Origin: Bryobacteraceae bacterium CoA2 C42
GTDB lineage: Bacteria; Acidobacteriota; Terriglobia; Bryobacterales; Bryobacteraceae
Length of the DNA: 54,288 nucleotides
Assembly (NCBI GenBank): GCA_019931245.1
Contig: JAINDL010000024.1
Location: 1 to 54,288, forward strand
Direction of reading: 5' to 3'
Part shown: piece by piece, positions 1 through 54,288 of the stretch
How the letters are laid out: each line of letters opens with the position of its first letter
Numbering within the stretch: the first letter of the stretch is position 1
Made by a program: the position numbers and the translations under genes
The notes under the pieces: generated by a model
What the model was told of the DNA's origin: nothing
Seen by the model: only the letters and a program-made list of their open reading frames with translations
Database searches by the model: none

Positions 1-210
1 GCCGCGGGGGGCCGCGGCATCGAACCGGTGGAAGCCGTCGGGGCGCGGTCTGGCAGGGGCGCGGCCGAGGGGCGCTCGCGAGGAGACCACCAGGATCAGG
101 GCGCCAAGCATCACGGTATAGATCGCGGTGACAACCGGGTTGGGGCCGCGGGGGGCCGGGGCGTCGAACCGCATCGGTCGGGTCTCGGATTCGACAGCGC
201 GGCACCTCAT
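1..210 (-). CDS. Partial ORF repeating the last PotC membrane segment (open at left edge)
   Basis: A reading frame of 70 codons starts at the ATG at 210 and runs unbroken off the left edge. The ATG overlaps the potC TGA in an ATGA junction, the same coupling used between the other genes of this operon. The product has one clear hydrophobic stretch (NPVVTAIYTVMLGALILVVSS in shortened form, about residues 24-43) that closely resembles the last segment of PotC, followed by a Pro/Arg/Ala-rich stretch. A phrase RFDAPAPRG at about residue 14 recurs as RFDAAAPRG at the left edge, so a second repeat may begin there. A substrate-binding protein would be expected at this place in a pot operon, but nothing seen supports that. 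It could be a real small membrane protein or a decayed permease duplicate. Confidence 0.45.
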   Translation of the reverse strand, partial: MRCRAVESETRPMRFDAPAPRGPNPVVTAIYTVMLGALILVVSSRAPLGRAPARPRPDGFHRFDAAAPRG

Positions 211-310
211 GATTTTTGCAGCCTCTCAGAAGCGAGGATGAGGGCACCGAGGCCGACGAGGATGACCGTGGAGATCGCGCTGACCACCGGGTTGGCCCCG
301 CGGCGCGCCA
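1..310. repeat. Diverged direct repeats at the PotC tail and left edge
   Basis: Two related repeats are visible. Bases 1-27 recur at 145-171 with about three mismatches, a 144-base (48-codon) spacing. Bases about 111-158 resemble about 263-310 (the 3' end of potC), mostly identical with scattered mismatches, 152 bases apart. On the minus strand both displacements keep the coding frame, so PotC's closing segment (motif RGANPVVSAISTV) reappears downstream as RGPNPVVTAIYTV. This looks like duplication of a permease tail, cut by the window edge. Confidence 0.6.
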
Positions 311-968
311 TGGCGTAGAGCATCATGGGCAGGGTTTCCGAGTCGACCCCGGCGACAAGCGAGGTGATGACGTAGTCGTCGAAGGAGACCGTGAAGGCGA
401 GCAGCGCGGCGGCCGCAATGCCGGGCCGGAGCATGGGGAGCGTGACTAGGCGGAAGGCCTGCCACTCGGTGGCGCCGAGGTCAAGGGCAGCCTCTTCGAG
501 CGCGGGGTCGGCGGTACGGAGCCGGACCATGACGACGAGCAGGACGTAGGCGATCGAGAAGGTGACATGGGCCAGGATCACCGTGTGCATGCCGAGCTGG
601 AGTTGGAAGTAGCGGAAGGCCCATTGGAAAGTGGCGAGCAGGGCGATGCCGGTGATGATCTCGGGGGTGACCAGCGAGAGGTAGAGAGAACCCGCGAGCA
701 AACGGGCGTTCTTCTTCCACAGGCCGTAGGCGGCAAGGGTGCCGACAGCGGTGGCGATGACGGTGGAGGCGAGGGCGATGAGGAGCGAGTTCCAGGTGGC
801 TTCGGCCAGGGCGGCGTCGTTCCACATGGCGCGATACCAGACGAGCGAGAAGCTCTCCCAGACCGTGAAGCGGGAGGAGTTGAAACTGAACGCGCACAGG
901 ATCAGCAGCGGGACATGCAGGAAGGCGTAGACGCTGACGACGTAGAGCGGGAGGAGGCGCTGCTTCAT
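207..968 (-). CDS. potC: ABC transporter permease, PotC type
   Basis: Inner-membrane permease of 253 residues, the usual length for PotC of spermidine/putrescine-type importers. Six hydrophobic segments can be traced. The cytoplasmic EAA loop that docks on the ATPase lies at about residues 159-178 (EEAALDLGATEWQAFRLVTLP shortened; conserved EAA, G and LP). The phrase SFDDYV at about 195-200 is typical of the PotC branch. The start ATG at 968 overlaps the potB stop in an ATGA junction, so the two permeases are translationally coupled. The substrate is not readable from the sequence; guaD upstream in the same operon hints at purine-related compounds rather than polyamines. Confidence 0.9.
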   Translation of the reverse strand: MKQRLLPLYVVSVYAFLHVPLLILCAFSFNSSRFTVWESFSLVWYRAMWNDAALAEATWNSLLIALASTVIATAVGTLAAYGLWKKNARLLAGSLYLSLVTPEIITGIALLATFQWAFRYFQLQLGMHTVILAHVTFSIAYVLLVVMVRLRTADPALEEAALDLGATEWQAFRLVTLPMLRPGIAAAALLAFTVSFDDYVITSLVAGVDSETLPMMLYAMARRGANPVVSAISTVILVGLGALILASERLQKS

Positions 969-1795
969 AGCATCTCTCCGCCGTCGCGCCGCAGCAGGGT
1001 CCAGAGCAGGAACATGACGATGGCCATGAGGGCGAGCGAGAGCGCCGAGCCGAAGGGCCAGTCGCGGGCCGAGGTGAACTGGTTCTGGACGAGGTTGCCG
1101 ATCATCATGCTCTTGCCGCCGCCGAGCAGGTCCGGGGTGAGATAGGCGCCGAGGCAGGGGATAAAGACCAGGACGCCGGCGGCGCGGAGGCCGGGAGCAG
1201 TAAGGGGCAGGACGATATGGAGAAGCGTTTGCGAGGGGCGGGCGCCGAGGTCGGCGGCGGCTTCGAGCAGCGATTTGTCGAGCCGCTCCAGATTGCTATA
1301 GAGCGGTAGCACGGCGAAGGGGAGATAGCCGTAGATGAGGCCGACGATGACGGCGCCGTCGTTGTAGAGCAGAGGGAGGGGTTCGGTGATCAGGCCGGCG
1401 GCGAGGAGGGCGGAGTTGATCAGGCCGGTGTCGCGGAGCAGGAACATCCAGGCGTAGGTGCGGACGAGGAAGCTGGTCCAGAAGGGCAGCATGACGAGGT
1501 TGAGCAGCAGGGTTTTGCGGCGGCCGGAGCGGGCGATGTAGTAGGCAAGGGGGAAGGCCAGCGCAAGGCAGCCGAGCGTGGAGACGGCGGCCATGAGGAA
1601 GGAGCGGAGGAGGATGACGCCGTAGAGGGGGTCAAACAGGCGGACATAGTTTTCGAGGGTCCAGGGCGGGCCGACGCCGCCGTAGACGCCCTTGGTGCGG
1701 AGGGAGTAGGCCACGATGATGAGCAGCGGGCCGAGGAAGAGCAGCAGCGTGAAGGCCCAGGCGGGGAGCAGGAAGAGGGCGCGGAGGCGGTTCAT
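965..1795 (-). CDS. potB: ABC transporter permease, PotB type
   Basis: Inner-membrane permease partner of PotC, 276 residues with six predicted helices and an EAA loop at about residues 178-197 (LEAAADLGARPSQ then HIVLPL). An in-frame start exists further upstream at 1828, but the ATG at 1795 is chosen: it overlaps the potA stop codon as ATGA, matching the other junctions here, and places the first hydrophobic helix immediately after a short basic N-terminus (MNRLRALFLLPAW). The downstream potC also overlaps by 4 bases. PotB and PotC together form the channel of a type I importer. Confidence 0.9.
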   Translation of the reverse strand: MNRLRALFLLPAWAFTLLLFLGPLLIIVAYSLRTKGVYGGVGPPWTLENYVRLFDPLYGVILLRSFLMAAVSTLGCLALAFPLAYYIARSGRRKTLLLNLVMLPFWTSFLVRTYAWMFLLRDTGLINSALLAAGLITEPLPLLYNDGAVIVGLIYGYLPFAVLPLYSNLERLDKSLLEAAADLGARPSQTLLHIVLPLTAPGLRAAGVLVFIPCLGAYLTPDLLGGGKSMMIGNLVQNQFTSARDWPFGSALSLALMAIVMFLLWTLLRRDGGEML

Positions 1796-2751
1796 TGAGG
1801 GAGCGCCATTTCGTCGTCGGGACGCCACCAGACGTGGACGCGGTCGCCGCGGCGGAACTCGCCGAGGCCGTGGGCGATCTGAGCGATGATGTGGTCGCCG
1901 GCCGGGGTGCGGGTCTCCACCTGCAGGCAGTCGCCGAGGAACATGGAAGAGTTGACGGTGGCTTCGAGGACGCGGGCGCCGGGGGCGGGGGCTTCGCGGG
2001 AGATACGGGTGAGTTCGGGACGGACGCCGACATCGCCGACCCAGTTGACGGCGCCGAGGAAGCCGGCGACGAAGCGGGTGGCGGGCTGGAGGTAGATTTG
2101 TTGGGGCGTGCCGATCTGTTCGAGGCGGCCTTTGTGCATGACGGCGATTTGATCGGAAAGCGAGAGGGCTTCTTCCTGGTCGTGGGTGATGAACAGGAAG
2201 GTGATGCCGATGCGGGCTTGCAGCTCTTTGAGTTCGAGGCGCATCTGCTTGCGCAGTTTGGGATCGAGGGCGGAGAGGGGTTCGTCGAGCAGGAGGAGTT
2301 CGGGTTCGACGACAAGGGCGCGGGCAAGAGCAGTGCGCTGGCGTTCGCCGCCAGACATCTGGGCGGGCAGGCGGCCGGCTTTGGCGGAGAGTTGGACGAT
2401 GTCGAGGGCGGCTTGGACTTTGCGGGCAGCGTCGGGGTCGCGTCTGCGCTCAAGGCCGAAGGCGATGTTTTCCGCGGCGGTGAGATGAGGGAAGAGGGCG
2501 TAGTTTTGGAAGACCGTGGTGACGGGGCGTTGGTAGGGGCGGAGGCCGTTGAGGGTGCGGCCGCCGAGTTGGATGGTGCCGCGGTCGGGCTCATCGAAGC
2601 CGCCGATCATGCGGAGGGTGGTGGTTTTGCCGCAGCCGGAGGGTCCGAGGAGGGAGTAGAAGCAGCCCTGGGGGATGGTCAGCGAGATGCCGTCCACGAC
2701 CCGGTGCGAGGGGAAGTCCTTGTAGATTGCGTCGAGAGAGAGATCGCCCAC
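1792..2751 (-). CDS. potA: ABC transporter ATP-binding protein, PotA type
   Basis: Cytoplasmic ATPase of the importer, 319 residues. Visible motifs: Walker A GPSGCGKT at 36-43, Q-loop Gln at 82, signature SGGERQ at 133-138, Walker B LLLLDE at 152-157, and the switch His at 190 in FITHDQEEAL. After about residue 235 a TOBE-like beta region follows (RPELTRISRE, then GDRVHVWWRPDD near the end), as in PotA/CysA/MalK-type ATPases. It starts with GTG at 2751, sharing one base with the guaD stop codon (TAGTG), so it is coupled to guaD. The pot label rests on overall resemblance and on the two adjacent permeases; ligand specificity is unproven. Confidence 0.9.
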   Translation of the reverse strand: MGDLSLDAIYKDFPSHRVVDGISLTIPQGCFYSLLGPSGCGKTTTLRMIGGFDEPDRGTIQLGGRTLNGLRPYQRPVTTVFQNYALFPHLTAAENIAFGLERRRDPDAARKVQAALDIVQLSAKAGRLPAQMSGGERQRTALARALVVEPELLLLDEPLSALDPKLRKQMRLELKELQARIGITFLFITHDQEEALSLSDQIAVMHKGRLEQIGTPQQIYLQPATRFVAGFLGAVNWVGDVGVRPELTRISREAPAPGARVLEATVNSSMFLGDCLQVETRTPAGDHIIAQIAHGLGEFRRGDRVHVWWRPDDEMALPQ

Positions 2752-3215
2752 TAGTAACGTACTTTAGCGGAAAACTGGCGCCAGGCAAGCAGCGGGGCGA
2801 GGCCTTCGACGGCGAGGGCCTGCCGCATGGGGGTGCGGCGGGCGGCGGGGGGCTTCAAGAGTTCGGCGTAGAAGGTGGAGTCGTCGAAACCGGCGGCGGC
2901 GGCATCGGACTGGGTGGCGGCGAAGACGATGCGGTCGAGGCGGGCCCAGAGGATGGCGCCGAGGCACATGGGGCAGGGTTCGCAGCTGGTGTAGATGGTG
3001 CAGCCGGACAGGTCGTGCGTTCGGAGGGCCTGGCCGGCTGCGCGGATGGCGGTAACTTCGGCGTGGGCGGTGGGGTCGCACAGCGCGGTGACGCGGTTGA
3101 CGCCTTCGGCGAGGATAGTGCCCGCGCGGACAATGACGGCGCCGAAGGGACCGCCGCCGCCGGCGACGTTTTCGCCGGCGAGGGCGATGGCGCGGCGGAG
3201 ATAGGTTTCTTCCAC
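2751..3215 (-). CDS. guaD: Guanine deaminase (cytidine deaminase-like fold)
   Basis: Zinc hydrolase converting guanine to xanthine. The 154-residue form matches Bacillus GuaD in length and layout. Zinc site HAE at 51-53 (His51 ligand, Glu53 proton shuttle) and PCPMC at 80-84 (Cys81, Cys84). GGPFGAVIV near residue 21, TSCEPCPMC, and the AGFDDS.FY segment at about 108-116 are typical of the guanine deaminase branch rather than TadA. The GTG at 3215 is preferred because it gives the family N-terminus (VEETYLRRAIALA); a longer form from the ATG at 3263 would overlap the start of the divergent moxR. It leads the potABC operon, which suggests the importer feeds purine salvage or nitrogen scavenging. 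Confidence 0.85.
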   Translation of the reverse strand: MEETYLRRAIALAGENVAGGGGPFGAVIVRAGTILAEGVNRVTALCDPTAHAEVTAIRAAGQALRTHDLSGCTIYTSCEPCPMCLGAILWARLDRIVFAATQSDAAAAGFDDSTFYAELLKPPAARRTPMRQALAVEGLAPLLAWRQFSAKVRY

Positions 3216-3250
3216 AGAATCAGGGTATCTTGTTTCAAGGGAGTATTCGC

Positions 3251-4219
3251 ATGATGGCGCCATCGGCCGGCGATCTCACGGTCGCCCTGCGCAGCCGCCT
3301 TGAACAACTGGAAGCTCATCTCGGCACGGTGCTGCGCGGCAAGGCGGAGGTGGTGCGGCTGAGCCTGGTGGGATTGCTGGCGCGCGGGCATCTGCTGATT
3401 GAGGACGTGCCGGGGGTGGGCAAGACGACGCTCGGCAACGCGCTGGCGCTGGCGGTGGACAGCGGCTTTCACCGCATTCAGTTTACCGCGGATATGCTGC
3501 CGGGGGATGTGCTGGGAGTGACGGTATTCAACGCGCAGGCGCAGGAGTTTGAGTTCAAGCCGGGGCCGATTTTCACGAACTTTCTGCTGGCGGACGAGAT
3601 CAACCGGGCGACGCCGAAGACGCAATCGGCACTGCTCGAGGCGATGAACGAGCAGCAGGTATCGATCGATGGACGGGTATATCCGTTGGCCCGTCCGTTT
3701 CTGGTGATTGCGACGCAGAACCCGGTGGAGCACCACGGGACGTATCCGCTGCCGGAGTCGCAGTTAGACCGGTTTCTGCTGCGGCTGCGGATTGGGTATC
3801 CGGATGCGGCGAGCGAGCGGGAGATACTGCGGCGGGGGTCGGCGGAGGCGGGGGCGGCGCCGGCGGCGCTGTTGACGCAGGGGGAGGTGTTGGAGCTGCA
3901 GCAGGCGGTGGAGTCGGTGCATGTGGACGATGCCGTGGTGGACTACATGCTGGCGATTGTGGAGAAGACGCGGACGCACGAGGGGCTGGCGCTGGGGGTG
4001 AGCCCGCGGGGGGCGAAGGCGCTGTACCGGGCTTGTCAGGCGCTGGCGATGGTGGAGGGCCGGGGGTTCGTGACGCCGGATGAGGTGAAGCGGTTGGCGG
4101 TGCCGGTGTTTGCGCACCGGGTGGTGCTGCAGGCGCGGGCGGCAGGGGCGCAGCGGGGGACGGCGGCGGCCGAGAGACTGCTGGAGACGATCCTTACGAT
4201 GATCGACGTTCCGCTCTGA
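3251..4219 (+). CDS. moxR: MoxR-family AAA+ ATPase
   Basis: Cytoplasmic AAA+ ATPase of 322 residues. Walker A GVGKTT at 55-60, Walker B LLADE at 112-116 followed by INRATPKTQSALLEAM, sensor 1 Asn in ATQNP at about 157, and LDRFLLR at about 172 with the arginine finger. MoxR proteins act as chaperone-like ATPases, usually beside DUF58 and von Willebrand A genes; none lies next to it here, so it is an orphan in this window. The ATG at 3251 is chosen over an upstream TTG (3230) because AAGGGAG sits about 7 bases before it. Its 3' end overlaps the convergent lnt by 26 bases. Confidence 0.9.
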   Translation: MMAPSAGDLTVALRSRLEQLEAHLGTVLRGKAEVVRLSLVGLLARGHLLIEDVPGVGKTTLGNALALAVDSGFHRIQFTADMLPGDVLGVTVFNAQAQEFEFKPGPIFTNFLLADEINRATPKTQSALLEAMNEQQVSIDGRVYPLARPFLVIATQNPVEHHGTYPLPESQLDRFLLRLRIGYPDAASEREILRRGSAEAGAAPAALLTQGEVLELQQAVESVHVDDAVVDYMLAIVEKTRTHEGLALGVSPRGAKALYRACQALAMVEGRGFVTPDEVKRLAVPVFAHRVVLQARAAGAQRGTAAAERLLETILTMIDVPL

Positions 4220-5681
4220 CGCTTTCGGGGAGGTAGTGAGGCCACTGGGTGGCGATGAGGCAGAGGGCGGCGATGGCGAGACCGGCGGTGGCGAACCAGT
4301 CGCCGTAGCGGGTGTAGGGGGTGAGGTCGGAGCGCCAGCCAAAGTGCAGGGTACCGGCCATGGCCTGGAAGCCGGGGAAGGATTGGCGGATGGCGCCGGC
4401 GGGGTCGACCGCGGCGGTGATGCCGTTGTTGGTGACGCGGAGGATCCAGCGGCGGTTTTCAACGGCGCGCATGCGGACCAGTTGGAGATGCTGCTCGCGG
4501 GCGGCGGAGGCGAAGAAGTAGCCGTCGTTCGAGAGGTTGACGAAGAGTTCGGCGCCGGCGCGGGCGAACTGGCGGACGTGGTGGGGCACGGCGCTTTCAT
4601 AGCAGATAAAGGCCCCGACGGAGCGGCCGTCGACCGGGAAGGTGACCACGCGCTGGCCCGGGGCGTAGGCGCCGACTTCCCCGCTGACCTGGTTGACCCA
4701 GGAGAAGAGTTCGGGGACGTACTCGCCGAAGGGGACGAGGTAGACCTTGTCGTAGCGGGCGCCGGTTTCGCTTTTGGCGTTGACGAACTGGGCGGTGTTG
4801 AGGGCCTGGCCGGTGGCGGTGCGGGCGATGGAGCCGAAGAGCATGGGGGCGCGGAGGGCGGCGGTGATGTCGCGGACGCGGCCCTGCAGATCGGGGTCGG
4901 TGGCGAAGAAGATGGGGGTGGGGGTTTCGGGCCAGAGCACGAGGTCGGGCGGGCGGTCGGGGGCGGCGGCGAGGGAGAGGGAGGTGAGGAGATCCTTCTG
5001 CTGGCGGTAGAGGTCGGTGGTCCAGTCGACGAGCACCGGGAAGTTGGGCTGCACGGCGACGGCGGAGCCGGCGGTTTTGAGGCCTTCGGGCACCCGGGGA
5101 AGGAAGACGGGCAGGAGGGTGAACAGGAGCCAGGCGGTATAGTGGCGGGGCTTGCGGAGGAGAATGAGAGCGAGGCAAATGGACATGAGCGCCAAGACGA
5201 AGGAGATGCCATAGACGCCGGTGTAGGGAGCCAGGCGCAGAGCGATGGGGATCTCCATGGCGGCGTTGCCGAGCATGAGCCAGCCGAAGCCGGTAAGTGG
5301 CTCCTGGGTGCTTTCGAGGCCCGCCCAGAGCAGAGCCATGGCGGGAGGGCCGTACCAGTGGCGGATCAGGATGCCGCCGAGCCAGCTATAGAGGCCATAG
5401 TGGATGGACTTGAGGACGCAGAACAGGGCGAAGGAGCCCCAGCCGCCCCAGAAGCCGAGACCGCCGTGGACTTGGAGGACGGAGGCGATCCAGGAGCAGG
5501 TGATGGCCCAGAACAGGAGCCCCATGACCCAGCCGAGGAGGAAACGGCGGAGGGGGACGTACTCGTGCGCCATGGCGAGGGTGAGGGGCGTGAGGGCGAC
5601 AGGCGCCAGCCACCAGGCGTCGTAGCGGGGGAAGACGAGGGCGAGCAGGACGCCGCTAATCGCCGCGAGCAGAAACGGCAT
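4194..5681 (-). CDS. lnt: Apolipoprotein N-acyltransferase
   Basis: Inner-membrane enzyme adding the third acyl chain to lipoproteins. 495 residues: an N-terminal multi-helix membrane part (about 1-195), then a nitrilase-type domain and a C-terminal helix near 470. The nitrilase triad is visible: Glu252 in LWPETPTP, Lys312 in RYDKVYLVPFGEY, Cys360 in GAFICYES. The open frame continues far upstream, but that part is antisense frame shadow of lipA; the ATG at 5681 (MPFLLAAISG) gives the family N-terminus. It overlaps the end of lipA by 26 bases, consistent with one operon, and overlaps the convergent moxR end. Confidence 0.93.
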   Translation of the reverse strand: MPFLLAAISGVLLALVFPRYDAWWLAPVALTPLTLAMAHEYVPLRRFLLGWVMGLLFWAITCSWIASVLQVHGGLGFWGGWGSFALFCVLKSIHYGLYSWLGGILIRHWYGPPAMALLWAGLESTQEPLTGFGWLMLGNAAMEIPIALRLAPYTGVYGISFVLALMSICLALILLRKPRHYTAWLLFTLLPVFLPRVPEGLKTAGSAVAVQPNFPVLVDWTTDLYRQQKDLLTSLSLAAAPDRPPDLVLWPETPTPIFFATDPDLQGRVRDITAALRAPMLFGSIARTATGQALNTAQFVNAKSETGARYDKVYLVPFGEYVPELFSWVNQVSGEVGAYAPGQRVVTFPVDGRSVGAFICYESAVPHHVRQFARAGAELFVNLSNDGYFFASAAREQHLQLVRMRAVENRRWILRVTNNGITAAVDPAGAIRQSFPGFQAMAGTLHFGWRSDLTPYTRYGDWFATAGLAIAALCLIATQWPHYLPESVRAERRSS

Positions 5682-6564
5682 GTTGTTCGACCCGGTCGGC
5701 CATGTAGGAGCTGCGCACGAGGGGCCCGCTGAAGACCATCTCGAAGCCGATGCTCTGGCCGTAGCGTTCGTAGGCGGCGAAGCGTTCGGGGGTGACGTAC
5801 TCAGCGACGGGCATGTTGCGGCGGGTGGGCTGGAGATATTGGCCGATGGTGGCGATGTGGACATCGGCGGCGCGGAGATCGCGCAGGAGCTCTTCGACCT
5901 CTTCGACGCGTTCGCCGAGGCCGACCATAAGGCCGGACTTGGTGAGCGTGCCGGGCTGGTAGCGGCGGGCGAAGGCGAGGACATCGAGCGACTGCTGATA
6001 GCGGGCCTGGGGCCGGACGCGGGCGTACAGGCGCTGGACGGTCTCCATGTTGTGGTTGAAGACATGGGGGCCGGCGTCGAGGACGCGGGCGACGGCATCG
6101 GTGTCGCCGCAGAAATCAGGGGTGAGCACTTCGACTTTGGCGTGGGGCAGACGGCGACGGACGGCGCGGACGGTTTCGGCCCAGTGGTGGGATCCGCCAT
6201 CGGGGAGTTCGTCGCGGTTGACGCTGGTGATGACGACGTAGCGGAGGTCCATTTCGGCGGCCATGGCGGCGACGTGTTCGGGCTCTTCGGGGTCGAGGGT
6301 GAACTCGCGTTTGGAGGGCGAGCCTTTGGGTACGGAGCAGAAGGCGCAGCCGCGGGTGCAGAGGTTGCCGAGGATCATAAAAGTCGCCGCGCCGCGGTGG
6401 AAGCATTCATGGATGTTCGGGCAGCGGGCGGACTCGCAGACGGTGTGGAGGCGCTTTTGGCGCAGTTCGCGCTTGAGCAGATGCACGGACTCGAAGTGGG
6501 TCTCCGGCTTGCGGAGCCACTCGGGCAGGCGGGGCCGGGCGGTGATCTGGACCAGATCGCTCAC
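5656..6564 (-). CDS. lipA: Lipoyl synthase
   Basis: Radical SAM enzyme inserting two sulfurs into octanoyl groups on lipoyl-dependent enzymes. 302 residues. The auxiliary cluster cysteines are Cys43, Cys48 and Cys54 (VCESARCPNIHECF), and the radical SAM CxxxCxxC is Cys69, Cys73, Cys76 (LCTRGCAFCSV). Further hallmarks are VNRDELPDGGS and LTPDFCGD in the barrel, and TLTKSGLMVGLGE. It begins with GTG at 6564, one base after the stop of the SPOR gene (TAG-C-GTG), so the two are probably coupled. No lipB is in view. Confidence 0.95.
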   Translation of the reverse strand: MSDLVQITARPRLPEWLRKPETHFESVHLLKRELRQKRLHTVCESARCPNIHECFHRGAATFMILGNLCTRGCAFCSVPKGSPSKREFTLDPEEPEHVAAMAAEMDLRYVVITSVNRDELPDGGSHHWAETVRAVRRRLPHAKVEVLTPDFCGDTDAVARVLDAGPHVFNHNMETVQRLYARVRPQARYQQSLDVLAFARRYQPGTLTKSGLMVGLGERVEEVEELLRDLRAADVHIATIGQYLQPTRRNMPVAEYVTPERFAAYERYGQSIGFEMVFSGPLVRSSYMADRVEQHAVSARGD

Positions 6565-6565
6565 G

Positions 6566-7258
6566 CTAGAGTCTCTTGGGGAGGGCGCCCTTCATGCCGA
6601 TGGCTTCGAGGCGGGTGCGGACGCGGGCGACCTCTTCGGGCGAACTCATGGGCCCGATGAGGACACGGACGATGTTGGGCTTGTCGGCGGGGCCGGGGGT
6701 GATGATGGCGGGGAAGCTGCGTTTGCGCAGGGAGTCGACCATGATGTTGGCACCCTTGAGATCGATGGCGGCGACCTGGAGGTAGGAGCCGGCGGAGGGT
6801 TTGCTGACCACGCCGGCGGCGGCATCGGCAGGTGGGGCGTTTTCGGGTTCCTTTTTGGGCGGAGCGGGTTTGGCCGGCTCGACTTTGGCGACCTCAGGCT
6901 TGGGGGGTTCCGGTTTGGCCGGGGCGGTTTTGGGCGGCTCGGCTTTCGGGGGTTCCGGTTTGGCCGTGGCGGCCTTGGGCGGCTCGGGTTGGGGGGGAGC
7001 CACTTGGGCAGGCTCGACCACACGGGGCGCCAAGGGCGCCGTGGGGGCGGCATCGACTTCACGAGGCGGGGTGGAAGGAGCCCCGGCCGGCTTGCGAGCT
7101 ACCGCGAGGTTGGCCGCCTCCAGGCTGGGGTTATTTCGTCCCACGATATAGCCCATCGTGAAAAACACTCCCAGTAACACGACCAGGATAAAGAATACGC
7201 TGAGCAACTGTTTGTTGCCGAGCACCAGTTCGAATTCGCCTTCATCGTTGCGGGCCAT
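6566..7258 (-). CDS. SPOR-domain inner-membrane protein
   Basis: Membrane-anchored protein of 230 residues with a short cytoplasmic N-terminus, one transmembrane helix (about residues 18-39, LLSVFFILVVLLGVFF), a long Pro/Lys/Glu/Ala-rich linker made of PKPEPPKAE-like repeats (about 55-150), and a C-terminal SPOR domain (about 155-228, SYLQVAAIDLKGAN to RTRLEAIGMKG). SPOR domains bind denuded peptidoglycan at division sites, so a septal or envelope role is likely. This is the layout of DedD/FtsN-like proteins. It sits directly before lipA. Confidence 0.85.
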   Translation of the reverse strand: MARNDEGEFELVLGNKQLLSVFFILVVLLGVFFTMGYIVGRNNPSLEAANLAVARKPAGAPSTPPREVDAAPTAPLAPRVVEPAQVAPPQPEPPKAATAKPEPPKAEPPKTAPAKPEPPKPEVAKVEPAKPAPPKKEPENAPPADAAAGVVSKPSAGSYLQVAAIDLKGANIMVDSLRKRSFPAIITPGPADKPNIVRVLIGPMSSPEEVARVRTRLEAIGMKGALPKRL

Positions 7259-7311
7259 ATCGTTCCTGAGATTATCTTCCTATTCTGACAAAGAATTCAT
7301 GCGGCCATTAA

Positions 7312-7701
7312 TCATTCTAGACCACTTTTGTTTTGAAGGGCGCGGCCGGCGATGGCGAGCAGCCACCAGGTGGCGGTGATGAGGGGCGCGACGATGGCGG
7401 GGTGGGCCTGCATTTTCGAACAAATGAGGAGCAAAGCGGCGGAGGCAAGCCAGCCGGACCAGCGCGGCCAGGCGCCGAAGGCGGCGAGGACCAGTACGGT
7501 CCAGCAGAGAGCCATGGCGGCGACTCCCCACCCCATGCCGCGCAAGGCGAGATGGTAGCCGCCGACGACGGCCATGACGCCCCCGGCCACGCCGAAGACG
7601 ACCCAGCCGGGGCGGCAGAACTCGACATAGACGAGCAGCAAGCCGCCGACGAGGCACGACATGGCAGCATTTGGACTCACCCTGTTATGGTAATGCTTCA
7701 T
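7312..7701 (-). CDS. NfeD-like small membrane protein
   Basis: 129-residue polytopic membrane protein with about four hydrophobic segments. The N-terminal phrase LLLVYVEFCRPGWVVFGVAG resembles the EF..PG....G.AG motif of the NfeD membrane domain; the soluble OB-fold part of long NfeD proteins is absent. The open frame extends upstream to 7926, but that part lies over the divergent M20 gene. The ATG at 7701 is used; it overlaps the start codon of the M20 gene in a palindromic CATG. A shorter start at 7662 (MSCLVGG) is possible. Family assignment is by motif only. Confidence 0.55.
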   Translation of the reverse strand: MKHYHNRVSPNAAMSCLVGGLLLVYVEFCRPGWVVFGVAGGVMAVVGGYHLALRGMGWGVAAMALCWTVLVLAAFGAWPRWSGWLASAALLLICSKMQAHPAIVAPLITATWWLLAIAGRALQNKSGLE

Positions 7702-8776
7702 GCTGGCGCTATTGCAGGAATTGGTGCGGACGAACTCGGTGAACCCGTCGCTCGAGTCGGGGGGGCCGGGCGAAGGGTCGGTGGCGGCGATCGTCGAGCG
7801 GGAGTTTGCGGGCGGCCGGTTTGTGGTGAGGCGCCTCGAGGCGACGCCGGGGCGGCCATCGGTGGTGGTGCGCTTGCCGGGGACGGGGGGCGGGCGGAGT
7901 TTGATGTTCAACGCGCACATGGACACGGTGGGGGTGGAGGGGATGGCGGAGCCGTTTGCGGGCCGGGTGGAGGGCGGGCGGCTCTATGGGCGGGGGGCTT
8001 ATGACATGAAGGGGTCCCTGGCGGCGGCGATAGTGGCGATGCAGCGGATGCCGCGGCGGAAGGGGGATGTTTATCTGGCGGCGGTGGCGGATGAGGAGTT
8101 TTTGAGCCTGGGTACAGAAGAGGTGCTGCGGCACTACCGGCCGGACGCGGCGATTGTGACCGAGCCGACGGGGCTCGACCTGTGCGTTGCGCACAAGGGC
8201 TTTGCGTGGTTTGAATGGACGGTGGAGGGGCGGGCGGCGCACGGTTCGCGGCCTGACCTGGGGGTAGACGCCAATCTGGAGGCGCTGCCGGTGCTGGAGC
8301 GGTTAGCGGCGCTGCGGGCGGAGTTGGCGGGGCGGCCGGCGCATCCGCTACTGGGGCCGCCGAGTCTGCACGTGGCGATGGTGCAGGGCGGGACGGGATG
8401 GAGCACGTACGCGGCAGGGTGCACGATTCGCGTCGAGCGGCGGCTCGTACCGGGCGAGACGGCCGCGCAGGCGGCGGCGGAGATGCCGGCGGGGGGGCGG
8501 CTCGTGTTCGCGCGGCCATTTTACGAAACGAAGCCAACGGGGCCGCTCGTGGAGTTGGCGCAGCGGGCGCTGCCGGGGGCGCGCCTCACGGGACAGACGC
8601 CGTGGTTTGATTCGGCGCTCTACGCCGAGGCTGGCATGGAGACGCTGGTGCTGGGTCCGGCCGGGGGCGGGGCGCACGCGGCCGAGGAGTGGGTGGATCT
8701 GGCAAGCGTGGAGGCGGCGGCGGCGGCGTATGTGCAAATTGCCACGGAGTTTTGTCAGACTGAGGAGCAACCATGA
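7700..8776 (+). CDS. M20-family metallohydrolase (ArgE/DapE-like deacylase)
   Basis: 358-residue zinc hydrolase of the ArgE/DapE/CPG2 family. Metal site: His73 and Asp75 in NAHMDTV, the bridging Asp102 in GRGAYDMKGS, the catalytic DEE at 131-133, and Glu155 in VTEPTG. The dimerisation lid lies between (about 165-275). No signal peptide, so cytoplasmic. It removes an acyl group from an amino acid or dipeptide; the exact substrate (acetylornithine, succinyl-DAP or another) cannot be read. Its stop overlaps the sulfatase start by ATGA. Its own start overlaps the divergent NfeD-like start. Confidence 0.85.
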   Translation: MLALLQELVRTNSVNPSLESGGPGEGSVAAIVEREFAGGRFVVRRLEATPGRPSVVVRLPGTGGGRSLMFNAHMDTVGVEGMAEPFAGRVEGGRLYGRGAYDMKGSLAAAIVAMQRMPRRKGDVYLAAVADEEFLSLGTEEVLRHYRPDAAIVTEPTGLDLCVAHKGFAWFEWTVEGRAAHGSRPDLGVDANLEALPVLERLAALRAELAGRPAHPLLGPPSLHVAMVQGGTGWSTYAAGCTIRVERRLVPGETAAQAAAEMPAGGRLVFARPFYETKPTGPLVELAQRALPGARLTGQTPWFDSALYAEAGMETLVLGPAGGGAHAAEEWVDLASVEAAAAAYVQIATEFCQTEEQP

Positions 8777-10248
8777 ATCGCCGTACTTTTCTTGAGATGC
8801 TGCCGGTGGTGGCGAGCGCGCAGGCGCGGCGGAAGCCGCGCAATATCATCTTCATCCTGAGCGACGACCACCGGTACGATGCGCTGGGGTTTCTGAAGGG
8901 TCAGCCGTTTTTACAGACGCCGCAGCTGGACCGGTTGGCGCGGGAGGGGGCGCACCTGAAGAATGCCTTTGTGACGACGGCGCTTTGTTCGCCGTCGCGG
9001 GCGACGATTCTCACCGGTAAGTACGCGCACAAACATAAGATCGTCGATAACAACACGGCCATTCCCGCGGGGACAACTTACTTTTCCACTTACTTACAGA
9101 AGGCGGGTTACAAGACAGCCTTTATTGGCAAATGGCACATGGGCGGCGAGTCCGACGCGCCGCAGCCGGGCTTTGACCGCTGGGTTTCGTTCCGGGGCCA
9201 GGGGACTTACCTGCCGAGCGCGAACGGGCTGAACGTGGACGGGAAGCGCGTACCTCAAACAGGGTATATCACGGACGAATTGACCGACTATGCCGTCGAG
9301 TTTATCGAGCAGCAGAAGGGCCCGTACTTTCTCTACCTTTCGCACAAGGCGGTGCATGCTGAGTTTGTCCCGGCCGAGCGGCACAAGGGGAAATTCAAGG
9401 ACGCCAAGTTCGAGCCGCCGGCATCGCTCGACGCCCCGGCGACGGACCGGCCGATGTGGGTGCAGAATCAGCGCAACAGCTGGCACGGGGTGGATTACCC
9501 GTATCATTCGACGCTGAATATTGAAGAGTACTACCGGCAGTACGCCGAGACGCTGTGCGCGGTGGACGAGAGCGTGGGGCGGGTGCTGGCGCTGCTCGAG
9601 CGGCGCGGGGAGCTCGATTCGACGCTCGTGATTTACATGGGCGACAACGGCTTTGCGTTTGGCGAGCATGGGTTGATTGACAAGCGGACGGCGTACGAGG
9701 AGTCGATGCGGGTGCCGCTGCTGGCGCGGTGTCCGGAGCTGTTCCGGGGCGGGCAGACGGTGTCGCGGGTGGTGGCGAATCTCGACATCATGCCGACGGT
9801 GCTCGAGGCGGCGGGGGTGGCGGCGCCGGCGGGCGGGGACGGGGCGAGTTTTCTGCCGCTGCTCGAGGGCAAGACGGTGGCGTGGCGCGATTCCCTGCTC
9901 TATGAGTATTACTGGGAGCGGAACTTTCCGCAGACGCCGACGATGCACGCGCTGCGGACGGATCAGTATAAGTACATCCGCTACCACGGCATCTGGGACC
10001 TGGATGAGTTATATGATATCCAGAACGACCCGCGGGAGTTACAGAACCTGATTCATAGTCCGGCGCATCAGGAGATCGTCCGGACGATGAATCAACGTTT
10101 GTTCGCGGTTCTGGAGAGTACGGACGGGATGAACATGCCGTTGTACCGGGACAAGGGCGGGGTGAGTAACCGGCGGAATCCGCAGGGGCCGGGGGCGGCG
10201 CCGTTTCCGAAGGCGTTCGAGCAACCGCCGCCGCGGCGGCGGCCGTAA
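8773..10248 (+). CDS. Exported type I sulfatase
   Basis: 491-residue formylglycine sulfatase. The maturation motif CSPSR begins at Cys72 (ALCSPSRATILTGKY), the residue converted to formylglycine. Metal-binding Asp31 and Asp32 are in ILSDDHRYD, and MGDNGFAFGEHG near 290 carries the second metal site. The N-terminus (MNRRTFLEMLPVVASAQA) looks like a short Tat-type signal peptide. Similar proteins desulfate carbohydrates; the substrate is unknown. No anaerobic sulfatase-maturating enzyme is adjacent. Coupled to the M20 gene by ATGA, and ends 2 bases from the convergent propeller/hydrolase gene. Confidence 0.9.
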   Translation: MNRRTFLEMLPVVASAQARRKPRNIIFILSDDHRYDALGFLKGQPFLQTPQLDRLAREGAHLKNAFVTTALCSPSRATILTGKYAHKHKIVDNNTAIPAGTTYFSTYLQKAGYKTAFIGKWHMGGESDAPQPGFDRWVSFRGQGTYLPSANGLNVDGKRVPQTGYITDELTDYAVEFIEQQKGPYFLYLSHKAVHAEFVPAERHKGKFKDAKFEPPASLDAPATDRPMWVQNQRNSWHGVDYPYHSTLNIEEYYRQYAETLCAVDESVGRVLALLERRGELDSTLVIYMGDNGFAFGEHGLIDKRTAYEESMRVPLLARCPELFRGGQTVSRVVANLDIMPTVLEAAGVAAPAGGDGASFLPLLEGKTVAWRDSLLYEYYWERNFPQTPTMHALRTDQYKYIRYHGIWDLDELYDIQNDPRELQNLIHSPAHQEIVRTMNQRLFAVLESTDGMNMPLYRDKGGVSNRRNPQGPGAAPFPKAFEQPPPRRRP

Positions 10249-10250
10249 GT

Positions 10251-11684
10251 TCAGCGGAATTGGATGGCGTAGAGGTCGGCGTCTTTCAGGGCGACGCGGA
10301 GGCGGACGGGTTTGCCGGCCCATTGGCCGAGGTTGGCGCCCTCCTGCCAGCGGACGGGGCGCGAGATCTCATCGCCGATGAGTTCAGCCGAGGCGGCGAG
10401 TTTGGCGCCGGAGGGGTCTTCGAGGGTGAAGCGGAGGCCGCCCGGGGCGGAGGTGGAGAAGTTGGCGGTGAGTTCGCTGCCGCCGTAGGTGAAGAGTTTG
10501 GTGATCATCTCGCCTCCGGCGTACCCGGCGTGGAGGGAGGCGAAGCCGTCGAGGCGGAGGGTGTAGCGCTGCAGGTGGATGGAGGGCTGGCCGTAGTTCT
10601 TGACGACGTAGAAGGCCATGTGGCGGGGGCCGGCCGGGATAAGGTTCAGGGCCGGGTAGTTGGACCGGGAGACCCAGTTTTCCACACCGAGGCCGGGGCG
10701 GAGGAAGGCGTCAAGGAAGGTGCGGTCGTAGCGGGTGCCGCCGCGGGAGGTGAGGAGGACGGCGTCCGAGCAGTCCTTGAAGTAGCCGGGGTCGACGTTG
10801 ATGGAGCGGGCTTCGGCTTCGGTGAGGACCTGGCGGCCGGGCAGGAAGCGGGCGGCGAGGGAGACGTAGAGGTGGGGGGCGCGGAAGTAGGCGCTGGTCT
10901 GGTTGGTGTAGAGGTGTTCGGGGGGCGCCTGGCCGAAGTCCATTTCGCCCTGGTTTTCCCAGTCGACGAAGTTACGGCTGACGGCGCGGGAGATCCAGCG
11001 GTAGCCGGTGCCGTTGATTTTCTTGAAGGTGCGGTAGTAGAGGACGTAGCGTTGTTCGGCTTCTGACCAGAAGGCGAGGTTCTGGGAGTCGAAGGCGCCG
11101 TCGCGGAAGACGGGTTCGGGGCGGAGGGGGGCCCAGTGGATCCCATCGCGGGACTGGAAGGCGACGAGGCCGCTTTTTTGGGTGCCAGCGATGCCTTTGA
11201 AGCGGGCCGCGGGATCGACGCCGGGGCGGGTATCGAGGAAGGGGGAAAAGTTGTGTTGGAGCGGGGGGGTGCCGGCGAGGATGACGTTGTTTTCGGCGAT
11301 GCCGCGGACGGTGTGGAGGCGGAGGGTGGGGCGGGAGAACCGGGTGCCGCCGGCGGGGGATTCGGCGTAGCAGTAGACTTCGTCGCCGCGGCCGTCGGCG
11401 CCGGCGTTGGGGACGCCACGGTAGTAGAGGCGGACGAGGTCGCCGTCGGGGATGACGGTGACGTAGTTGCAGAAGCGGCCTTCCCAGGGGCGGTCGAAGG
11501 CGAAGGCGGAGCCGGTGTCGATGGGGGCGCCGAGGCGGAGTTCGGCGCCGGCGAGTTTCTCGATCAGGAACGAGTCGACAAAGAGTTCGCGACGGTGGCC
11601 GAGGGCGAGAGGGGATTCGGCCGCGGGGGCGGGGGCGAGGGTAGCGAGGCCGGTGACGACTAATTGGCGCCGGGAGAGATGCAT
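10251..11684 (-). CDS. Exported beta-propeller protein, glycoside hydrolase 32/43 type
   Basis: 477-residue exported protein. N-terminus MHLSRRQLVVTGLATLA carries twin arginines and a hydrophobic stretch, a likely Tat signal. The body has repeated blade-like phrases (VRLYYRG, LVAFQSRDGIHWAPL, RYVLYYRTF, SRAVSRNFVDWEN) typical of five-bladed propellers of families GH32/43/68, and a C-terminal beta-rich domain (about 390-477). Proteins of this type are common in planctomycetes and acidobacteria and usually lack experimental function. I cannot assign catalytic acids. It lies head to tail after the tandem paralog array with a 51-base gap, so it may share that transcript. Confidence 0.6.
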   Translation of the reverse strand: MHLSRRQLVVTGLATLAPAPAAESPLALGHRRELFVDSFLIEKLAGAELRLGAPIDTGSAFAFDRPWEGRFCNYVTVIPDGDLVRLYYRGVPNAGADGRGDEVYCYAESPAGGTRFSRPTLRLHTVRGIAENNVILAGTPPLQHNFSPFLDTRPGVDPAARFKGIAGTQKSGLVAFQSRDGIHWAPLRPEPVFRDGAFDSQNLAFWSEAEQRYVLYYRTFKKINGTGYRWISRAVSRNFVDWENQGEMDFGQAPPEHLYTNQTSAYFRAPHLYVSLAARFLPGRQVLTEAEARSINVDPGYFKDCSDAVLLTSRGGTRYDRTFLDAFLRPGLGVENWVSRSNYPALNLIPAGPRHMAFYVVKNYGQPSIHLQRYTLRLDGFASLHAGYAGGEMITKLFTYGGSELTANFSTSAPGGLRFTLEDPSGAKLAASAELIGDEISRPVRWQEGANLGQWAGKPVRLRVALKDADLYAIQFR

Positions 11685-11735
11685 GGGTGGGTTTCCTTGC
11701 TCCTTAGGCTATCAGGAGAGGGGGCGGGGCGGGGT

Positions 11736-12755
11736 CTAGATGAGTTGAAACGTATAGCCTTCTTTGCGGAGGTCGCGATTGGTGCGGGAGACGGCGTACT
11801 CGAGGCTGGGCCCCCAGGGGGCGAAGGCGTTTTCGACGTCATAGGTGATGAGGTTGGCGATCCAGCGGGAGGGGGTGACGGAGCGGGAGGGGGAGGTGGT
11901 CCAGTAGGCGTAGCGTTCGTTGCCTTCGCGGCGCCAGCGGGCGATTTTGCGGACGATGGGGTAGTTATGGCGGAACGAGGAGCAGCCGAAGAAGCAGAAG
12001 ACGCGGCAGCGGACATCGACGGCGCCCCATTCACTGGGGTGGCTGTGGGTACTGCGCCAACCGGCGTGGTGGACAACGTTCCAGGCGTCGCCGTCGGGGT
12101 AGGCGAGGTAGCGGCGGCCGGGGGCGTGGTGGCGGATCAAGGGGGGGAGTTCCGGATGGATCTGCTGGGCGGTGCGGGGCTGGAGGAGACGGCGGTAGGG
12201 TCGGAGGTTGGGGTGGCAATCGGCGGCGGGCGGCGGGCCTTCGGATTCCTCGAGGAGTTTGGCGGAGTAGCCGTGCTCGATGATCTCGTCGACAGGGATG
12301 CCGATGAAGGGGAAGCCCATGCGGAAGATCCCGGTGGTGGCGGAGTTGGTACCCTCACCCCAGTCCTGGGTTTTCAGGGCCTCCTCGGTGGCGCGGCCGA
12401 AGCAGGGTCCGCGGCCGTGGCGGGCGTGGCCGCGGTAGATGACGTGGAGTTCGGGGGTGGCGAGCCACTCCCGGAAGACCGATTTATCGGTGGTTTCGCG
12501 AATGGTGAAGATGACGCGCTGGCGGTGATTGCGGTATTCGTGGTCGCTGACCTTTTCAACGTGGGGGAAGCGGGGGAGGAGGGGGTCGAAGTAGGGATTG
12601 AGGAGCCACTCGGGGGGGAGTTGATCGGGGTGGCGTTCGGTGCCGTGGGCGATGCAGATGTGGCGGCGTTCGTAGACGGGGGAGAGGGTGGAGTGGGAGG
12701 TGGAGGCGGAGTGTTGGCGGCTGATGGTGGGGAGGCTGGCGGGCAGGGATCTCAT
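11736..12755 (-). CDS. Unrecognised family protein, copy 1 of 3
   Basis: 339-residue protein without signal peptide or membrane segment; I do not recognise the family. Ordered conserved blocks: YERR at about 28, KVSD.EYRN..QRVIF at 68-83, TPELHVIY at 100-107, GHARHGRGPCFG at 109-120, DWGEG at 131-135, ESEG at 170, LRPY at 184-187, HHAGW at 229-233, RCRVFCFFGCSS at 249-260 and YDVENAFA at 305-312. A strand ending in Y.GHA followed later by a strand ending in FGCS recalls the His and Cys motifs of caspase/CHAT-like folds, so His110 and Cys258 are candidate active residues; this is only a pattern match, and the about 148-residue gap is longer than usual. Last gene of the eight-gene operon; starts directly after the stop of copy 2. 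Confidence 0.8.
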   Translation of the reverse strand: MRSLPASLPTISRQHSASTSHSTLSPVYERRHICIAHGTERHPDQLPPEWLLNPYFDPLLPRFPHVEKVSDHEYRNHRQRVIFTIRETTDKSVFREWLATPELHVIYRGHARHGRGPCFGRATEEALKTQDWGEGTNSATTGIFRMGFPFIGIPVDEIIEHGYSAKLLEESEGPPPAADCHPNLRPYRRLLQPRTAQQIHPELPPLIRHHAPGRRYLAYPDGDAWNVVHHAGWRSTHSHPSEWGAVDVRCRVFCFFGCSSFRHNYPIVRKIARWRREGNERYAYWTTSPSRSVTPSRWIANLITYDVENAFAPWGPSLEYAVSRTNRDLRKEGYTFQLI

Positions 12756-13775
12756 TTAAATCACCTGGTAGGAACAGCCCGCGGCGCGGAGACCGCGGTT
12801 GGTGCGGGTGACGGCGTCGGCGAGGCTGGGCTGCCAGGAGGCGAAGGCGTTTTCGACATCGTAAGTGATGAGGTGAGCTACCCAGAGGGCGAGGGTGGGT
12901 TCGGAGGAGAGGTTGGTGGTCCAGAAGGCGTAGTGGTCATTGCCGTCGCGCCGCCATCCGGCGAGGCGGCGGACAACGGGGTAGTTATGAGTAAACGAGT
13001 TGCAGCCGAAGTGGCAGAAGACGCGGCAGCGGACGCGGGTAGCGCCCCAGTCGGAGGGCTAGCTGCGGGTGTTTTGCCAACCGGCGTGGTGGATGACATT
13101 CCATTCGTCGCCGGATTGGTAGGCCCAGTAGCGGTCGGCGGGCTGGTGGCCGTGGAGGAAGCGAGCCAGGCCGGCGAGCAATTGGTCGGGCGTGCGGGGC
13201 TGCAGGGAGCTGAGATAAGGGCGGAGCTGGGGGTGGCAGCGGGAGGCAGGGGGGAGGCCTTCGGACTCTTTGAGCAGGTGGGCGTGATAGCCGTGTGCGG
13301 GGATTTCGGTGACGCGGATGGAGAGGAAGGGGAAGCCCATGCGGAACAGTCCGCTGGTGGTGCGGTTGTTGCCTTCGCCCCAGTCCTCGCTGCGTTCGTG
13401 ATTGGAGTTGACGCGGCCGAAGCAGGGTCCGCGACCGTTGCGGGCGTGGCCGAGGTAGATGACGTGGAGTTCGGGGGTTTCGAGCCACTGTCGGAAGACG
13501 GATTTGTCGGTGGTTTCGCGGAGGTCAAAGATGACGCGCTGGCGATGGTTCCGGTACTCCGAGTTACTCACCTTTTCGACATAGGGGTATTGGGGCAGGA
13601 CGGAGTCGAGATAGCGTTGTAGCTGCCAGGCGTCGGGCAGTTGGTCCTGGTGGGCTTCGAGGCCTAAGGCGATACGGAGGCGGCGGCGCTCGTAGGCGGG
13701 GGAGAGGGTGGAGTGGGCGGTGGAGCCGGCGTGCTGACGACTGATGGCGGGTAGGCCGCCGGGGATGGAGCTCAC
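12756..13775 (-). pseudogene. Unrecognised family protein, copy 2 of 3, interrupted by an in-frame TAG
   Basis: Same family and same reading length (340 codons) as copy 1. Translation from the GTG at 13775 ends at TAG (13059-13061, codon 239), where copy 3 has TCC (Ser) and copy 1 has CAC (His). After the TAG the same frame continues without any other stop to TAA at 12756-12758 and keeps all family blocks (RVRCRVFCHFGCNS, HNYPVVRR, YDVENAFASW, YQVI). A truncated product would lack the conserved FGC block. The rest of the frame being intact points to a recent nonsense change, a sequencing error, or amber readthrough. No obvious restart site follows the TAG. Confidence 0.75.
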
Positions 13776-14774
13776 TCAGATCACCTGATAGCGGTATCGC
13801 TTGGCGCGGATCTGGCTGTTGGTGCGGTCGACGGCCTGCCTCAGGCTGGGCTCCCAGGAGGCGAAGGCGTTTTCGACGTTGTAGGTGACCAGATTGGCTA
13901 CCCAGCGGGACGTGGTGAAGGCGTAGGCGGGATTGACGTGCCAATAGGCATAACGTTCATTGCCTTCCTGCCGCCACTGCGCGATTTTCCTGACGATGGG
14001 ATAGTTATGCAGGAAGGTACTGCAGCCGAAGTGGCAGAAGACCCGGCAGCGGATCTGGGTAGCGGCCCAGTCGTTGGGGGAGCTGAGCGTGTTCTGCCAG
14101 CCGGCGTGATGGACGACTTTCCACACGCCGGCGACACAATAGGCCAGATAGCGGTCGCCGGTTTGATGGCCGCGGAGGTACGGCACCAAACCGGGATCGA
14201 GTGTGAGGGGTTGGAGGGAGCGGCGATAGGGGCGCAGTTCGGGATGGCAGTCTTCGGCGTCGGGTACGCCCTCGGACTCTTTGAGCAGGTGGGCGGTGTA
14301 GCCGTGTTCTTCGATCTCGCTGAGGGCGATGCCGATGAAGGGGAAGCCGAGGCGGAAGGCTCCGGTGGTGGGGGAGGAGCCTTCGCCCCAGTCCTCGGTA
14401 TGCATGGCGCCTCGGGCAGCGAAGCCGAAGCAGGGACCGCGGCCATGGCGGGCGTGGCCGCTGTAGATGACATGGAGTTCCGGAGTTTCGAGCCACCGGC
14501 GGAACACGATCTTGTCGGTGGTTTCCTGGATGTCAAAGATAACGCGCTGCTGGTTGTTCCGGTACTCGGAGTCACTGACCTTGACGACGTTGGGATGGCT
14601 GGGGAGGAGGGAGTCGAGGTGTTCGTTAACGCCCCAACCTAATGGCAGTTGAATCGGATTGAACTGGACGCCGTGGGCCACACGAATCAGGCGGCGCTCG
14701 TAGGCGGGGGCGAGGGTGGAGTGGGCGGAGGAGGCCGTGTGCTGGCGGCTGATGGCGGCGGGCATAGAACTCAT
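13776..14774 (-). CDS. Unrecognised family protein, copy 3 of 3
   Basis: 332-residue intact member of the tandem family, no signal peptide. Blocks as in copy 1: KVSDSEYRN at about 65-73, TPELHVIYSGHARHGRG at 97-113 with His107, DWGEG near 128, CHPELRPY, HHAGWQNT, and RCRVFCHFGCST with the second conserved Cys, ending YRYQVI. Its ATG at 14774 overlaps the stop of the upstream small gene by ATGA, tying the array to the LysM/peptidoglycan-binding part of the operon. It is the first copy translated and, by position, the likely parent of the downstream copies, though the order of duplication cannot be settled by eye. Confidence 0.8.
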   Translation of the reverse strand: MSSMPAAISRQHTASSAHSTLAPAYERRLIRVAHGVQFNPIQLPLGWGVNEHLDSLLPSHPNVVKVSDSEYRNNQQRVIFDIQETTDKIVFRRWLETPELHVIYSGHARHGRGPCFGFAARGAMHTEDWGEGSSPTTGAFRLGFPFIGIALSEIEEHGYTAHLLKESEGVPDAEDCHPELRPYRRSLQPLTLDPGLVPYLRGHQTGDRYLAYCVAGVWKVVHHAGWQNTLSSPNDWAATQIRCRVFCHFGCSTFLHNYPIVRKIAQWRQEGNERYAYWHVNPAYAFTTSRWVANLVTYNVENAFASWEPSLRQAVDRTNSQIRAKRYRYQVI

Positions 14775-15256
14775 TGGCCGGTGGCCTCCAGGAACAGGTC
14801 ACTTTGTTGGAAGGTCTGAATGACGGCGTTGCGCTCCTTTTCCGGAAGTTCGCGGAAGCCGGGGACGCCGGGATGATGGAGGAGTCGCGTGGCGAGGATG
14901 TAGACGGCATCGCACAGGCGCAGGCCTTCAGCGAGCGGAGAGCGATCGGCAAAGTGGGGGGCGAGTCGGCGGAGGGCATCGCGGCGCAGGGTATGCATCT
15001 CCTGGCCGAGATAGCGGATCTTCCAGGCTTCGTCGGCGACGGCGTTGGCCGGGGCGGAGGCGGCGAGCACGGCGAGGGCGGGTTCGCGGGCGACGTCGAG
15101 GAGCGCCATGGCTTTGTGGTCGGCGGTGGGGAGTTCGGCGGCGGCGAGGGCGGCCGGGTAGCGGGAGTCGGCGAGAAGCTCCTGGGCGAGGCGGGCGGGC
15201 GTGTCGGGGTCGTGCTGGCCGCGGGTGAGTTGTTCGACGAGGACGAGTGGGGTCAT
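14771..15256 (-). CDS. Small alpha-helical protein of unknown function
   Basis: 161 residues, Ala/Leu-rich and predicted largely helical, no signal peptide. The ATG at 15256 (MTPLVLVEQLTRG) is used; the frame upstream of it lies over the LysM gene. I do not recognise it. Several phrases line up with the other small protein of this operon (15903-16445): ALLDVAREPALAVL with ALLEEAAWPVLETV, LCDAVYILATRLL with IADEAYLALRRLT, and RNAVIQTFQQSDLF with RNAEIESYQRTGVF, so the two are probably distant paralogs. It lies 4 bases after the LysM gene and overlaps copy 3 of the tandem family by ATGA. An adaptor or chaperone role is conceivable but not shown. Confidence 0.7.
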   Translation of the reverse strand: MTPLVLVEQLTRGQHDPDTPARLAQELLADSRYPAALAAAELPTADHKAMALLDVAREPALAVLAASAPANAVADEAWKIRYLGQEMHTLRRDALRRLAPHFADRSPLAEGLRLCDAVYILATRLLHHPGVPGFRELPEKERNAVIQTFQQSDLFLEATGQ

Positions 15257-15260
15257 GGGT

Positions 15261-15896
15261 TCAGCTGCCGTGGAGTTGGTGGAGGGCCGAGCGGGTGGCA
15301 TCGTCCGGTTCGCCGGACTCCGGGAGTTGGCGTTCGCGCTGGAAGGCGCGGAGGGCGGCGCGGGTGGCATCGCCGAGTTCGCCGTCTTCGCCCCCGCAAT
15401 GGTAGCCGAGGTTGGCGAGACGGCGCTGGACGCCGGAGATGGTGTCGAGCGGATCCATGTGGCCGAGTTGGAGGCGGTGCTCTTCCTGGCGACCGTTTTC
15501 GGTGAGGATCAGGTGGACTTCGCGGGCGTTGGGCGGGGCGACGAACTCGATCATGCCGTTGCCATCGGAGGCACCTTCCGAGCGGTTGCCATCGACGTTG
15601 GCCGCGTAGCGGACGTTGCAGCGAGGACGGCGCTCGAAGTCGAGGAGGCGGAGGCGGACTTTGGCGGGGGTGCCGAGGCGGACGAATTTATGGGTCTGGT
15701 CGGTGGCCTTCTGGTGCTCTTTGAGGCGCTTTTCGGGGATGAAGAGGAGATCGCCGGGGAGGAGGATGTTGGGATCTCCGCGGCGGGCTTTGAGTTGGGA
15801 GTTGTTGGGATGGTTCCAGACGGACTCCCAGCGCAGGCCATGGTCATGGGCGAGATTGAGGAGGCAATCGCCGGCTTGGATGGTGTAGTCGGGCAT
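15261..15896 (-). CDS. LysM and peptidoglycan-binding domain protein
   Basis: 211 residues without signal peptide. LysM domain at about 4-55 (YTIQAGDCLLNLAHDHG, then HPNN..LK.RR.DPN.LLPGDLLFIP), a beta-rich middle part (about 70-145), and a peptidoglycan-binding type 1 domain at about 150-208 (ISGVQRRLANLGYHCGGEDG, ATRAALRAFQRERQL). The HPNN...DPN.L.PGD variant of LysM is the one often found in proteobacteria beside secretion-linked VgrG/PAAR genes (recalled, not checked). None of those is present here. Absence of a signal peptide suggests delivery by another route, or a cytoplasmic assembly role. Lies between the two small helical proteins. Confidence 0.85.
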   Translation of the reverse strand: MPDYTIQAGDCLLNLAHDHGLRWESVWNHPNNSQLKARRGDPNILLPGDLLFIPEKRLKEHQKATDQTHKFVRLGTPAKVRLRLLDFERRPRCNVRYAANVDGNRSEGASDGNGMIEFVAPPNAREVHLILTENGRQEEHRLQLGHMDPLDTISGVQRRLANLGYHCGGEDGELGDATRAALRAFQRERQLPESGEPDDATRSALHQLHGS

Positions 15897-15902
15897 GGTG
15901 GT

Positions 15903-16445
15903 TTACTCGTCGGCCGGCGGGAGGAGCCGGGTGAAGACGCCGGTGCGCTGGTAGCTTTCGATTTCGGCGTTGCGCTGGGGGTTGGGCTGGGCGAGGAAGA
16001 GATCGGCTTCCATTTGGGCGTCGAGTTCGGACTCGCCGCCGGTTAAGCGGCGGAGGGCGAGATAGGCTTCGTCGGCGATGCGGGTGACGGGTACGGGGAC
16101 TTCGATGCGCTCGTGGTAGGGCGGCAGGGGGACGGTACGGAAGTCGGTGAGGGCGCGGCGGAGATAGGCGGTGGTTCTGGCTTCGAGGCCGGTGACGAGG
16201 CGGCCGAAGCGGGCGAGGCGGGGATAGTCGTTCACCGTTTCGAGGACAGGCCAGGCGGCTTCCTCGAGCAGGGCGAGGGTGGCGGCGGCGGTGGGGCCGA
16301 GACCGTCCTTTTGCTCGGCGAGGGCGGTGAGACTCTCGATGGCTTGCCGGTTGGCGGCATTGTAGGTGGTATAGAGCTGCTCGAGGGCAGGAGCATCGTT
16401 GGGAGCGGTCTGGCGCCAGGCAGCGAGGAACTCTTCCTTGGTCAT
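15903..16445 (-). CDS. Small alpha-helical protein of unknown function, related to 14771-15256
   Basis: 180 residues, no signal peptide, helical and charged; family not recognised. The ATG at 16445 (MTKEEFLAAW) is preferred over a TTG eight codons upstream; AAGGA lies just before it. The C-terminal phrase RNAEIESYQRTGVFTRL and the middle IADEAYLALRRLT resemble the other small protein of the operon. It ends 6 bases before the LysM gene and begins 17 bases after the kinase/pyrophosphorylase fusion, so it is part of the same transcript. Confidence 0.7.
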   Translation of the reverse strand: MTKEEFLAAWRQTAPNDAPALEQLYTTYNAANRQAIESLTALAEQKDGLGPTAAATLALLEEAAWPVLETVNDYPRLARFGRLVTGLEARTTAYLRRALTDFRTVPLPPYHERIEVPVPVTRIADEAYLALRRLTGGESELDAQMEADLFLAQPNPQRNAEIESYQRTGVFTRLLPPADE

Positions 16446-16462
16446 GATCCTTACTAAAAAAC

Positions 16463-19400
16463 CTAGCAAAGCCCGAGCAGGCCGACAACTGCGGCGGCGG
16501 AGCCATCGCGGACCCAGGTGTCGAGTTGGGTGACATCCTTCAGCTGCTGGCCGCGCTGGCGGTCGACTTCGACGTAGCGGCAGCCGAGTTCATCGAGGGC
16601 GGTCATGTCGCCCCAGAGGCGTTCGAACTGGGCGACGGGGAAGACATCTTCCTGGCCGCGGCCCCAGCGGCGCTTCACTTCCTTGATGGTGATGTAGCTG
16701 GGCATGCGCTGGGCGGTGCGGCGGACGGCGGCGGCGACGAGGGCGGGGTCGGCGAGTTGAGTGCGGGTGAGGCCGAAGGCGGCCAGGAGCGCGTTGATGG
16801 TGATCCAGTAGCTGCCGGTGTTGTAGAAGCGGAGGCCGAACTCGATCTGCTCGCTGGGGAGGCAGAGGCCTTCGACGAGGCGGGGCTGGCCGTTGACGAG
16901 GGCGAGTCCGCCGCCGTGGTCGTCGTACTGGCGGCCGATGACTTCGACGGTCATGCCGGCGCCGGAGGCGAGGTGGTGGCCGAACAATTCGGCGGCGGGG
17001 GTGGCGCCGAGAGTGTCAATGTTATGCAGGAAGAGATAGTCGAGGGCGGGCTGTTCGGCGAGGAGGGCGGCGAGAGTGCCGTTGCGGAGGAGATTGGGGA
17101 CTTCGTACCAGTGGCCGACGGGGTGGATGCACTGGGAGGGTAGATTGTCGGTGTAGTCGCTGGCTTCGCCCGCGGCGCGGACCCATTGCAGGAGGCTCGA
17201 GCGGGCACTTTCGCGCACCTTTTGCTTCTGGGCGTCGAGCTGCTGCTGGGGGAGGACCTCCCAGAGATAGCGCAGGTCGGCGACGGTGGGGACCATGCGA
17301 AGGCCGATGCTGCGGCCGGCCGAGACGCGAACGCCGGTGGCGGCGATGGGGGCGTAGGTGAGGTAGCTGGTGGTGACGAGATGGGGCACGCCGGCGCGGC
17401 GGGCCTTTTCGCGCTGGATATCGAGGAAGCTCCAGTAGCGGTTGCCGATGCGGTGGAAGGGATGGAGGGCTTTGACAACGCCGGCGCCTTTGGTCCAGCG
17501 GCTGCCGACGCCGCCGGCCATGGTGACCATGGCGAGGCGGCCGTGGCGGAGGGCTTGGTGGCCGAGCGCGGAGTTTTGAGCGGTAGGGGTGGCGACGTGT
17601 TCGGGGCGGACGTCTTCGATGAGGGTGTTGGCGGGGAGGCGGTTTTGCGCGAGGCCGACGCGGCCGGCGCGGTAGTCGGCGCGGAGCTGTTCGTGGGCGG
17701 CGGGGTCGAAGCCGTTGGCGGCGAGGAGTTGGGCGAGTTCGGCGCCGGCGCCGCGGTGGGATTCGGCCTCTTTGGGCAGGAGGCGTTCAAAGAGTGCTTC
17801 GGTGTGGCTGCTGTACTGGTGGGCGAAGCGGGTGAGTTCGGCGCGGCGTTCGGGGGTGAGGAGGCGGGGCTCCTGGCGGAGGTCGGCGGGGGCGCGGAGG
17901 AGATAGTAGGGGGCGCTGAGGAGGGCATCGGCGCCGGGGCGGAGGTCGGCCATGGTGCCGTGTTCGTTGATGGTGAAGTCGTAGACGACGGGTTCGACGG
18001 CGAAGGGGAAGCTGGCGGCCATGGCCTGTTTGGTTTCGGCCAGGATGGAGGGCATGGCGGCGAGGGCGGCCGGGCGGACGGCGGGAGAGAAGACGAAGCC
18101 CATGCCGCCACCGCTCATGCCGCCGAGCATCCAGAAGCCCCAGAAGCCATCGCCGAAACGGGCGCGGCACTGCGCGATGAGGGCTTCGGTGTAGGCGTTG
18201 CCGGCCCAGGGGATGATGGATTGAATGGGGCCGTCGTAGTTGGCCTGGGTGAGCGAGGCGAGGCGCTGGATATCGCCTTGGCGCAGAGCGTCGTGCAACT
18301 GGTCGAGGAGGGCGACGGCCTGCTGGCGGCTCTGCCATTCGGGTCCGCTGCGGAGGAGATAGCGCTCGGTGCACATTTCGAGAATGGGGCCGACGTCCTG
18401 GCTCATGCCGCCGTGGACGAGCACGAGCGACTCTTCGAGGCGGCGGCGGGCGGCGGCGGGGACCTCGTCGAGGAGACGGTGGCGGGGCAGGAGGCGACCG
18501 CGGCTGACGCCGTGTTCGGGGTCGCCAGGGGCGGCCTCTTCGGCGGCGATGAGTTTGATACCGGGCCAGACGCCGCCGGAATCCTGCCAGCCGCCGCCGC
18601 TGCCGCCGAGCCATTCGCCGAGGATGGCGCGGGCGGCGACCTGGCGGCGGTCGTCTTCGGCGAGGGGGCCGGTGAGGGCGCGGATCTGGCCGGTGGAGCG
18701 CATGCAGAGGGAGATGAGGCAGGCCAGGAGGTTGGTGCTGACGGCGAAGCGGCTACCTTTGGGGATGTCGTTGACCTGGCTTACCAGTTCGAGGCCACAG
18801 CCTTCGCGGCCGGTGAGGCGGGCGAGGAGGGCCGGGAGGCGCTGGCCGCTGCCTTCGAGACCAGCCGGGACAAGGCCGCTGGCGATGACGGCGGCTTTGA
18901 GGAGGCCGAGATAGTCGCGGGCGAAGTCGAAGACTTCGTCGAGGGAGGAGATATCGACGGCGGCGCCGAGGTCGACGCTGACGAGGCGGAGGACGGGTTG
19001 GTCGATGACGCGGAGGAAGGCTTCGACGGGAGGGCGGGGGGCGGCGCCGGAGCCGCGGACGGCGAGATCGACGGAGATGTTGATGACCCGGGCGCCTTCG
19101 GGGTAGTCCATGGCGAGGAAAAAGATGTCGCTCCAGGCGCTGTGGGAGAGGTCCATGCGAACGGGGGTGGCTTCGTGGAGGACGGGGAAGGGGCCGGGGG
19201 TGTTGAGTTCAGGGCGGAGGCGGAGGGGGTAGTCGGCGAGGTGGCCGGTGCGGAACATCCACTGGTTGCCGGGGAAGCGGCGGACGCTTTGGCGGACCTG
19301 GTCGGCGAGGGTTTGGAAGGCGAGGCCGCGGTAGGCGGTGGCGAGGGCGCTGCTGAGGGCGGGGCTGGGGAGGCCGGGGGCGAGGAGTTCGGCGATGGCC

Positions 19401-19660
19401 TGTTCAAAGCGGCGGGCGCGGATATGTTCGATGGCGCGGAAGGGGATGAGGGCCGAGGCGGGGGCGGCGGGGCCGATGGAGAAGCGATGGAGGGTGGAGA
19501 GAAAGACGAGGGAGCGGACGCGGTCGTAGAGATTCGTGGCGTCCTTGCGGAAGGCTTCGAGGCGGGCGGCTTCGGCGAGGAGGTCGGCGAGAGGGCGGCC
19601 GGCGGTCCACTCTTCAAAGGGGGCGTGGGCACGGGCCTTGATGCGGTCGACGAGGGTCAT
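16463..19660 (-). CDS. GHMP sugar kinase fused to UDPGP-type pyrophosphorylase
   Basis: 1065 residues, two enzyme halves. The N-terminal half (about 150-585) is a fucokinase-like GHMP kinase: motif 2 at about 299-317 (IPKGSRFAVSTNLLACLIS), the kinase hallmark EWLGGSGGGWQDSGG at about 349-363, and the C-terminal GGMSGGGMGFVF at about 513-524. The C-terminal half (about 700-1065) is UDPGP-like: VTMAGGVGSRWTKGAG at 712-727, a Lys-containing VVKALHPF, HPVGHWYEVPNLL, and HNIDTLGA. This would make a sugar-1-phosphate and then activate it, like Fkp of Bacteroides but with the domain order reversed and a different nucleotidyltransferase family. Sugar and nucleotide are unknown. Motif 2 is atypical (usually GSGLGTSS), so kinase activity is not certain. 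Coupled to the upstream nucleotidyltransferase by ATGA. Confidence 0.8.
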   Translation of the reverse strand: MTLVDRIKARAHAPFEEWTAGRPLADLLAEAARLEAFRKDATNLYDRVRSLVFLSTLHRFSIGPAAPASALIPFRAIEHIRARRFEQAIAELLAPGLPSPALSSALATAYRGLAFQTLADQVRQSVRRFPGNQWMFRTGHLADYPLRLRPELNTPGPFPVLHEATPVRMDLSHSAWSDIFFLAMDYPEGARVINISVDLAVRGSGAAPRPPVEAFLRVIDQPVLRLVSVDLGAAVDISSLDEVFDFARDYLGLLKAAVIASGLVPAGLEGSGQRLPALLARLTGREGCGLELVSQVNDIPKGSRFAVSTNLLACLISLCMRSTGQIRALTGPLAEDDRRQVAARAILGEWLGGSGGGWQDSGGVWPGIKLIAAEEAAPGDPEHGVSRGRLLPRHRLLDEVPAAARRRLEESLVLVHGGMSQDVGPILEMCTERYLLRSGPEWQSRQQAVALLDQLHDALRQGDIQRLASLTQANYDGPIQSIIPWAGNAYTEALIAQCRARFGDGFWGFWMLGGMSGGGMGFVFSPAVRPAALAAMPSILAETKQAMAASFPFAVEPVVYDFTINEHGTMADLRPGADALLSAPYYLLRAPADLRQEPRLLTPERRAELTRFAHQYSSHTEALFERLLPKEAESHRGAGAELAQLLAANGFDPAAHEQLRADYRAGRVGLAQNRLPANTLIEDVRPEHVATPTAQNSALGHQALRHGRLAMVTMAGGVGSRWTKGAGVVKALHPFHRIGNRYWSFLDIQREKARRAGVPHLVTTSYLTYAPIAATGVRVSAGRSIGLRMVPTVADLRYLWEVLPQQQLDAQKQKVRESARSSLLQWVRAAGEASDYTDNLPSQCIHPVGHWYEVPNLLRNGTLAALLAEQPALDYLFLHNIDTLGATPAAELFGHHLASGAGMTVEVIGRQYDDHGGGLALVNGQPRLVEGLCLPSEQIEFGLRFYNTGSYWITINALLAAFGLTRTQLADPALVAAAVRRTAQRMPSYITIKEVKRRWGRGQEDVFPVAQFERLWGDMTALDELGCRYVEVDRQRGQQLKDVTQLDTWVRDGSAAAVVGLLGLC

Positions 19661-20481
19661 CGAGCGGTGAGCTCCAGCATGAGAGAGAGGATCTCGTCGC
19701 GGTCGGCGCCCTGGAGGCCGAGGGCGAGTTGGGCCTGGAGGAGGCCGTATTTGCTGCCGATATCGAAGCGGCGGCCGGGGAGGACGGTGGCGAGGTAGCG
19801 TTCCTGGCGGGCGAGGAGTTGGAGGGCGTGGGAGAGGCCGGGGACGACGCCGGTGGCGCTGTAGTGGGCGTCGAGGATGTCCATGAGGCCGGGGGAGAAC
19901 AGGTGGATGCCGAAGAAGCAGAGGTAGTGGCCCTGGCGGAGGCCGGCGGCGACGAGTTCGCGTTCGGCCTGGGTGGGGGTGGGTTTTTCGAGGACCGTTT
20001 CGACCTGGTAGAGGCCGTGGCCGAGGGCCGGACCGCCGACGGCGCCGAAGAAGGGCAGGAGGCCTTCGCGGGTGGGGAGGACGGCGCTGACGCTGCAGGC
20101 TTCGGCCGCATGGAGGCGGACGAGTTCGGCGGTGAGGGCGCTGACGGGGCCCTGGTCGGCGAGGTAGAAGTGGTCGCCAACAAGATGGAGGAAGGGTTCG
20201 GGGCCGACGAAGTGGCGAGCCTGATAGAGGGCGTGGCCGTAGCCGTTGGCTTCGGATTGTTCGATGAGGGTGATGCGGCGGCCGGTGGGGGCGAAGAGGT
20301 CGGCCATGGGGGCGCGGTCGCCGGCGGGGATGACGATGCCGATCTCGTCGACGGAGTCGGCGAGAAGTTCAAGCAGGAAGTCGCCCATGGTGGGCCGGCG
20401 GTTGTCGGGCGTGGCCAGGGTCTGGTGCAGGATGTGCCGCTGGCCGGGGGCGGCCGCCGTGATAACTGCCTTGCGTTTCAT
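19657..20481 (-). CDS. GalU/RmlA-like nucleotidyltransferase with altered signature
   Basis: 274 residues, Rossmann-type sugar nucleotidyltransferase by overall pattern: VITAAAPGQRH at the N-terminus, EANGYGHALYQARHFVG at about 77-93 (QxxGxGHA type), FLHLVGDHFYL at about 96-106, VETVLEKPTPTQAE near 160, and FDIGSKYGLLQAQLAL near 240 as in GalU. The usual GxGTRxxP...K loop is replaced by APGQRHILHQTL, so the catalytic Arg/Lys pattern is changed. It may be a divergent uridylyl- or guanylyltransferase or a subunit working with the fused enzyme just downstream. First gene of the eight-gene operon; divergent from a fatty acid hydroxylase gene 41 bases away. Confidence 0.75.
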   Translation of the reverse strand: MKRKAVITAAAPGQRHILHQTLATPDNRRPTMGDFLLELLADSVDEIGIVIPAGDRAPMADLFAPTGRRITLIEQSEANGYGHALYQARHFVGPEPFLHLVGDHFYLADQGPVSALTAELVRLHAAEACSVSAVLPTREGLLPFFGAVGGPALGHGLYQVETVLEKPTPTQAERELVAAGLRQGHYLCFFGIHLFSPGLMDILDAHYSATGVVPGLSHALQLLARQERYLATVLPGRRFDIGSKYGLLQAQLALGLQGADRDEILSLMLELTAR

Positions 20482-20522
20482 CGCTCTCGCTATTGTAAGG
20501 GCTAAACTGGAGTTGGTACCCG

Positions 20523-21446
20523 ATGCGTGAATTTTTTGATGCTCTGCATTCCTGGCTTTACGAGGCCGTGGTGCAGCCGGTGCTGTTCCGGTGGGAGTTG
20601 ATGGGGTGGGCGGAGCTGGCTTATGAGTGGTCGGAGCTGTTTCTGCTGGGGGCGATTGAAGTGGCGGTGCTGTGGGCGCTGCTGCGGCCGCTCGAGACGT
20701 TGTTTCCGGTGGAGCGGTGGGAGGACCGGGCGGAGACGCGGGTGGACGTGGTGTACACGCTGCTGGCGCGGTTGGGGATTCTGCCGATTTTCTTCTTTAT
20801 CGTGCTGCAGCCGGCGGTGGATGCTGTGCACGCGGCGCTGCGGCTGCGCGATGTGATTCCGCCGAATCTCGAGGATTTACTGCCGGTTTTGCGGGACCGG
20901 CCGTGGCTGAGTCTGCTGGCGTATGCGGTGGCGTTTGACTTTCTTGACTACTGGCGGCACCGCGGGGAGCATAGTTTCCGGCGCTGGTGGGCTTTGCATG
21001 CGGTGCACCATTCGCAGCGGCAGATGACGTTTTGGTCCGATGAGCGGGAGCACCTGCTGGGACAGGCGGTGGCGGCGCTGCTACGGGCGGGGTTCGCGGT
21101 GGCGATCGGGGTGCCGGCGGCGGATTTTCTGATGGTGACGCTGGCGGCGGGGGCGATTGAGAGTTTGTCGCACGCCAACATTCGGATGAGTTTCGGTCGA
21201 ATCGGGGACCGGCTGTTGGTAAGCCCGCTGTACCACCGGACGCATCACGCGCGGCACGTCAACACGGCGACGAACCTGGCGACGCTGTTTCCGGTGTGGG
21301 ACATCCTGTTCGGGACGGCCGATTTTTCGCGGACCTACGCGGCGACGGGCATCGATGATGACCGGGAGTATGGCCGGGGGTTCTGGCAACAGCAATGGCT
21401 GGGTTTGGCGCGGCTATTTGCGAAAGTGGAAGCGGGCGATCGGTAG
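20523..21446 (+). CDS. Fatty acid hydroxylase / sterol desaturase family membrane enzyme
   Basis: 307-residue integral membrane di-iron enzyme. Histidine boxes: HRGEH at 146-150, HAVHH at 159-163, a His in LSHANI at about 217, and HRTHHARH at 238-245, the spacing of the family. At least four hydrophobic segments precede and surround the boxes. It hydroxylates or desaturates a lipid; the substrate is not evident. GGAG lies about ten bases before the ATG. It is divergent from the sugar-nucleotide operon, and its 3' end overlaps the convergent phosphoesterase gene by 33 bases. Confidence 0.88.
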   Translation: MREFFDALHSWLYEAVVQPVLFRWELMGWAELAYEWSELFLLGAIEVAVLWALLRPLETLFPVERWEDRAETRVDVVYTLLARLGILPIFFFIVLQPAVDAVHAALRLRDVIPPNLEDLLPVLRDRPWLSLLAYAVAFDFLDYWRHRGEHSFRRWWALHAVHHSQRQMTFWSDEREHLLGQAVAALLRAGFAVAIGVPAADFLMVTLAAGAIESLSHANIRMSFGRIGDRLLVSPLYHRTHHARHVNTATNLATLFPVWDILFGTADFSRTYAATGIDDDREYGRGFWQQQWLGLARLFAKVEAGDR

Positions 21447-23864
21447 CGGCATTTCGCTGGCGGCGCCGCGGACGCTCTTCCAGATGATTTCGTTAAGGGC
21501 GAGCATGGGGGCGCGGTCGTACTCGTCGAGGTTCATTTCGAGGGACTCTTTGGCGCCCCAGGCGAGGGCGGTGTTGAGCGCGTTGAGATCGATGCGCGGC
21601 TTTTCGTGAGAGTAGGGGGTGAGGTCGGCGGTGGTTCCCATGGCGTTGTACATGGGGGTGGCGGCGGCATCGTACTGGCTCATGGGAGGCAGGCCGAGGA
21701 GGAGTTCGATGGAGCGGAGCATGGAGGTGGTGGTGTAGAGGGTGCTGTCGACGGTTTTGCGTTTGGTGTAGGGGCTGATGAGGAGGCCGACGGTGCGGCG
21801 GGCGTCGACGTGATCGGGGCCGTTCTGGGCATCATCTTCGATGACGAAGATGGCGGTTTTGGGCCAGTAGGGGGAGCGGGTGAGGCGGTCGATGATGAGG
21901 CCGAGGGCGTAGTCGTTGGAGGCGACGGCGGCCTGGGGGGTGGGGGCGCCGGGGCGGGTGCCCTGGGTGTGGTCTTCGCCGAGGCTCATGACGGAGTAGT
22001 GGGGGAGGCGGCGGGCCGGGTCGGGCGAGGCGAAGTTGCGTTCGAACTCGTCGAGTTCGGCGAGGAAGACCTTGGCGTTGTCGGTGTCGCGCATGCCGGG
22101 GAGTTTGAACTTCGGCGAGACGTGGCCGTAGAGGTTGCCGATGCCGGGGGAGGCTTGCATGGTGGTGCCGTCGCTTGAGCGGGTGGCGTATTCGCCGTAG
22201 CTGCGATAGGTGAGGCCTTTGGCTTTGGCGACGTCCCAGAGGTTGCCGCCGCTGGGGATATAGGCGTTCGAGATGCCGGATTTGGAGTGGCCGCCGTAGG
22301 TGATGGGCCAGAGCTTTTCGTTGAAGTCAGTGGCGTAGGCGGCATTGGACCAGGAGTGGCCGTCAACGCTGACTTCGCCGTCGCAGAAGAGGTTATCGAA
22401 CAGGACAAACTCTTCGGCGAGTTTGTGGTGGTTGGGGGTGATTTCGCGGCCGAAGATGGTGAGGCGCGGGTCGCCGTTGCCTTGCTTGAGATCGCCGAAG
22501 ACCTGGTCGTAAGTCCGGTTTTCCTTGATGATGTAGACGATGTGTTCAATGGGCGAGCCGACGCCGACTGCGGCGGGGATGATGGAGGGCTGCTTGGGGG
22601 TGGCGGCGCGGGTGAGCTGTTCGTCGCGGTAGGGGATGTTGGCGAGGACCTGGGCGGTGTACTTGCCGAGTTCGTTCTTGAGGTTCTTGAGATCGACGCG
22701 GTGGACGGAGCCTTTCTGGAGGCTGCGGACGCTGTTTTCGGGCATGCCGGGCTGGCGGAGGGGGCTGGTGGGGCCGGTGACGTTCGGGTAGCCGCCGAGG
22801 CCTTTGGCGTTGCCGACGATGAGCTGGTTGGTGGCGGGCAGATAGGAGAGCGCCGAGGGGTACCAGCCGGCGGGGATGAAGCCGAGAATGGCGCTTTCGC
22901 CCTGCTCTTTGACGTTGATGACGGCGATGGCGTTGTTGTCGGCGTTGGCGACGAAGAGCATCTTGTTGGCGTCGTCGAAGGCGAGGGCGTTGGGGGTGGA
23001 GCCTTCGGGGGCGAGAGCGGTGATGCCGACGTTGATGCGTTCGGTGGGGCGGAGTTTGGCCGTGTCGATGACCATCACGCTGTTCTTGTTGGCGCAGGAG
23101 ACGAACAGGCGGCCGTCGGAGGCGAGCAGGAGGTCGTTGGGATTGGGGTCGACGTCGATGGTGCGGACGACTTTGGAGGTAGCGACGTCGATGACGGAGA
23201 CCGAGGCGCTGGCCCAGTTGGAGACGTAGAGGGTTTTGGCGTCGCGGGAGAGGACGACGTCGTAGGGGTTGATCTGGGTGCGGATGCGTTCGAGGAGTTT
23301 GCCGGAGGCGGCGTCGAAGACGACGAGGTGGCCGGGGTCGTTGCCGGTGCCGCGGTTGGCGGCGTAGAGTTTGCCGTTGGTGGGATGGTGGACGAGGCCG
23401 GCCCAGAGAATTTTGTTGAGCGGGATGGTCTCTTCAAACCGCTGGGTAGGTTCGGGGCTGAGCTTGCCGTTGGCGTAGGAGTAGGCGTAGATGGGGGCGC
23501 GCTGGGGGTTCTGCCGGCTGTCGGCGTTGCCGCCGGAGGCGTAGAGGGTTTTGCCGTCCGGGCTGAAGCCGAGGCCGAACCAGGCCGACTTCATGGGGAT
23601 GCGCTGGACGGCTTCCCAGGAGGCGAGGTTGATGACGTCGAGGCCGTGGGGGTTGAAGCCGGCGTGGAGTCCGATGATGACCTTGCCGTCGGGGGACGGC
23701 ATCAGTTGGAGGGTCATGTCTTCGGTGGGGACGGCGGGGCCGACGGGGGTGATCCGCCAGCCGTTAGGGAGGTTGTAGCCGCCGGGCATGGGGCCGGGGC
23801 GCTGGGCGAGCAGGAGGGCGGCGGAGGTCAGCAGGAAGAAGAGGTGGCGCGTCATCGGGACCAT
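21414..23864 (-). CDS. Exported YncE-like propeller fused to an alkaline phosphatase-type phosphoesterase
   Basis: 816 residues. Signal peptide in the first 20 residues (MTRHLFFLLTSAALLLAQ). A seven-bladed propeller follows (about 40-400) with YVTN-type blades such as LYVSNWASASVSVIDV and LFVANADNNAIAVINV. The C-terminal part (from about 440) is a phosphoesterase of the alkaline phosphatase superfamily: EHIVYIIKENRTYDQVFGD at its start, DGHSWSNAAY, and IFVIEDDAQNGPDHVDARR. This pairing is known in acidobacteria and others; the substrate is not known. The ATG at 23864 is preferred (GGTGA four bases upstream) over the ATG at 23855 and over a long upstream extension that would cover the divergent gene. 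Confidence 0.85.
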   Translation of the reverse strand: MVPMTRHLFFLLTSAALLLAQRPGPMPGGYNLPNGWRITPVGPAVPTEDMTLQLMPSPDGKVIIGLHAGFNPHGLDVINLASWEAVQRIPMKSAWFGLGFSPDGKTLYASGGNADSRQNPQRAPIYAYSYANGKLSPEPTQRFEETIPLNKILWAGLVHHPTNGKLYAANRGTGNDPGHLVVFDAASGKLLERIRTQINPYDVVLSRDAKTLYVSNWASASVSVIDVATSKVVRTIDVDPNPNDLLLASDGRLFVSCANKNSVMVIDTAKLRPTERINVGITALAPEGSTPNALAFDDANKMLFVANADNNAIAVINVKEQGESAILGFIPAGWYPSALSYLPATNQLIVGNAKGLGGYPNVTGPTSPLRQPGMPENSVRSLQKGSVHRVDLKNLKNELGKYTAQVLANIPYRDEQLTRAATPKQPSIIPAAVGVGSPIEHIVYIIKENRTYDQVFGDLKQGNGDPRLTIFGREITPNHHKLAEEFVLFDNLFCDGEVSVDGHSWSNAAYATDFNEKLWPITYGGHSKSGISNAYIPSGGNLWDVAKAKGLTYRSYGEYATRSSDGTTMQASPGIGNLYGHVSPKFKLPGMRDTDNAKVFLAELDEFERNFASPDPARRLPHYSVMSLGEDHTQGTRPGAPTPQAAVASNDYALGLIIDRLTRSPYWPKTAIFVIEDDAQNGPDHVDARRTVGLLISPYTKRKTVDSTLYTTTSMLRSIELLLGLPPMSQYDAAATPMYNAMGTTADLTPYSHEKPRIDLNALNTALAWGAKESLEMNLDEYDRAPMLALNEIIWKSVRGAASEMPLPIARFHFRK

Positions 23865-23952
23865 TAGATCACCAAAGTGTGAACGGGTGATGACGGCGGC
23901 CGCCTTCCTGTCGCGCCTTCCCTGCCCCGGTGCCTGTAGAATAGGGCTCGAT

Positions 23953-24951
23953 ATGAGTGTCTCTCCCGTGCACTGTTCGGCGCCGCTCGACGCGGCCCAC
24001 GGCAAGTATCCCGGCCATCTGGCGATTCCCTACTCCTACAACCTGGGGGGCTGGGCGAACCTGCTGGTGCCGATCTGCGTGATTGCGAACGGACCCGGGC
24101 CAACCGTGCTGCTGATGGCCGGCAATCATGGCGATGAGTATCCGGGGCAGGTGGCGATCCATCATCTATGGCGCCAGTTGGAGCCGTCGCAGGTGCGGGG
24201 CCGGCTGATTCTGATGCCGACGCTGAGCCCGCCGGCGGCGAGCGCGGGCACGCGGCTGTGGCCGCTCGACGGCCGGAACTTCAACCGCTGCTTTCCGGGC
24301 GACCCGGCGGGTTCGCCGAGCCAGGTGCTGGCGCATTTTCTGTCGAGCGTGCTGTTTCCGCTGGCCGATGTGGTTATCGACCTGCACACCGGCGGCCGCA
24401 GCATGAACTTCGTCCCCTGCGCGCACATGCACCTCGTCGACAACCCGGCGATGTTTGCGGCGACCGAAGCGTTTTTGACCGAGTTTTGCTTTCTGTACAC
24501 GGACGTGGCCGGGGCGGGGCTGTTGCCGACCGAGGCGGAGCGGCAGGGCAAGTTGGTGATCACGACCGAGTTGGGGGGCGGGGAGACCGTCACAGCTTCG
24601 CTGCACCGGCTGACACAAAAGGGCTTGGGCAATGTGCTGCGACACATCGGGGTGGTCGACGGCGCGCCGGCGCCGCGGCAGGCTCCGGCGCGGTGGGTGC
24701 AGTCGCTCGACCGGGAGGATTACCGGTTTGCGCCGGTTTCCGGGCTATTTGAGGCGACGGTGGACCTGGGCGGGGCGGTGGGGAAGGGCGATGTGCTGGG
24801 GCGGATTCACGACCTCGAAGATCCGAGCCGGGAACCGGCGCTGGTGATCGCCCCGAGCGCGGGGCTGCTGATCGCCAACCGTTCGCCTTCGATGGTGGCG
24901 CAGGGCGATTGCGTGGCCGTGATTGCGCACGAAACGAATCCCTATTCCTAG
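23953..24951 (+). CDS. Succinylglutamate desuccinylase/aspartoacylase family amidohydrolase
   Basis: 332-residue zinc deacylase. Zinc ligands His59 and Glu62 in GNHGDEYPGQ and His145 in VIDLHTGG; GRNFNRCFPGDP at 107-118 is the substrate-binding Asn-Arg segment. The C-terminal beta part (about 235-332) has a lipoyl-like GLFEATVDLGGAVGKGDVLG. It is closest in style to DoeB-type N-acetyl-diaminobutyrate deacetylases, but this is not certain. The ATG at 23953 is chosen; a TAGAAT box at 23937-23942 lies just upstream. First gene of a three-gene run with an M81 peptidase and an HpcH-type aldolase. Confidence 0.85.
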   Translation: MSVSPVHCSAPLDAAHGKYPGHLAIPYSYNLGGWANLLVPICVIANGPGPTVLLMAGNHGDEYPGQVAIHHLWRQLEPSQVRGRLILMPTLSPPAASAGTRLWPLDGRNFNRCFPGDPAGSPSQVLAHFLSSVLFPLADVVIDLHTGGRSMNFVPCAHMHLVDNPAMFAATEAFLTEFCFLYTDVAGAGLLPTEAERQGKLVITTELGGGETVTASLHRLTQKGLGNVLRHIGVVDGAPAPRQAPARWVQSLDREDYRFAPVSGLFEATVDLGGAVGKGDVLGRIHDLEDPSREPALVIAPSAGLLIANRSPSMVAQGDCVAVIAHETNPYS

Positions 24952-24969
24952 AATTCCAAAGTGATCCAT

Positions 24970-26475
24970 ATGCCGAAAATTCTGATCAATGAACTCAAGC
25001 AGGAGATCTCCTCCTTTAATCCGCACCTGGGCCAGTACCGCGACTTTCTGATTGCGCGGGGCGAGGGAGTGCTGGCGGCCCATCGGGGGCTGCGTTCGGA
25101 GGTGGCCGGGGCCGTGGCGGTGTGGGCCGGGCATCCGGAGGTGGAACTGGTGGGCGGCTACAGCGCGCGGGCGATTACTTCGGGCGGGACGCTGGCCGAC
25201 GCGGCGTTTGCGCAACTGGCCGAGGAGTTTCTGGACGCTGTGCGGGCGAACCGCGACGTGGATGCGATCTACTTCTGCCTGCACGGGGCGTGCGCGGCGC
25301 AGACGATTCACGACTGCGAAGGGTATCTGCTGGCCGAGACGCGGAAGATTGTGGGCGACCGGGTGCCGCTGGTGACCTCGCTCGATCTGCACGGCATTCT
25401 GACGGACGATATCCTCACGCATTCTTCGGCGGTGGTGCTGTACCATACCTATCCGCACGTGGACTTCTACGAGACGGGCGAGCGTTCGGCGCGGCTGCTG
25501 CTGCGGGTGCTGCGGGGCGAGGTGGAGCCGGTGTCGATCCGGGTGCCGATTCCGGCGCTGGTGCGGGGCAATGAGTTGAAGACGGCGACGGGGCGGTGGG
25601 GCGAGTGCGTGCGCGCGGCGATGGCGTTCGAGAATGGGCCGGGGGGACTGTCGGGCGGAATGTTCATCGGCAACCCGTTTACGGACGTGCCAGATCTGCT
25701 TTCGAACGTGCTGCTAGTGGCCGACGGGGAGGCCAACGCGGCGGCGGCCGAGGCCGAGGCGGTGCGGATTGCCGAAACCTTCTGGGCGATGCGGCACCAT
25801 CTGCATCAGCCGCTGACGCCGCTGGGCGAGAGCATTGGTCGGTTTGCGCAGGCGACGGGGCGGGTGGTGCTGGTGGATGCGGCCGATGCGACGAGTTCGG
25901 GGGCGTCGGGGGATTCGAACGCGATTCTGCGGGAGGTGCTCGAGCAGGGGGTGCGGCGGACGGTGCTGCTGCCGATGGTCGATGCCCCGGCGGTGCGGGC
26001 GGCGCTGGCGGCGGGCGTGGGCGCAACGGTGACGGTGCCGCTGGGGGGTACGCTGGACCCGGGGCGGTTTACGCCGCTTGCGTTCACGGGCACGGTGCGG
26101 CATCTGTCGGACGGGCGGTTCCGAAGCGAATCGAACGGCGAGATCTGGGACGGCGGGCCGACGGCGGTGGTGGCGGCGGGGAACATTACGGTGGTGATTA
26201 TCAGTCAGGCGGTGAACCTGTTTGACCGATCGCTGTTTCTGGCGCACGGGCTGGACCCGGCGTACTTTGACGGCACGGTGGTGAAGAGTCCGCACTGCCA
26301 GCCGCACATGTTTGATGAAGGGGCAGAGCTGATTTTGAATATCGACGCGCCGGGTTCGACGAGTGCGAATTTGCCGTATCTGGGCCACACGCGCTGTGCG
26401 CGGCCGATTTTTCCGCTCGAGCCGGAGACGGAGTTCACGCCGCGGCCGCGCCGCTTCCGTTCGGCGCGCGTTTGA
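24970..26475 (+). CDS. M81-family metallopeptidase (MlrC-like)
   Basis: 501 residues. The N-terminal DUF1485/MlrC part carries QEISSFNP at about 12, FCLHGACAA at about 100-108, TSLDLHGI at about 136-143 and YHTYPHVDFYETGERS at about 157-172, the conserved His/Asp positions of the family. The C-terminal MlrC domain includes VVLVDAADATSSGASGDS and KSPHCQPHMFDE. MlrC completes microcystin breakdown in sphingomonads, but most relatives act on unknown peptides or amides. The ATG at 24970 is used, with AAAGTGA upstream; a GTG at 24961 is possible. It lies 18 bases after the aspartoacylase-like gene, suggesting joint breakdown of an acylated amino compound. Confidence 0.87.
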   Translation: MPKILINELKQEISSFNPHLGQYRDFLIARGEGVLAAHRGLRSEVAGAVAVWAGHPEVELVGGYSARAITSGGTLADAAFAQLAEEFLDAVRANRDVDAIYFCLHGACAAQTIHDCEGYLLAETRKIVGDRVPLVTSLDLHGILTDDILTHSSAVVLYHTYPHVDFYETGERSARLLLRVLRGEVEPVSIRVPIPALVRGNELKTATGRWGECVRAAMAFENGPGGLSGGMFIGNPFTDVPDLLSNVLLVADGEANAAAAEAEAVRIAETFWAMRHHLHQPLTPLGESIGRFAQATGRVVLVDAADATSSGASGDSNAILREVLEQGVRRTVLLPMVDAPAVRAALAAGVGATVTVPLGGTLDPGRFTPLAFTGTVRHLSDGRFRSESNGEIWDGGPTAVVAAGNITVVIISQAVNLFDRSLFLAHGLDPAYFDGTVVKSPHCQPHMFDEGAELILNIDAPGSTSANLPYLGHTRCARPIFPLEPETEFTPRPRRFRSARV

Positions 26476-26489
26476 CGTATTGTAATCCG

Positions 26490-27341
26490 ATGATCAACGC
26501 TCTTCGATTGTTCCTTCCCGGTCTGGTGCTGTGCGCCGCGACGCTGCCGGCGCAGACGCAGCCGCGCATTTTTAACACCGTCAAGCAGAAGCTGGCGGCC
26601 GGTAAGCAGGTGGTAGGCGGGACGGTCAACATCGGCAACCCGGACACTTACTGCGCGATGGCAAATTCGGGCTTCGACTTTCTGTGGATTGAGATGCAGC
26701 ACAGCCCGATGGGCTATCAGGAGGTGGCGCACATGGTGATGGCGTGCAAGGGCGCCCCGGCCATGCCGTTTATTCGCGTGCCGGATGCGACCGAAGGGGA
26801 CATTCAGAAGGCGGTGGACCTGGGCGCGGTGGGCATTATCATCCCGATGGTGGATGACGTGCAGAAGGTGAAGAACGCGATCAAGTTCGCCATGTATCCG
26901 CCGAAGGGCAAGCGGAGCCTGGGCGGGGGACAGTACGGGGCGCTCTACGGGCCGGACTACCGGCAGATTGCCAACGACAACATGATGATTGTCGCCATGA
27001 TCGAGTCGCCGGCGGGGGTGAAGATTGCCAGGGAGCTGGCGGCGATTCCCGAGGTGGATGTGGTGTTTGTGGCGAGCACGGACCTGAGCAGTTTTTCGGG
27101 TTTGAAGCAGGGCGATGCGAAGTACGAGGCGATGGTGTCCGAGGTGCGGGACGCAGTGCTGGCGGCGGGGAAGAAAGTGGCGGGGCCGCTGGCGTGGAAG
27201 TCGACGCGGAAGGGCTACTCGTTCTATCAGGGGCCGGGGGAGACGTCGCTGCTCAAGAGCGGCGTGCAGTTGGCGCTGGGCGATTCGCCGCAAAGCGAGT
27301 CGAAAAAGGGCGTGGCGCCGACCGAGGGGGCCGAGAAGTAG
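26490..27341 (+). CDS. HpcH/HpaI-family aldolase with a signal peptide
   Basis: 283 residues. The fold is that of class II 2-oxo acid aldolases: VVGGTVNIGNPD, FDFLWIEMQHSPM at about 63-75, MPFIRVPDA, ADLGAVGIIIPMVD-like segment, and MIESPAGV with the metal-binding Glu. Unlike ordinary family members it begins with a Sec-type signal (MINALRLFLPGLVLCAA then LPAQTQ), so it should be exported to the periplasm. The ATG at 26490 is chosen over a TTG at 26472 because it gives a clean signal. Third gene of the aspartoacylase-M81 run, with a 14-base gap. Ends 6 bases from the convergent DUF4159 gene. Confidence 0.82.
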   Translation: MINALRLFLPGLVLCAATLPAQTQPRIFNTVKQKLAAGKQVVGGTVNIGNPDTYCAMANSGFDFLWIEMQHSPMGYQEVAHMVMACKGAPAMPFIRVPDATEGDIQKAVDLGAVGIIIPMVDDVQKVKNAIKFAMYPPKGKRSLGGGQYGALYGPDYRQIANDNMMIVAMIESPAGVKIARELAAIPEVDVVFVASTDLSSFSGLKQGDAKYEAMVSEVRDAVLAAGKKVAGPLAWKSTRKGYSFYQGPGETSLLKSGVQLALGDSPQSESKKGVAPTEGAEK

Positions 27342-27347
27342 GGGCGG

Positions 27348-28106
27348 TCAGTGCGTCATGGCGTAGAGGATGTAGTTGATGCCGAAGCGGTAGGCTAGGG
27401 CGGTCATCTTCTCCGGGTATTCGGGCAGGTCGGCGTGCTCCCAGGCATCGCCGACATCCTGATTGAAGTTGACGGCGACGACCATGCGGCCGTGGGCGTC
27501 GTAGATGGCACGCCACTGCGGGGCGGTGGCCTGGGGGCTGACGCCGATGAGGCCGTCGGGGCCGCGGCGCAGGTGACGCAGGCCGGGGATGAAGGTTCGT
27601 TCGGTGATGTCGTAGACGACGTGGAGGGCGGGGTCGTGGTCGGGGATGTCGACGATGGGGCGGTCGGGGAAGACGCGGGCCATGGTTTGGCGGAAGAGTT
27701 CCCATTCGCGGTCGCCGTAGAAGTCGTCGGTGACGAGGAAGCCGCCGCGGTTGAGGTATTCGCGGAGCTGGTTGATTTCGGGGTCGCTTAAATCCCAGTA
27801 GCCGACCTGGGTGGCGTAGATCCAGGGGTAGTCGAAGAGGCGGTCGTCGGTGAGGGGGAGATGGAGGGGGACGCCGTTGTCGATGCGGGTGAGGCGGCGG
27901 ACGCCCTGGGCGAAGTGGGCGTCGGCTTCGGGCCAGTCCTGGCGCCACCAGCCGCGGCCGCGGCTGAGGGCGGGCAGATCGCGATACTCGAGGCGGACGA
28001 AGTGGAAGCCGGCGGCAGAGGGAAAGTCTGCTTCGCCTTCGCCCCACTGCGCGTGGAGGGCGACGGCAACCACGGCAAAGCGGAGGCAGTTAGCGAAGGA
28101 GGGCAC
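27348..28106 (-). CDS. Exported DUF4159 protein
   Basis: 252 residues. DUF4159 features: FHFVRLEYRDLP, WPEADAHFAQGVRRLT, FDYPWIYATQVGYWDLSD, LREYLNRGGFLVTDDFYG, and NFNQDVGDAWEHAD near the end. Function unknown; the domain looks like a degraded glutamine amidotransferase-like fold in family descriptions. The frame continues upstream to 28265, but that part is translation of the tRNA-Ser gene. The GTG at 28106 gives a plausible signal peptide (MPSFANCLRFAVVAVALHA). It lies just downstream of the tRNA on the same strand. Confidence 0.78.
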   Translation of the reverse strand: MPSFANCLRFAVVAVALHAQWGEGEADFPSAAGFHFVRLEYRDLPALSRGRGWWRQDWPEADAHFAQGVRRLTRIDNGVPLHLPLTDDRLFDYPWIYATQVGYWDLSDPEINQLREYLNRGGFLVTDDFYGDREWELFRQTMARVFPDRPIVDIPDHDPALHVVYDITERTFIPGLRHLRRGPDGLIGVSPQATAPQWRAIYDAHGRMVVAVNFNQDVGDAWEHADLPEYPEKMTALAYRFGINYILYAMTH

Positions 28107-28181
28107 CGCGACAGATCCAGGAGGCCGGGGGGGATCACCGGCGACGCCCCTATTGTGCCACAAGGGGGTGGAGGTAAGGAA

Positions 28182-28271
28182 TGGCGGAGAAGGCGGGATT
28201 CGAACCCGCGGTACCCTTTCGAGTACACACGCTTTCCAAGCGTGCGCCTTAAACCACTCGGCCACCTCTCC
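28182..28271 (-). tRNA. tRNA-Ser (anticodon GGA)
   Basis: On the minus strand a type II tRNA begins with GGAGAGG (28271-28265), pairs with CTTCTCC (28192-28186, one G-T pair), and has an encoded CCA at 28184-28182. The anticodon loop reads TTGGAAA, giving GGA, which decodes UCC/UCU serine codons. A long variable arm and GGTTCGAATCC T-loop are visible. It lies 14 bases after the stop of the exported hypothetical gene, so it may be processed from a longer transcript. Confidence 0.95.
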
Positions 28272-28285
28272 GCGACAGCTGTTCT

Positions 28286-29157
28286 TTAGTTTACCGCGTT
28301 CCGGTAGAGGAAGTCACGCACGCGGAGATACCATTCGGGGGCTAAATCTTTTTGCCAGCCGTCATCCTTCATTCCGCCGTTTGCCATTCCGCCGTTTGCC
28401 ATTCCGCCGTTTGCGGGGGCCGCGCACCAGGCTTCGGTGGTTAACTTGAGGCCGGAGGACTGCAGGACATTGGCCGCGGCAGCGCCCATTTTTTTGGCGA
28501 GCGCCACGTCCTGCAACACGTTGCGGTGCTGGAGCAGGCGAACGGTCGTCTTTTCAGGCCGGGCTTGCTGGGGAAGGGGCTGGCAGAGAGCGTCGCGCCA
28601 CGGGTTGACCATGACGGCATCCGCGCGCAGGGCCGCCGCCGGAGTGCTCCAGAATTTCGGGGAGACGGAAGGCACCGTGGCCCATTGGACACGGGCCTCC
28701 ATGGGATAGACGATCCAGCGGTCCCCGACCCACAACTGCGGTTCGATTTTGATGCGGCGGACGGGGGCGGCGCCGTCGACCCAGAGGTCGAGCCAGTAGC
28801 TGCGGACCTCGGTACGTTCGGTGCGGCCCTTGACCGGCATCTCCACTTTGGTGAGTTCGTCGGGCAGGCCGACTGCATCATGCGCCACCTGATAGAGGAC
28901 GGCACGGACGGCATTGTCGGGATTTTGGCCCACCTCGAAATACCACTCGACGCCGGGGGGTAGCGACAGGGTGAGGAAGTAGGAGGCGTAGGCGTTGCGG
29001 GCGAGCGCGGGAGAGAGGATCTCCCGCGGCCGGTCGGTCCTGTCGACGGCCACGACTTCGCCGTCGGGGCCCGGGCGTTGGAACTCGCTGCGGACCCGGA
29101 GGTCCTGGCCCGCGGCGAGCGCCAAGGTAAGCGATGCGACTGTGAGCCAGCGCAGCA

Positions 29158-29158
<1 letters not shown>
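28286..29158 (-). CDS. Exported hypothetical protein
   Basis: 290 residues with a signal peptide (MLRWLTVASLTLALAAGQ). No family recognised. The middle has mixed beta phrases (YFLTLSLPPGVEWYFEVGQ, YWLDLWVDGAAPVRRIKIEP, WIVYPMEARVQW). Near the C-terminus a short in-frame repeat gives three NGGM units before a final helical-looking tail (WYLRVRDFLYRNA). The ATG at 29158 shares one base with the stop of the RNase E/G gene (TAATG), so it is coupled to it, and tRNA-Ser follows downstream. Confidence 0.7.
28371..28415. repeat. Three tandem 15-base units inside the exported hypothetical gene
   Basis: ATTCCGCCGTTTGCC on the plus strand occurs three times in a row (28371, 28386, 28401), the last with one change at its end. 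It is 5 codons long, so frame is kept, encoding repeats of NGGMA. Likely slippage-prone. Confidence 0.9.
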
Positions 29159-31890
<2,732 letters not shown>

Positions 31891-32059
31891 CGCTCACTCT
31901 CCTCACAGAGCAAGCAGCCAAACGTTACGGCGCGGGTAGGGCAAGAATGTCACGCGGGCAGCAACCAGGCCGGCCCAGGCGGAAAATGGAATCCGAAATC
32001 AAATCTTGGTCTGTCCTCTACGCCGGAGCTGCGTCTGCCGCTGCATCCAGTTCGATTCT

Positions 32060-33151
32060 TCAATTCACAAAACGCCGGAGCCGCACGTTATGCACCAGCC
32101 CCAACATCATAAAAACGCTCAACATGCCGGATCCGCCGCTGCTCATGAAGGGAAGCGGAATGCCCGTCACAGGCATCCGGCCGACTACCATGCCAACGTT
32201 CACCAGCATATGAAACAGCAAGAGGGAGCAGATCCCCATGCAGATATACATCCCCGCGCGATCCGGCGAGGTCTGTGCGTTCTGCACGATCTGCATCAAC
32301 AACAGAAAATACAACCCCAGGACTACGACTACGCCGACAAAGCCATGCTCCTCGGCGAAAGCCGAGAAGATGAAATCCGTATGAGGCACGGGGAGGAACT
32401 GCAGCCTGGTCTGAGTTCCCTGCGTCACCCCTTTGCCCCACATACCACCGTTGCCGATGGCGATTTTTGATTGAATAATTTGATAGCCTTCCCCTTTCGG
32501 GTCCCGGCTCGGGTCAAGAAATGTCTCAATCCGGCTCTTCTGATAGTCCTTGAGGAGGAACCAGCTGGACGGGACCAGCACCAGTGCCACAATTCCCAAC
32601 AGCAGCGCGTACCGCCACCGGAGGCCCGCGAGAAAAACTCCCGTGGCTAGAATCGGCAGATAGGTGAGAGAGGTGCCCAAATCCGGCTGCTTCATTACCA
32701 ATGACATCGGTAACCCGACCAATCCGATCAGCTTCAACAGGTCCCGCCAGTGCAGCGCCTCTGTTTTCAGCTCGGTCAGGAACCGGGCCACCATTAAAAC
32801 TATCACAATCTTACCGAATTCCGAGACCTGCAGGAGTACACCCCCGGGCAGTGCTATCCAACGGCGAGCGCCGAACACCTTGGTACCCACCACGAAGGTG
32901 AGCAGGAGCAGGACGACGACTCCGGCGTAGAGCAGGGGGACCTGCCCTAAAAGCGTGTGGTAATCGATCGAACTGATGAGCCACATCAACAGCAAACCCA
33001 GCACAACCCAGATCAACTGTTTCCACCAGGCGTTGTGCCACTTGGTGCCCTGCGTGGCGCTATAGATCTGCAGGACGCCCAGACAACAAATAAAGAGGGA
33101 GAGCAGCAGGAGCGCCCAATCGATGTCCCGTAGTGTCCGGTAGGAGGCCAT
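32060..33151 (-). CDS. rodA: SEDS-family peptidoglycan glycosyltransferase RodA
   Basis: 363 residues, about ten membrane helices. SEDS landmarks: FGARRWIALPGG at about 93-104, the Asp of KQPDLGTSL at about 155-163, TFLDPSRDPKGEGYQIIQSKIAIGNGG in the large loop, FAEEHGFVG, and the end PVTGIPLPFMSSGGSGM. It polymerises glycan strands for rod elongation together with PBP2. Its ATG shares one base with the stop of mrdA (TGATG). Confidence 0.95.
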   Translation of the reverse strand: MASYRTLRDIDWALLLLSLFICCLGVLQIYSATQGTKWHNAWWKQLIWVVLGLLLMWLISSIDYHTLLGQVPLLYAGVVVLLLLTFVVGTKVFGARRWIALPGGVLLQVSEFGKIVIVLMVARFLTELKTEALHWRDLLKLIGLVGLPMSLVMKQPDLGTSLTYLPILATGVFLAGLRWRYALLLGIVALVLVPSSWFLLKDYQKSRIETFLDPSRDPKGEGYQIIQSKIAIGNGGMWGKGVTQGTQTRLQFLPVPHTDFIFSAFAEEHGFVGVVVVLGLYFLLLMQIVQNAQTSPDRAGMYICMGICSLLLFHMLVNVGMVVGRMPVTGIPLPFMSSGGSGMLSVFMMLGLVHNVRLRRFVN

Positions 33152-35034
33152 CAGTTTACCGCGAACCCCTTGGCGCCGAGCGGCGCTAGGGCCAGCGTGG
33201 GCACCCGCGGCGCATTCCGTGCTTTCTTGTCGAAATAAATCTTCATCACATCTCGGACCATCGGTCCGGCCAAATTGCCGTGTTCTCCATTTTCAAACAG
33301 GGCCGCGACGACGATCTCCGGATTGGTTCGCGGTGCGAAGCCGACAAACCAGGCGTTGTCGCGGAGATCCTTGGCGACCACCGAGCCCTTGGCCCGCACA
33401 TCGTAGCCGTACAACTGGGCCGTGCCGGTCTTGCCGCACACCTCGATGCCGGGCAGCCGGGCGACCCCGCCAGTTCCCCCCAGGTTGACGACACTGTACA
33501 TTCCGTAGACGACGCTGCCGACGTTGGCCGCCTCCAGCTTCAACTTATGCAGCTCCCGCTTGTTGGGATCCGCCACCAGGTGAGGCCGCATCCACATACC
33601 GCCGTTGGCGATGCCGCCGATCATGACGGCCAGCTGAATGGGCGTCACGTTGACATACCCCTGGCCGATTCCGACGTTGACCGTATCGCCGCCCATCCAC
33701 TTCTGCCGCAGGGTCCGCGCCTTCCATTGCGAAGACGGCAACAGCCCTTTGCCTTCAAAGGGCAGATCGATGCCGGTTTCGCGGCCAAGGCCGAGTTGCT
33801 GGCCATACTCGTAGATCTTGTCAATGCCCATCAGGTTGGCGGCGTTATAGAAATAGACGTCACAACTCTGGGCGAGGGCCCGCTGCAGGTTCACGGTGCC
33901 GTGACCGCCGCGGGCGTGGCAGCGGAAGTAGCGGCCATAGAAGGGAATTCCGCCGCTGCAATGGAAGGTTTTCTGATCATCGATGGCGCCGGACTCGAGG
34001 CCCGCCAGCGCGACGAGCGGCTTGAAGGTTGAGCCCGGAGAGAAGTTGGACTGGATGGCGCGGTTGAACATCGGCTTGTCCGGGTTCAGCACGATTTCGT
34101 CCCAGTCCTTGCGGCGAATGCGGCCGGCGAACTTGTTGGCGTCGTAGGCTGGGCGGCTGACCATGGCCAATACCTCGCCGGTCCGGACGTCGAGAGCGAC
34201 AACGGCGCCGCGGCGGCCTTCGAGCGTCATTTCGGCGACAATCTGCAGGTCGAGATCGATGGTCAACTGCAGGCTGCGGCCGGGAATGGCGTCTTTATAG
34301 CCGATTACCTCCCGCTCGTTGCCTTTCGAATCGACGACGGACTGACGCTCGCCGTCGGTGCCCATCAGGACATCGTTATACTGCCGTTCGATGCCCGCTT
34401 TGCCGATGACATCGCCCTGGTTGTACTTGGCGAACTCGGGGAGGTCGAGTTCGTTTTCGGTCACTTCGCCGACGTAGCCGATGACGTGGGCCAGCAGGTT
34501 GTCCTTCGGGTACATGCGATGCTGCACGTGCGCCAGTTCGAGTTCCGGGAAGGTGTCCGGATCGTTGTGGCTCTCGACGAAAGAGATCTCGGCCGGGGTG
34601 AGTTCCTCTTTGATCACGATGGCACGGTACTTGGGCACCGACTTCCACCGTCGCAGCCGGCTGTGGAGATCCTCGACGTCCAGATTGAGGCCCGCCGCGA
34701 TGGCCGGCAGGTGCTCTTCCTTAAGGTTCTCGCGGGAAAGGATGACGGAAAATGAGGAGTGGTTGTCGACGATCACGCGTCCTTCGCGGTCGAGGATCTT
34801 ACCGCGGGCGGCCAGCATGGGGGTGGACTTGATCCGGTTGCGGTCCGCTGCTTCGGTATAAATCTCGTTGTCCTGCACCTGCAGATTCCAGAAACCGGAA
34901 AGAATAAACAGGAAGACGGCGACGATAACGTACTGAAAAAAGGCGACGCGTCCTGCCGCGAAGGAGGTGTCGTCGCGGAGTACGGAGGGGTCCAGCTTTT
35001 CGTTCTGAGTTGGATCGTGCAGATGCTGCGACAC
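33151..35034 (-). CDS. mrdA: Penicillin-binding protein 2 (transpeptidase)
   Basis: 627 residues. One N-terminal membrane helix (about 33-50), a dimerisation/pedestal region, and a transpeptidase domain with the serine motif STFK at 335-338, SCD at 390-392 and KTGT at 535-538. It crosslinks peptidoglycan during elongation, in complex with RodA and MreCD. It starts with GTG at 35034, 62 bases after mreD; no better start lies upstream. Confidence 0.95.
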   Translation of the reverse strand: MSQHLHDPTQNEKLDPSVLRDDTSFAAGRVAFFQYVIVAVFLFILSGFWNLQVQDNEIYTEAADRNRIKSTPMLAARGKILDREGRVIVDNHSSFSVILSRENLKEEHLPAIAAGLNLDVEDLHSRLRRWKSVPKYRAIVIKEELTPAEISFVESHNDPDTFPELELAHVQHRMYPKDNLLAHVIGYVGEVTENELDLPEFAKYNQGDVIGKAGIERQYNDVLMGTDGERQSVVDSKGNEREVIGYKDAIPGRSLQLTIDLDLQIVAEMTLEGRRGAVVALDVRTGEVLAMVSRPAYDANKFAGRIRRKDWDEIVLNPDKPMFNRAIQSNFSPGSTFKPLVALAGLESGAIDDQKTFHCSGGIPFYGRYFRCHARGGHGTVNLQRALAQSCDVYFYNAANLMGIDKIYEYGQQLGLGRETGIDLPFEGKGLLPSSQWKARTLRQKWMGGDTVNVGIGQGYVNVTPIQLAVMIGGIANGGMWMRPHLVADPNKRELHKLKLEAANVGSVVYGMYSVVNLGGTGGVARLPGIEVCGKTGTAQLYGYDVRAKGSVVAKDLRDNAWFVGFAPRTNPEIVVAALFENGEHGNLAGPMVRDVMKIYFDKKARNAPRVPTLALAPLGAKGFAVN

Positions 35035-35096
35035 GCGGGGGAAAACTCTCTTTTCAGTCTACTCGCAAAAGGCCGCCAACATCCCGGCGCCGCTGG

Positions 35097-35630
35097 CTAG
35101 GATCGCTCCCGCAGACGGTCGAGGATGAGGAAAAGCGGCACGGCCACCAGGGCGTTGAAGGCCCCGAACAGTAGGGTTTGGAGGAACTCGAAGGTGATGT
35201 TCTGGCCGAGCAGGGCCCGGCCGAGCACCCAGAGGAAGAACTGGTGGAAGAAGAAAAAGAAGAAGCTCAGCACCAGCCGGACCGCGGTGTTCTCGACATC
35301 GAAGCGGAGACTGACCGAGGCGGCGAAGTAGCCGACCAGCGTCTTGACGATACCGAAGACCCCAATGAAGTGGTTGGACATCGAATCCTGCACGAGGCCG
35401 ATGGCGGCGCCGATCAGGGTGCAGGTGACGGGCTCGCGGCGCATCAGCGAAAAATAAACCGTCACCAGCAGCGGGAGCTCGAGATAGGACAGATGGCGGA
35501 AAAAGAGCGGGACGTTGACCTGAAAGAGGATGGCGAGCAGCGGGACGACGATCAGCCAATAGGGCCGGTAGCGGGAGATGCGACTCCGGCGCGGGTTGTC
35601 GATCAGGATCTGGTTGCTGAGCTCCGACAT
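35097..35630 (-). CDS. mreD: Rod shape-determining protein MreD
   Basis: 177 residues with five to six membrane segments. The family phrase IGLVQDSMSNHFIGVFGIVKT-type segment (shortened: GLVQDSMSNHFIG) sits mid-protein, followed by a Phe-run FFFFFFHQFFLW. The ATG at 35630 (MSELSNQI) is chosen; the upstream frame lies over mreC. Five-base-or-less spacing to mreC indicates coupled translation. Confidence 0.9.
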   Translation of the reverse strand: MSELSNQILIDNPRRSRISRYRPYWLIVVPLLAILFQVNVPLFFRHLSYLELPLLVTVYFSLMRREPVTCTLIGAAIGLVQDSMSNHFIGVFGIVKTLVGYFAASVSLRFDVENTAVRLVLSFFFFFFHQFFLWVLGRALLGQNITFEFLQTLLFGAFNALVAVPLFLILDRLRERS

Positions 35631-35634
35631 GGCG

Positions 35635-36765
35635 TTAAGGCTGGGCGGCGGCCGGAGTGGGCCGCGGGCTGGCGTTGGGCGGTTTGGCGGGAGCGACGAA
35701 TTGCGGGGCAGCCGGACGGGAGACCTGCGCCGGGTCCATATTAAAATTAGGCAGGCGGGAGCCGGCGCTGCCGAACTGGACCCCCTGCACCTCGCCAATC
35801 CGGCGGATCTTTTCGCGCAGGCGATCGGCATCGGTGACCAGAGCGGGGAGTCCCTCCTGGGTGTCCGCGCCGGAGGCGGCGGGGCGGGCGGTCTCCGGAG
35901 GCGCCGGCGTCATGACGAAGATGGGCCCTTCGGCGGGCAGTTCCCCCTCGGGAATGGAGGCATGAACGCCTTCGAGCACGACGAGCACCTCTTCCAGTCC
36001 GTGTAGCAGGCCGCTCGGGTCGAGATAGATTTCTTTGAAGGTCAAGCCGGCCTTAACCACCTTGGCCTGCCCGGCGGGCAGACCCTTGGGGAAGACGCGG
36101 TCGTCGCCGGAGGTGAAAAACCATTCGCCCTCCTCAACCTTGATCTCGTTCTGCACCCAGTCAACCTGCACCTGACTGCGCCCGAGGCCCTTCAGCGTGC
36201 CGGGCACGCGGTTCTTCTGCGAGATGACGCCGGCGGCGAAGGTGGGATCGGTGATCAGCAGCACCTGGGCCGCACTCGGAAAGACGAAGGTCACCTTACC
36301 GACGATGCCATCGGGGGTGATGACGGGCATGCCGCGCTGCAGGCCGTCTTTTCTGCCGCGGTCGATGAAGACCACCTTCGAATTGGCGCCGGTGCCGGTG
36401 CCGATAACGCGGGCGGCGACGGTGCGGCTCCGGCTGCGCTCCTGAAACACGGCGAGCGCCTTGGCGCGGTCCGCGGTGGCGAGTTCGGTGCGCAGGAATT
36501 GATTTTCGAGCTTCAGGCGGTCTGTTTCGGCCCGCAGCCGGACATTGTCCTGGTTGACGCCGAGCAGGACGAAATACCGCGCGAAGAAGCCTACGGTGCC
36601 TGACCGCATCGCCTCGAGGCCCTTGGCGAGCGGAGAGACGGCCGTGACGGTCCAGACGCGCAGCAGCGTAACATCCTGATTGGTCCGTACCTGGTAGGCC
36701 AGCACGATCAATTGCGCGGCGACTACCACGACAAGCACGGCCAAATTGCGGTACCGGCTGAGCAT
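35635..36765 (-). CDS. mreC: Rod shape-determining protein MreC
   Basis: 376 residues. N-terminal membrane anchor (about 7-24), a coiled coil (about 75-110, NVRLRAETDRLKLENQFLR), and the double beta-barrel core (about 115-285) with VIGTGTGANSKVVFIDRG, GMPVITPDGIVGKV and VFPKGLPAGQ. About 90 further residues form a Pro/Ala-rich C-terminal tail, longer than in standard MreC. It links MreB to PBP2 in the periplasm. Order mreB-mreC-mreD-mrdA-rodA is the canonical one. Confidence 0.93.
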   Translation of the reverse strand: MLSRYRNLAVLVVVVAAQLIVLAYQVRTNQDVTLLRVWTVTAVSPLAKGLEAMRSGTVGFFARYFVLLGVNQDNVRLRAETDRLKLENQFLRTELATADRAKALAVFQERSRSRTVAARVIGTGTGANSKVVFIDRGRKDGLQRGMPVITPDGIVGKVTFVFPSAAQVLLITDPTFAAGVISQKNRVPGTLKGLGRSQVQVDWVQNEIKVEEGEWFFTSGDDRVFPKGLPAGQAKVVKAGLTFKEIYLDPSGLLHGLEEVLVVLEGVHASIPEGELPAEGPIFVMTPAPPETARPAASGADTQEGLPALVTDADRLREKIRRIGEVQGVQFGSAGSRLPNFNMDPAQVSRPAAPQFVAPAKPPNASPRPTPAAAQP

Positions 36766-36785
36766 AGAAACGGAGGCAGGCGGCT

Positions 36786-37811
36786 TTACTCGATGGCGAT
36801 GCGGCGCAGGAGTTTAAAGTCGGTCAACATCTTTCCGGTACCGAGCACAACGCTGGCCAGCGGATCTTCGGCGATCGAGACGGGCAGGCCGGTCTCCTCG
36901 CGGATGCGTTTATCGAGATTTTTGAGCATGGCGCCGCCGCCGGACAGGACGATGCCGCGGTCGCTGATGTCGGCCGAGAGTTCGGGCGGGGTGCGTTCGA
37001 GCGCGACGCGAATGGCGTTCATGATGGTGGCCACGCACTCAGAGAGGCTTTCGCGGATCTCGGTATCGTCGATGGTGATCGTCTTTGGAACGCCTTCAAT
37101 CAGGTTGCGGCCTTTGATCTCCATCGTGAGGGGCTTGTCGAGCGGGTAGGCCGAACCGACGGTCATCTTCACCTGCTCGGCGGTCCGTTCGCCGATGAGC
37201 AGGTTATATTTCCGCTTCAGATACTGCATGATCGCGTCGTCCATTTCGTTGCCGGCCACGCGGACCGACCGTGAGTACACGATGCCGGAAAGCGAGATGA
37301 CGGCCACGTCGGTGGTGCCGCCGCCGATGTCGACGACCATGTTGCCGGAGGGCTCGGTGATGGGCAGGCCGGCGCCGATGGCGGCCACCATGGCCTGTTC
37401 GACGAGGAAGACCTCGGAGGCCTTGGCGCGGTAGGCGCTGTCGATGACGGCGCGCTTTTCCACCTGCGTGATTTCGCTTGGCACACCGATGACGATGCGC
37501 GGATGGACGAGCATCTTGCGACCGTGCGCCTTCTGAATGAAGTAGTTGAGCATCCGCTCGGTGACTTTGAAGTCGGCGATGACGCCGTCCTTCATCGGGC
37601 GAATGGAGACGATGTTGCCCGGCGTGCGGCCCAGCATCTCCTTGGCCTCCTTGCCGACGGCTTCCACCTCGCCATTACCCTTGTTGATCGCCACGATCGA
37701 GGGCTCATTGACAACAATCCCCTTGCCTTTGGCGAAGACCAACGTGTTGGCCGTTCCAAGGTCGATAGCAAGGTCAGAGGAGAAAAGGCTGAACAGGGAA
37801 CGCAGATTCAT
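36786..37811 (-). CDS. mreB: Actin-like rod shape protein MreB
   Basis: 341 residues, standard length. Amphipathic N-terminus MNLRSLFSLFSS that binds membrane, phosphate-1 loop DLAIDLGTANT at about 14-24, GVPSEITQVEKRA, phosphate-2 DIGGGTTDVAVI at about 160-171 and adenosine motif SGGGAMLKNLD near 300. First gene of the cell-shape run on the minus strand. GAGG about 12 bases upstream is a weak ribosome site. Confidence 0.97.
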   Translation of the reverse strand: MNLRSLFSLFSSDLAIDLGTANTLVFAKGKGIVVNEPSIVAINKGNGEVEAVGKEAKEMLGRTPGNIVSIRPMKDGVIADFKVTERMLNYFIQKAHGRKMLVHPRIVIGVPSEITQVEKRAVIDSAYRAKASEVFLVEQAMVAAIGAGLPITEPSGNMVVDIGGGTTDVAVISLSGIVYSRSVRVAGNEMDDAIMQYLKRKYNLLIGERTAEQVKMTVGSAYPLDKPLTMEIKGRNLIEGVPKTITIDDTEIRESLSECVATIMNAIRVALERTPPELSADISDRGIVLSGGGAMLKNLDKRIREETGLPVSIAEDPLASVVLGTGKMLTDFKLLRRIAIE

Positions 37812-37877
37812 GAAAAACGCTTGCCTCAGGGTAGCACAGCGGACTCTTTCTTTTCAGTAAATTACACGCGTATTCGC

Positions 37878-38672
37878 TCAGGGAACGGTCAAGGCGAGCT
37901 GCTTCATGCGCGCAAAGACGAACTCGAGGGCGGCGCGGTGGGGCGCCGGGTCGGCGACGGGGTGGCCGCGCAGGTAGGAGGCGATCTCCTCGGAGGCCAG
38001 GACGATGACGGGAAAACGGCGGCGCAGGGCCGCGAGAAAAGCTGGCTGGCCCGGCCAATCGCCGGCGCCGAGCGCGACGTCGACCCACATGGCCACCTGG
38101 CTGAGCGTCTGGCAGCGGCCGACGCCCCCGGCCGCGCCCGGCGTCTGCTCCATCTGGCGCAGGGCGGCGGCGAGTCCGGCAAACCAGGACGCCTTCCAGG
38201 CCACGCCCCGCCTCTCCATCTCCTGGCGGATGAGGATGTGCTGGACGGCGTCGAGGGCATGGATGCTGAGGCAGGCCGCTTCCCCGCCCTGGTAGGCGGG
38301 CGCCGGGTACCGTTTCGCCTTGAGCCAGATGTGGCCGAACTCGTGGGCGATGACGGCCTGTTCCGCCTCGTCGGCACCGGCCAGGAGCGGATTGATCAGT
38401 ACGAAACTGACGCGGCCGTCCGCCGTGATGGTGTTGACGGTCATCGCCTGCGCACCCCGATATTGCGAAACGAAGCCAGGCTGGCTCGTGTAGGGAGCGA
38501 GGAGTTCGCGCCGGGGGGTCTCGGGCGGAAGATCGAGCACGGTGGTCTGGCCGTTGGCGGGCAGACGGAGGAGGACCACGGCGATCCGGCCCACCTGTTC
38601 GATCTCCTGCTGCCAGTTGGCGAGGGAGGGCGGCAGCATCACCTCGCAGATCAGAAAGAATATCCAGCCCAT
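37878..38672 (-). CDS. Putative HEFGH zinc metallopeptidase
   Basis: 264 residues. The zinc motif HEFGH lies at 110-114 in VIAHEFGHIWLKAK, with Glu131 (GGEAACLSIH) as a possible third ligand. No other family signature is recognised. The N-terminus (MGWIFFLICEVMLPPS) is only mildly hydrophobic; export is uncertain. AAAGGAG five bases before the ATG is a strong ribosome site. It shares a 45-base divergent promoter region with the propeller lipoprotein and sits upstream of mreB on the same strand, separated by 66 bases. Confidence 0.65.
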   Translation of the reverse strand: MGWIFFLICEVMLPPSLANWQQEIEQVGRIAVVLLRLPANGQTTVLDLPPETPRRELLAPYTSQPGFVSQYRGAQAMTVNTITADGRVSFVLINPLLAGADEAEQAVIAHEFGHIWLKAKRYPAPAYQGGEAACLSIHALDAVQHILIRQEMERRGVAWKASWFAGLAAALRQMEQTPGAAGGVGRCQTLSQVAMWVDVALGAGDWPGQPAFLAALRRRFPVIVLASEEIASYLRGHPVADPAPHRAALEFVFARMKQLALTVP

Positions 38673-38682
38673 GGTGCTCCTT

Positions 38683-38710
38683 TTGATTCCAATACCCTGT
38701 TGATTACACT
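38683..38710 (+). promoter_or_regulatory. Candidate promoter for the lipoprotein gene
   Basis: TTGATT at 38683-38688 and TACACT at 38705-38710 with a 16-base spacer; each matches four of six sigma-70 consensus bases. The predicted start site falls at about 38717, next to the TTG start codon at 38718, so the mRNA would be leaderless. Weak evidence. Confidence 0.35.
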
Positions 38711-38717
38711 ATAAGAG

Positions 38718-39827
38718 TTGCTCTCCCGACGTCATCTGCTGGCCTCCCCGCTGGCCCTCGCCGCCTGCCGCAAGGAGAAGGCCAATGGTTTTGACGGCTA
38801 CGCGTTCGTGGCCAATCAGGAGGGCCAGGCCATTGCCGCCGTCGATCTGACCGCGTTTGCCGTGGCCAAGCACATCCGTATCGACGGGCAGCCGAAGTCG
38901 GTGCTGGCCCACCCGACGCGCGAAGCGGTCTACGCTCTTGGCGCCGGCAGTGGCGCGATCTACGAGATCGACCCGGCGCAGCTGGCTTTTCGGCGGAAGG
39001 TTACCGTTGCCGTCGACCTTGCGGACCTGCAGCTGAGCGATACGAACGAGCTGTGGGCGCTGAGCCGCGACCCGCGGCAGCTGCTGCGGCTCGACCCGGC
39101 CACGCTGCGTCCGGAGCGGCAGGTGGCGCTGCCCGCCCCGCCGGTTTCGCTTGCGCTCGCGCAGCGCGAGCCGTGGGCGCTGGTGACCTACGAAGAGCAC
39201 CCGCCCACTCTGATCCACCGTGCCGAGGGGCGCATAACGGCGCAGTTCCGATTGCCGCACCCGCCCACGCTGGCCGCGTTTCAAAGCAACGGGCGGGCCG
39301 TAATCTTCGCCGCCCGCGATGCGCAACTGCTCTCGCTTTACGAACTGCCGAGCCTCCGGCACATCACCCATTTGCCGCTCGCGCTGCGGCCGGAACGGTT
39401 CTGCTTCAAGCCCGATGGCGGCCAGCTGTTCCTCACGGGCCAGGGGCTCGATGCGGTCGTCGTGGTTTATCCGTACCGCGCCGAGGTGGCCGAGACGGTG
39501 CTGGCGGGCCGGGCGCCGGGGGCGATGACGGCGGCTTCGACGCCGGAGGTGGATTTTCTGTTCGTAGCCAGCCCGACGCGCAACGACGTCAGTATTCTCG
39601 ACATTGTTACGCACAAGACGATCGCGGTCGTGAGCGTGGGGCAGGACCCGGGTTTTCTCACCGTCACCCCGGATAACCAGTACGTTCTCGTGCTGAACCG
39701 CGCGAGCGGCGATATGGCGGTGCTGCGCATCAAGTCGATTGTTCCGAACCGGAACAAGACGGCGCCGTTGTTCACGATGATCCCGGTGGGTTCGCGGCCG
39801 GTGCAGGCCGTGGTGCGCGGCGTTTGA
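38718..39827 (+). CDS. YncE-like beta-propeller lipoprotein
   Basis: 369 residues. The N-terminus LSRRHLLASPLALAACRKE has twin arginines and a lipobox ending at Cys17 (LAAC), so a Tat-exported lipoprotein is likely. The rest is a propeller of YVTN-like blades (YAFVANQEGQAIAAVDL, KSVLAHPTREAVYALG, LFVASPTRNDVSILDI, QYVLVLNRASGDMAVL). The start is TTG: an in-frame stop lies two codons upstream, and no ATG or GTG would keep the signal. First of a three-gene exported-protein run. Confidence 0.8.
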   Translation: MLSRRHLLASPLALAACRKEKANGFDGYAFVANQEGQAIAAVDLTAFAVAKHIRIDGQPKSVLAHPTREAVYALGAGSGAIYEIDPAQLAFRRKVTVAVDLADLQLSDTNELWALSRDPRQLLRLDPATLRPERQVALPAPPVSLALAQREPWALVTYEEHPPTLIHRAEGRITAQFRLPHPPTLAAFQSNGRAVIFAARDAQLLSLYELPSLRHITHLPLALRPERFCFKPDGGQLFLTGQGLDAVVVVYPYRAEVAETVLAGRAPGAMTAASTPEVDFLFVASPTRNDVSILDIVTHKTIAVVSVGQDPGFLTVTPDNQYVLVLNRASGDMAVLRIKSIVPNRNKTAPLFTMIPVGSRPVQAVVRGV

Positions 39828-39895
39828 GGGAGGCGCGTGAGGGACGGATGGCCCGTTTTGCGCGTAAAGACCAGGAGGCCGGAAACGGAGTCACG

Positions 39896-40996
39896 ATGAG
39901 AGCCCTCACGGTAATGCTAGCCATGGTTGCGCTGCTATGGGGACAGGAGCCCGACTGGGCCGGAACTTTCGCGAGCGGCGAAATGCGGCTGCAACTCCGG
40001 CGCGGGGCGGCCGGCGCGTTCGCGGGCACGATAGAAATCAAGGGCCAACAGCTGCCGGTGCAGGCGACGGCCAGCGGCGGCCGTCTGCAGGGAACATTTG
40101 CCGCCGGCGGCCAGCGTTTTCCCTTCACGGTCACGGGGGCGGGAGCGCAGTTGCGGCTGGTGAGCGAGGGGCATGAGTATCTGCTTGCCCGCGAGACAGC
40201 GGCGCCGGCGGGGGGCGCGGAGCACCGGCACGCGAGCGGCTTTTCCGTCGAGCCGCCGGCGGGCTGGACGGCCACGGATAAAGATCAGGCTGTTCTGCTG
40301 CAGCCGCCGGACGGCGTTGCCGATGAGTTCTACATGGCGCTCGTGCAGGAGGGCTACAACGCGGCCGAGGAGAGCGCGGAGGTGCGGCAATTGAGCGAGA
40401 TGTTTCTCGCTAAGGCGGCTAGCGTCCGGCGCTCCGGCGACCGGGAGGCGATCCCCGGCGGGGCGGCCTATCACTGGGAGGTGGTGCACCCTGAGACGCG
40501 GCAGATGGCCGGGCTGTCGATCTACGTGGCGGCGCGGGGCAGCCGGGCGCATCTGGTGGTGGCGGCCGGGCCGGTGGACCGGGTGCGGGCGCGGCAGCCG
40601 CTGCTGGGGCCCCTGGTGCAGTCGATTCGCTCCACGGCGCCCCCGGCGGGCGCCACCTCGCCGCTCACGCGGCAGTGGGATCAGAAACTGCGGGGCAAGA
40701 TGGTGCGCCAGTTTTGGGCGAGCCAGGGGATGTCCACCGATAAGACGCATTTTCTGAACGCCGATGGGTCGTACGCGTTTTCGAGCAGCAGCATGGTGAG
40801 CGTGGATGTCGCCGGGGCCAGCGGCGGCAGCTACGGGAAAGACGACCAACGCGGGCGCTGGAGCATCGTCGAACGGGGTGGCGCGCCGTATCTGCAGATC
40901 CTCTATATCTCGGGGGAGTCGCGGCTGTTGGCCATCACCGCGGACGCGACGAACTGGTATCTGAACGGAGAAAAGGCGTTCGCGGTGGAACGGTAA
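39896..40996 (+). CDS. Exported protein of unknown function
   Basis: 366 residues with a signal peptide (MRALTVMLAMVALLWGQ). The first 110 residues are beta-rich (WAGTFASGEMRLQLRRG, GTIEIKGQQLPVQA), then FSVEPPAGWTATDKDQAV and an alpha/beta part (about 120-250), then a C-terminal part with DGSYAFSSSSMVSVDVAG and RGRWSIVERGGAPYLQI. I recognise no family with certainty. The ATG at 39896 has CGGAG six bases upstream. It ends 3 bases before the caspase-like gene, so the two are cotranscribed. Confidence 0.75.
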   Translation: MRALTVMLAMVALLWGQEPDWAGTFASGEMRLQLRRGAAGAFAGTIEIKGQQLPVQATASGGRLQGTFAAGGQRFPFTVTGAGAQLRLVSEGHEYLLARETAAPAGGAEHRHASGFSVEPPAGWTATDKDQAVLLQPPDGVADEFYMALVQEGYNAAEESAEVRQLSEMFLAKAASVRRSGDREAIPGGAAYHWEVVHPETRQMAGLSIYVAARGSRAHLVVAAGPVDRVRARQPLLGPLVQSIRSTAPPAGATSPLTRQWDQKLRGKMVRQFWASQGMSTDKTHFLNADGSYAFSSSSMVSVDVAGASGGSYGKDDQRGRWSIVERGGAPYLQILYISGESRLLAITADATNWYLNGEKAFAVER

Positions 40997-40999
40997 GTC

Positions 41000-42430
41000 A
41001 TGAAACTGGTTGGTTTGCTCCTTCTTGTCTGGCCTCTGGCGGCGCAGGGGCCGCAGCGCGATCTGAAGTTGGAACCGCCGCGGAAGCTGGCGCTCGTCAT
41101 CGGCAACGGCAACTACCCGAAGTGGCCCCTGCGCAATCCGGCTAACGATGCGCAGGCGGTGGCGGGGGCGCTCACCGAGATCGGCTTTGCCACGACGACG
41201 GCGGTGGACGTCACCCTGCCCAACCTGGACCGGGCCGTTTCGGGGCTGGTGAGCCGGGTGCGCCCCGGGGACGTGGTCGCCTTCTACTACGCCGGCCACG
41301 GCTTTCAGCTTGAAGGCGAGAACTACCTGGTGCCGGTGGACTTTGACGCCAAGGACGAGACCGACGCCAAGTACGCGGCCTACGCGGCCTCGCGGGTGCA
41401 GGAACGGGTGGAGAAGGCGGGGGCGCGGGTGACGCTGGTGGTACTCGACGCCTGCCGGAACAATCCGTTTGCCGCGAAGCGTGCGGCCGGGGGCGGACTG
41501 GCGGCGATGGGTTCGGGCAAGGGCACGCTGATAGCGTTTGCCACGGCGCCGGGTCAGACGGCCGACGATAATCCGAATGGCAATAACGGCCTGTTTACCA
41601 CGCATCTGATTACCGCGCTGCGAGAGCCCGGCCTCACGCTCGACCAGGTGTTCAACCGGGTCCGGGAGCGGGTGCATAATGCCTCGGGCGGCCGGCAGGT
41701 GCCGTGGACGGTGTCGAGTGTGATTGGCGATGTCTACCTGCGGCCGGGTGCGGGTGGTGCGCCGGGCGCGCCGCCAGGCGCGTCCGTCGAAGGGCCGGCC
41801 ATCGTGCCGCCGCCCGTGCAGAACCCGCTGGCGCGTATTGTGACCAACTCCGTGGCGCCCGCCGAACGCCCGAGGGTTCCGGACATGGGCGCCGGCAACG
41901 CGGCCTATCAGCGGGGCGACACCGAAGAGGCGGCCCGGGTGGCGCAGGAGATTCTACGGGGAGACGCCACCAACCGCGACGCGCTGCTGTTGCTCACCTA
42001 CGTGCACTTCCGCGAGCAGCGTTGGGATCTGTTTGCCTCCACCGCCGTGCAGGCGCTGCGGGCCGGGGCGACGCTGCCCTTCCAAGTCGGCCACCACCAC
42101 ACCCTGACCGGTGCGCACGCCGCCAACCTGACGGTCTCCCGCGACCGGATCCAGTACCAGATCACGGGCGGCAACTGCACGGGCAAAAGCTTCTCGCTGC
42201 CGCTGGCCAACCTGGTGGCGGCGCAGGCCACCAGCAACACCCAGGGCGTTCCGTTTCTCAGCCTGAAAATTAATGACGAGAAGGGCAAGACGCAGAACTT
42301 CAATTTCGTCGACCCGGCCACCGAGGTGCGAGAAAATCCAAACGGTCTGCCGCTGCTGGTCAGCCCGCCGCGGGCGGCGCAACTCGTGCAGGCCGTCGCG
42401 GTAATTTTGCAGCAGACGAGACAGCCCTAG
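41000..42430 (+). CDS. Secreted caspase-like (orthocaspase, peptidase C14) protein
   Basis: 476 residues with a short Sec signal (MKLVGLLLLVWPLAAQ). The caspase p20-like domain covers about 28-250: RKLALVIGNGNYPKWPLRNPANDA, the catalytic His100 in FYYAGHGFQ and Cys152 in VVLDACRNNPF, then GKGTLIAFATAPGQTA and GLFTTHLITAL. The C-terminal half (about 300-476) has a helical, TPR-like stretch (NAAYQRGDTEEAARVAQEIL) and a beta part. Prokaryotic relatives cleave after basic residues; function here is unknown. Its last bases carry the candidate his promoter. Confidence 0.88.
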   Translation: MKLVGLLLLVWPLAAQGPQRDLKLEPPRKLALVIGNGNYPKWPLRNPANDAQAVAGALTEIGFATTTAVDVTLPNLDRAVSGLVSRVRPGDVVAFYYAGHGFQLEGENYLVPVDFDAKDETDAKYAAYAASRVQERVEKAGARVTLVVLDACRNNPFAAKRAAGGGLAAMGSGKGTLIAFATAPGQTADDNPNGNNGLFTTHLITALREPGLTLDQVFNRVRERVHNASGGRQVPWTVSSVIGDVYLRPGAGGAPGAPPGASVEGPAIVPPPVQNPLARIVTNSVAPAERPRVPDMGAGNAAYQRGDTEEAARVAQEILRGDATNRDALLLLTYVHFREQRWDLFASTAVQALRAGATLPFQVGHHHTLTGAHAANLTVSRDRIQYQITGGNCTGKSFSLPLANLVAAQATSNTQGVPFLSLKINDEKGKTQNFNFVDPATEVRENPNGLPLLVSPPRAAQLVQAVAVILQQTRQP

Positions 42431-42446
42431 CGAAGTTTGCTATCCT
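42418..42446 (+). promoter_or_regulatory. Candidate his operon promoter
   Basis: GAGACA at 42418-42423 and TATCCT at 42441-42446, 17-base spacing, each four of six consensus positions. The predicted transcription start at about 42453 would place the leader-peptide ATG (42455) at or next to the 5' end of the RNA, so the leader peptide may be leaderless. It overlaps the end of the caspase-like gene. Confidence 0.4.
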
Positions 42447-42454
42447 ATTTGTTC

Positions 42455-42523
42455 ATGCGGTTGACGCTCCATCGCCTGCACCCCCACCATCGCCATCCGG
42501 CGACCGGGCAGGCTGGATTCTAG
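42455..42523 (+). CDS. hisL: His operon leader peptide
   Basis: A 22-codon frame, ATG 42455 to TAG 42521-42523. Residues 6-14 read HRLHPHHRH: five His codons within nine positions (CAT 42470, CAC 42479, CAC 42485, CAT 42488, CAT 42494). It lies upstream of hisI, between the candidate promoter and an intrinsic terminator. This is the arrangement of a transcription-attenuation leader, where scarce charged tRNA-His stalls the ribosome on these codons. No Shine-Dalgarno is obvious; leaderless initiation is possible. Too short for ordinary gene callers. Confidence 0.8.
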   Translation: MRLTLHRLHPHHRHPATGQAGF

Positions 42524-42573
42524 CTTCGCGATTGTCTCCTCGCAAGCTCCGATGACTTCCTCACCAGCCCGCC
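42474..42573 (+). promoter_or_regulatory. His attenuator: alternative 1:2 and 2:3 pairings
   Basis: Segment 1 (42474-42479, GCCTGC) lies within the His codons and pairs perfectly with segment 2 (42508-42513, GCAGGC); a small TCGCC/GGCGA hairpin (42490-42494 with 42499-42503) fits inside. Segment 2 extended (42507-42516) pairs with segment 3 (42564-42573) in nine of ten positions. Segment 3 includes most of the 5' arm of the terminator. A ribosome stalled on His codons would cover segment 1, favour 2:3 and so prevent the terminator. Confidence 0.75.
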
Positions 42574-42597
42574 GCGAAAACGGCGGGTTTTTTCTTT
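42568..42597 (+). terminator. Intrinsic terminator of the his attenuator
   Basis: Stem CCCGCCG (42568-42574) with CGGCGGG (42581-42587), seven GC pairs, loop CGAAAA, followed by TTTTTTCTTT (42588-42597). The hisI ATG follows at once at 42598, so the only purine-rich candidate ribosome site is the 3' arm of the stem; the hairpin could also hinder hisI translation. Confidence 0.9.
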
Positions 42598-42972
42598 ATG
42601 GATCTAGACTTCAAAAAATCGGACGGCCTGGTAACCGCCGTCATCCAACACTACGAAACCAAGCGGATTCTCATGGTCGGCTACATGAACGAGGAGTCGT
42701 TCCGGCTGACCGTCGAGCGGGGCTACGCGATCTTTTTCTCCCGCAGCCGGCAGAAACTGTGGCTCAAGGGCGAATCCTCCGGCCATAAGCTGCTGGTCAA
42801 GTCGATTCAGACCGACTGCGATAGCGACGCCGTGCTCGTGCAGGTGGACCCGGTCGGCCCCGGCGTCTGCCACGAGGGCTATGAAAGCTGCTTCTTCCGG
42901 ACGCTAACCGACGGTGAGTGGCAGGTCTCGGAAGCGCCAGCCTACGATCCGAAGGCGGTATATGACAAATAA
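42598..42972 (+). CDS. hisI: Phosphoribosyl-AMP cyclohydrolase
   Basis: 124 residues; opens the purine ring of phosphoribosyl-AMP (third step of histidine synthesis). Landmarks: [10 protein letters not shown] at about 26-35, [33 protein letters not shown] with metal-binding Asp and Cys, and [11 protein letters not shown]. The HisE pyrophosphatase domain found fused in many bacteria is absent, and no separate hisE is in the window. First structural gene, directly after the attenuator terminator. Overlaps hisG by 11 bases. Confidence 0.95.
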
Positions 42973-43840
42973 GAAGTTAAAGCTCGGTATTCCGAAGGGC
43001 AGTCTCGAAAACGCGACGATCGACCTGTTCCGCCGCGCCGGATTTAACATCTCGGTGTCGAGCCGTAGTTACTTCCCGTCGATTGATGATCCGGAGATTG
43101 AGTGCATGCTCATCCGGGCGCAGGAGATGGCCCGGTATGTCGAAGACGGCATTCTGGACGCGGGTTTGACGGGTCTGGACTGGGTGAAGGAGTCCGAGGC
43201 CGAAGTGGAGACGGTGGCGGATCTTGTCTACTCGAAGGCCAGCTTCGGCAAGGTGCGCTGGGTGCTGGCGGTGCCCGAATCGTCGCCCGTGCAGAGCGTG
43301 AAGGACCTGGAAGGCAAGATCATTGCCACCGAACTGGTGCAGTTCACGAAGAACTATCTGAAGGCCAACGGGGTGACGGCGAAAGTCGAGTTCTCCTGGG
43401 GGGCGACCGAGGTGAAGCCGCCGGTGCTGGCCGATGCGATTGTCGAGGTGACCGAGACCGGCTCCTCGCTACGGGCCAATAAGCTGCGGATCGTCGCAGA
43501 GCTGATGAGTTCGAACACGCAATTGATCGCCAATAAGACGTCCTGGACCGATGCCTGGAAGCAGCAGAAGCTGAGCGATATCCGTCTGCTGCTCGACGGC
43601 GCCATTGCCGCGCTCGGCAAGGTGGGCTTGATGCTGAACGTGCGGCGAGCCGACCTTGAAAAGGTGCTGGCCACGCTGCCGGCGCTGAAGGACCCGACCG
43701 TTTCGCAGTTGAGCGATTCCGAGTGGGTAGCGGTGAATACTATCCTGGACGAGATCACCGTGCGGAACCTGATTCCGCGGCTCAAGGCCGCCGGGGCGCA
43801 GGGCATTGTCGAGTATCCGCTCAATAAGATTGTGATGTAA
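42962..43840 (+). CDS. hisG: ATP phosphoribosyltransferase, long form
   Basis: 292 residues; first and feedback-controlled step. [15 protein letters not shown] at the N-terminus, [12 protein letters not shown], the PRPP-binding [17 protein letters not shown] at about 162-178, and a C-terminal ACT-like regulatory domain (about 215-292). This is the long, self-sufficient form, so no HisZ is needed. The ATG at 42962 (MTNKKLKLG) gives the family N-terminus. Confidence 0.95.
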
Positions 43841-43852
43841 GGCAGGGGAAGT

Positions 43853-45097
43853 ATGATCAAGATAGTCGACGCCGGTCAGGTCACAAAGATTCTGTCGCGG
43901 AAGGCGGCCCGGCTGGGCGAGGCCGAGGCGGTGGTGAAGCCCATGCTTGAGGCCGTCAAGAAGCGGGGCGATGCGGCGGTGCTCGAATACGCCCGGCAGT
44001 TTGACGGGCTCGAACGGAAGTCGGTGCGGGTGCCCGAGGGCGAGTTGGCCGCCGCCGCCAAAGGGCTCTCCCCTGAGTTCAAAGCCGCGGTGAAGACCGC
44101 GGCGGCCAACATCCGCGCTTATGCCAAGCTGCAGCTGCCCACGGCGAAGTCGGTCACCGTTTCGCCGGGCCTGAAGCTGGGGCAGATCGTCCGTCCGCTC
44201 GATACCGTGGCAGCCTACATCCCGGCCGGCCGCTACCCGCTGCCGTCGACGCTGCTAATGACCGTGATTCCGGCGCAGGTGGCCGGGGTCGAGAACATCT
44301 GCGTCACCTCGCCCCGCGTGGTTGCAGAGATCTACGGCACGGCATCTCTCCTGAAGGTGCCGAACGTTTTTCAGATTGGCGGCGCGCAGGCCATCGCCGC
44401 GTTCGCCTACGGGACCAAGACGGTGCCGCGGGCGGACCGCATTGTCGGACCGGGGAACATCTATGTCGCGGCGGCGAAGAAGCTGCTGGCGGGCGAGGTG
44501 GGCATCGACTTCATCGCCGGACCCACGGAGATTCTCATGATCGCCGAGGACGGCAACCCGGCCTGGATCGCGGCGGACATGCTGGCGCAGGCCGAACACG
44601 ATACCGACGCTTCGGCCGTGCTGCTGACGACCTCAAAGCAACTGGCGCTGGCCGTACAGAGCGAGATCGACAAGCAACTAAGCAAGCTGCCGACGGCCAA
44701 GACGGCGCGGGTCGCCATTGAGAAGAACTCGGCCATTATTCTGATGGACTCGGTCGACCAGGCTATTGAAGTAGCCAATCGCTTCGCCCCGGAACATCTC
44801 TCGATCCCATCGGCGGCGTGGCTCAAAAAGATTCGCCACGCCGGCAGCGTCTTCATCGGGCCGCATAGCCCGGAGGCGGCGGGCGACTACGCGAGCGGCC
44901 CGAACCACGTACTGCCCACGAGCGGCGCCGCCCGGCTGCGCGGGGGCCTTTCGGCGGCCGATTACGTCAAGGTGATCTCGACGCAGGAGTTGAGCGCCGC
45001 GGCGCTGGCAAAACTGACGCCCGCCGTTACGACGCTCGCCCGCGCCGAGGGCCTCGAAGCCCACGCCCGGTCGGTGGAGGCGCGCCGTGCCGAATAG
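43853..45097 (+). CDS. hisD: Histidinol dehydrogenase
   Basis: 414 residues; oxidises histidinol to histidine in two NAD-dependent steps. VAAYIPAGRYPLPSTLLM, the family signature region DRIVGPGNIYVAAAKK to DFIAGPTEILMIAE, AQAEHDTDASAVLLT with the zinc-binding His, and the C-terminal SGPNHVLPTSGAARLRGGLS. GGGGAAG lies a few bases upstream of the ATG. Overlaps hisC by 11 bases. Confidence 0.96.
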   Translation: MIKIVDAGQVTKILSRKAARLGEAEAVVKPMLEAVKKRGDAAVLEYARQFDGLERKSVRVPEGELAAAAKGLSPEFKAAVKTAAANIRAYAKLQLPTAKSVTVSPGLKLGQIVRPLDTVAAYIPAGRYPLPSTLLMTVIPAQVAGVENICVTSPRVVAEIYGTASLLKVPNVFQIGGAQAIAAFAYGTKTVPRADRIVGPGNIYVAAAKKLLAGEVGIDFIAGPTEILMIAEDGNPAWIAADMLAQAEHDTDASAVLLTTSKQLALAVQSEIDKQLSKLPTAKTARVAIEKNSAIILMDSVDQAIEVANRFAPEHLSIPSAAWLKKIRHAGSVFIGPHSPEAAGDYASGPNHVLPTSGAARLRGGLSAADYVKVISTQELSAAALAKLTPAVTTLARAEGLEAHARSVEARRAE

Positions 45098-46157
45098 CCC
45101 CAAGCTCCGGCCCCGCCCCGCCGTCGAACGGATGGCGCCCTACCATCCACCCACCGGCGGCCGCGGCGAAAAACTCCGACTGGACTTTAACGAAAACACG
45201 GTCGGCTGTTCGCCTAAAGTAACGCAGTTTCTCGTCGAACACCTGGTTGAGAACGACCTGGCGGTCTACCCGGAATACAACGACGCGCGGCGCGAACTGG
45301 CCGCCTACTTCAAAGTCGCCGAGAATGAGTTCGCCCTGACCAACGGGACGGACGAGGCGATTCAGATCCTCATCAACACTTACGTCGATGACGAGGATGA
45401 GGTACTGATTCTGAAGCCGGCCTACGCCATGTACCGGTTCTACGCCGAGGTAGCCGGGGCGCAGGTGCGCGAGATCGCCTACCGCGCCGGTACGCTCAGC
45501 TTTCCGCTGCAGGAGTTGCTCGGGGCGATTCAACCCACCACGAAGGCCATTCTGATCTCGAACCCGAACAACCCTACGGGCACGGGCGTTGATCTCGACG
45601 GCATCGTCCGGATTCTGAAGCGCGCTCCGCACGCGGCGGTACTGATCGACGAGGCCTACTATGAGTTCTCGGGCGTGACGGCGCTCGGGATGCTGAAAGA
45701 GTTTCCGAATCTGTTCGTCTCGCGTACCTTTTCCAAGGTTTACGGCATGGCGGCGCTGCGGATCGGCTGCCTGTTCACGCAGGCGGCCAACGTCGACTGG
45801 CTCCGCAAGGCGCAGAGCCCGTACTCGGTGAACTCGCTGGCCGTGCTCGCCGCGCGGGCGGCGATTCGGGATCCGCAGTTTATTGAACGCTACGTGGGCG
45901 AGGTGCTCGCGGCGCGGGAATTACTGTATGTGGGTCTCGAGAAGCTGAACATTCCCTACATCAAGAGCCAGGGTAACTTTGTGCTGACCCAGATGGGAGA
46001 CCGGGCCATTGGCATCCGCGATGGTCTGCGCGAGCGCGGCGTGCTGGTGCGGGACCGCAGTTACGAGATTGCCGGCTGCGTCCGCATCACGGTGGGCACG
46101 CGGCAGCAGATGCGCATCTTACTCAAGGAGCTGGAAGAGCTGTGGCGCAAGAAATGA
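45087..46157 (+). CDS. hisC: Histidinol-phosphate aminotransferase
   Basis: 356 residues, fold type I PLP enzyme. RLDFNENTVGCSP near 28, NGTDEAIQILI, ISNPNNPTGTGVD at about 150-162, DEAYYEFSG at about 180, and the PLP lysine in SRTFSKVYGMAALRIGC. Converts imidazole-acetol phosphate to histidinol phosphate. The start at 45087 lies within the end of hisD. The stop overlaps the HAD gene by ATGA. Confidence 0.95.
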   Translation: MPNSPKLRPRPAVERMAPYHPPTGGRGEKLRLDFNENTVGCSPKVTQFLVEHLVENDLAVYPEYNDARRELAAYFKVAENEFALTNGTDEAIQILINTYVDDEDEVLILKPAYAMYRFYAEVAGAQVREIAYRAGTLSFPLQELLGAIQPTTKAILISNPNNPTGTGVDLDGIVRILKRAPHAAVLIDEAYYEFSGVTALGMLKEFPNLFVSRTFSKVYGMAALRIGCLFTQAANVDWLRKAQSPYSVNSLAVLAARAAIRDPQFIERYVGEVLAARELLYVGLEKLNIPYIKSQGNFVLTQMGDRAIGIRDGLRERGVLVRDRSYEIAGCVRITVGTRQQMRILLKELEELWRKK

Positions 46158-46807
46158 TCATCTTCGATATGGACGGGGTGCTGGTTGACGTCACCGAGTC
46201 CTATCGCGAAACGATTGTCCGCACGGTGCAGCATTTCACGGGGCAGACCATCGCCCGGAGCCGGATTCAGGAGTATAAAAACGCCGGCGGCTGGAATAAC
46301 GACTGGCAGTTATCGCAGAAGATCGCGCGGGACTTAGGAGTCGAAGTCGACTATCCCGTGGTGGTGGACTACTTCCAGAAGATCTTCTTTGGCGAGGGAG
46401 ACGGGGGGCTGATGCAGCGGGAGCAGTGGATTGCGCGGCCCGGGGTGCTTGAAAGCCTGTCCGAACGATATGCCTTTTCCATCTTCACCGGCCGAGAACG
46501 GGCCGAGGCGCAGATGACACTTGACCGTTTCGCCGCGGGCCTGAAGTTTGCACCCGTCGTCGGCGCCGATGATGTCCAGTACGGCAAGCCGGATCCGGAG
46601 GGGATGCTGCGCATCATGTCCGAGTTTCCGGGCGAACGCTTCTATTACATTGGCGACACGGTGGACGATGCGCGCAGCGCCAAGTTGGCCGGGGTGCCGT
46701 TTATCGGGATCGGCCACGGGGATACGGGCGCGCTGCTGCTGGCCGAAGGGGCCCAGGCATTGATCCCGAGCATTAACGACCTGGCAGGAGCACTCGAAAG
46801 CTTATGA
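46154..46807 (+). CDS. HAD-family phosphatase in the his operon, candidate histidinol-phosphatase
   Basis: 217 residues. HAD motif [10 protein letters not shown] (Asp5, Asp7), a helical cap (about 20-95), motif II Thr in FTGRERAE, motif III Lys in YGKPDPEG and motif [12 protein letters not shown]. The ATG at 46154 overlaps the hisC stop by ATGA and its own stop overlaps the hisB start by ATGA, so it is embedded in the operon. hisB here has only the dehydratase domain, and no HisN or PHP-type phosphatase is seen, so this gene is the natural candidate for dephosphorylating histidinol phosphate. That role is inferred from position. Confidence 0.85.
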
Positions 46808-47406
46808 GAACCGCGACCGTCGAACGGATCACGAAAGAGACGCAGATCCGCGGCAAACTGAAGATCGAAGGCAAGGGTCGGTATCAGATCTCGACCGGTA
46901 TCCGCTTCTTCGACCATATGCTCGAGCTTTTTGCCAAGCACGGCGGGTTCGACCTCGAACTGACGGCTACGGGCGATCTCGACGTGGACCAGCACCATAC
47001 GGTTGAAGACGTCGGCATCGCGCTCGGGCAACTGTTTGCGCAGGCGCTCGGCGACCGTAAGGGGATCAACCGGGCCGGTTACTTCGTCATGCCGATGGAT
47101 GAGACGCTGTCGGTGGTGGCGGTGGATCTGGGCGGGCGGCCGGCGCTGGTTTACACGGACTTAGTCAAGGTCCGGCTGGTGGGCGACTTACAGACCGAGT
47201 TAGTGCACGATTTCTTCGATGGTTTCGCCGTACACGCCGGGGCGAACGTTCACTGTAAGGTACTGTACGGGCGCAGTAACCATCACAAGCTCGAAAGCAT
47301 TTTCAAGTGTTTTGCGCGGGCGATGAAGTTCGCCACCTCGAAGGACGCTCGCCTGAAGGATCAGCTGCCCTCGACCAAGGGGCTGCTTGAGGGCACCAAG
47401 GCATGA
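46804..47406 (+). CDS. hisB: Imidazoleglycerol-phosphate dehydratase
   Basis: 200 residues, the dehydratase domain alone. Manganese-binding motifs [31 protein letters not shown] at about 61-74, [14 protein letters not shown], and [15 protein letters not shown] near 160. Joined by ATGA to both neighbours. Confidence 0.96.
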
Positions 47407-48002
47407 GCAAGGTGGTAGTTTTCGATTACGGCGCCGGCAACCTGCGCAGCGTGCTGAATACGCTGGGGGCGATCGGGGCGCAGTACGAACTGGTGGACGA
47501 CGCCGAAGGGCTGCTGGCGGCCGAAAAGATCATTCTGCCCGGCGTGGGGCACTTCGGCCAGATGGTGCGATCGCTCGATGCGATGCGGGTTCGCAAGCCG
47601 CTGCTGATGCGGATTGCGCAGGGCGTGCCGTTTCTGGGGATCTGCCTGGGGCTGCAGGCGATGTTCGAGGCGAGCGAAGAGGCTCCGGACCTGGAAGGCC
47701 TGGGGCTGTTTGCGGGCAAGGTGAAGCGTTTTCCCGACGATGCGAGGGTGCCGCACATGGGCTGGAATGAGTTAGAAGTCCGGGCCGGCTCGCGCCTGCT
47801 GCGGAATTTGCCGCCGCGGCCCTATCTGTACTTCGCGCACAGTTACTACGTGCCCGCGCACGAATACGCCGCGGCGACCTGTATCTACTCCGAGCCGTTT
47901 ACGGCCGTGCTCGAGCACGAGAATGTTTACGGCGTTCAGTTCCACCCGGAGAAGTCCGGCGCGTTGGGGTTACAAATTGTTAAAAACTTCGTGGACCTTT
48001 GA
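47403..48002 (+). CDS. hisH: Imidazole glycerol phosphate synthase, glutaminase subunit
   Basis: 199 residues, class I amidotransferase. [11 protein letters not shown] at 7-17, the nucleophile Cys81 in FLGICLGLQ, and the His-Glu pair in VQFHPEKSG near the C-terminus. Supplies ammonia to HisF, which follows 4 bases downstream. Confidence 0.96.
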
Positions 48003-48006
48003 CACT

Positions 48007-48774
48007 ATGCTGGCAAAACGCATTATTCCCTGCCTTGACGTTACCGCCGGCCGGGTGGTCAAGGGCATTAACTTCGTGAACCTGAAAGACGCGGGCGACC
48101 CGGTGGAGCTCTCCGAACGCTATAACGCGCAGGGGGCCGATGAGCTGGTGTTTCTCGACATTACGGCCTCATCCGACGAACGGAACACGATGGTGGACGT
48201 GGTGGCGCGGACCGCGCAGAAGGTGTTTATTCCGCTGACGGTAGGCGGCGGGATCCGCTCGGTGGTTGATGCGCGCAAGATACTGATGGCCGGGGCGGAT
48301 AAGGTGAGCGTGAACACGGCGGCGGTGCGTGATCCGCAGCTGATTACGCTGCTGTCGAACGAGTTTGGGGCGCAGGCCGTGGTGCTGGCCATCGACGCGC
48401 GGCGCCGCGCGGGCGGCGGCGGCTGGAACGTATTCACCAAGGGCGGACGGGTGGACGAAGGCATGGACGCCGTGGCGTGGGCGGCGCGGGGCATGGAGTT
48501 GGGCGCCGGGGAGATTCTGCTGACGTCGATGGATACCGACGGGGTGCAGGACGGCTTCGATTGCGAGCTGACGGCGGCCGTCTCGCGGGCGACGCGCATT
48601 CCGGTGATCGCGAGCGGCGGCGCCGGCAAGCCCGAACATTTTCTGAAAGTTTTGACCGAGGGCGAGGCCGACGCGGCACTGGCGGCCAGTATCTTCCACT
48701 TCGGCACTTACACCGTCGATGACCTCAAAGAGTTTCTCGACAAGCGCGGCATTGTCGTGCGGAGAACCCAATGA
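48007..48774 (+). CDS. hisF: Imidazole glycerol phosphate synthase, cyclase subunit
   Basis: 255 residues, TIM barrel. [18 protein letters not shown] with the catalytic Asp, [28 protein letters not shown], the second catalytic Asp in [13 protein letters not shown], and [12 protein letters not shown]. The ATG at 48007 is used; the frame upstream lies over hisH. Stop overlaps hisA by ATGA. Confidence 0.97.
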
Positions 48775-49472
48775 TTCTACCCTGTATTGATTTGATGGAC
48801 GGCAAGGTCGTTCAGCTGGTGCAAGGAAAAGAGAAGGCGCTCGAGGGCGAGGCGCCGGAGGTGATGCTTGAGAAGTTCGCGGGTTTCCCCGAGATTCAGG
48901 TGATCGACCTCGACGCCGCCTTCGGCCGCGGGGAGAACGACGCGATTGTCGAGGCGTTGTGCGCCCGGGCGCGATGCCGGGTGGGCGGCGGGGTGCGGAC
49001 GCCGGAGCGGGCCGAAAAGCTGGTGGAGCAGGGTGCTCACCGCGTGATTGTCGGCACGTCGGCCTTCCGGGCAGACGGACCCAACCATGCGCTGCTGTCG
49101 GAGATGGTGGCGGCCGTGGGGCAGGACAAGCTACTGATCGCCATGGACTCGAAGGGCGGCCGGATTACCGTAAAGGGCTGGACTGAATCGCTGAACTTTA
49201 CGGCTGAGGAGTTAGTGAGTCAGCTCGAGCCTTACTGCAGCGGTTTTCTTTGCACTTACGTGGATAAAGAAGGTATGATGCAGGGCACCGACCTTGACTG
49301 GTTCCGCCGGCTGCGGGCCGCCATGAGCCCGGAGCACGAGTTGACGGCGGCGGGCGGGGTGACCACGCTTGACGACGTGCGGGCGCTGCAGGCGATGAAC
49401 GTTCATGCAGCGCTCGGCATGGCGATCTACACGGGCCGTCTTTCGCTCGACGACCTCCGGAAAATGCTCTAG
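48771..49472 (+). CDS. hisA: ProFAR isomerase
   Basis: 233 residues, TIM barrel related to His[19 protein letters not shown] with the catalytic Asp, [37 protein letters not shown], and [15 protein letters not shown]. Catalyses the Amadori rearrangement of ProFAR. Eleven bases before thrC. Confidence 0.95.
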
Positions 49473-49482
49473 GAACTTCTTC

Positions 49483-50787
49483 ATGTCCTCGCGTCTTGTC
49501 TGTTTCAACCCCTCCTGCCGGGCCGAATATGCTTCGACCGAAGTGCTCTACGCCTGTACCCGCTGCGACGGGCTGCTCGAAGCAAAGATCGACTACGACC
49601 GCACCGCCGCTGCCGGCTGGAAGCAGTTGTGGCGGCAGCGCCGGCTGTCGAACGCGCCGCTCGATGTTTCGGGCGTGTGGCGCTACCGGGAGATGCTCGA
49701 CCTGTTTGACGGTTTTGAGCACGTGGTAACGCTGCGCGAGGGCAACACGCCGCTGCTCGCCGGCGCCAAGGCGGCGGCATACGCCGGGCTCGACAAGGTT
49801 GTCTTTAAGCATCAGGGTTTCAACCCGACGGGCAGCTTCAAAGACAACGGCATGACTTGCGGGGCGACGCAGGCCAAGCGGCTGGGGATGCGGCGGGTGG
49901 CTTGCGTGTCGACGGGCAATACGTCGGCGTCGATGGCCGCTTACGCGGCGACGTCGGGGTTGGATCCGATCATCTTCATCCCCAACGGCAACATCGCCTT
50001 TGGGAAACTGTCGCAGGCGCTCGACTACGGGGCGCGGACGCTACAGGTGGAGGCGAACTTTGACCAGATTCTGGCGCTGGTGCGGGAGCTGGCCGACCGG
50101 CTGGGCATTTATCTGCTGAATTCGGTGAACCCGTTCCGGATTGAGGGCCAGAAGTCGATTGTGATTGAGATGCTCGATCAGCGCGATTGGCAGGTGCCGG
50201 ATTGGGTGGTGCTGCCGGGCGGGAACTTGGGCAACGTCAGCGCGTTTGGCAAGGGGCTGCGGGAGTTACTCGACTTAGGGCTGATTGATAAGCTGCCGCG
50301 GCTGGCGGTGGTGCAGGCGGCCGGGTCGGCGCCCTTTTACGATTATGTCCGGCAGACGGATAAGGGCCACTTTCCGACGGTGAAGAAACCGGAGACGCTG
50401 GCGACGGCGATTAAGATTGGCGATCCGGTGAGTTATCCGAAGGCGCTGCTCGAGATAGAGACTTCGGGCGGGGTGGTGGAGCGGGCGAACGAACAGGAGA
50501 TTGCCGACGCCAAGGCGGTGATAGGCGCCTGCGGCATTGGCTGCGAACCGGCTTCGGCCGCGACGCTCGCCGGCATCAGGAAACTGGTGGCCGCCGGGTT
50601 GATGCGGGCGGATGCCGATGTGGTGGCGGTGTTGACGGGTAATGTGTTGAAGGACCCGGATTACATCTACCACTATCACACCGGTGTCTTGAAGGGTCCG
50701 CACGGCGAGCCGCTCACGTCCACGTTTGGCAACAAACCCACGGTGGTTCCGAACGACGCGGACGCGATTGCGGCGCTGCTCGGATAG
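49483..50787 (+). CDS. thrC: Threonine synthase
   Basis: 434 residues, fold type II PLP enzyme. N-terminal four-Cys segment (Cys7, Cys12, Cys25, Cys28) resembling a zinc ribbon, LREGNTPLL at about 84-92, the PLP lysine Lys120 in FNPTGSFKDNGMT, STGNTSASMAAYAA, and VVLPGGNLGNVSAFGKG. Makes threonine from O-phosphohomoserine. The ATG at 49483 has AGGA about eight bases upstream. Its place as last gene after hisA suggests cotranscription with the his operon. The 136 bases after it hold no gene, and I see no clear T-tracted terminator. Confidence 0.92.
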   Translation: MSSRLVCFNPSCRAEYASTEVLYACTRCDGLLEAKIDYDRTAAAGWKQLWRQRRLSNAPLDVSGVWRYREMLDLFDGFEHVVTLREGNTPLLAGAKAAAYAGLDKVVFKHQGFNPTGSFKDNGMTCGATQAKRLGMRRVACVSTGNTSASMAAYAATSGLDPIIFIPNGNIAFGKLSQALDYGARTLQVEANFDQILALVRELADRLGIYLLNSVNPFRIEGQKSIVIEMLDQRDWQVPDWVVLPGGNLGNVSAFGKGLRELLDLGLIDKLPRLAVVQAAGSAPFYDYVRQTDKGHFPTVKKPETLATAIKIGDPVSYPKALLEIETSGGVVERANEQEIADAKAVIGACGIGCEPASAATLAGIRKLVAAGLMRADADVVAVLTGNVLKDPDYIYHYHTGVLKGPHGEPLTSTFGNKPTVVPNDADAIAALLG

Positions 50788-50923
50788 GGTTTCCGCTTCG
50801 CCGGGAACCGGAGGCGGGAGGCCGGCGACGGATGGGTGTCCGCGCTAACCCGGTTGTTCTGCTGCGTGGTGATGGCTTCGGGCGGGTACCGCCACCGTGG
50901 ACGACCGTGCCACCGCTGCTTGG

Positions 50924-52954
50924 CTAAGGTTGCAGCTTCGCCGCCGCGGCGTGGATGGCGGCGGCGTAGTTGGCGATCGCCGCGCTGAAGGCCCGTGCCT
51001 GCGCCACGGCCTGCTGGCGCTGGCCGAGTTCAAGGCTTTCGCGGACGCCGGCGATGGTCTTGGCGCCGTAACCGGTGTACTGGCCGGGGGCGGAGATCGC
51101 ATTGCGGTACCAGGGACGGCCGGGCAGACCGTCGGGCAGGAGCAGCGCGCGTTCCGTGAGATAGACCTCGCGCGTTCCGCGGCCGGCCGCGGCGTAGCGG
51201 GCTTCAAACTGCCGGGCGGCCGCGTCGAGTTCGTCGAGGGCGCCGGCGACATTGGGGAGGCCGACGTTCTTATCGGCGGCTAGCTTGTCTACCTCGCGCC
51301 AGTAGCGACGAATCGTGGCCGCCGCGCGGGTGAACTCGAAGGGGACAATGGGTGCTTCGCTCATCCGCGCGAGCGAGAGGGCCGCCACCTGCGCGAGACC
51401 CCTGCCGTAGATGAACTCGCCGTCCGAGAATCGCTTGTACCAGGCAAAAGAGTCGTAGATGGAGTGATAGACGCCGCCGGTGCTGCCGGAGAAGCCGAAG
51501 TTGACGCCCGCAATGCCCGCATGGTGGACGAAGCCGACGTAGTCCGAACCGGAGCCGAGCGGACCCGGCTCGAAGGGCCGCTGCACCTTGAGCAGGGCCG
51601 GAAGGATGCTTTCGCCCGTCGCGGGATCTTTGCTGTCGCGTGCGATCTGTTCGAGGAACAGGTTGAGGGCCGGGCTGGCGCCGAGCCCCAGCGGGCCCTT
51701 ACCGTTCGAGTCGCTGTTGAAATAGGCCACGGCCTTCTGCTTCAGCTCCGGCAGGTGCTTTTCGACCCACTCGGTGGAGCCGATCAAGCCAAACTCCTCG
51801 GCGTCCCAGAGGGCGAAGACGAGGGTGCGGCGGGGGCGCCAGCCGGTCTTGTAGAGTTCACCGAAGGCGCGGGCGGTTTCGAGGACGGCGGCGGCGCCGG
51901 AGACGGGATCGTTGGCGCCGTTAACCCAGGCGTCGTGATGATTGCCGTAGATCACCCATTCGTCGGGGTTGACGCTGCCGGGGATGGTGGCGATGACGTT
52001 GTGGACGGGGCGGGTGCCCCAATCGTGGGTGAGTTTGAGGCGGACGGGCGTGGCGCCGGGACCGAGTTTGTAGGGGATGGGCAGGGCGCCGCGCCAGTTT
52101 TCGGGGGCGAGGGGGCCGGCGAGGGCTTCGAGCAGCGGTTTGGCGTCGCCGTAGGAGATGGGCAGGACGGGAATCGGCATCAGCGTTTTGGCTTCGCCGC
52201 GGGTGAGGCGCCGGGCGCCGCCGGGTTCGGAGGCGAAGCCGGGGGAGAGGGGATCGCCAACGTGGATGGACATGTCCATGACGCTGCCGCGCTGGACGCC
52301 GTACTCGCAGCGGTAGGCGCCGGCCGGGTAGACGTCGCCGCGGAAGTAGCCGTCGTCTTTGGGGTCGGAGAAGATGAGGCAGCCGATGGCGCCGTGTTCG
52401 GCGGCTACTTTGGGCTTGACGCCGCGCCAGGATTGGCCGTACCGGGCGAGGACGATTTTGCCGCGGACGTCGATGCCCTGTTTTTTGAGGTGCTCGTAGT
52501 CTTCGGGCACGCCGTAATTGACATAGACAAGCGGAGCGGTAACATCGCCGTCGGCGGAGTAGGCGTTGTAAGTGGGGAGTTGATTGCGGTCGGTCGAGTC
52601 GGGGTCTTCGGCGAAGTTGGGTTCGGCGAGGCGGGCGGAGAACTTACCCATGGTGAGCAGGCGGGACTGGGGATAGGGCAGCAGAGCCTCGAAGGTTTCG
52701 ATTTTGGCTTCGAGGCCGGCGGCGCGGAGCTGGCTGAGGGCGTATTCGGCCACCTTGCGCGAGGCGGGCGAGCCGGCGTGGTGGGGTTCGCTGGCCATGG
52801 CCTTCATGTGGGCTTCGATGCGGCGGGCATCGGGCACGGCGAGGAGCTTTGCTTCGAGGGCGCGCTCGCGGGCGGCGCCTTCTGCAGAGAAGCCGCGAAT
52901 GGGGCCCTGCGCGTGGGCAGCGGCGGCGAGCAGGAGGGGGAGAATCAGTTTCAT
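50924..52954 (-). CDS. Exported M28B peptidase (glutamate carboxypeptidase II-like)
   Basis: 676 residues with a signal peptide (MKLILPLLLAAAAHAQ). A PA domain insert (about 130-280, GKIVLARYGQSWRGVK, AIGCLIFSDPKDDG), then the zinc peptidase domain: GNHHDAWVNGANDPVSG, the DAEEFGLIGS catalytic Glu pair, FNSDSNG and HSIYDSF as last ligand. The C-terminal part (about 540-676) is the TFR-type helical dimerisation domain. Removes C-terminal residues, often Glu, from peptides in the periplasm. Its ATG overlaps the stop of the DsbD-like gene by ATGA. Confidence 0.9.
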   Translation of the reverse strand: MKLILPLLLAAAAHAQGPIRGFSAEGAARERALEAKLLAVPDARRIEAHMKAMASEPHHAGSPASRKVAEYALSQLRAAGLEAKIETFEALLPYPQSRLLTMGKFSARLAEPNFAEDPDSTDRNQLPTYNAYSADGDVTAPLVYVNYGVPEDYEHLKKQGIDVRGKIVLARYGQSWRGVKPKVAAEHGAIGCLIFSDPKDDGYFRGDVYPAGAYRCEYGVQRGSVMDMSIHVGDPLSPGFASEPGGARRLTRGEAKTLMPIPVLPISYGDAKPLLEALAGPLAPENWRGALPIPYKLGPGATPVRLKLTHDWGTRPVHNVIATIPGSVNPDEWVIYGNHHDAWVNGANDPVSGAAAVLETARAFGELYKTGWRPRRTLVFALWDAEEFGLIGSTEWVEKHLPELKQKAVAYFNSDSNGKGPLGLGASPALNLFLEQIARDSKDPATGESILPALLKVQRPFEPGPLGSGSDYVGFVHHAGIAGVNFGFSGSTGGVYHSIYDSFAWYKRFSDGEFIYGRGLAQVAALSLARMSEAPIVPFEFTRAAATIRRYWREVDKLAADKNVGLPNVAGALDELDAAARQFEARYAAAGRGTREVYLTERALLLPDGLPGRPWYRNAISAPGQYTGYGAKTIAGVRESLELGQRQQAVAQARAFSAAIANYAAAIHAAAAKLQP

Positions 52955-54288
52955 GGCGCCAGAAATTGGAGGAATTCCTTGGGATTTTTGGTGAGACCGG
53001 GGAAGGAGCGGACCGTCTTTTCGTCCGCGTCGAGGATGACGTAGTAGGGGATGGCGACGGTGGCGAAGCGGGTCTCCTGGAGCTTCTGGTTCTGTTCAGA
53101 GGCCGCGTCGGTGCCGTCGGTGTAGAGTTCGACCAGGATGTATTTGCCGAGCGCCGCGGCGATTTCGGGCAGCGGGAACATGTTGGCTTTCATCCAGTGG
53201 CAGTTGGTGCAGGCGTAGCCGGTGAAGTTGACGAAGACCTGCTTGCCTTCGGCTTTGGCTTGGGCGAGAGCGCCGGCGAGGTCGTTCTTCTTCCAGGGGA
53301 GGGCGGCGTAACCGCCGCTGCCGGAGGTGGCGGTGGACCGTTTGGCGAGCGGGACGTAGGCATCGAGTTCCCCGAGCGGCGCGCCGGTCATGCCTGGCCA
53401 GAGGCTGAGCGAGAAGCTGAGCAGGAGTAGGCCGAACAGGAGGCGCGGGATGGTGACGTCCTGGTCCGGCTGAATGCCTTCGAGGCGGAGCCAGCCGAGC
53501 AGGTAGGCGGCCGGCGCGGCGAACAGGATCATCCAGGCGGCGAGGAAGCGTTCGCGGGTGAGCAGATCGAGTTGCCAGACGGCGTCGACGTTGGCGAGGT
53601 ACTTCAGCATGGCGGCCAGGATGAGAAAGGCCATCACGACCTTGACGCGCATCATCCAGACGCCGCTGCGCGGGAGTTTTTTGAGGTACGAGGGGAAGAG
53701 GGCGAGCAGAAAGAACGGGGCGGCGAGTCCGGAGGCGAAAAAGGCCATGCCGAGGACCGGCTGGAGTTTGCCGCCCTGCACGGAGGCGGCGAGGAGGGTA
53801 CCAACGAAGGGCCCGACGCAGGCGAACGAGGTGAGCGAGAAGGTGAGGCCCATGAGCAGGGAGCCGAGGTAGCCGCCGCCCTCTGAGGCCTGGTTGAGCC
53901 GGGTGAGGAGACTGGACGGCAGCATGATTTCAAAGGCACCGAGCATGGAGAGGGCGAAGGCGAAGAAGACAGCCGCGATGCCGAGATTGACGTAGGGGTT
54001 GGCGCTCAACTGCACGACGGCGAAGGGGCCGAGCGCGGCGGACAAAACGAAGCCAAGACTGGTGAACAGGACGATGATGCCAAGACAGAAGACGACGGCC
54101 TGGCCGAAGGAGCCCTTCCGGTCGCCCTGGCCGATGAAGTAGGAGAGGGTGAAGGGGATCATCGGGAAGACGCAGGGGGTGAAGACGGCGGCGAGGCCGA
54201 GGCCGAAGGCGATGAGGAGGAAGCTCGACAGATCATGCCGGTGGGGCGGGGCGGGGGGGGGCGACGTGGCGAGGGGGGCGGCGACGAC
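52951..54288 (-). CDS. dsbD: DsbD-like thiol:disulfide interchange protein (open at right edge)
   Basis: The frame is open through the right edge; 445 residues are visible. The first visible residues are a Pro/Ala-rich linker, so an N-terminal periplasmic domain probably lies outside. The membrane part has about eight helices with the paired cysteines in AVFTPCVFPM (about residue 40) and FACVGP (about 157). A C-terminal thioredoxin domain carries YACTNCHWMK (Cys360 and Cys363 of the visible part). It moves electrons from the cytoplasm to periplasmic thiols. An internal ATG at 54162 is not the start, because the TPCVFPM motif precedes it. Confidence 0.88.
   Translation of the reverse strand, partial: VVAAPLATSPPPAPPHRHDLSSFLLIAFGLGLAAVFTPCVFPMIPFTLSYFIGQGDRKGSFGQAVVFCLGIIVLFTSLGFVLSAALGPFAVVQLSANPYVNLGIAAVFFAFALSMLGAFEIMLPSSLLTRLNQASEGGGYLGSLLMGLTFSLTSFACVGPFVGTLLAASVQGGKLQPVLGMAFFASGLAAPFFLLALFPSYLKKLPRSGVWMMRVKVVMAFLILAAMLKYLANVDAVWQLDLLTRERFLAAWMILFAAPAAYLLGWLRLEGIQPDQDVTIPRLLFGLLLLSFSLSLWPGMTGAPLGELDAYVPLAKRSTATSGSGGYAALPWKKNDLAGALAQAKAEGKQVFVNFTGYACTNCHWMKANMFPLPEIAAALGKYILVELYTDGTDAASEQNQKLQETRFATVAIPYYVILDADEKTVRSFPGLTKNPKEFLQFLAP

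Follow-up and report, generated by a model that had tools for sequence, protein, structure and literature searches.

A short open reading frame (ORF) rich in histidine codons lies immediately before the histidine operon of an acidobacterium, and the question it raises is whether this bacterium controls the operon by the textbook device of a translated leader and competing RNA structures. In the His leader of Gammaproteobacteria, a short His-rich ORF, competing pairings and a terminator before the first his gene couple transcription to the charging of His-tRNA. The window, our name for the whole stretch of DNA analyzed, comprises 54,288 nucleotides of a contig of Bryobacteraceae bacterium CoA2 C42, whose genome is available as 6.07 Mb in 237 contigs. 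An earlier, sequence-only reading of the window had described a complete His attenuator upstream of hisI. Judging from the sequence of the leader and its relatives, we are highly confident that it is a classical ribosome-mediated attenuator of his-operon transcription, and that it very probably lets the bacterium switch the operon on only at histidine shortage.

The operon and its leader

The operon begins with hisI, the gene for phosphoribosyl-AMP cyclohydrolase (plus strand, 42598..42972), which matches NF000768 over its cut-off and PF01502. It continues on the same strand with hisG, hisD, hisC, a HAD hydrolase gene, hisB, hisH, hisF and hisA across 42914..49472; these coordinates are the outer limits of the ORFs as listed, and hisA was assigned by its best match (TIGR00007, 179.6 bits, under the cut-off of 228.95). 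The HAD hydrolase between hisC and hisB (46142-46804; best match TIGR01548, under its cut-off) is a candidate for the histidinol-phosphate phosphatase step. At the far end, a threonine-synthase-like (thrC-like) ORF at 49405-50787 (TIGR00260, over the cut-off) begins before the end of hisA and may, for that reason, share the histidine control of the operon. Upstream of the leader, also on the plus strand, lies a caspase-like gene (Peptidase_C14, PF00656; 41000-42430), the last bases of which overlap the -35 region of the his promoter.

The leader ORF occupies 42455..42523 on the plus strand and encodes the peptide MRLTLHRLHPHHRHPATGQAGF, followed by a stop codon. As the sequence-only reading had it, the ORF has 22 codons and its translation shows five His residues in nine, at codons 6, 9, 11, 12 and 14; no Shine-Dalgarno-like core was seen upstream. 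The same reading had named a candidate promoter, and one can indeed be read on the plus strand at 42418..42446: a -35-like GAGACA (42418-42423), a 17-nt spacer and an extended -10 element, TGCTATCCT (42438-42446), whose hexamer reads TATCCT with the extended TG. Its likeness to the consensus is limited, however, with 8/12 bases matched, and this explains its absence from a promoter scan with a threshold of at least 9/12, which listed no promoter on the plus strand. The transcription start predicted from the promoter would fall at about 42453. On the minus strand, inside the attenuator (42545-42517), an antisense promoter-like site matches 9/12 consensus bases, probably by chance.

Competing structures in the window

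The three helices claimed from the sequence alone—a 6-bp pairing under the His codons, an antiterminator at 9 of 10 bp and a 7-bp terminator with a T-tract—are all found as described on the plus strand. Segment 1 (42474..42479) lies among the His codons and pairs at 6/6 positions with 42508-42513, a part of segment 2. The latter (42507..42516) is near the end of the leader ORF and can pair either with segment 1 or, as the antiterminator and at 9/10 bp, with segment 3 (42564..42573), which in turn forms the 5' side of the terminator when paired with segment 4. The intrinsic terminator (3:4; 42566..42593, -16.5 kcal/mol) has a stem of 7 bp (42568-42574 / 42581-42587), extended to 9 bp by flanking A-U and G-U pairs, and six T from 42588. 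Between segments 2 and 3, the fold places an inner hairpin at 42522..42548 (AGCTT/AAGCT plus GCGA/TCGC); in one relative (L005), one pair of this stem appears altered on both sides, GCGA/TCGC having become GAGA/TCTC (by eye).

Folding the leader in search of alternative minima, as had also been proposed from the sequence, gives three different structures. With the RNA masked so as to be free from 42504 and the polymerase at 42580, the 2:3 antiterminator forms (-28.1); with the RNA free from 42538, the terminator forms (-17.0); and the full leader without a ribosome folds into 1:2 plus 3:4 (-54.4). At equilibrium, a ribosome held at the His codons nevertheless leaves the terminator 4.4 kcal/mol more stable than the antiterminator (-34.3 versus -29.9), and antitermination must therefore be kinetic. 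Without a ribosome and with the polymerase at 42580, 2:3 is slightly more stable than 1:2 (-41.4 versus -40.6). Compared with dinucleotide shuffles, the window leader fold has a z of -2.91, with 3/200 shuffles equal or better, and against shuffled versions of segment 2 the pairings reach p = 0.03 (1:2) and p = 0.085 (2:3). On their own, the pairings of the window are modest, and they gain their weight from the relatives.

From the sequence elements and their conservation we infer the start site, the stalling, the termination and the response to histidine. Transcription would start a few bases at most from the leader AUG, such that the ribosome could load on a nearly leaderless RNA. With charged His-tRNA scarce, the ribosome would stall on the His codons and cover segment 1, leaving segment 2 free to pair with segment 3 and block the terminator; hisI and the following genes would then be transcribed, provided that the antiterminator forms first and persists while the polymerase passes the T-tract. 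With His-tRNA plentiful, the ribosome would proceed to the stop codon, where its footprint is expected to cover segment 2; the 3:4 stem would form, and transcription would end before hisI. In the absence of translation, 1:2 and the terminator would form.

Conservation of the peptide and promoter

Including the window, hisI was found in 59/61 near genomes searched. We counted the peptide as present when the 230 nt upstream of hisI contained a short ORF in which ten residues included at least four His; by this measure, 40/59 genomes have it, while three genomes have three His and 16 have fewer. The sequence-only reading had suggested this comparison upstream of hisI and held that a lack of conservation in relatives would speak against the attenuator; what we find is that the peptide and the terminator are kept and that the pairings, as a set, are above shuffles. 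Over all loci scored, a His-rich ORF is present in 55/75, versus 21/7,500 dinucleotide shuffles of the upstream regions, and in the same ORF test no other residue rises above 9/75 loci. The 75 loci combine the 59 near genomes with 16 from named records (15 with a leader and one without); the latter were chosen after their leaders had been seen and are therefore excluded from the frequency. Seen by eye, both CAC and CAT encode the leader His and the rest of the peptide largely changes. At every rank from genus through family, order and class to phylum, many genomes retain the peptide, its position and the terminator; many of the leaders come from close relatives, however, and the counts are thus not independent.

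The comparisons of leaders that follow are based on a set of 55, from which L070 and L076 (start codon unsettled) and L053 (a near copy of L054) had been removed. The extended -10 motif TGNTATACT, with zero or one mismatch, occurs in 39/55 leaders versus 0/648 control windows of the same loci, and the gap from the -10 box to the leader AUG is 8-10 nt in 49/55. As a -10 box usually lies 6-7 nt from the start site, the untranslated part of the leader would be only about 2-4 nt long. A Shine-Dalgarno-like core precedes the leader AUG in 5/55 leaders (it is absent in 50/55) and hisI in 17/55. The proximity of the -10 box to the AUG and the general lack of such a core argue that ribosomes probably translate the leader from an RNA that is nearly leaderless and whose start is placed here by the -10 box.

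Pairings and terminators across leaders

Segments 1 and 2 shift register between subclades, and the pairings were for this reason scored per sequence. The 2:3 pairing is better than shuffles at p <= 0.05 in 26/55 leaders and the 1:2 pairing in 23/55, about three being expected in each case. Native partners also pair more strongly on average than partners swapped between genomes, with means of -18.8 versus -16.4 kcal/mol for 2:3 and -26.7 versus -22.1 kcal/mol for 1:2. With other segment limits, 20 and 22 of 52 leaders reach p <= 0.05 for 2:3 and 1:2, respectively, and among more distant leaders the numbers are 18 and 18 of 48. Relative to the leader stop, the helix of segment 2 has its centre between -20 and +15 nt in 50/52 and 38/48 leaders, a placement that is partly by construction as segment 2 was sought only past the last His codon. 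Within the genus, segments 2 and 3 appear by eye to change together between two subclades. In nine genomes, GGGC(A/G)GGCTG of segment 2 faces CCAGCCCGCC of segment 3; in five of the six other genus genomes, GGCTGGGCCA faces GGCCCGCC. The sixth of this second group (L017) carries CCAGCCCGCC, which is also able to pair with its GGCTGG (both by eye).

Some terminator was found in 55/55 leaders, a count that is weak alone because the same loose search gives a stem with a T-rich tail in 266/330 shuffles. More telling are the scores: the native terminator beats its shuffles in 318/330 trials, the remaining 12/330 shuffles reaching the native score. Among more distant leaders, a terminator was detected in 48/52. 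In an alignment of 48 leaders, from which seven near copies were removed beforehand, four base pairs of the terminator stem are invariant in 48/48 and a T run follows the stem; the consensus structure of this alignment contains the terminator only.

The closeness of the terminator to the hisI start had led the sequence-only reading to suggest control of translation as well, and one may go further and suppose that the hairpin mainly hides the start of hisI, with the ribosome on the leader governing its opening and little termination taking place. The suggestion fits the subclade of the window: in 9/9 of its genomes, 8 nt separate the end of the stem from the hisI ATG, and none of the nine has a Shine-Dalgarno-like core before hisI. 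Elsewhere, however, as many as 82 nt stand between the stem and the hisI match, and as the distance ranges over 7-82 nt in the 55 leaders, translational control is not general to the device; the T run after the stem in the 48-leader alignment also fits termination better. We consider it very unlikely that translational masking is the main role of the hairpin.

In a different extension of the attenuator, the peptide or the short RNA left by attenuation would have an additional role in trans, as is reported for peTrpL and rnTrpL in Sinorhizobium meliloti (PMC7298713). Judging from the spacing of its -10 box and AUG, the small RNA released from the his leader would likewise be nearly leaderless. 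The peptide, on the other hand, varies strongly outside its His codons between genera (by eye), which makes a trans function of the peptide unlikely, and we regard trans action as highly improbable. Finally, since the caspase-like gene on the same strand stops at 42430, 136 nt short of the terminator, one could suppose that the hairpin terminates that gene and that the His-rich ORF is a chance occurrence. This notion is strongly disfavoured: in many genomes the His-rich peptide occurs along with both a -10 box and a terminator, and the combination persists also before hisG or hisD.

Spread in the phylum

A covariance model, R1, built from the 48 leaders, has matches at E <= 0.001 in 77/396 genomes drawn from the phylum, representing 46/211 genera. 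Sixty of the 77 matches were examined, and 55 of them have, at the expected place, an ORF that reaches four or more His in ten residues. The gene after these 55 peptide-bearing leaders is hisI in 48, hisG in five and hisD in one, with the contig ending in the remaining case (G299); hisI is downstream in 48/60 of the examined matches. That five leaders precede hisG and one hisD indicates that the device goes with the operon rather than with any single gene. Four examined matches lack the peptide (G310, G413, G322 and G206), all with E of 4.8e-4 or weaker, and G143 is doubtful, its His codons being in a frame that runs through the terminator. In the near genomes, strong full-length matches were obtained in 44/61, many of which were used to build the model; one of the 44, G047, scored below three His in the ORF count. 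Among hisI loci chosen from genomes without an R1 match, 14/20 carry a His-rich leader, including 8/8 from one family (f8), and the tally of 77/396 likely underestimates the spread.

The promoter arrangement recurs at this distance. TANNNT is found 6-10 nt before the AUG in 48/55 more distant leaders versus 16/495 controls; this set, which includes G143 (excluded from the 55/60 bearing the peptide), was partly picked by a model containing the -10 region, and leaders missed by the model were for that reason scored too, 12/14 of them having TANNNT 6-10 nt before the start. The strict -10 motif is weak in the distant leaders, with at most two mismatches in 11/54.

Among hisI loci with labels other than Acidobacteriota, 62 were searched and none matched R1 at E <= 1; L070 and L076 are outside this count because their leaders had already been seen. 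These two, labelled Ferrithrix (48.0 bits) and Armatimonadetes (20.1 bits), match R1 and have a similar His leader before hisI; they are possibly mislabelled bins or a sign of wider spread. On balance, we lean towards seeing in these leaders an old, vertically inherited leaderless his attenuator of Acidobacteriota, in which promoter and AUG would be fused, the ribosome would load at the emerging 5' end and the device would stay at the head of the operon, be it hisI, hisG or hisD.

Loci without the peptide

The 16 near genomes with fewer than three His include all 11 of genus g21, from the same order, where the peptide was seen in 0/11 genomes, and one of the window's own genus. The terminator search in g21 gave nothing in six genomes and poor stems in five, with scores of 9-10 against the 21 of the stems kept in G002 and G019. 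In these two genomes the -10 box and the stem are retained and the peptide is absent. At the G002 locus (L016, same genus as the window), a promoter and a leader start lie 260 nt before hisI with no His peptide, and the leader start shares the frame of hisI across a terminator-stem remnant without a T run; this resembles either a natural loss of attenuation or a flaw in the assembly. At the G019 locus (L021), a TATACT box some 75 nt upstream of hisI is closely followed by a terminator with a T-tract, with no peptide. Both genomes are draft assemblies, and the loss of the peptide may for this reason be an artefact. Natural peptide-less variants would offer ready comparisons.

Relation to known leaders

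The window leader shares with the His leader RF00514, hisL of Escherichia coli, a His-rich ORF, competing pairings, a terminator and, as proposed here, coupling to the charging of His-tRNA. Unlike in the RF00514 system, the first gene after the Acidobacteriota leaders is mostly hisI, the AUG lies 8-10 nt past the -10 box and a Shine-Dalgarno-like core is lacking. A scan of the window gave no RF00514 match at the gathering score, and one of 42380-42720 gave none even at E <= 10; the leader is therefore not filed in that RNA family though it works like one: it belongs to the functional class of his-operon attenuators, not to the Rfam family RF00514. The search at E <= 10 over 42380-42720 returned four other matches, the best being RF02278 (E = 0.01), far under the gathering score, and no T-box was matched in Rfam upstream of the operon.

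His-leader attenuators have been predicted by comparison in three lineages of Firmicutes without HisR or T-box control (PMC9413887); as described there, they share with ours the leader peptide with successive His codons, the terminator and the antiterminator but belong to a different phylum. The arrangement of a leaderless leader peptide is likewise already known, having been reported for trpL of S. meliloti, whose leader peptide transcript starts at its AUG (PMC7298713), and for leuL, trpL and ilvL of Streptomyces lividans, whose transcripts start at the leader AUG (PMC8079986). Those leaders are for Trp, Leu or branched-chain amino acids and have 5' ends reported from transcript data, whereas ours are placed from the -10 box. 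We found no leaderless leader peptide for His in the accessible parts of the literature on leaderless leaders, and no description of a his attenuator in Acidobacteriota in those of the open-licence literature. Naville and Gautheret (2010; PMC2965389) stated that hardly any of the attenuators predicted in Acidobacteria and other such phyla had a function assigned to it.

What is new is the host phylum, the breadth within it and the probably nearly leaderless start, the mechanism itself being textbook. The his leader proposes a function for Acidobacteriota attenuators, together with a searchable model, and would add one phylum to the Proteobacteria and few Firmicutes for which the literature covered describes His-leader attenuation. 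The nearly leaderless start, if real, makes the leader a simple natural reporter for leaderless translation and transcription–translation coupling in Acidobacteriota.

We also looked for a Trp attenuator before trpE at 30 loci of near genomes, and none was convincing by eye; four Trp in ten residues upstream of trpE were seen only at L156 of the 30 loci, far from the gene. At five loci of the same genus (L161, L165 and L168-L170), a TGGTATCCT box ends about 13-23 nt before the candidate trpE starts, with no Trp leader, and at L157 and L158 a TGCTACCCT box lies 6 nt before the trpE start, likewise without one (all by eye). Such very short 5' ends may be a common feature here.
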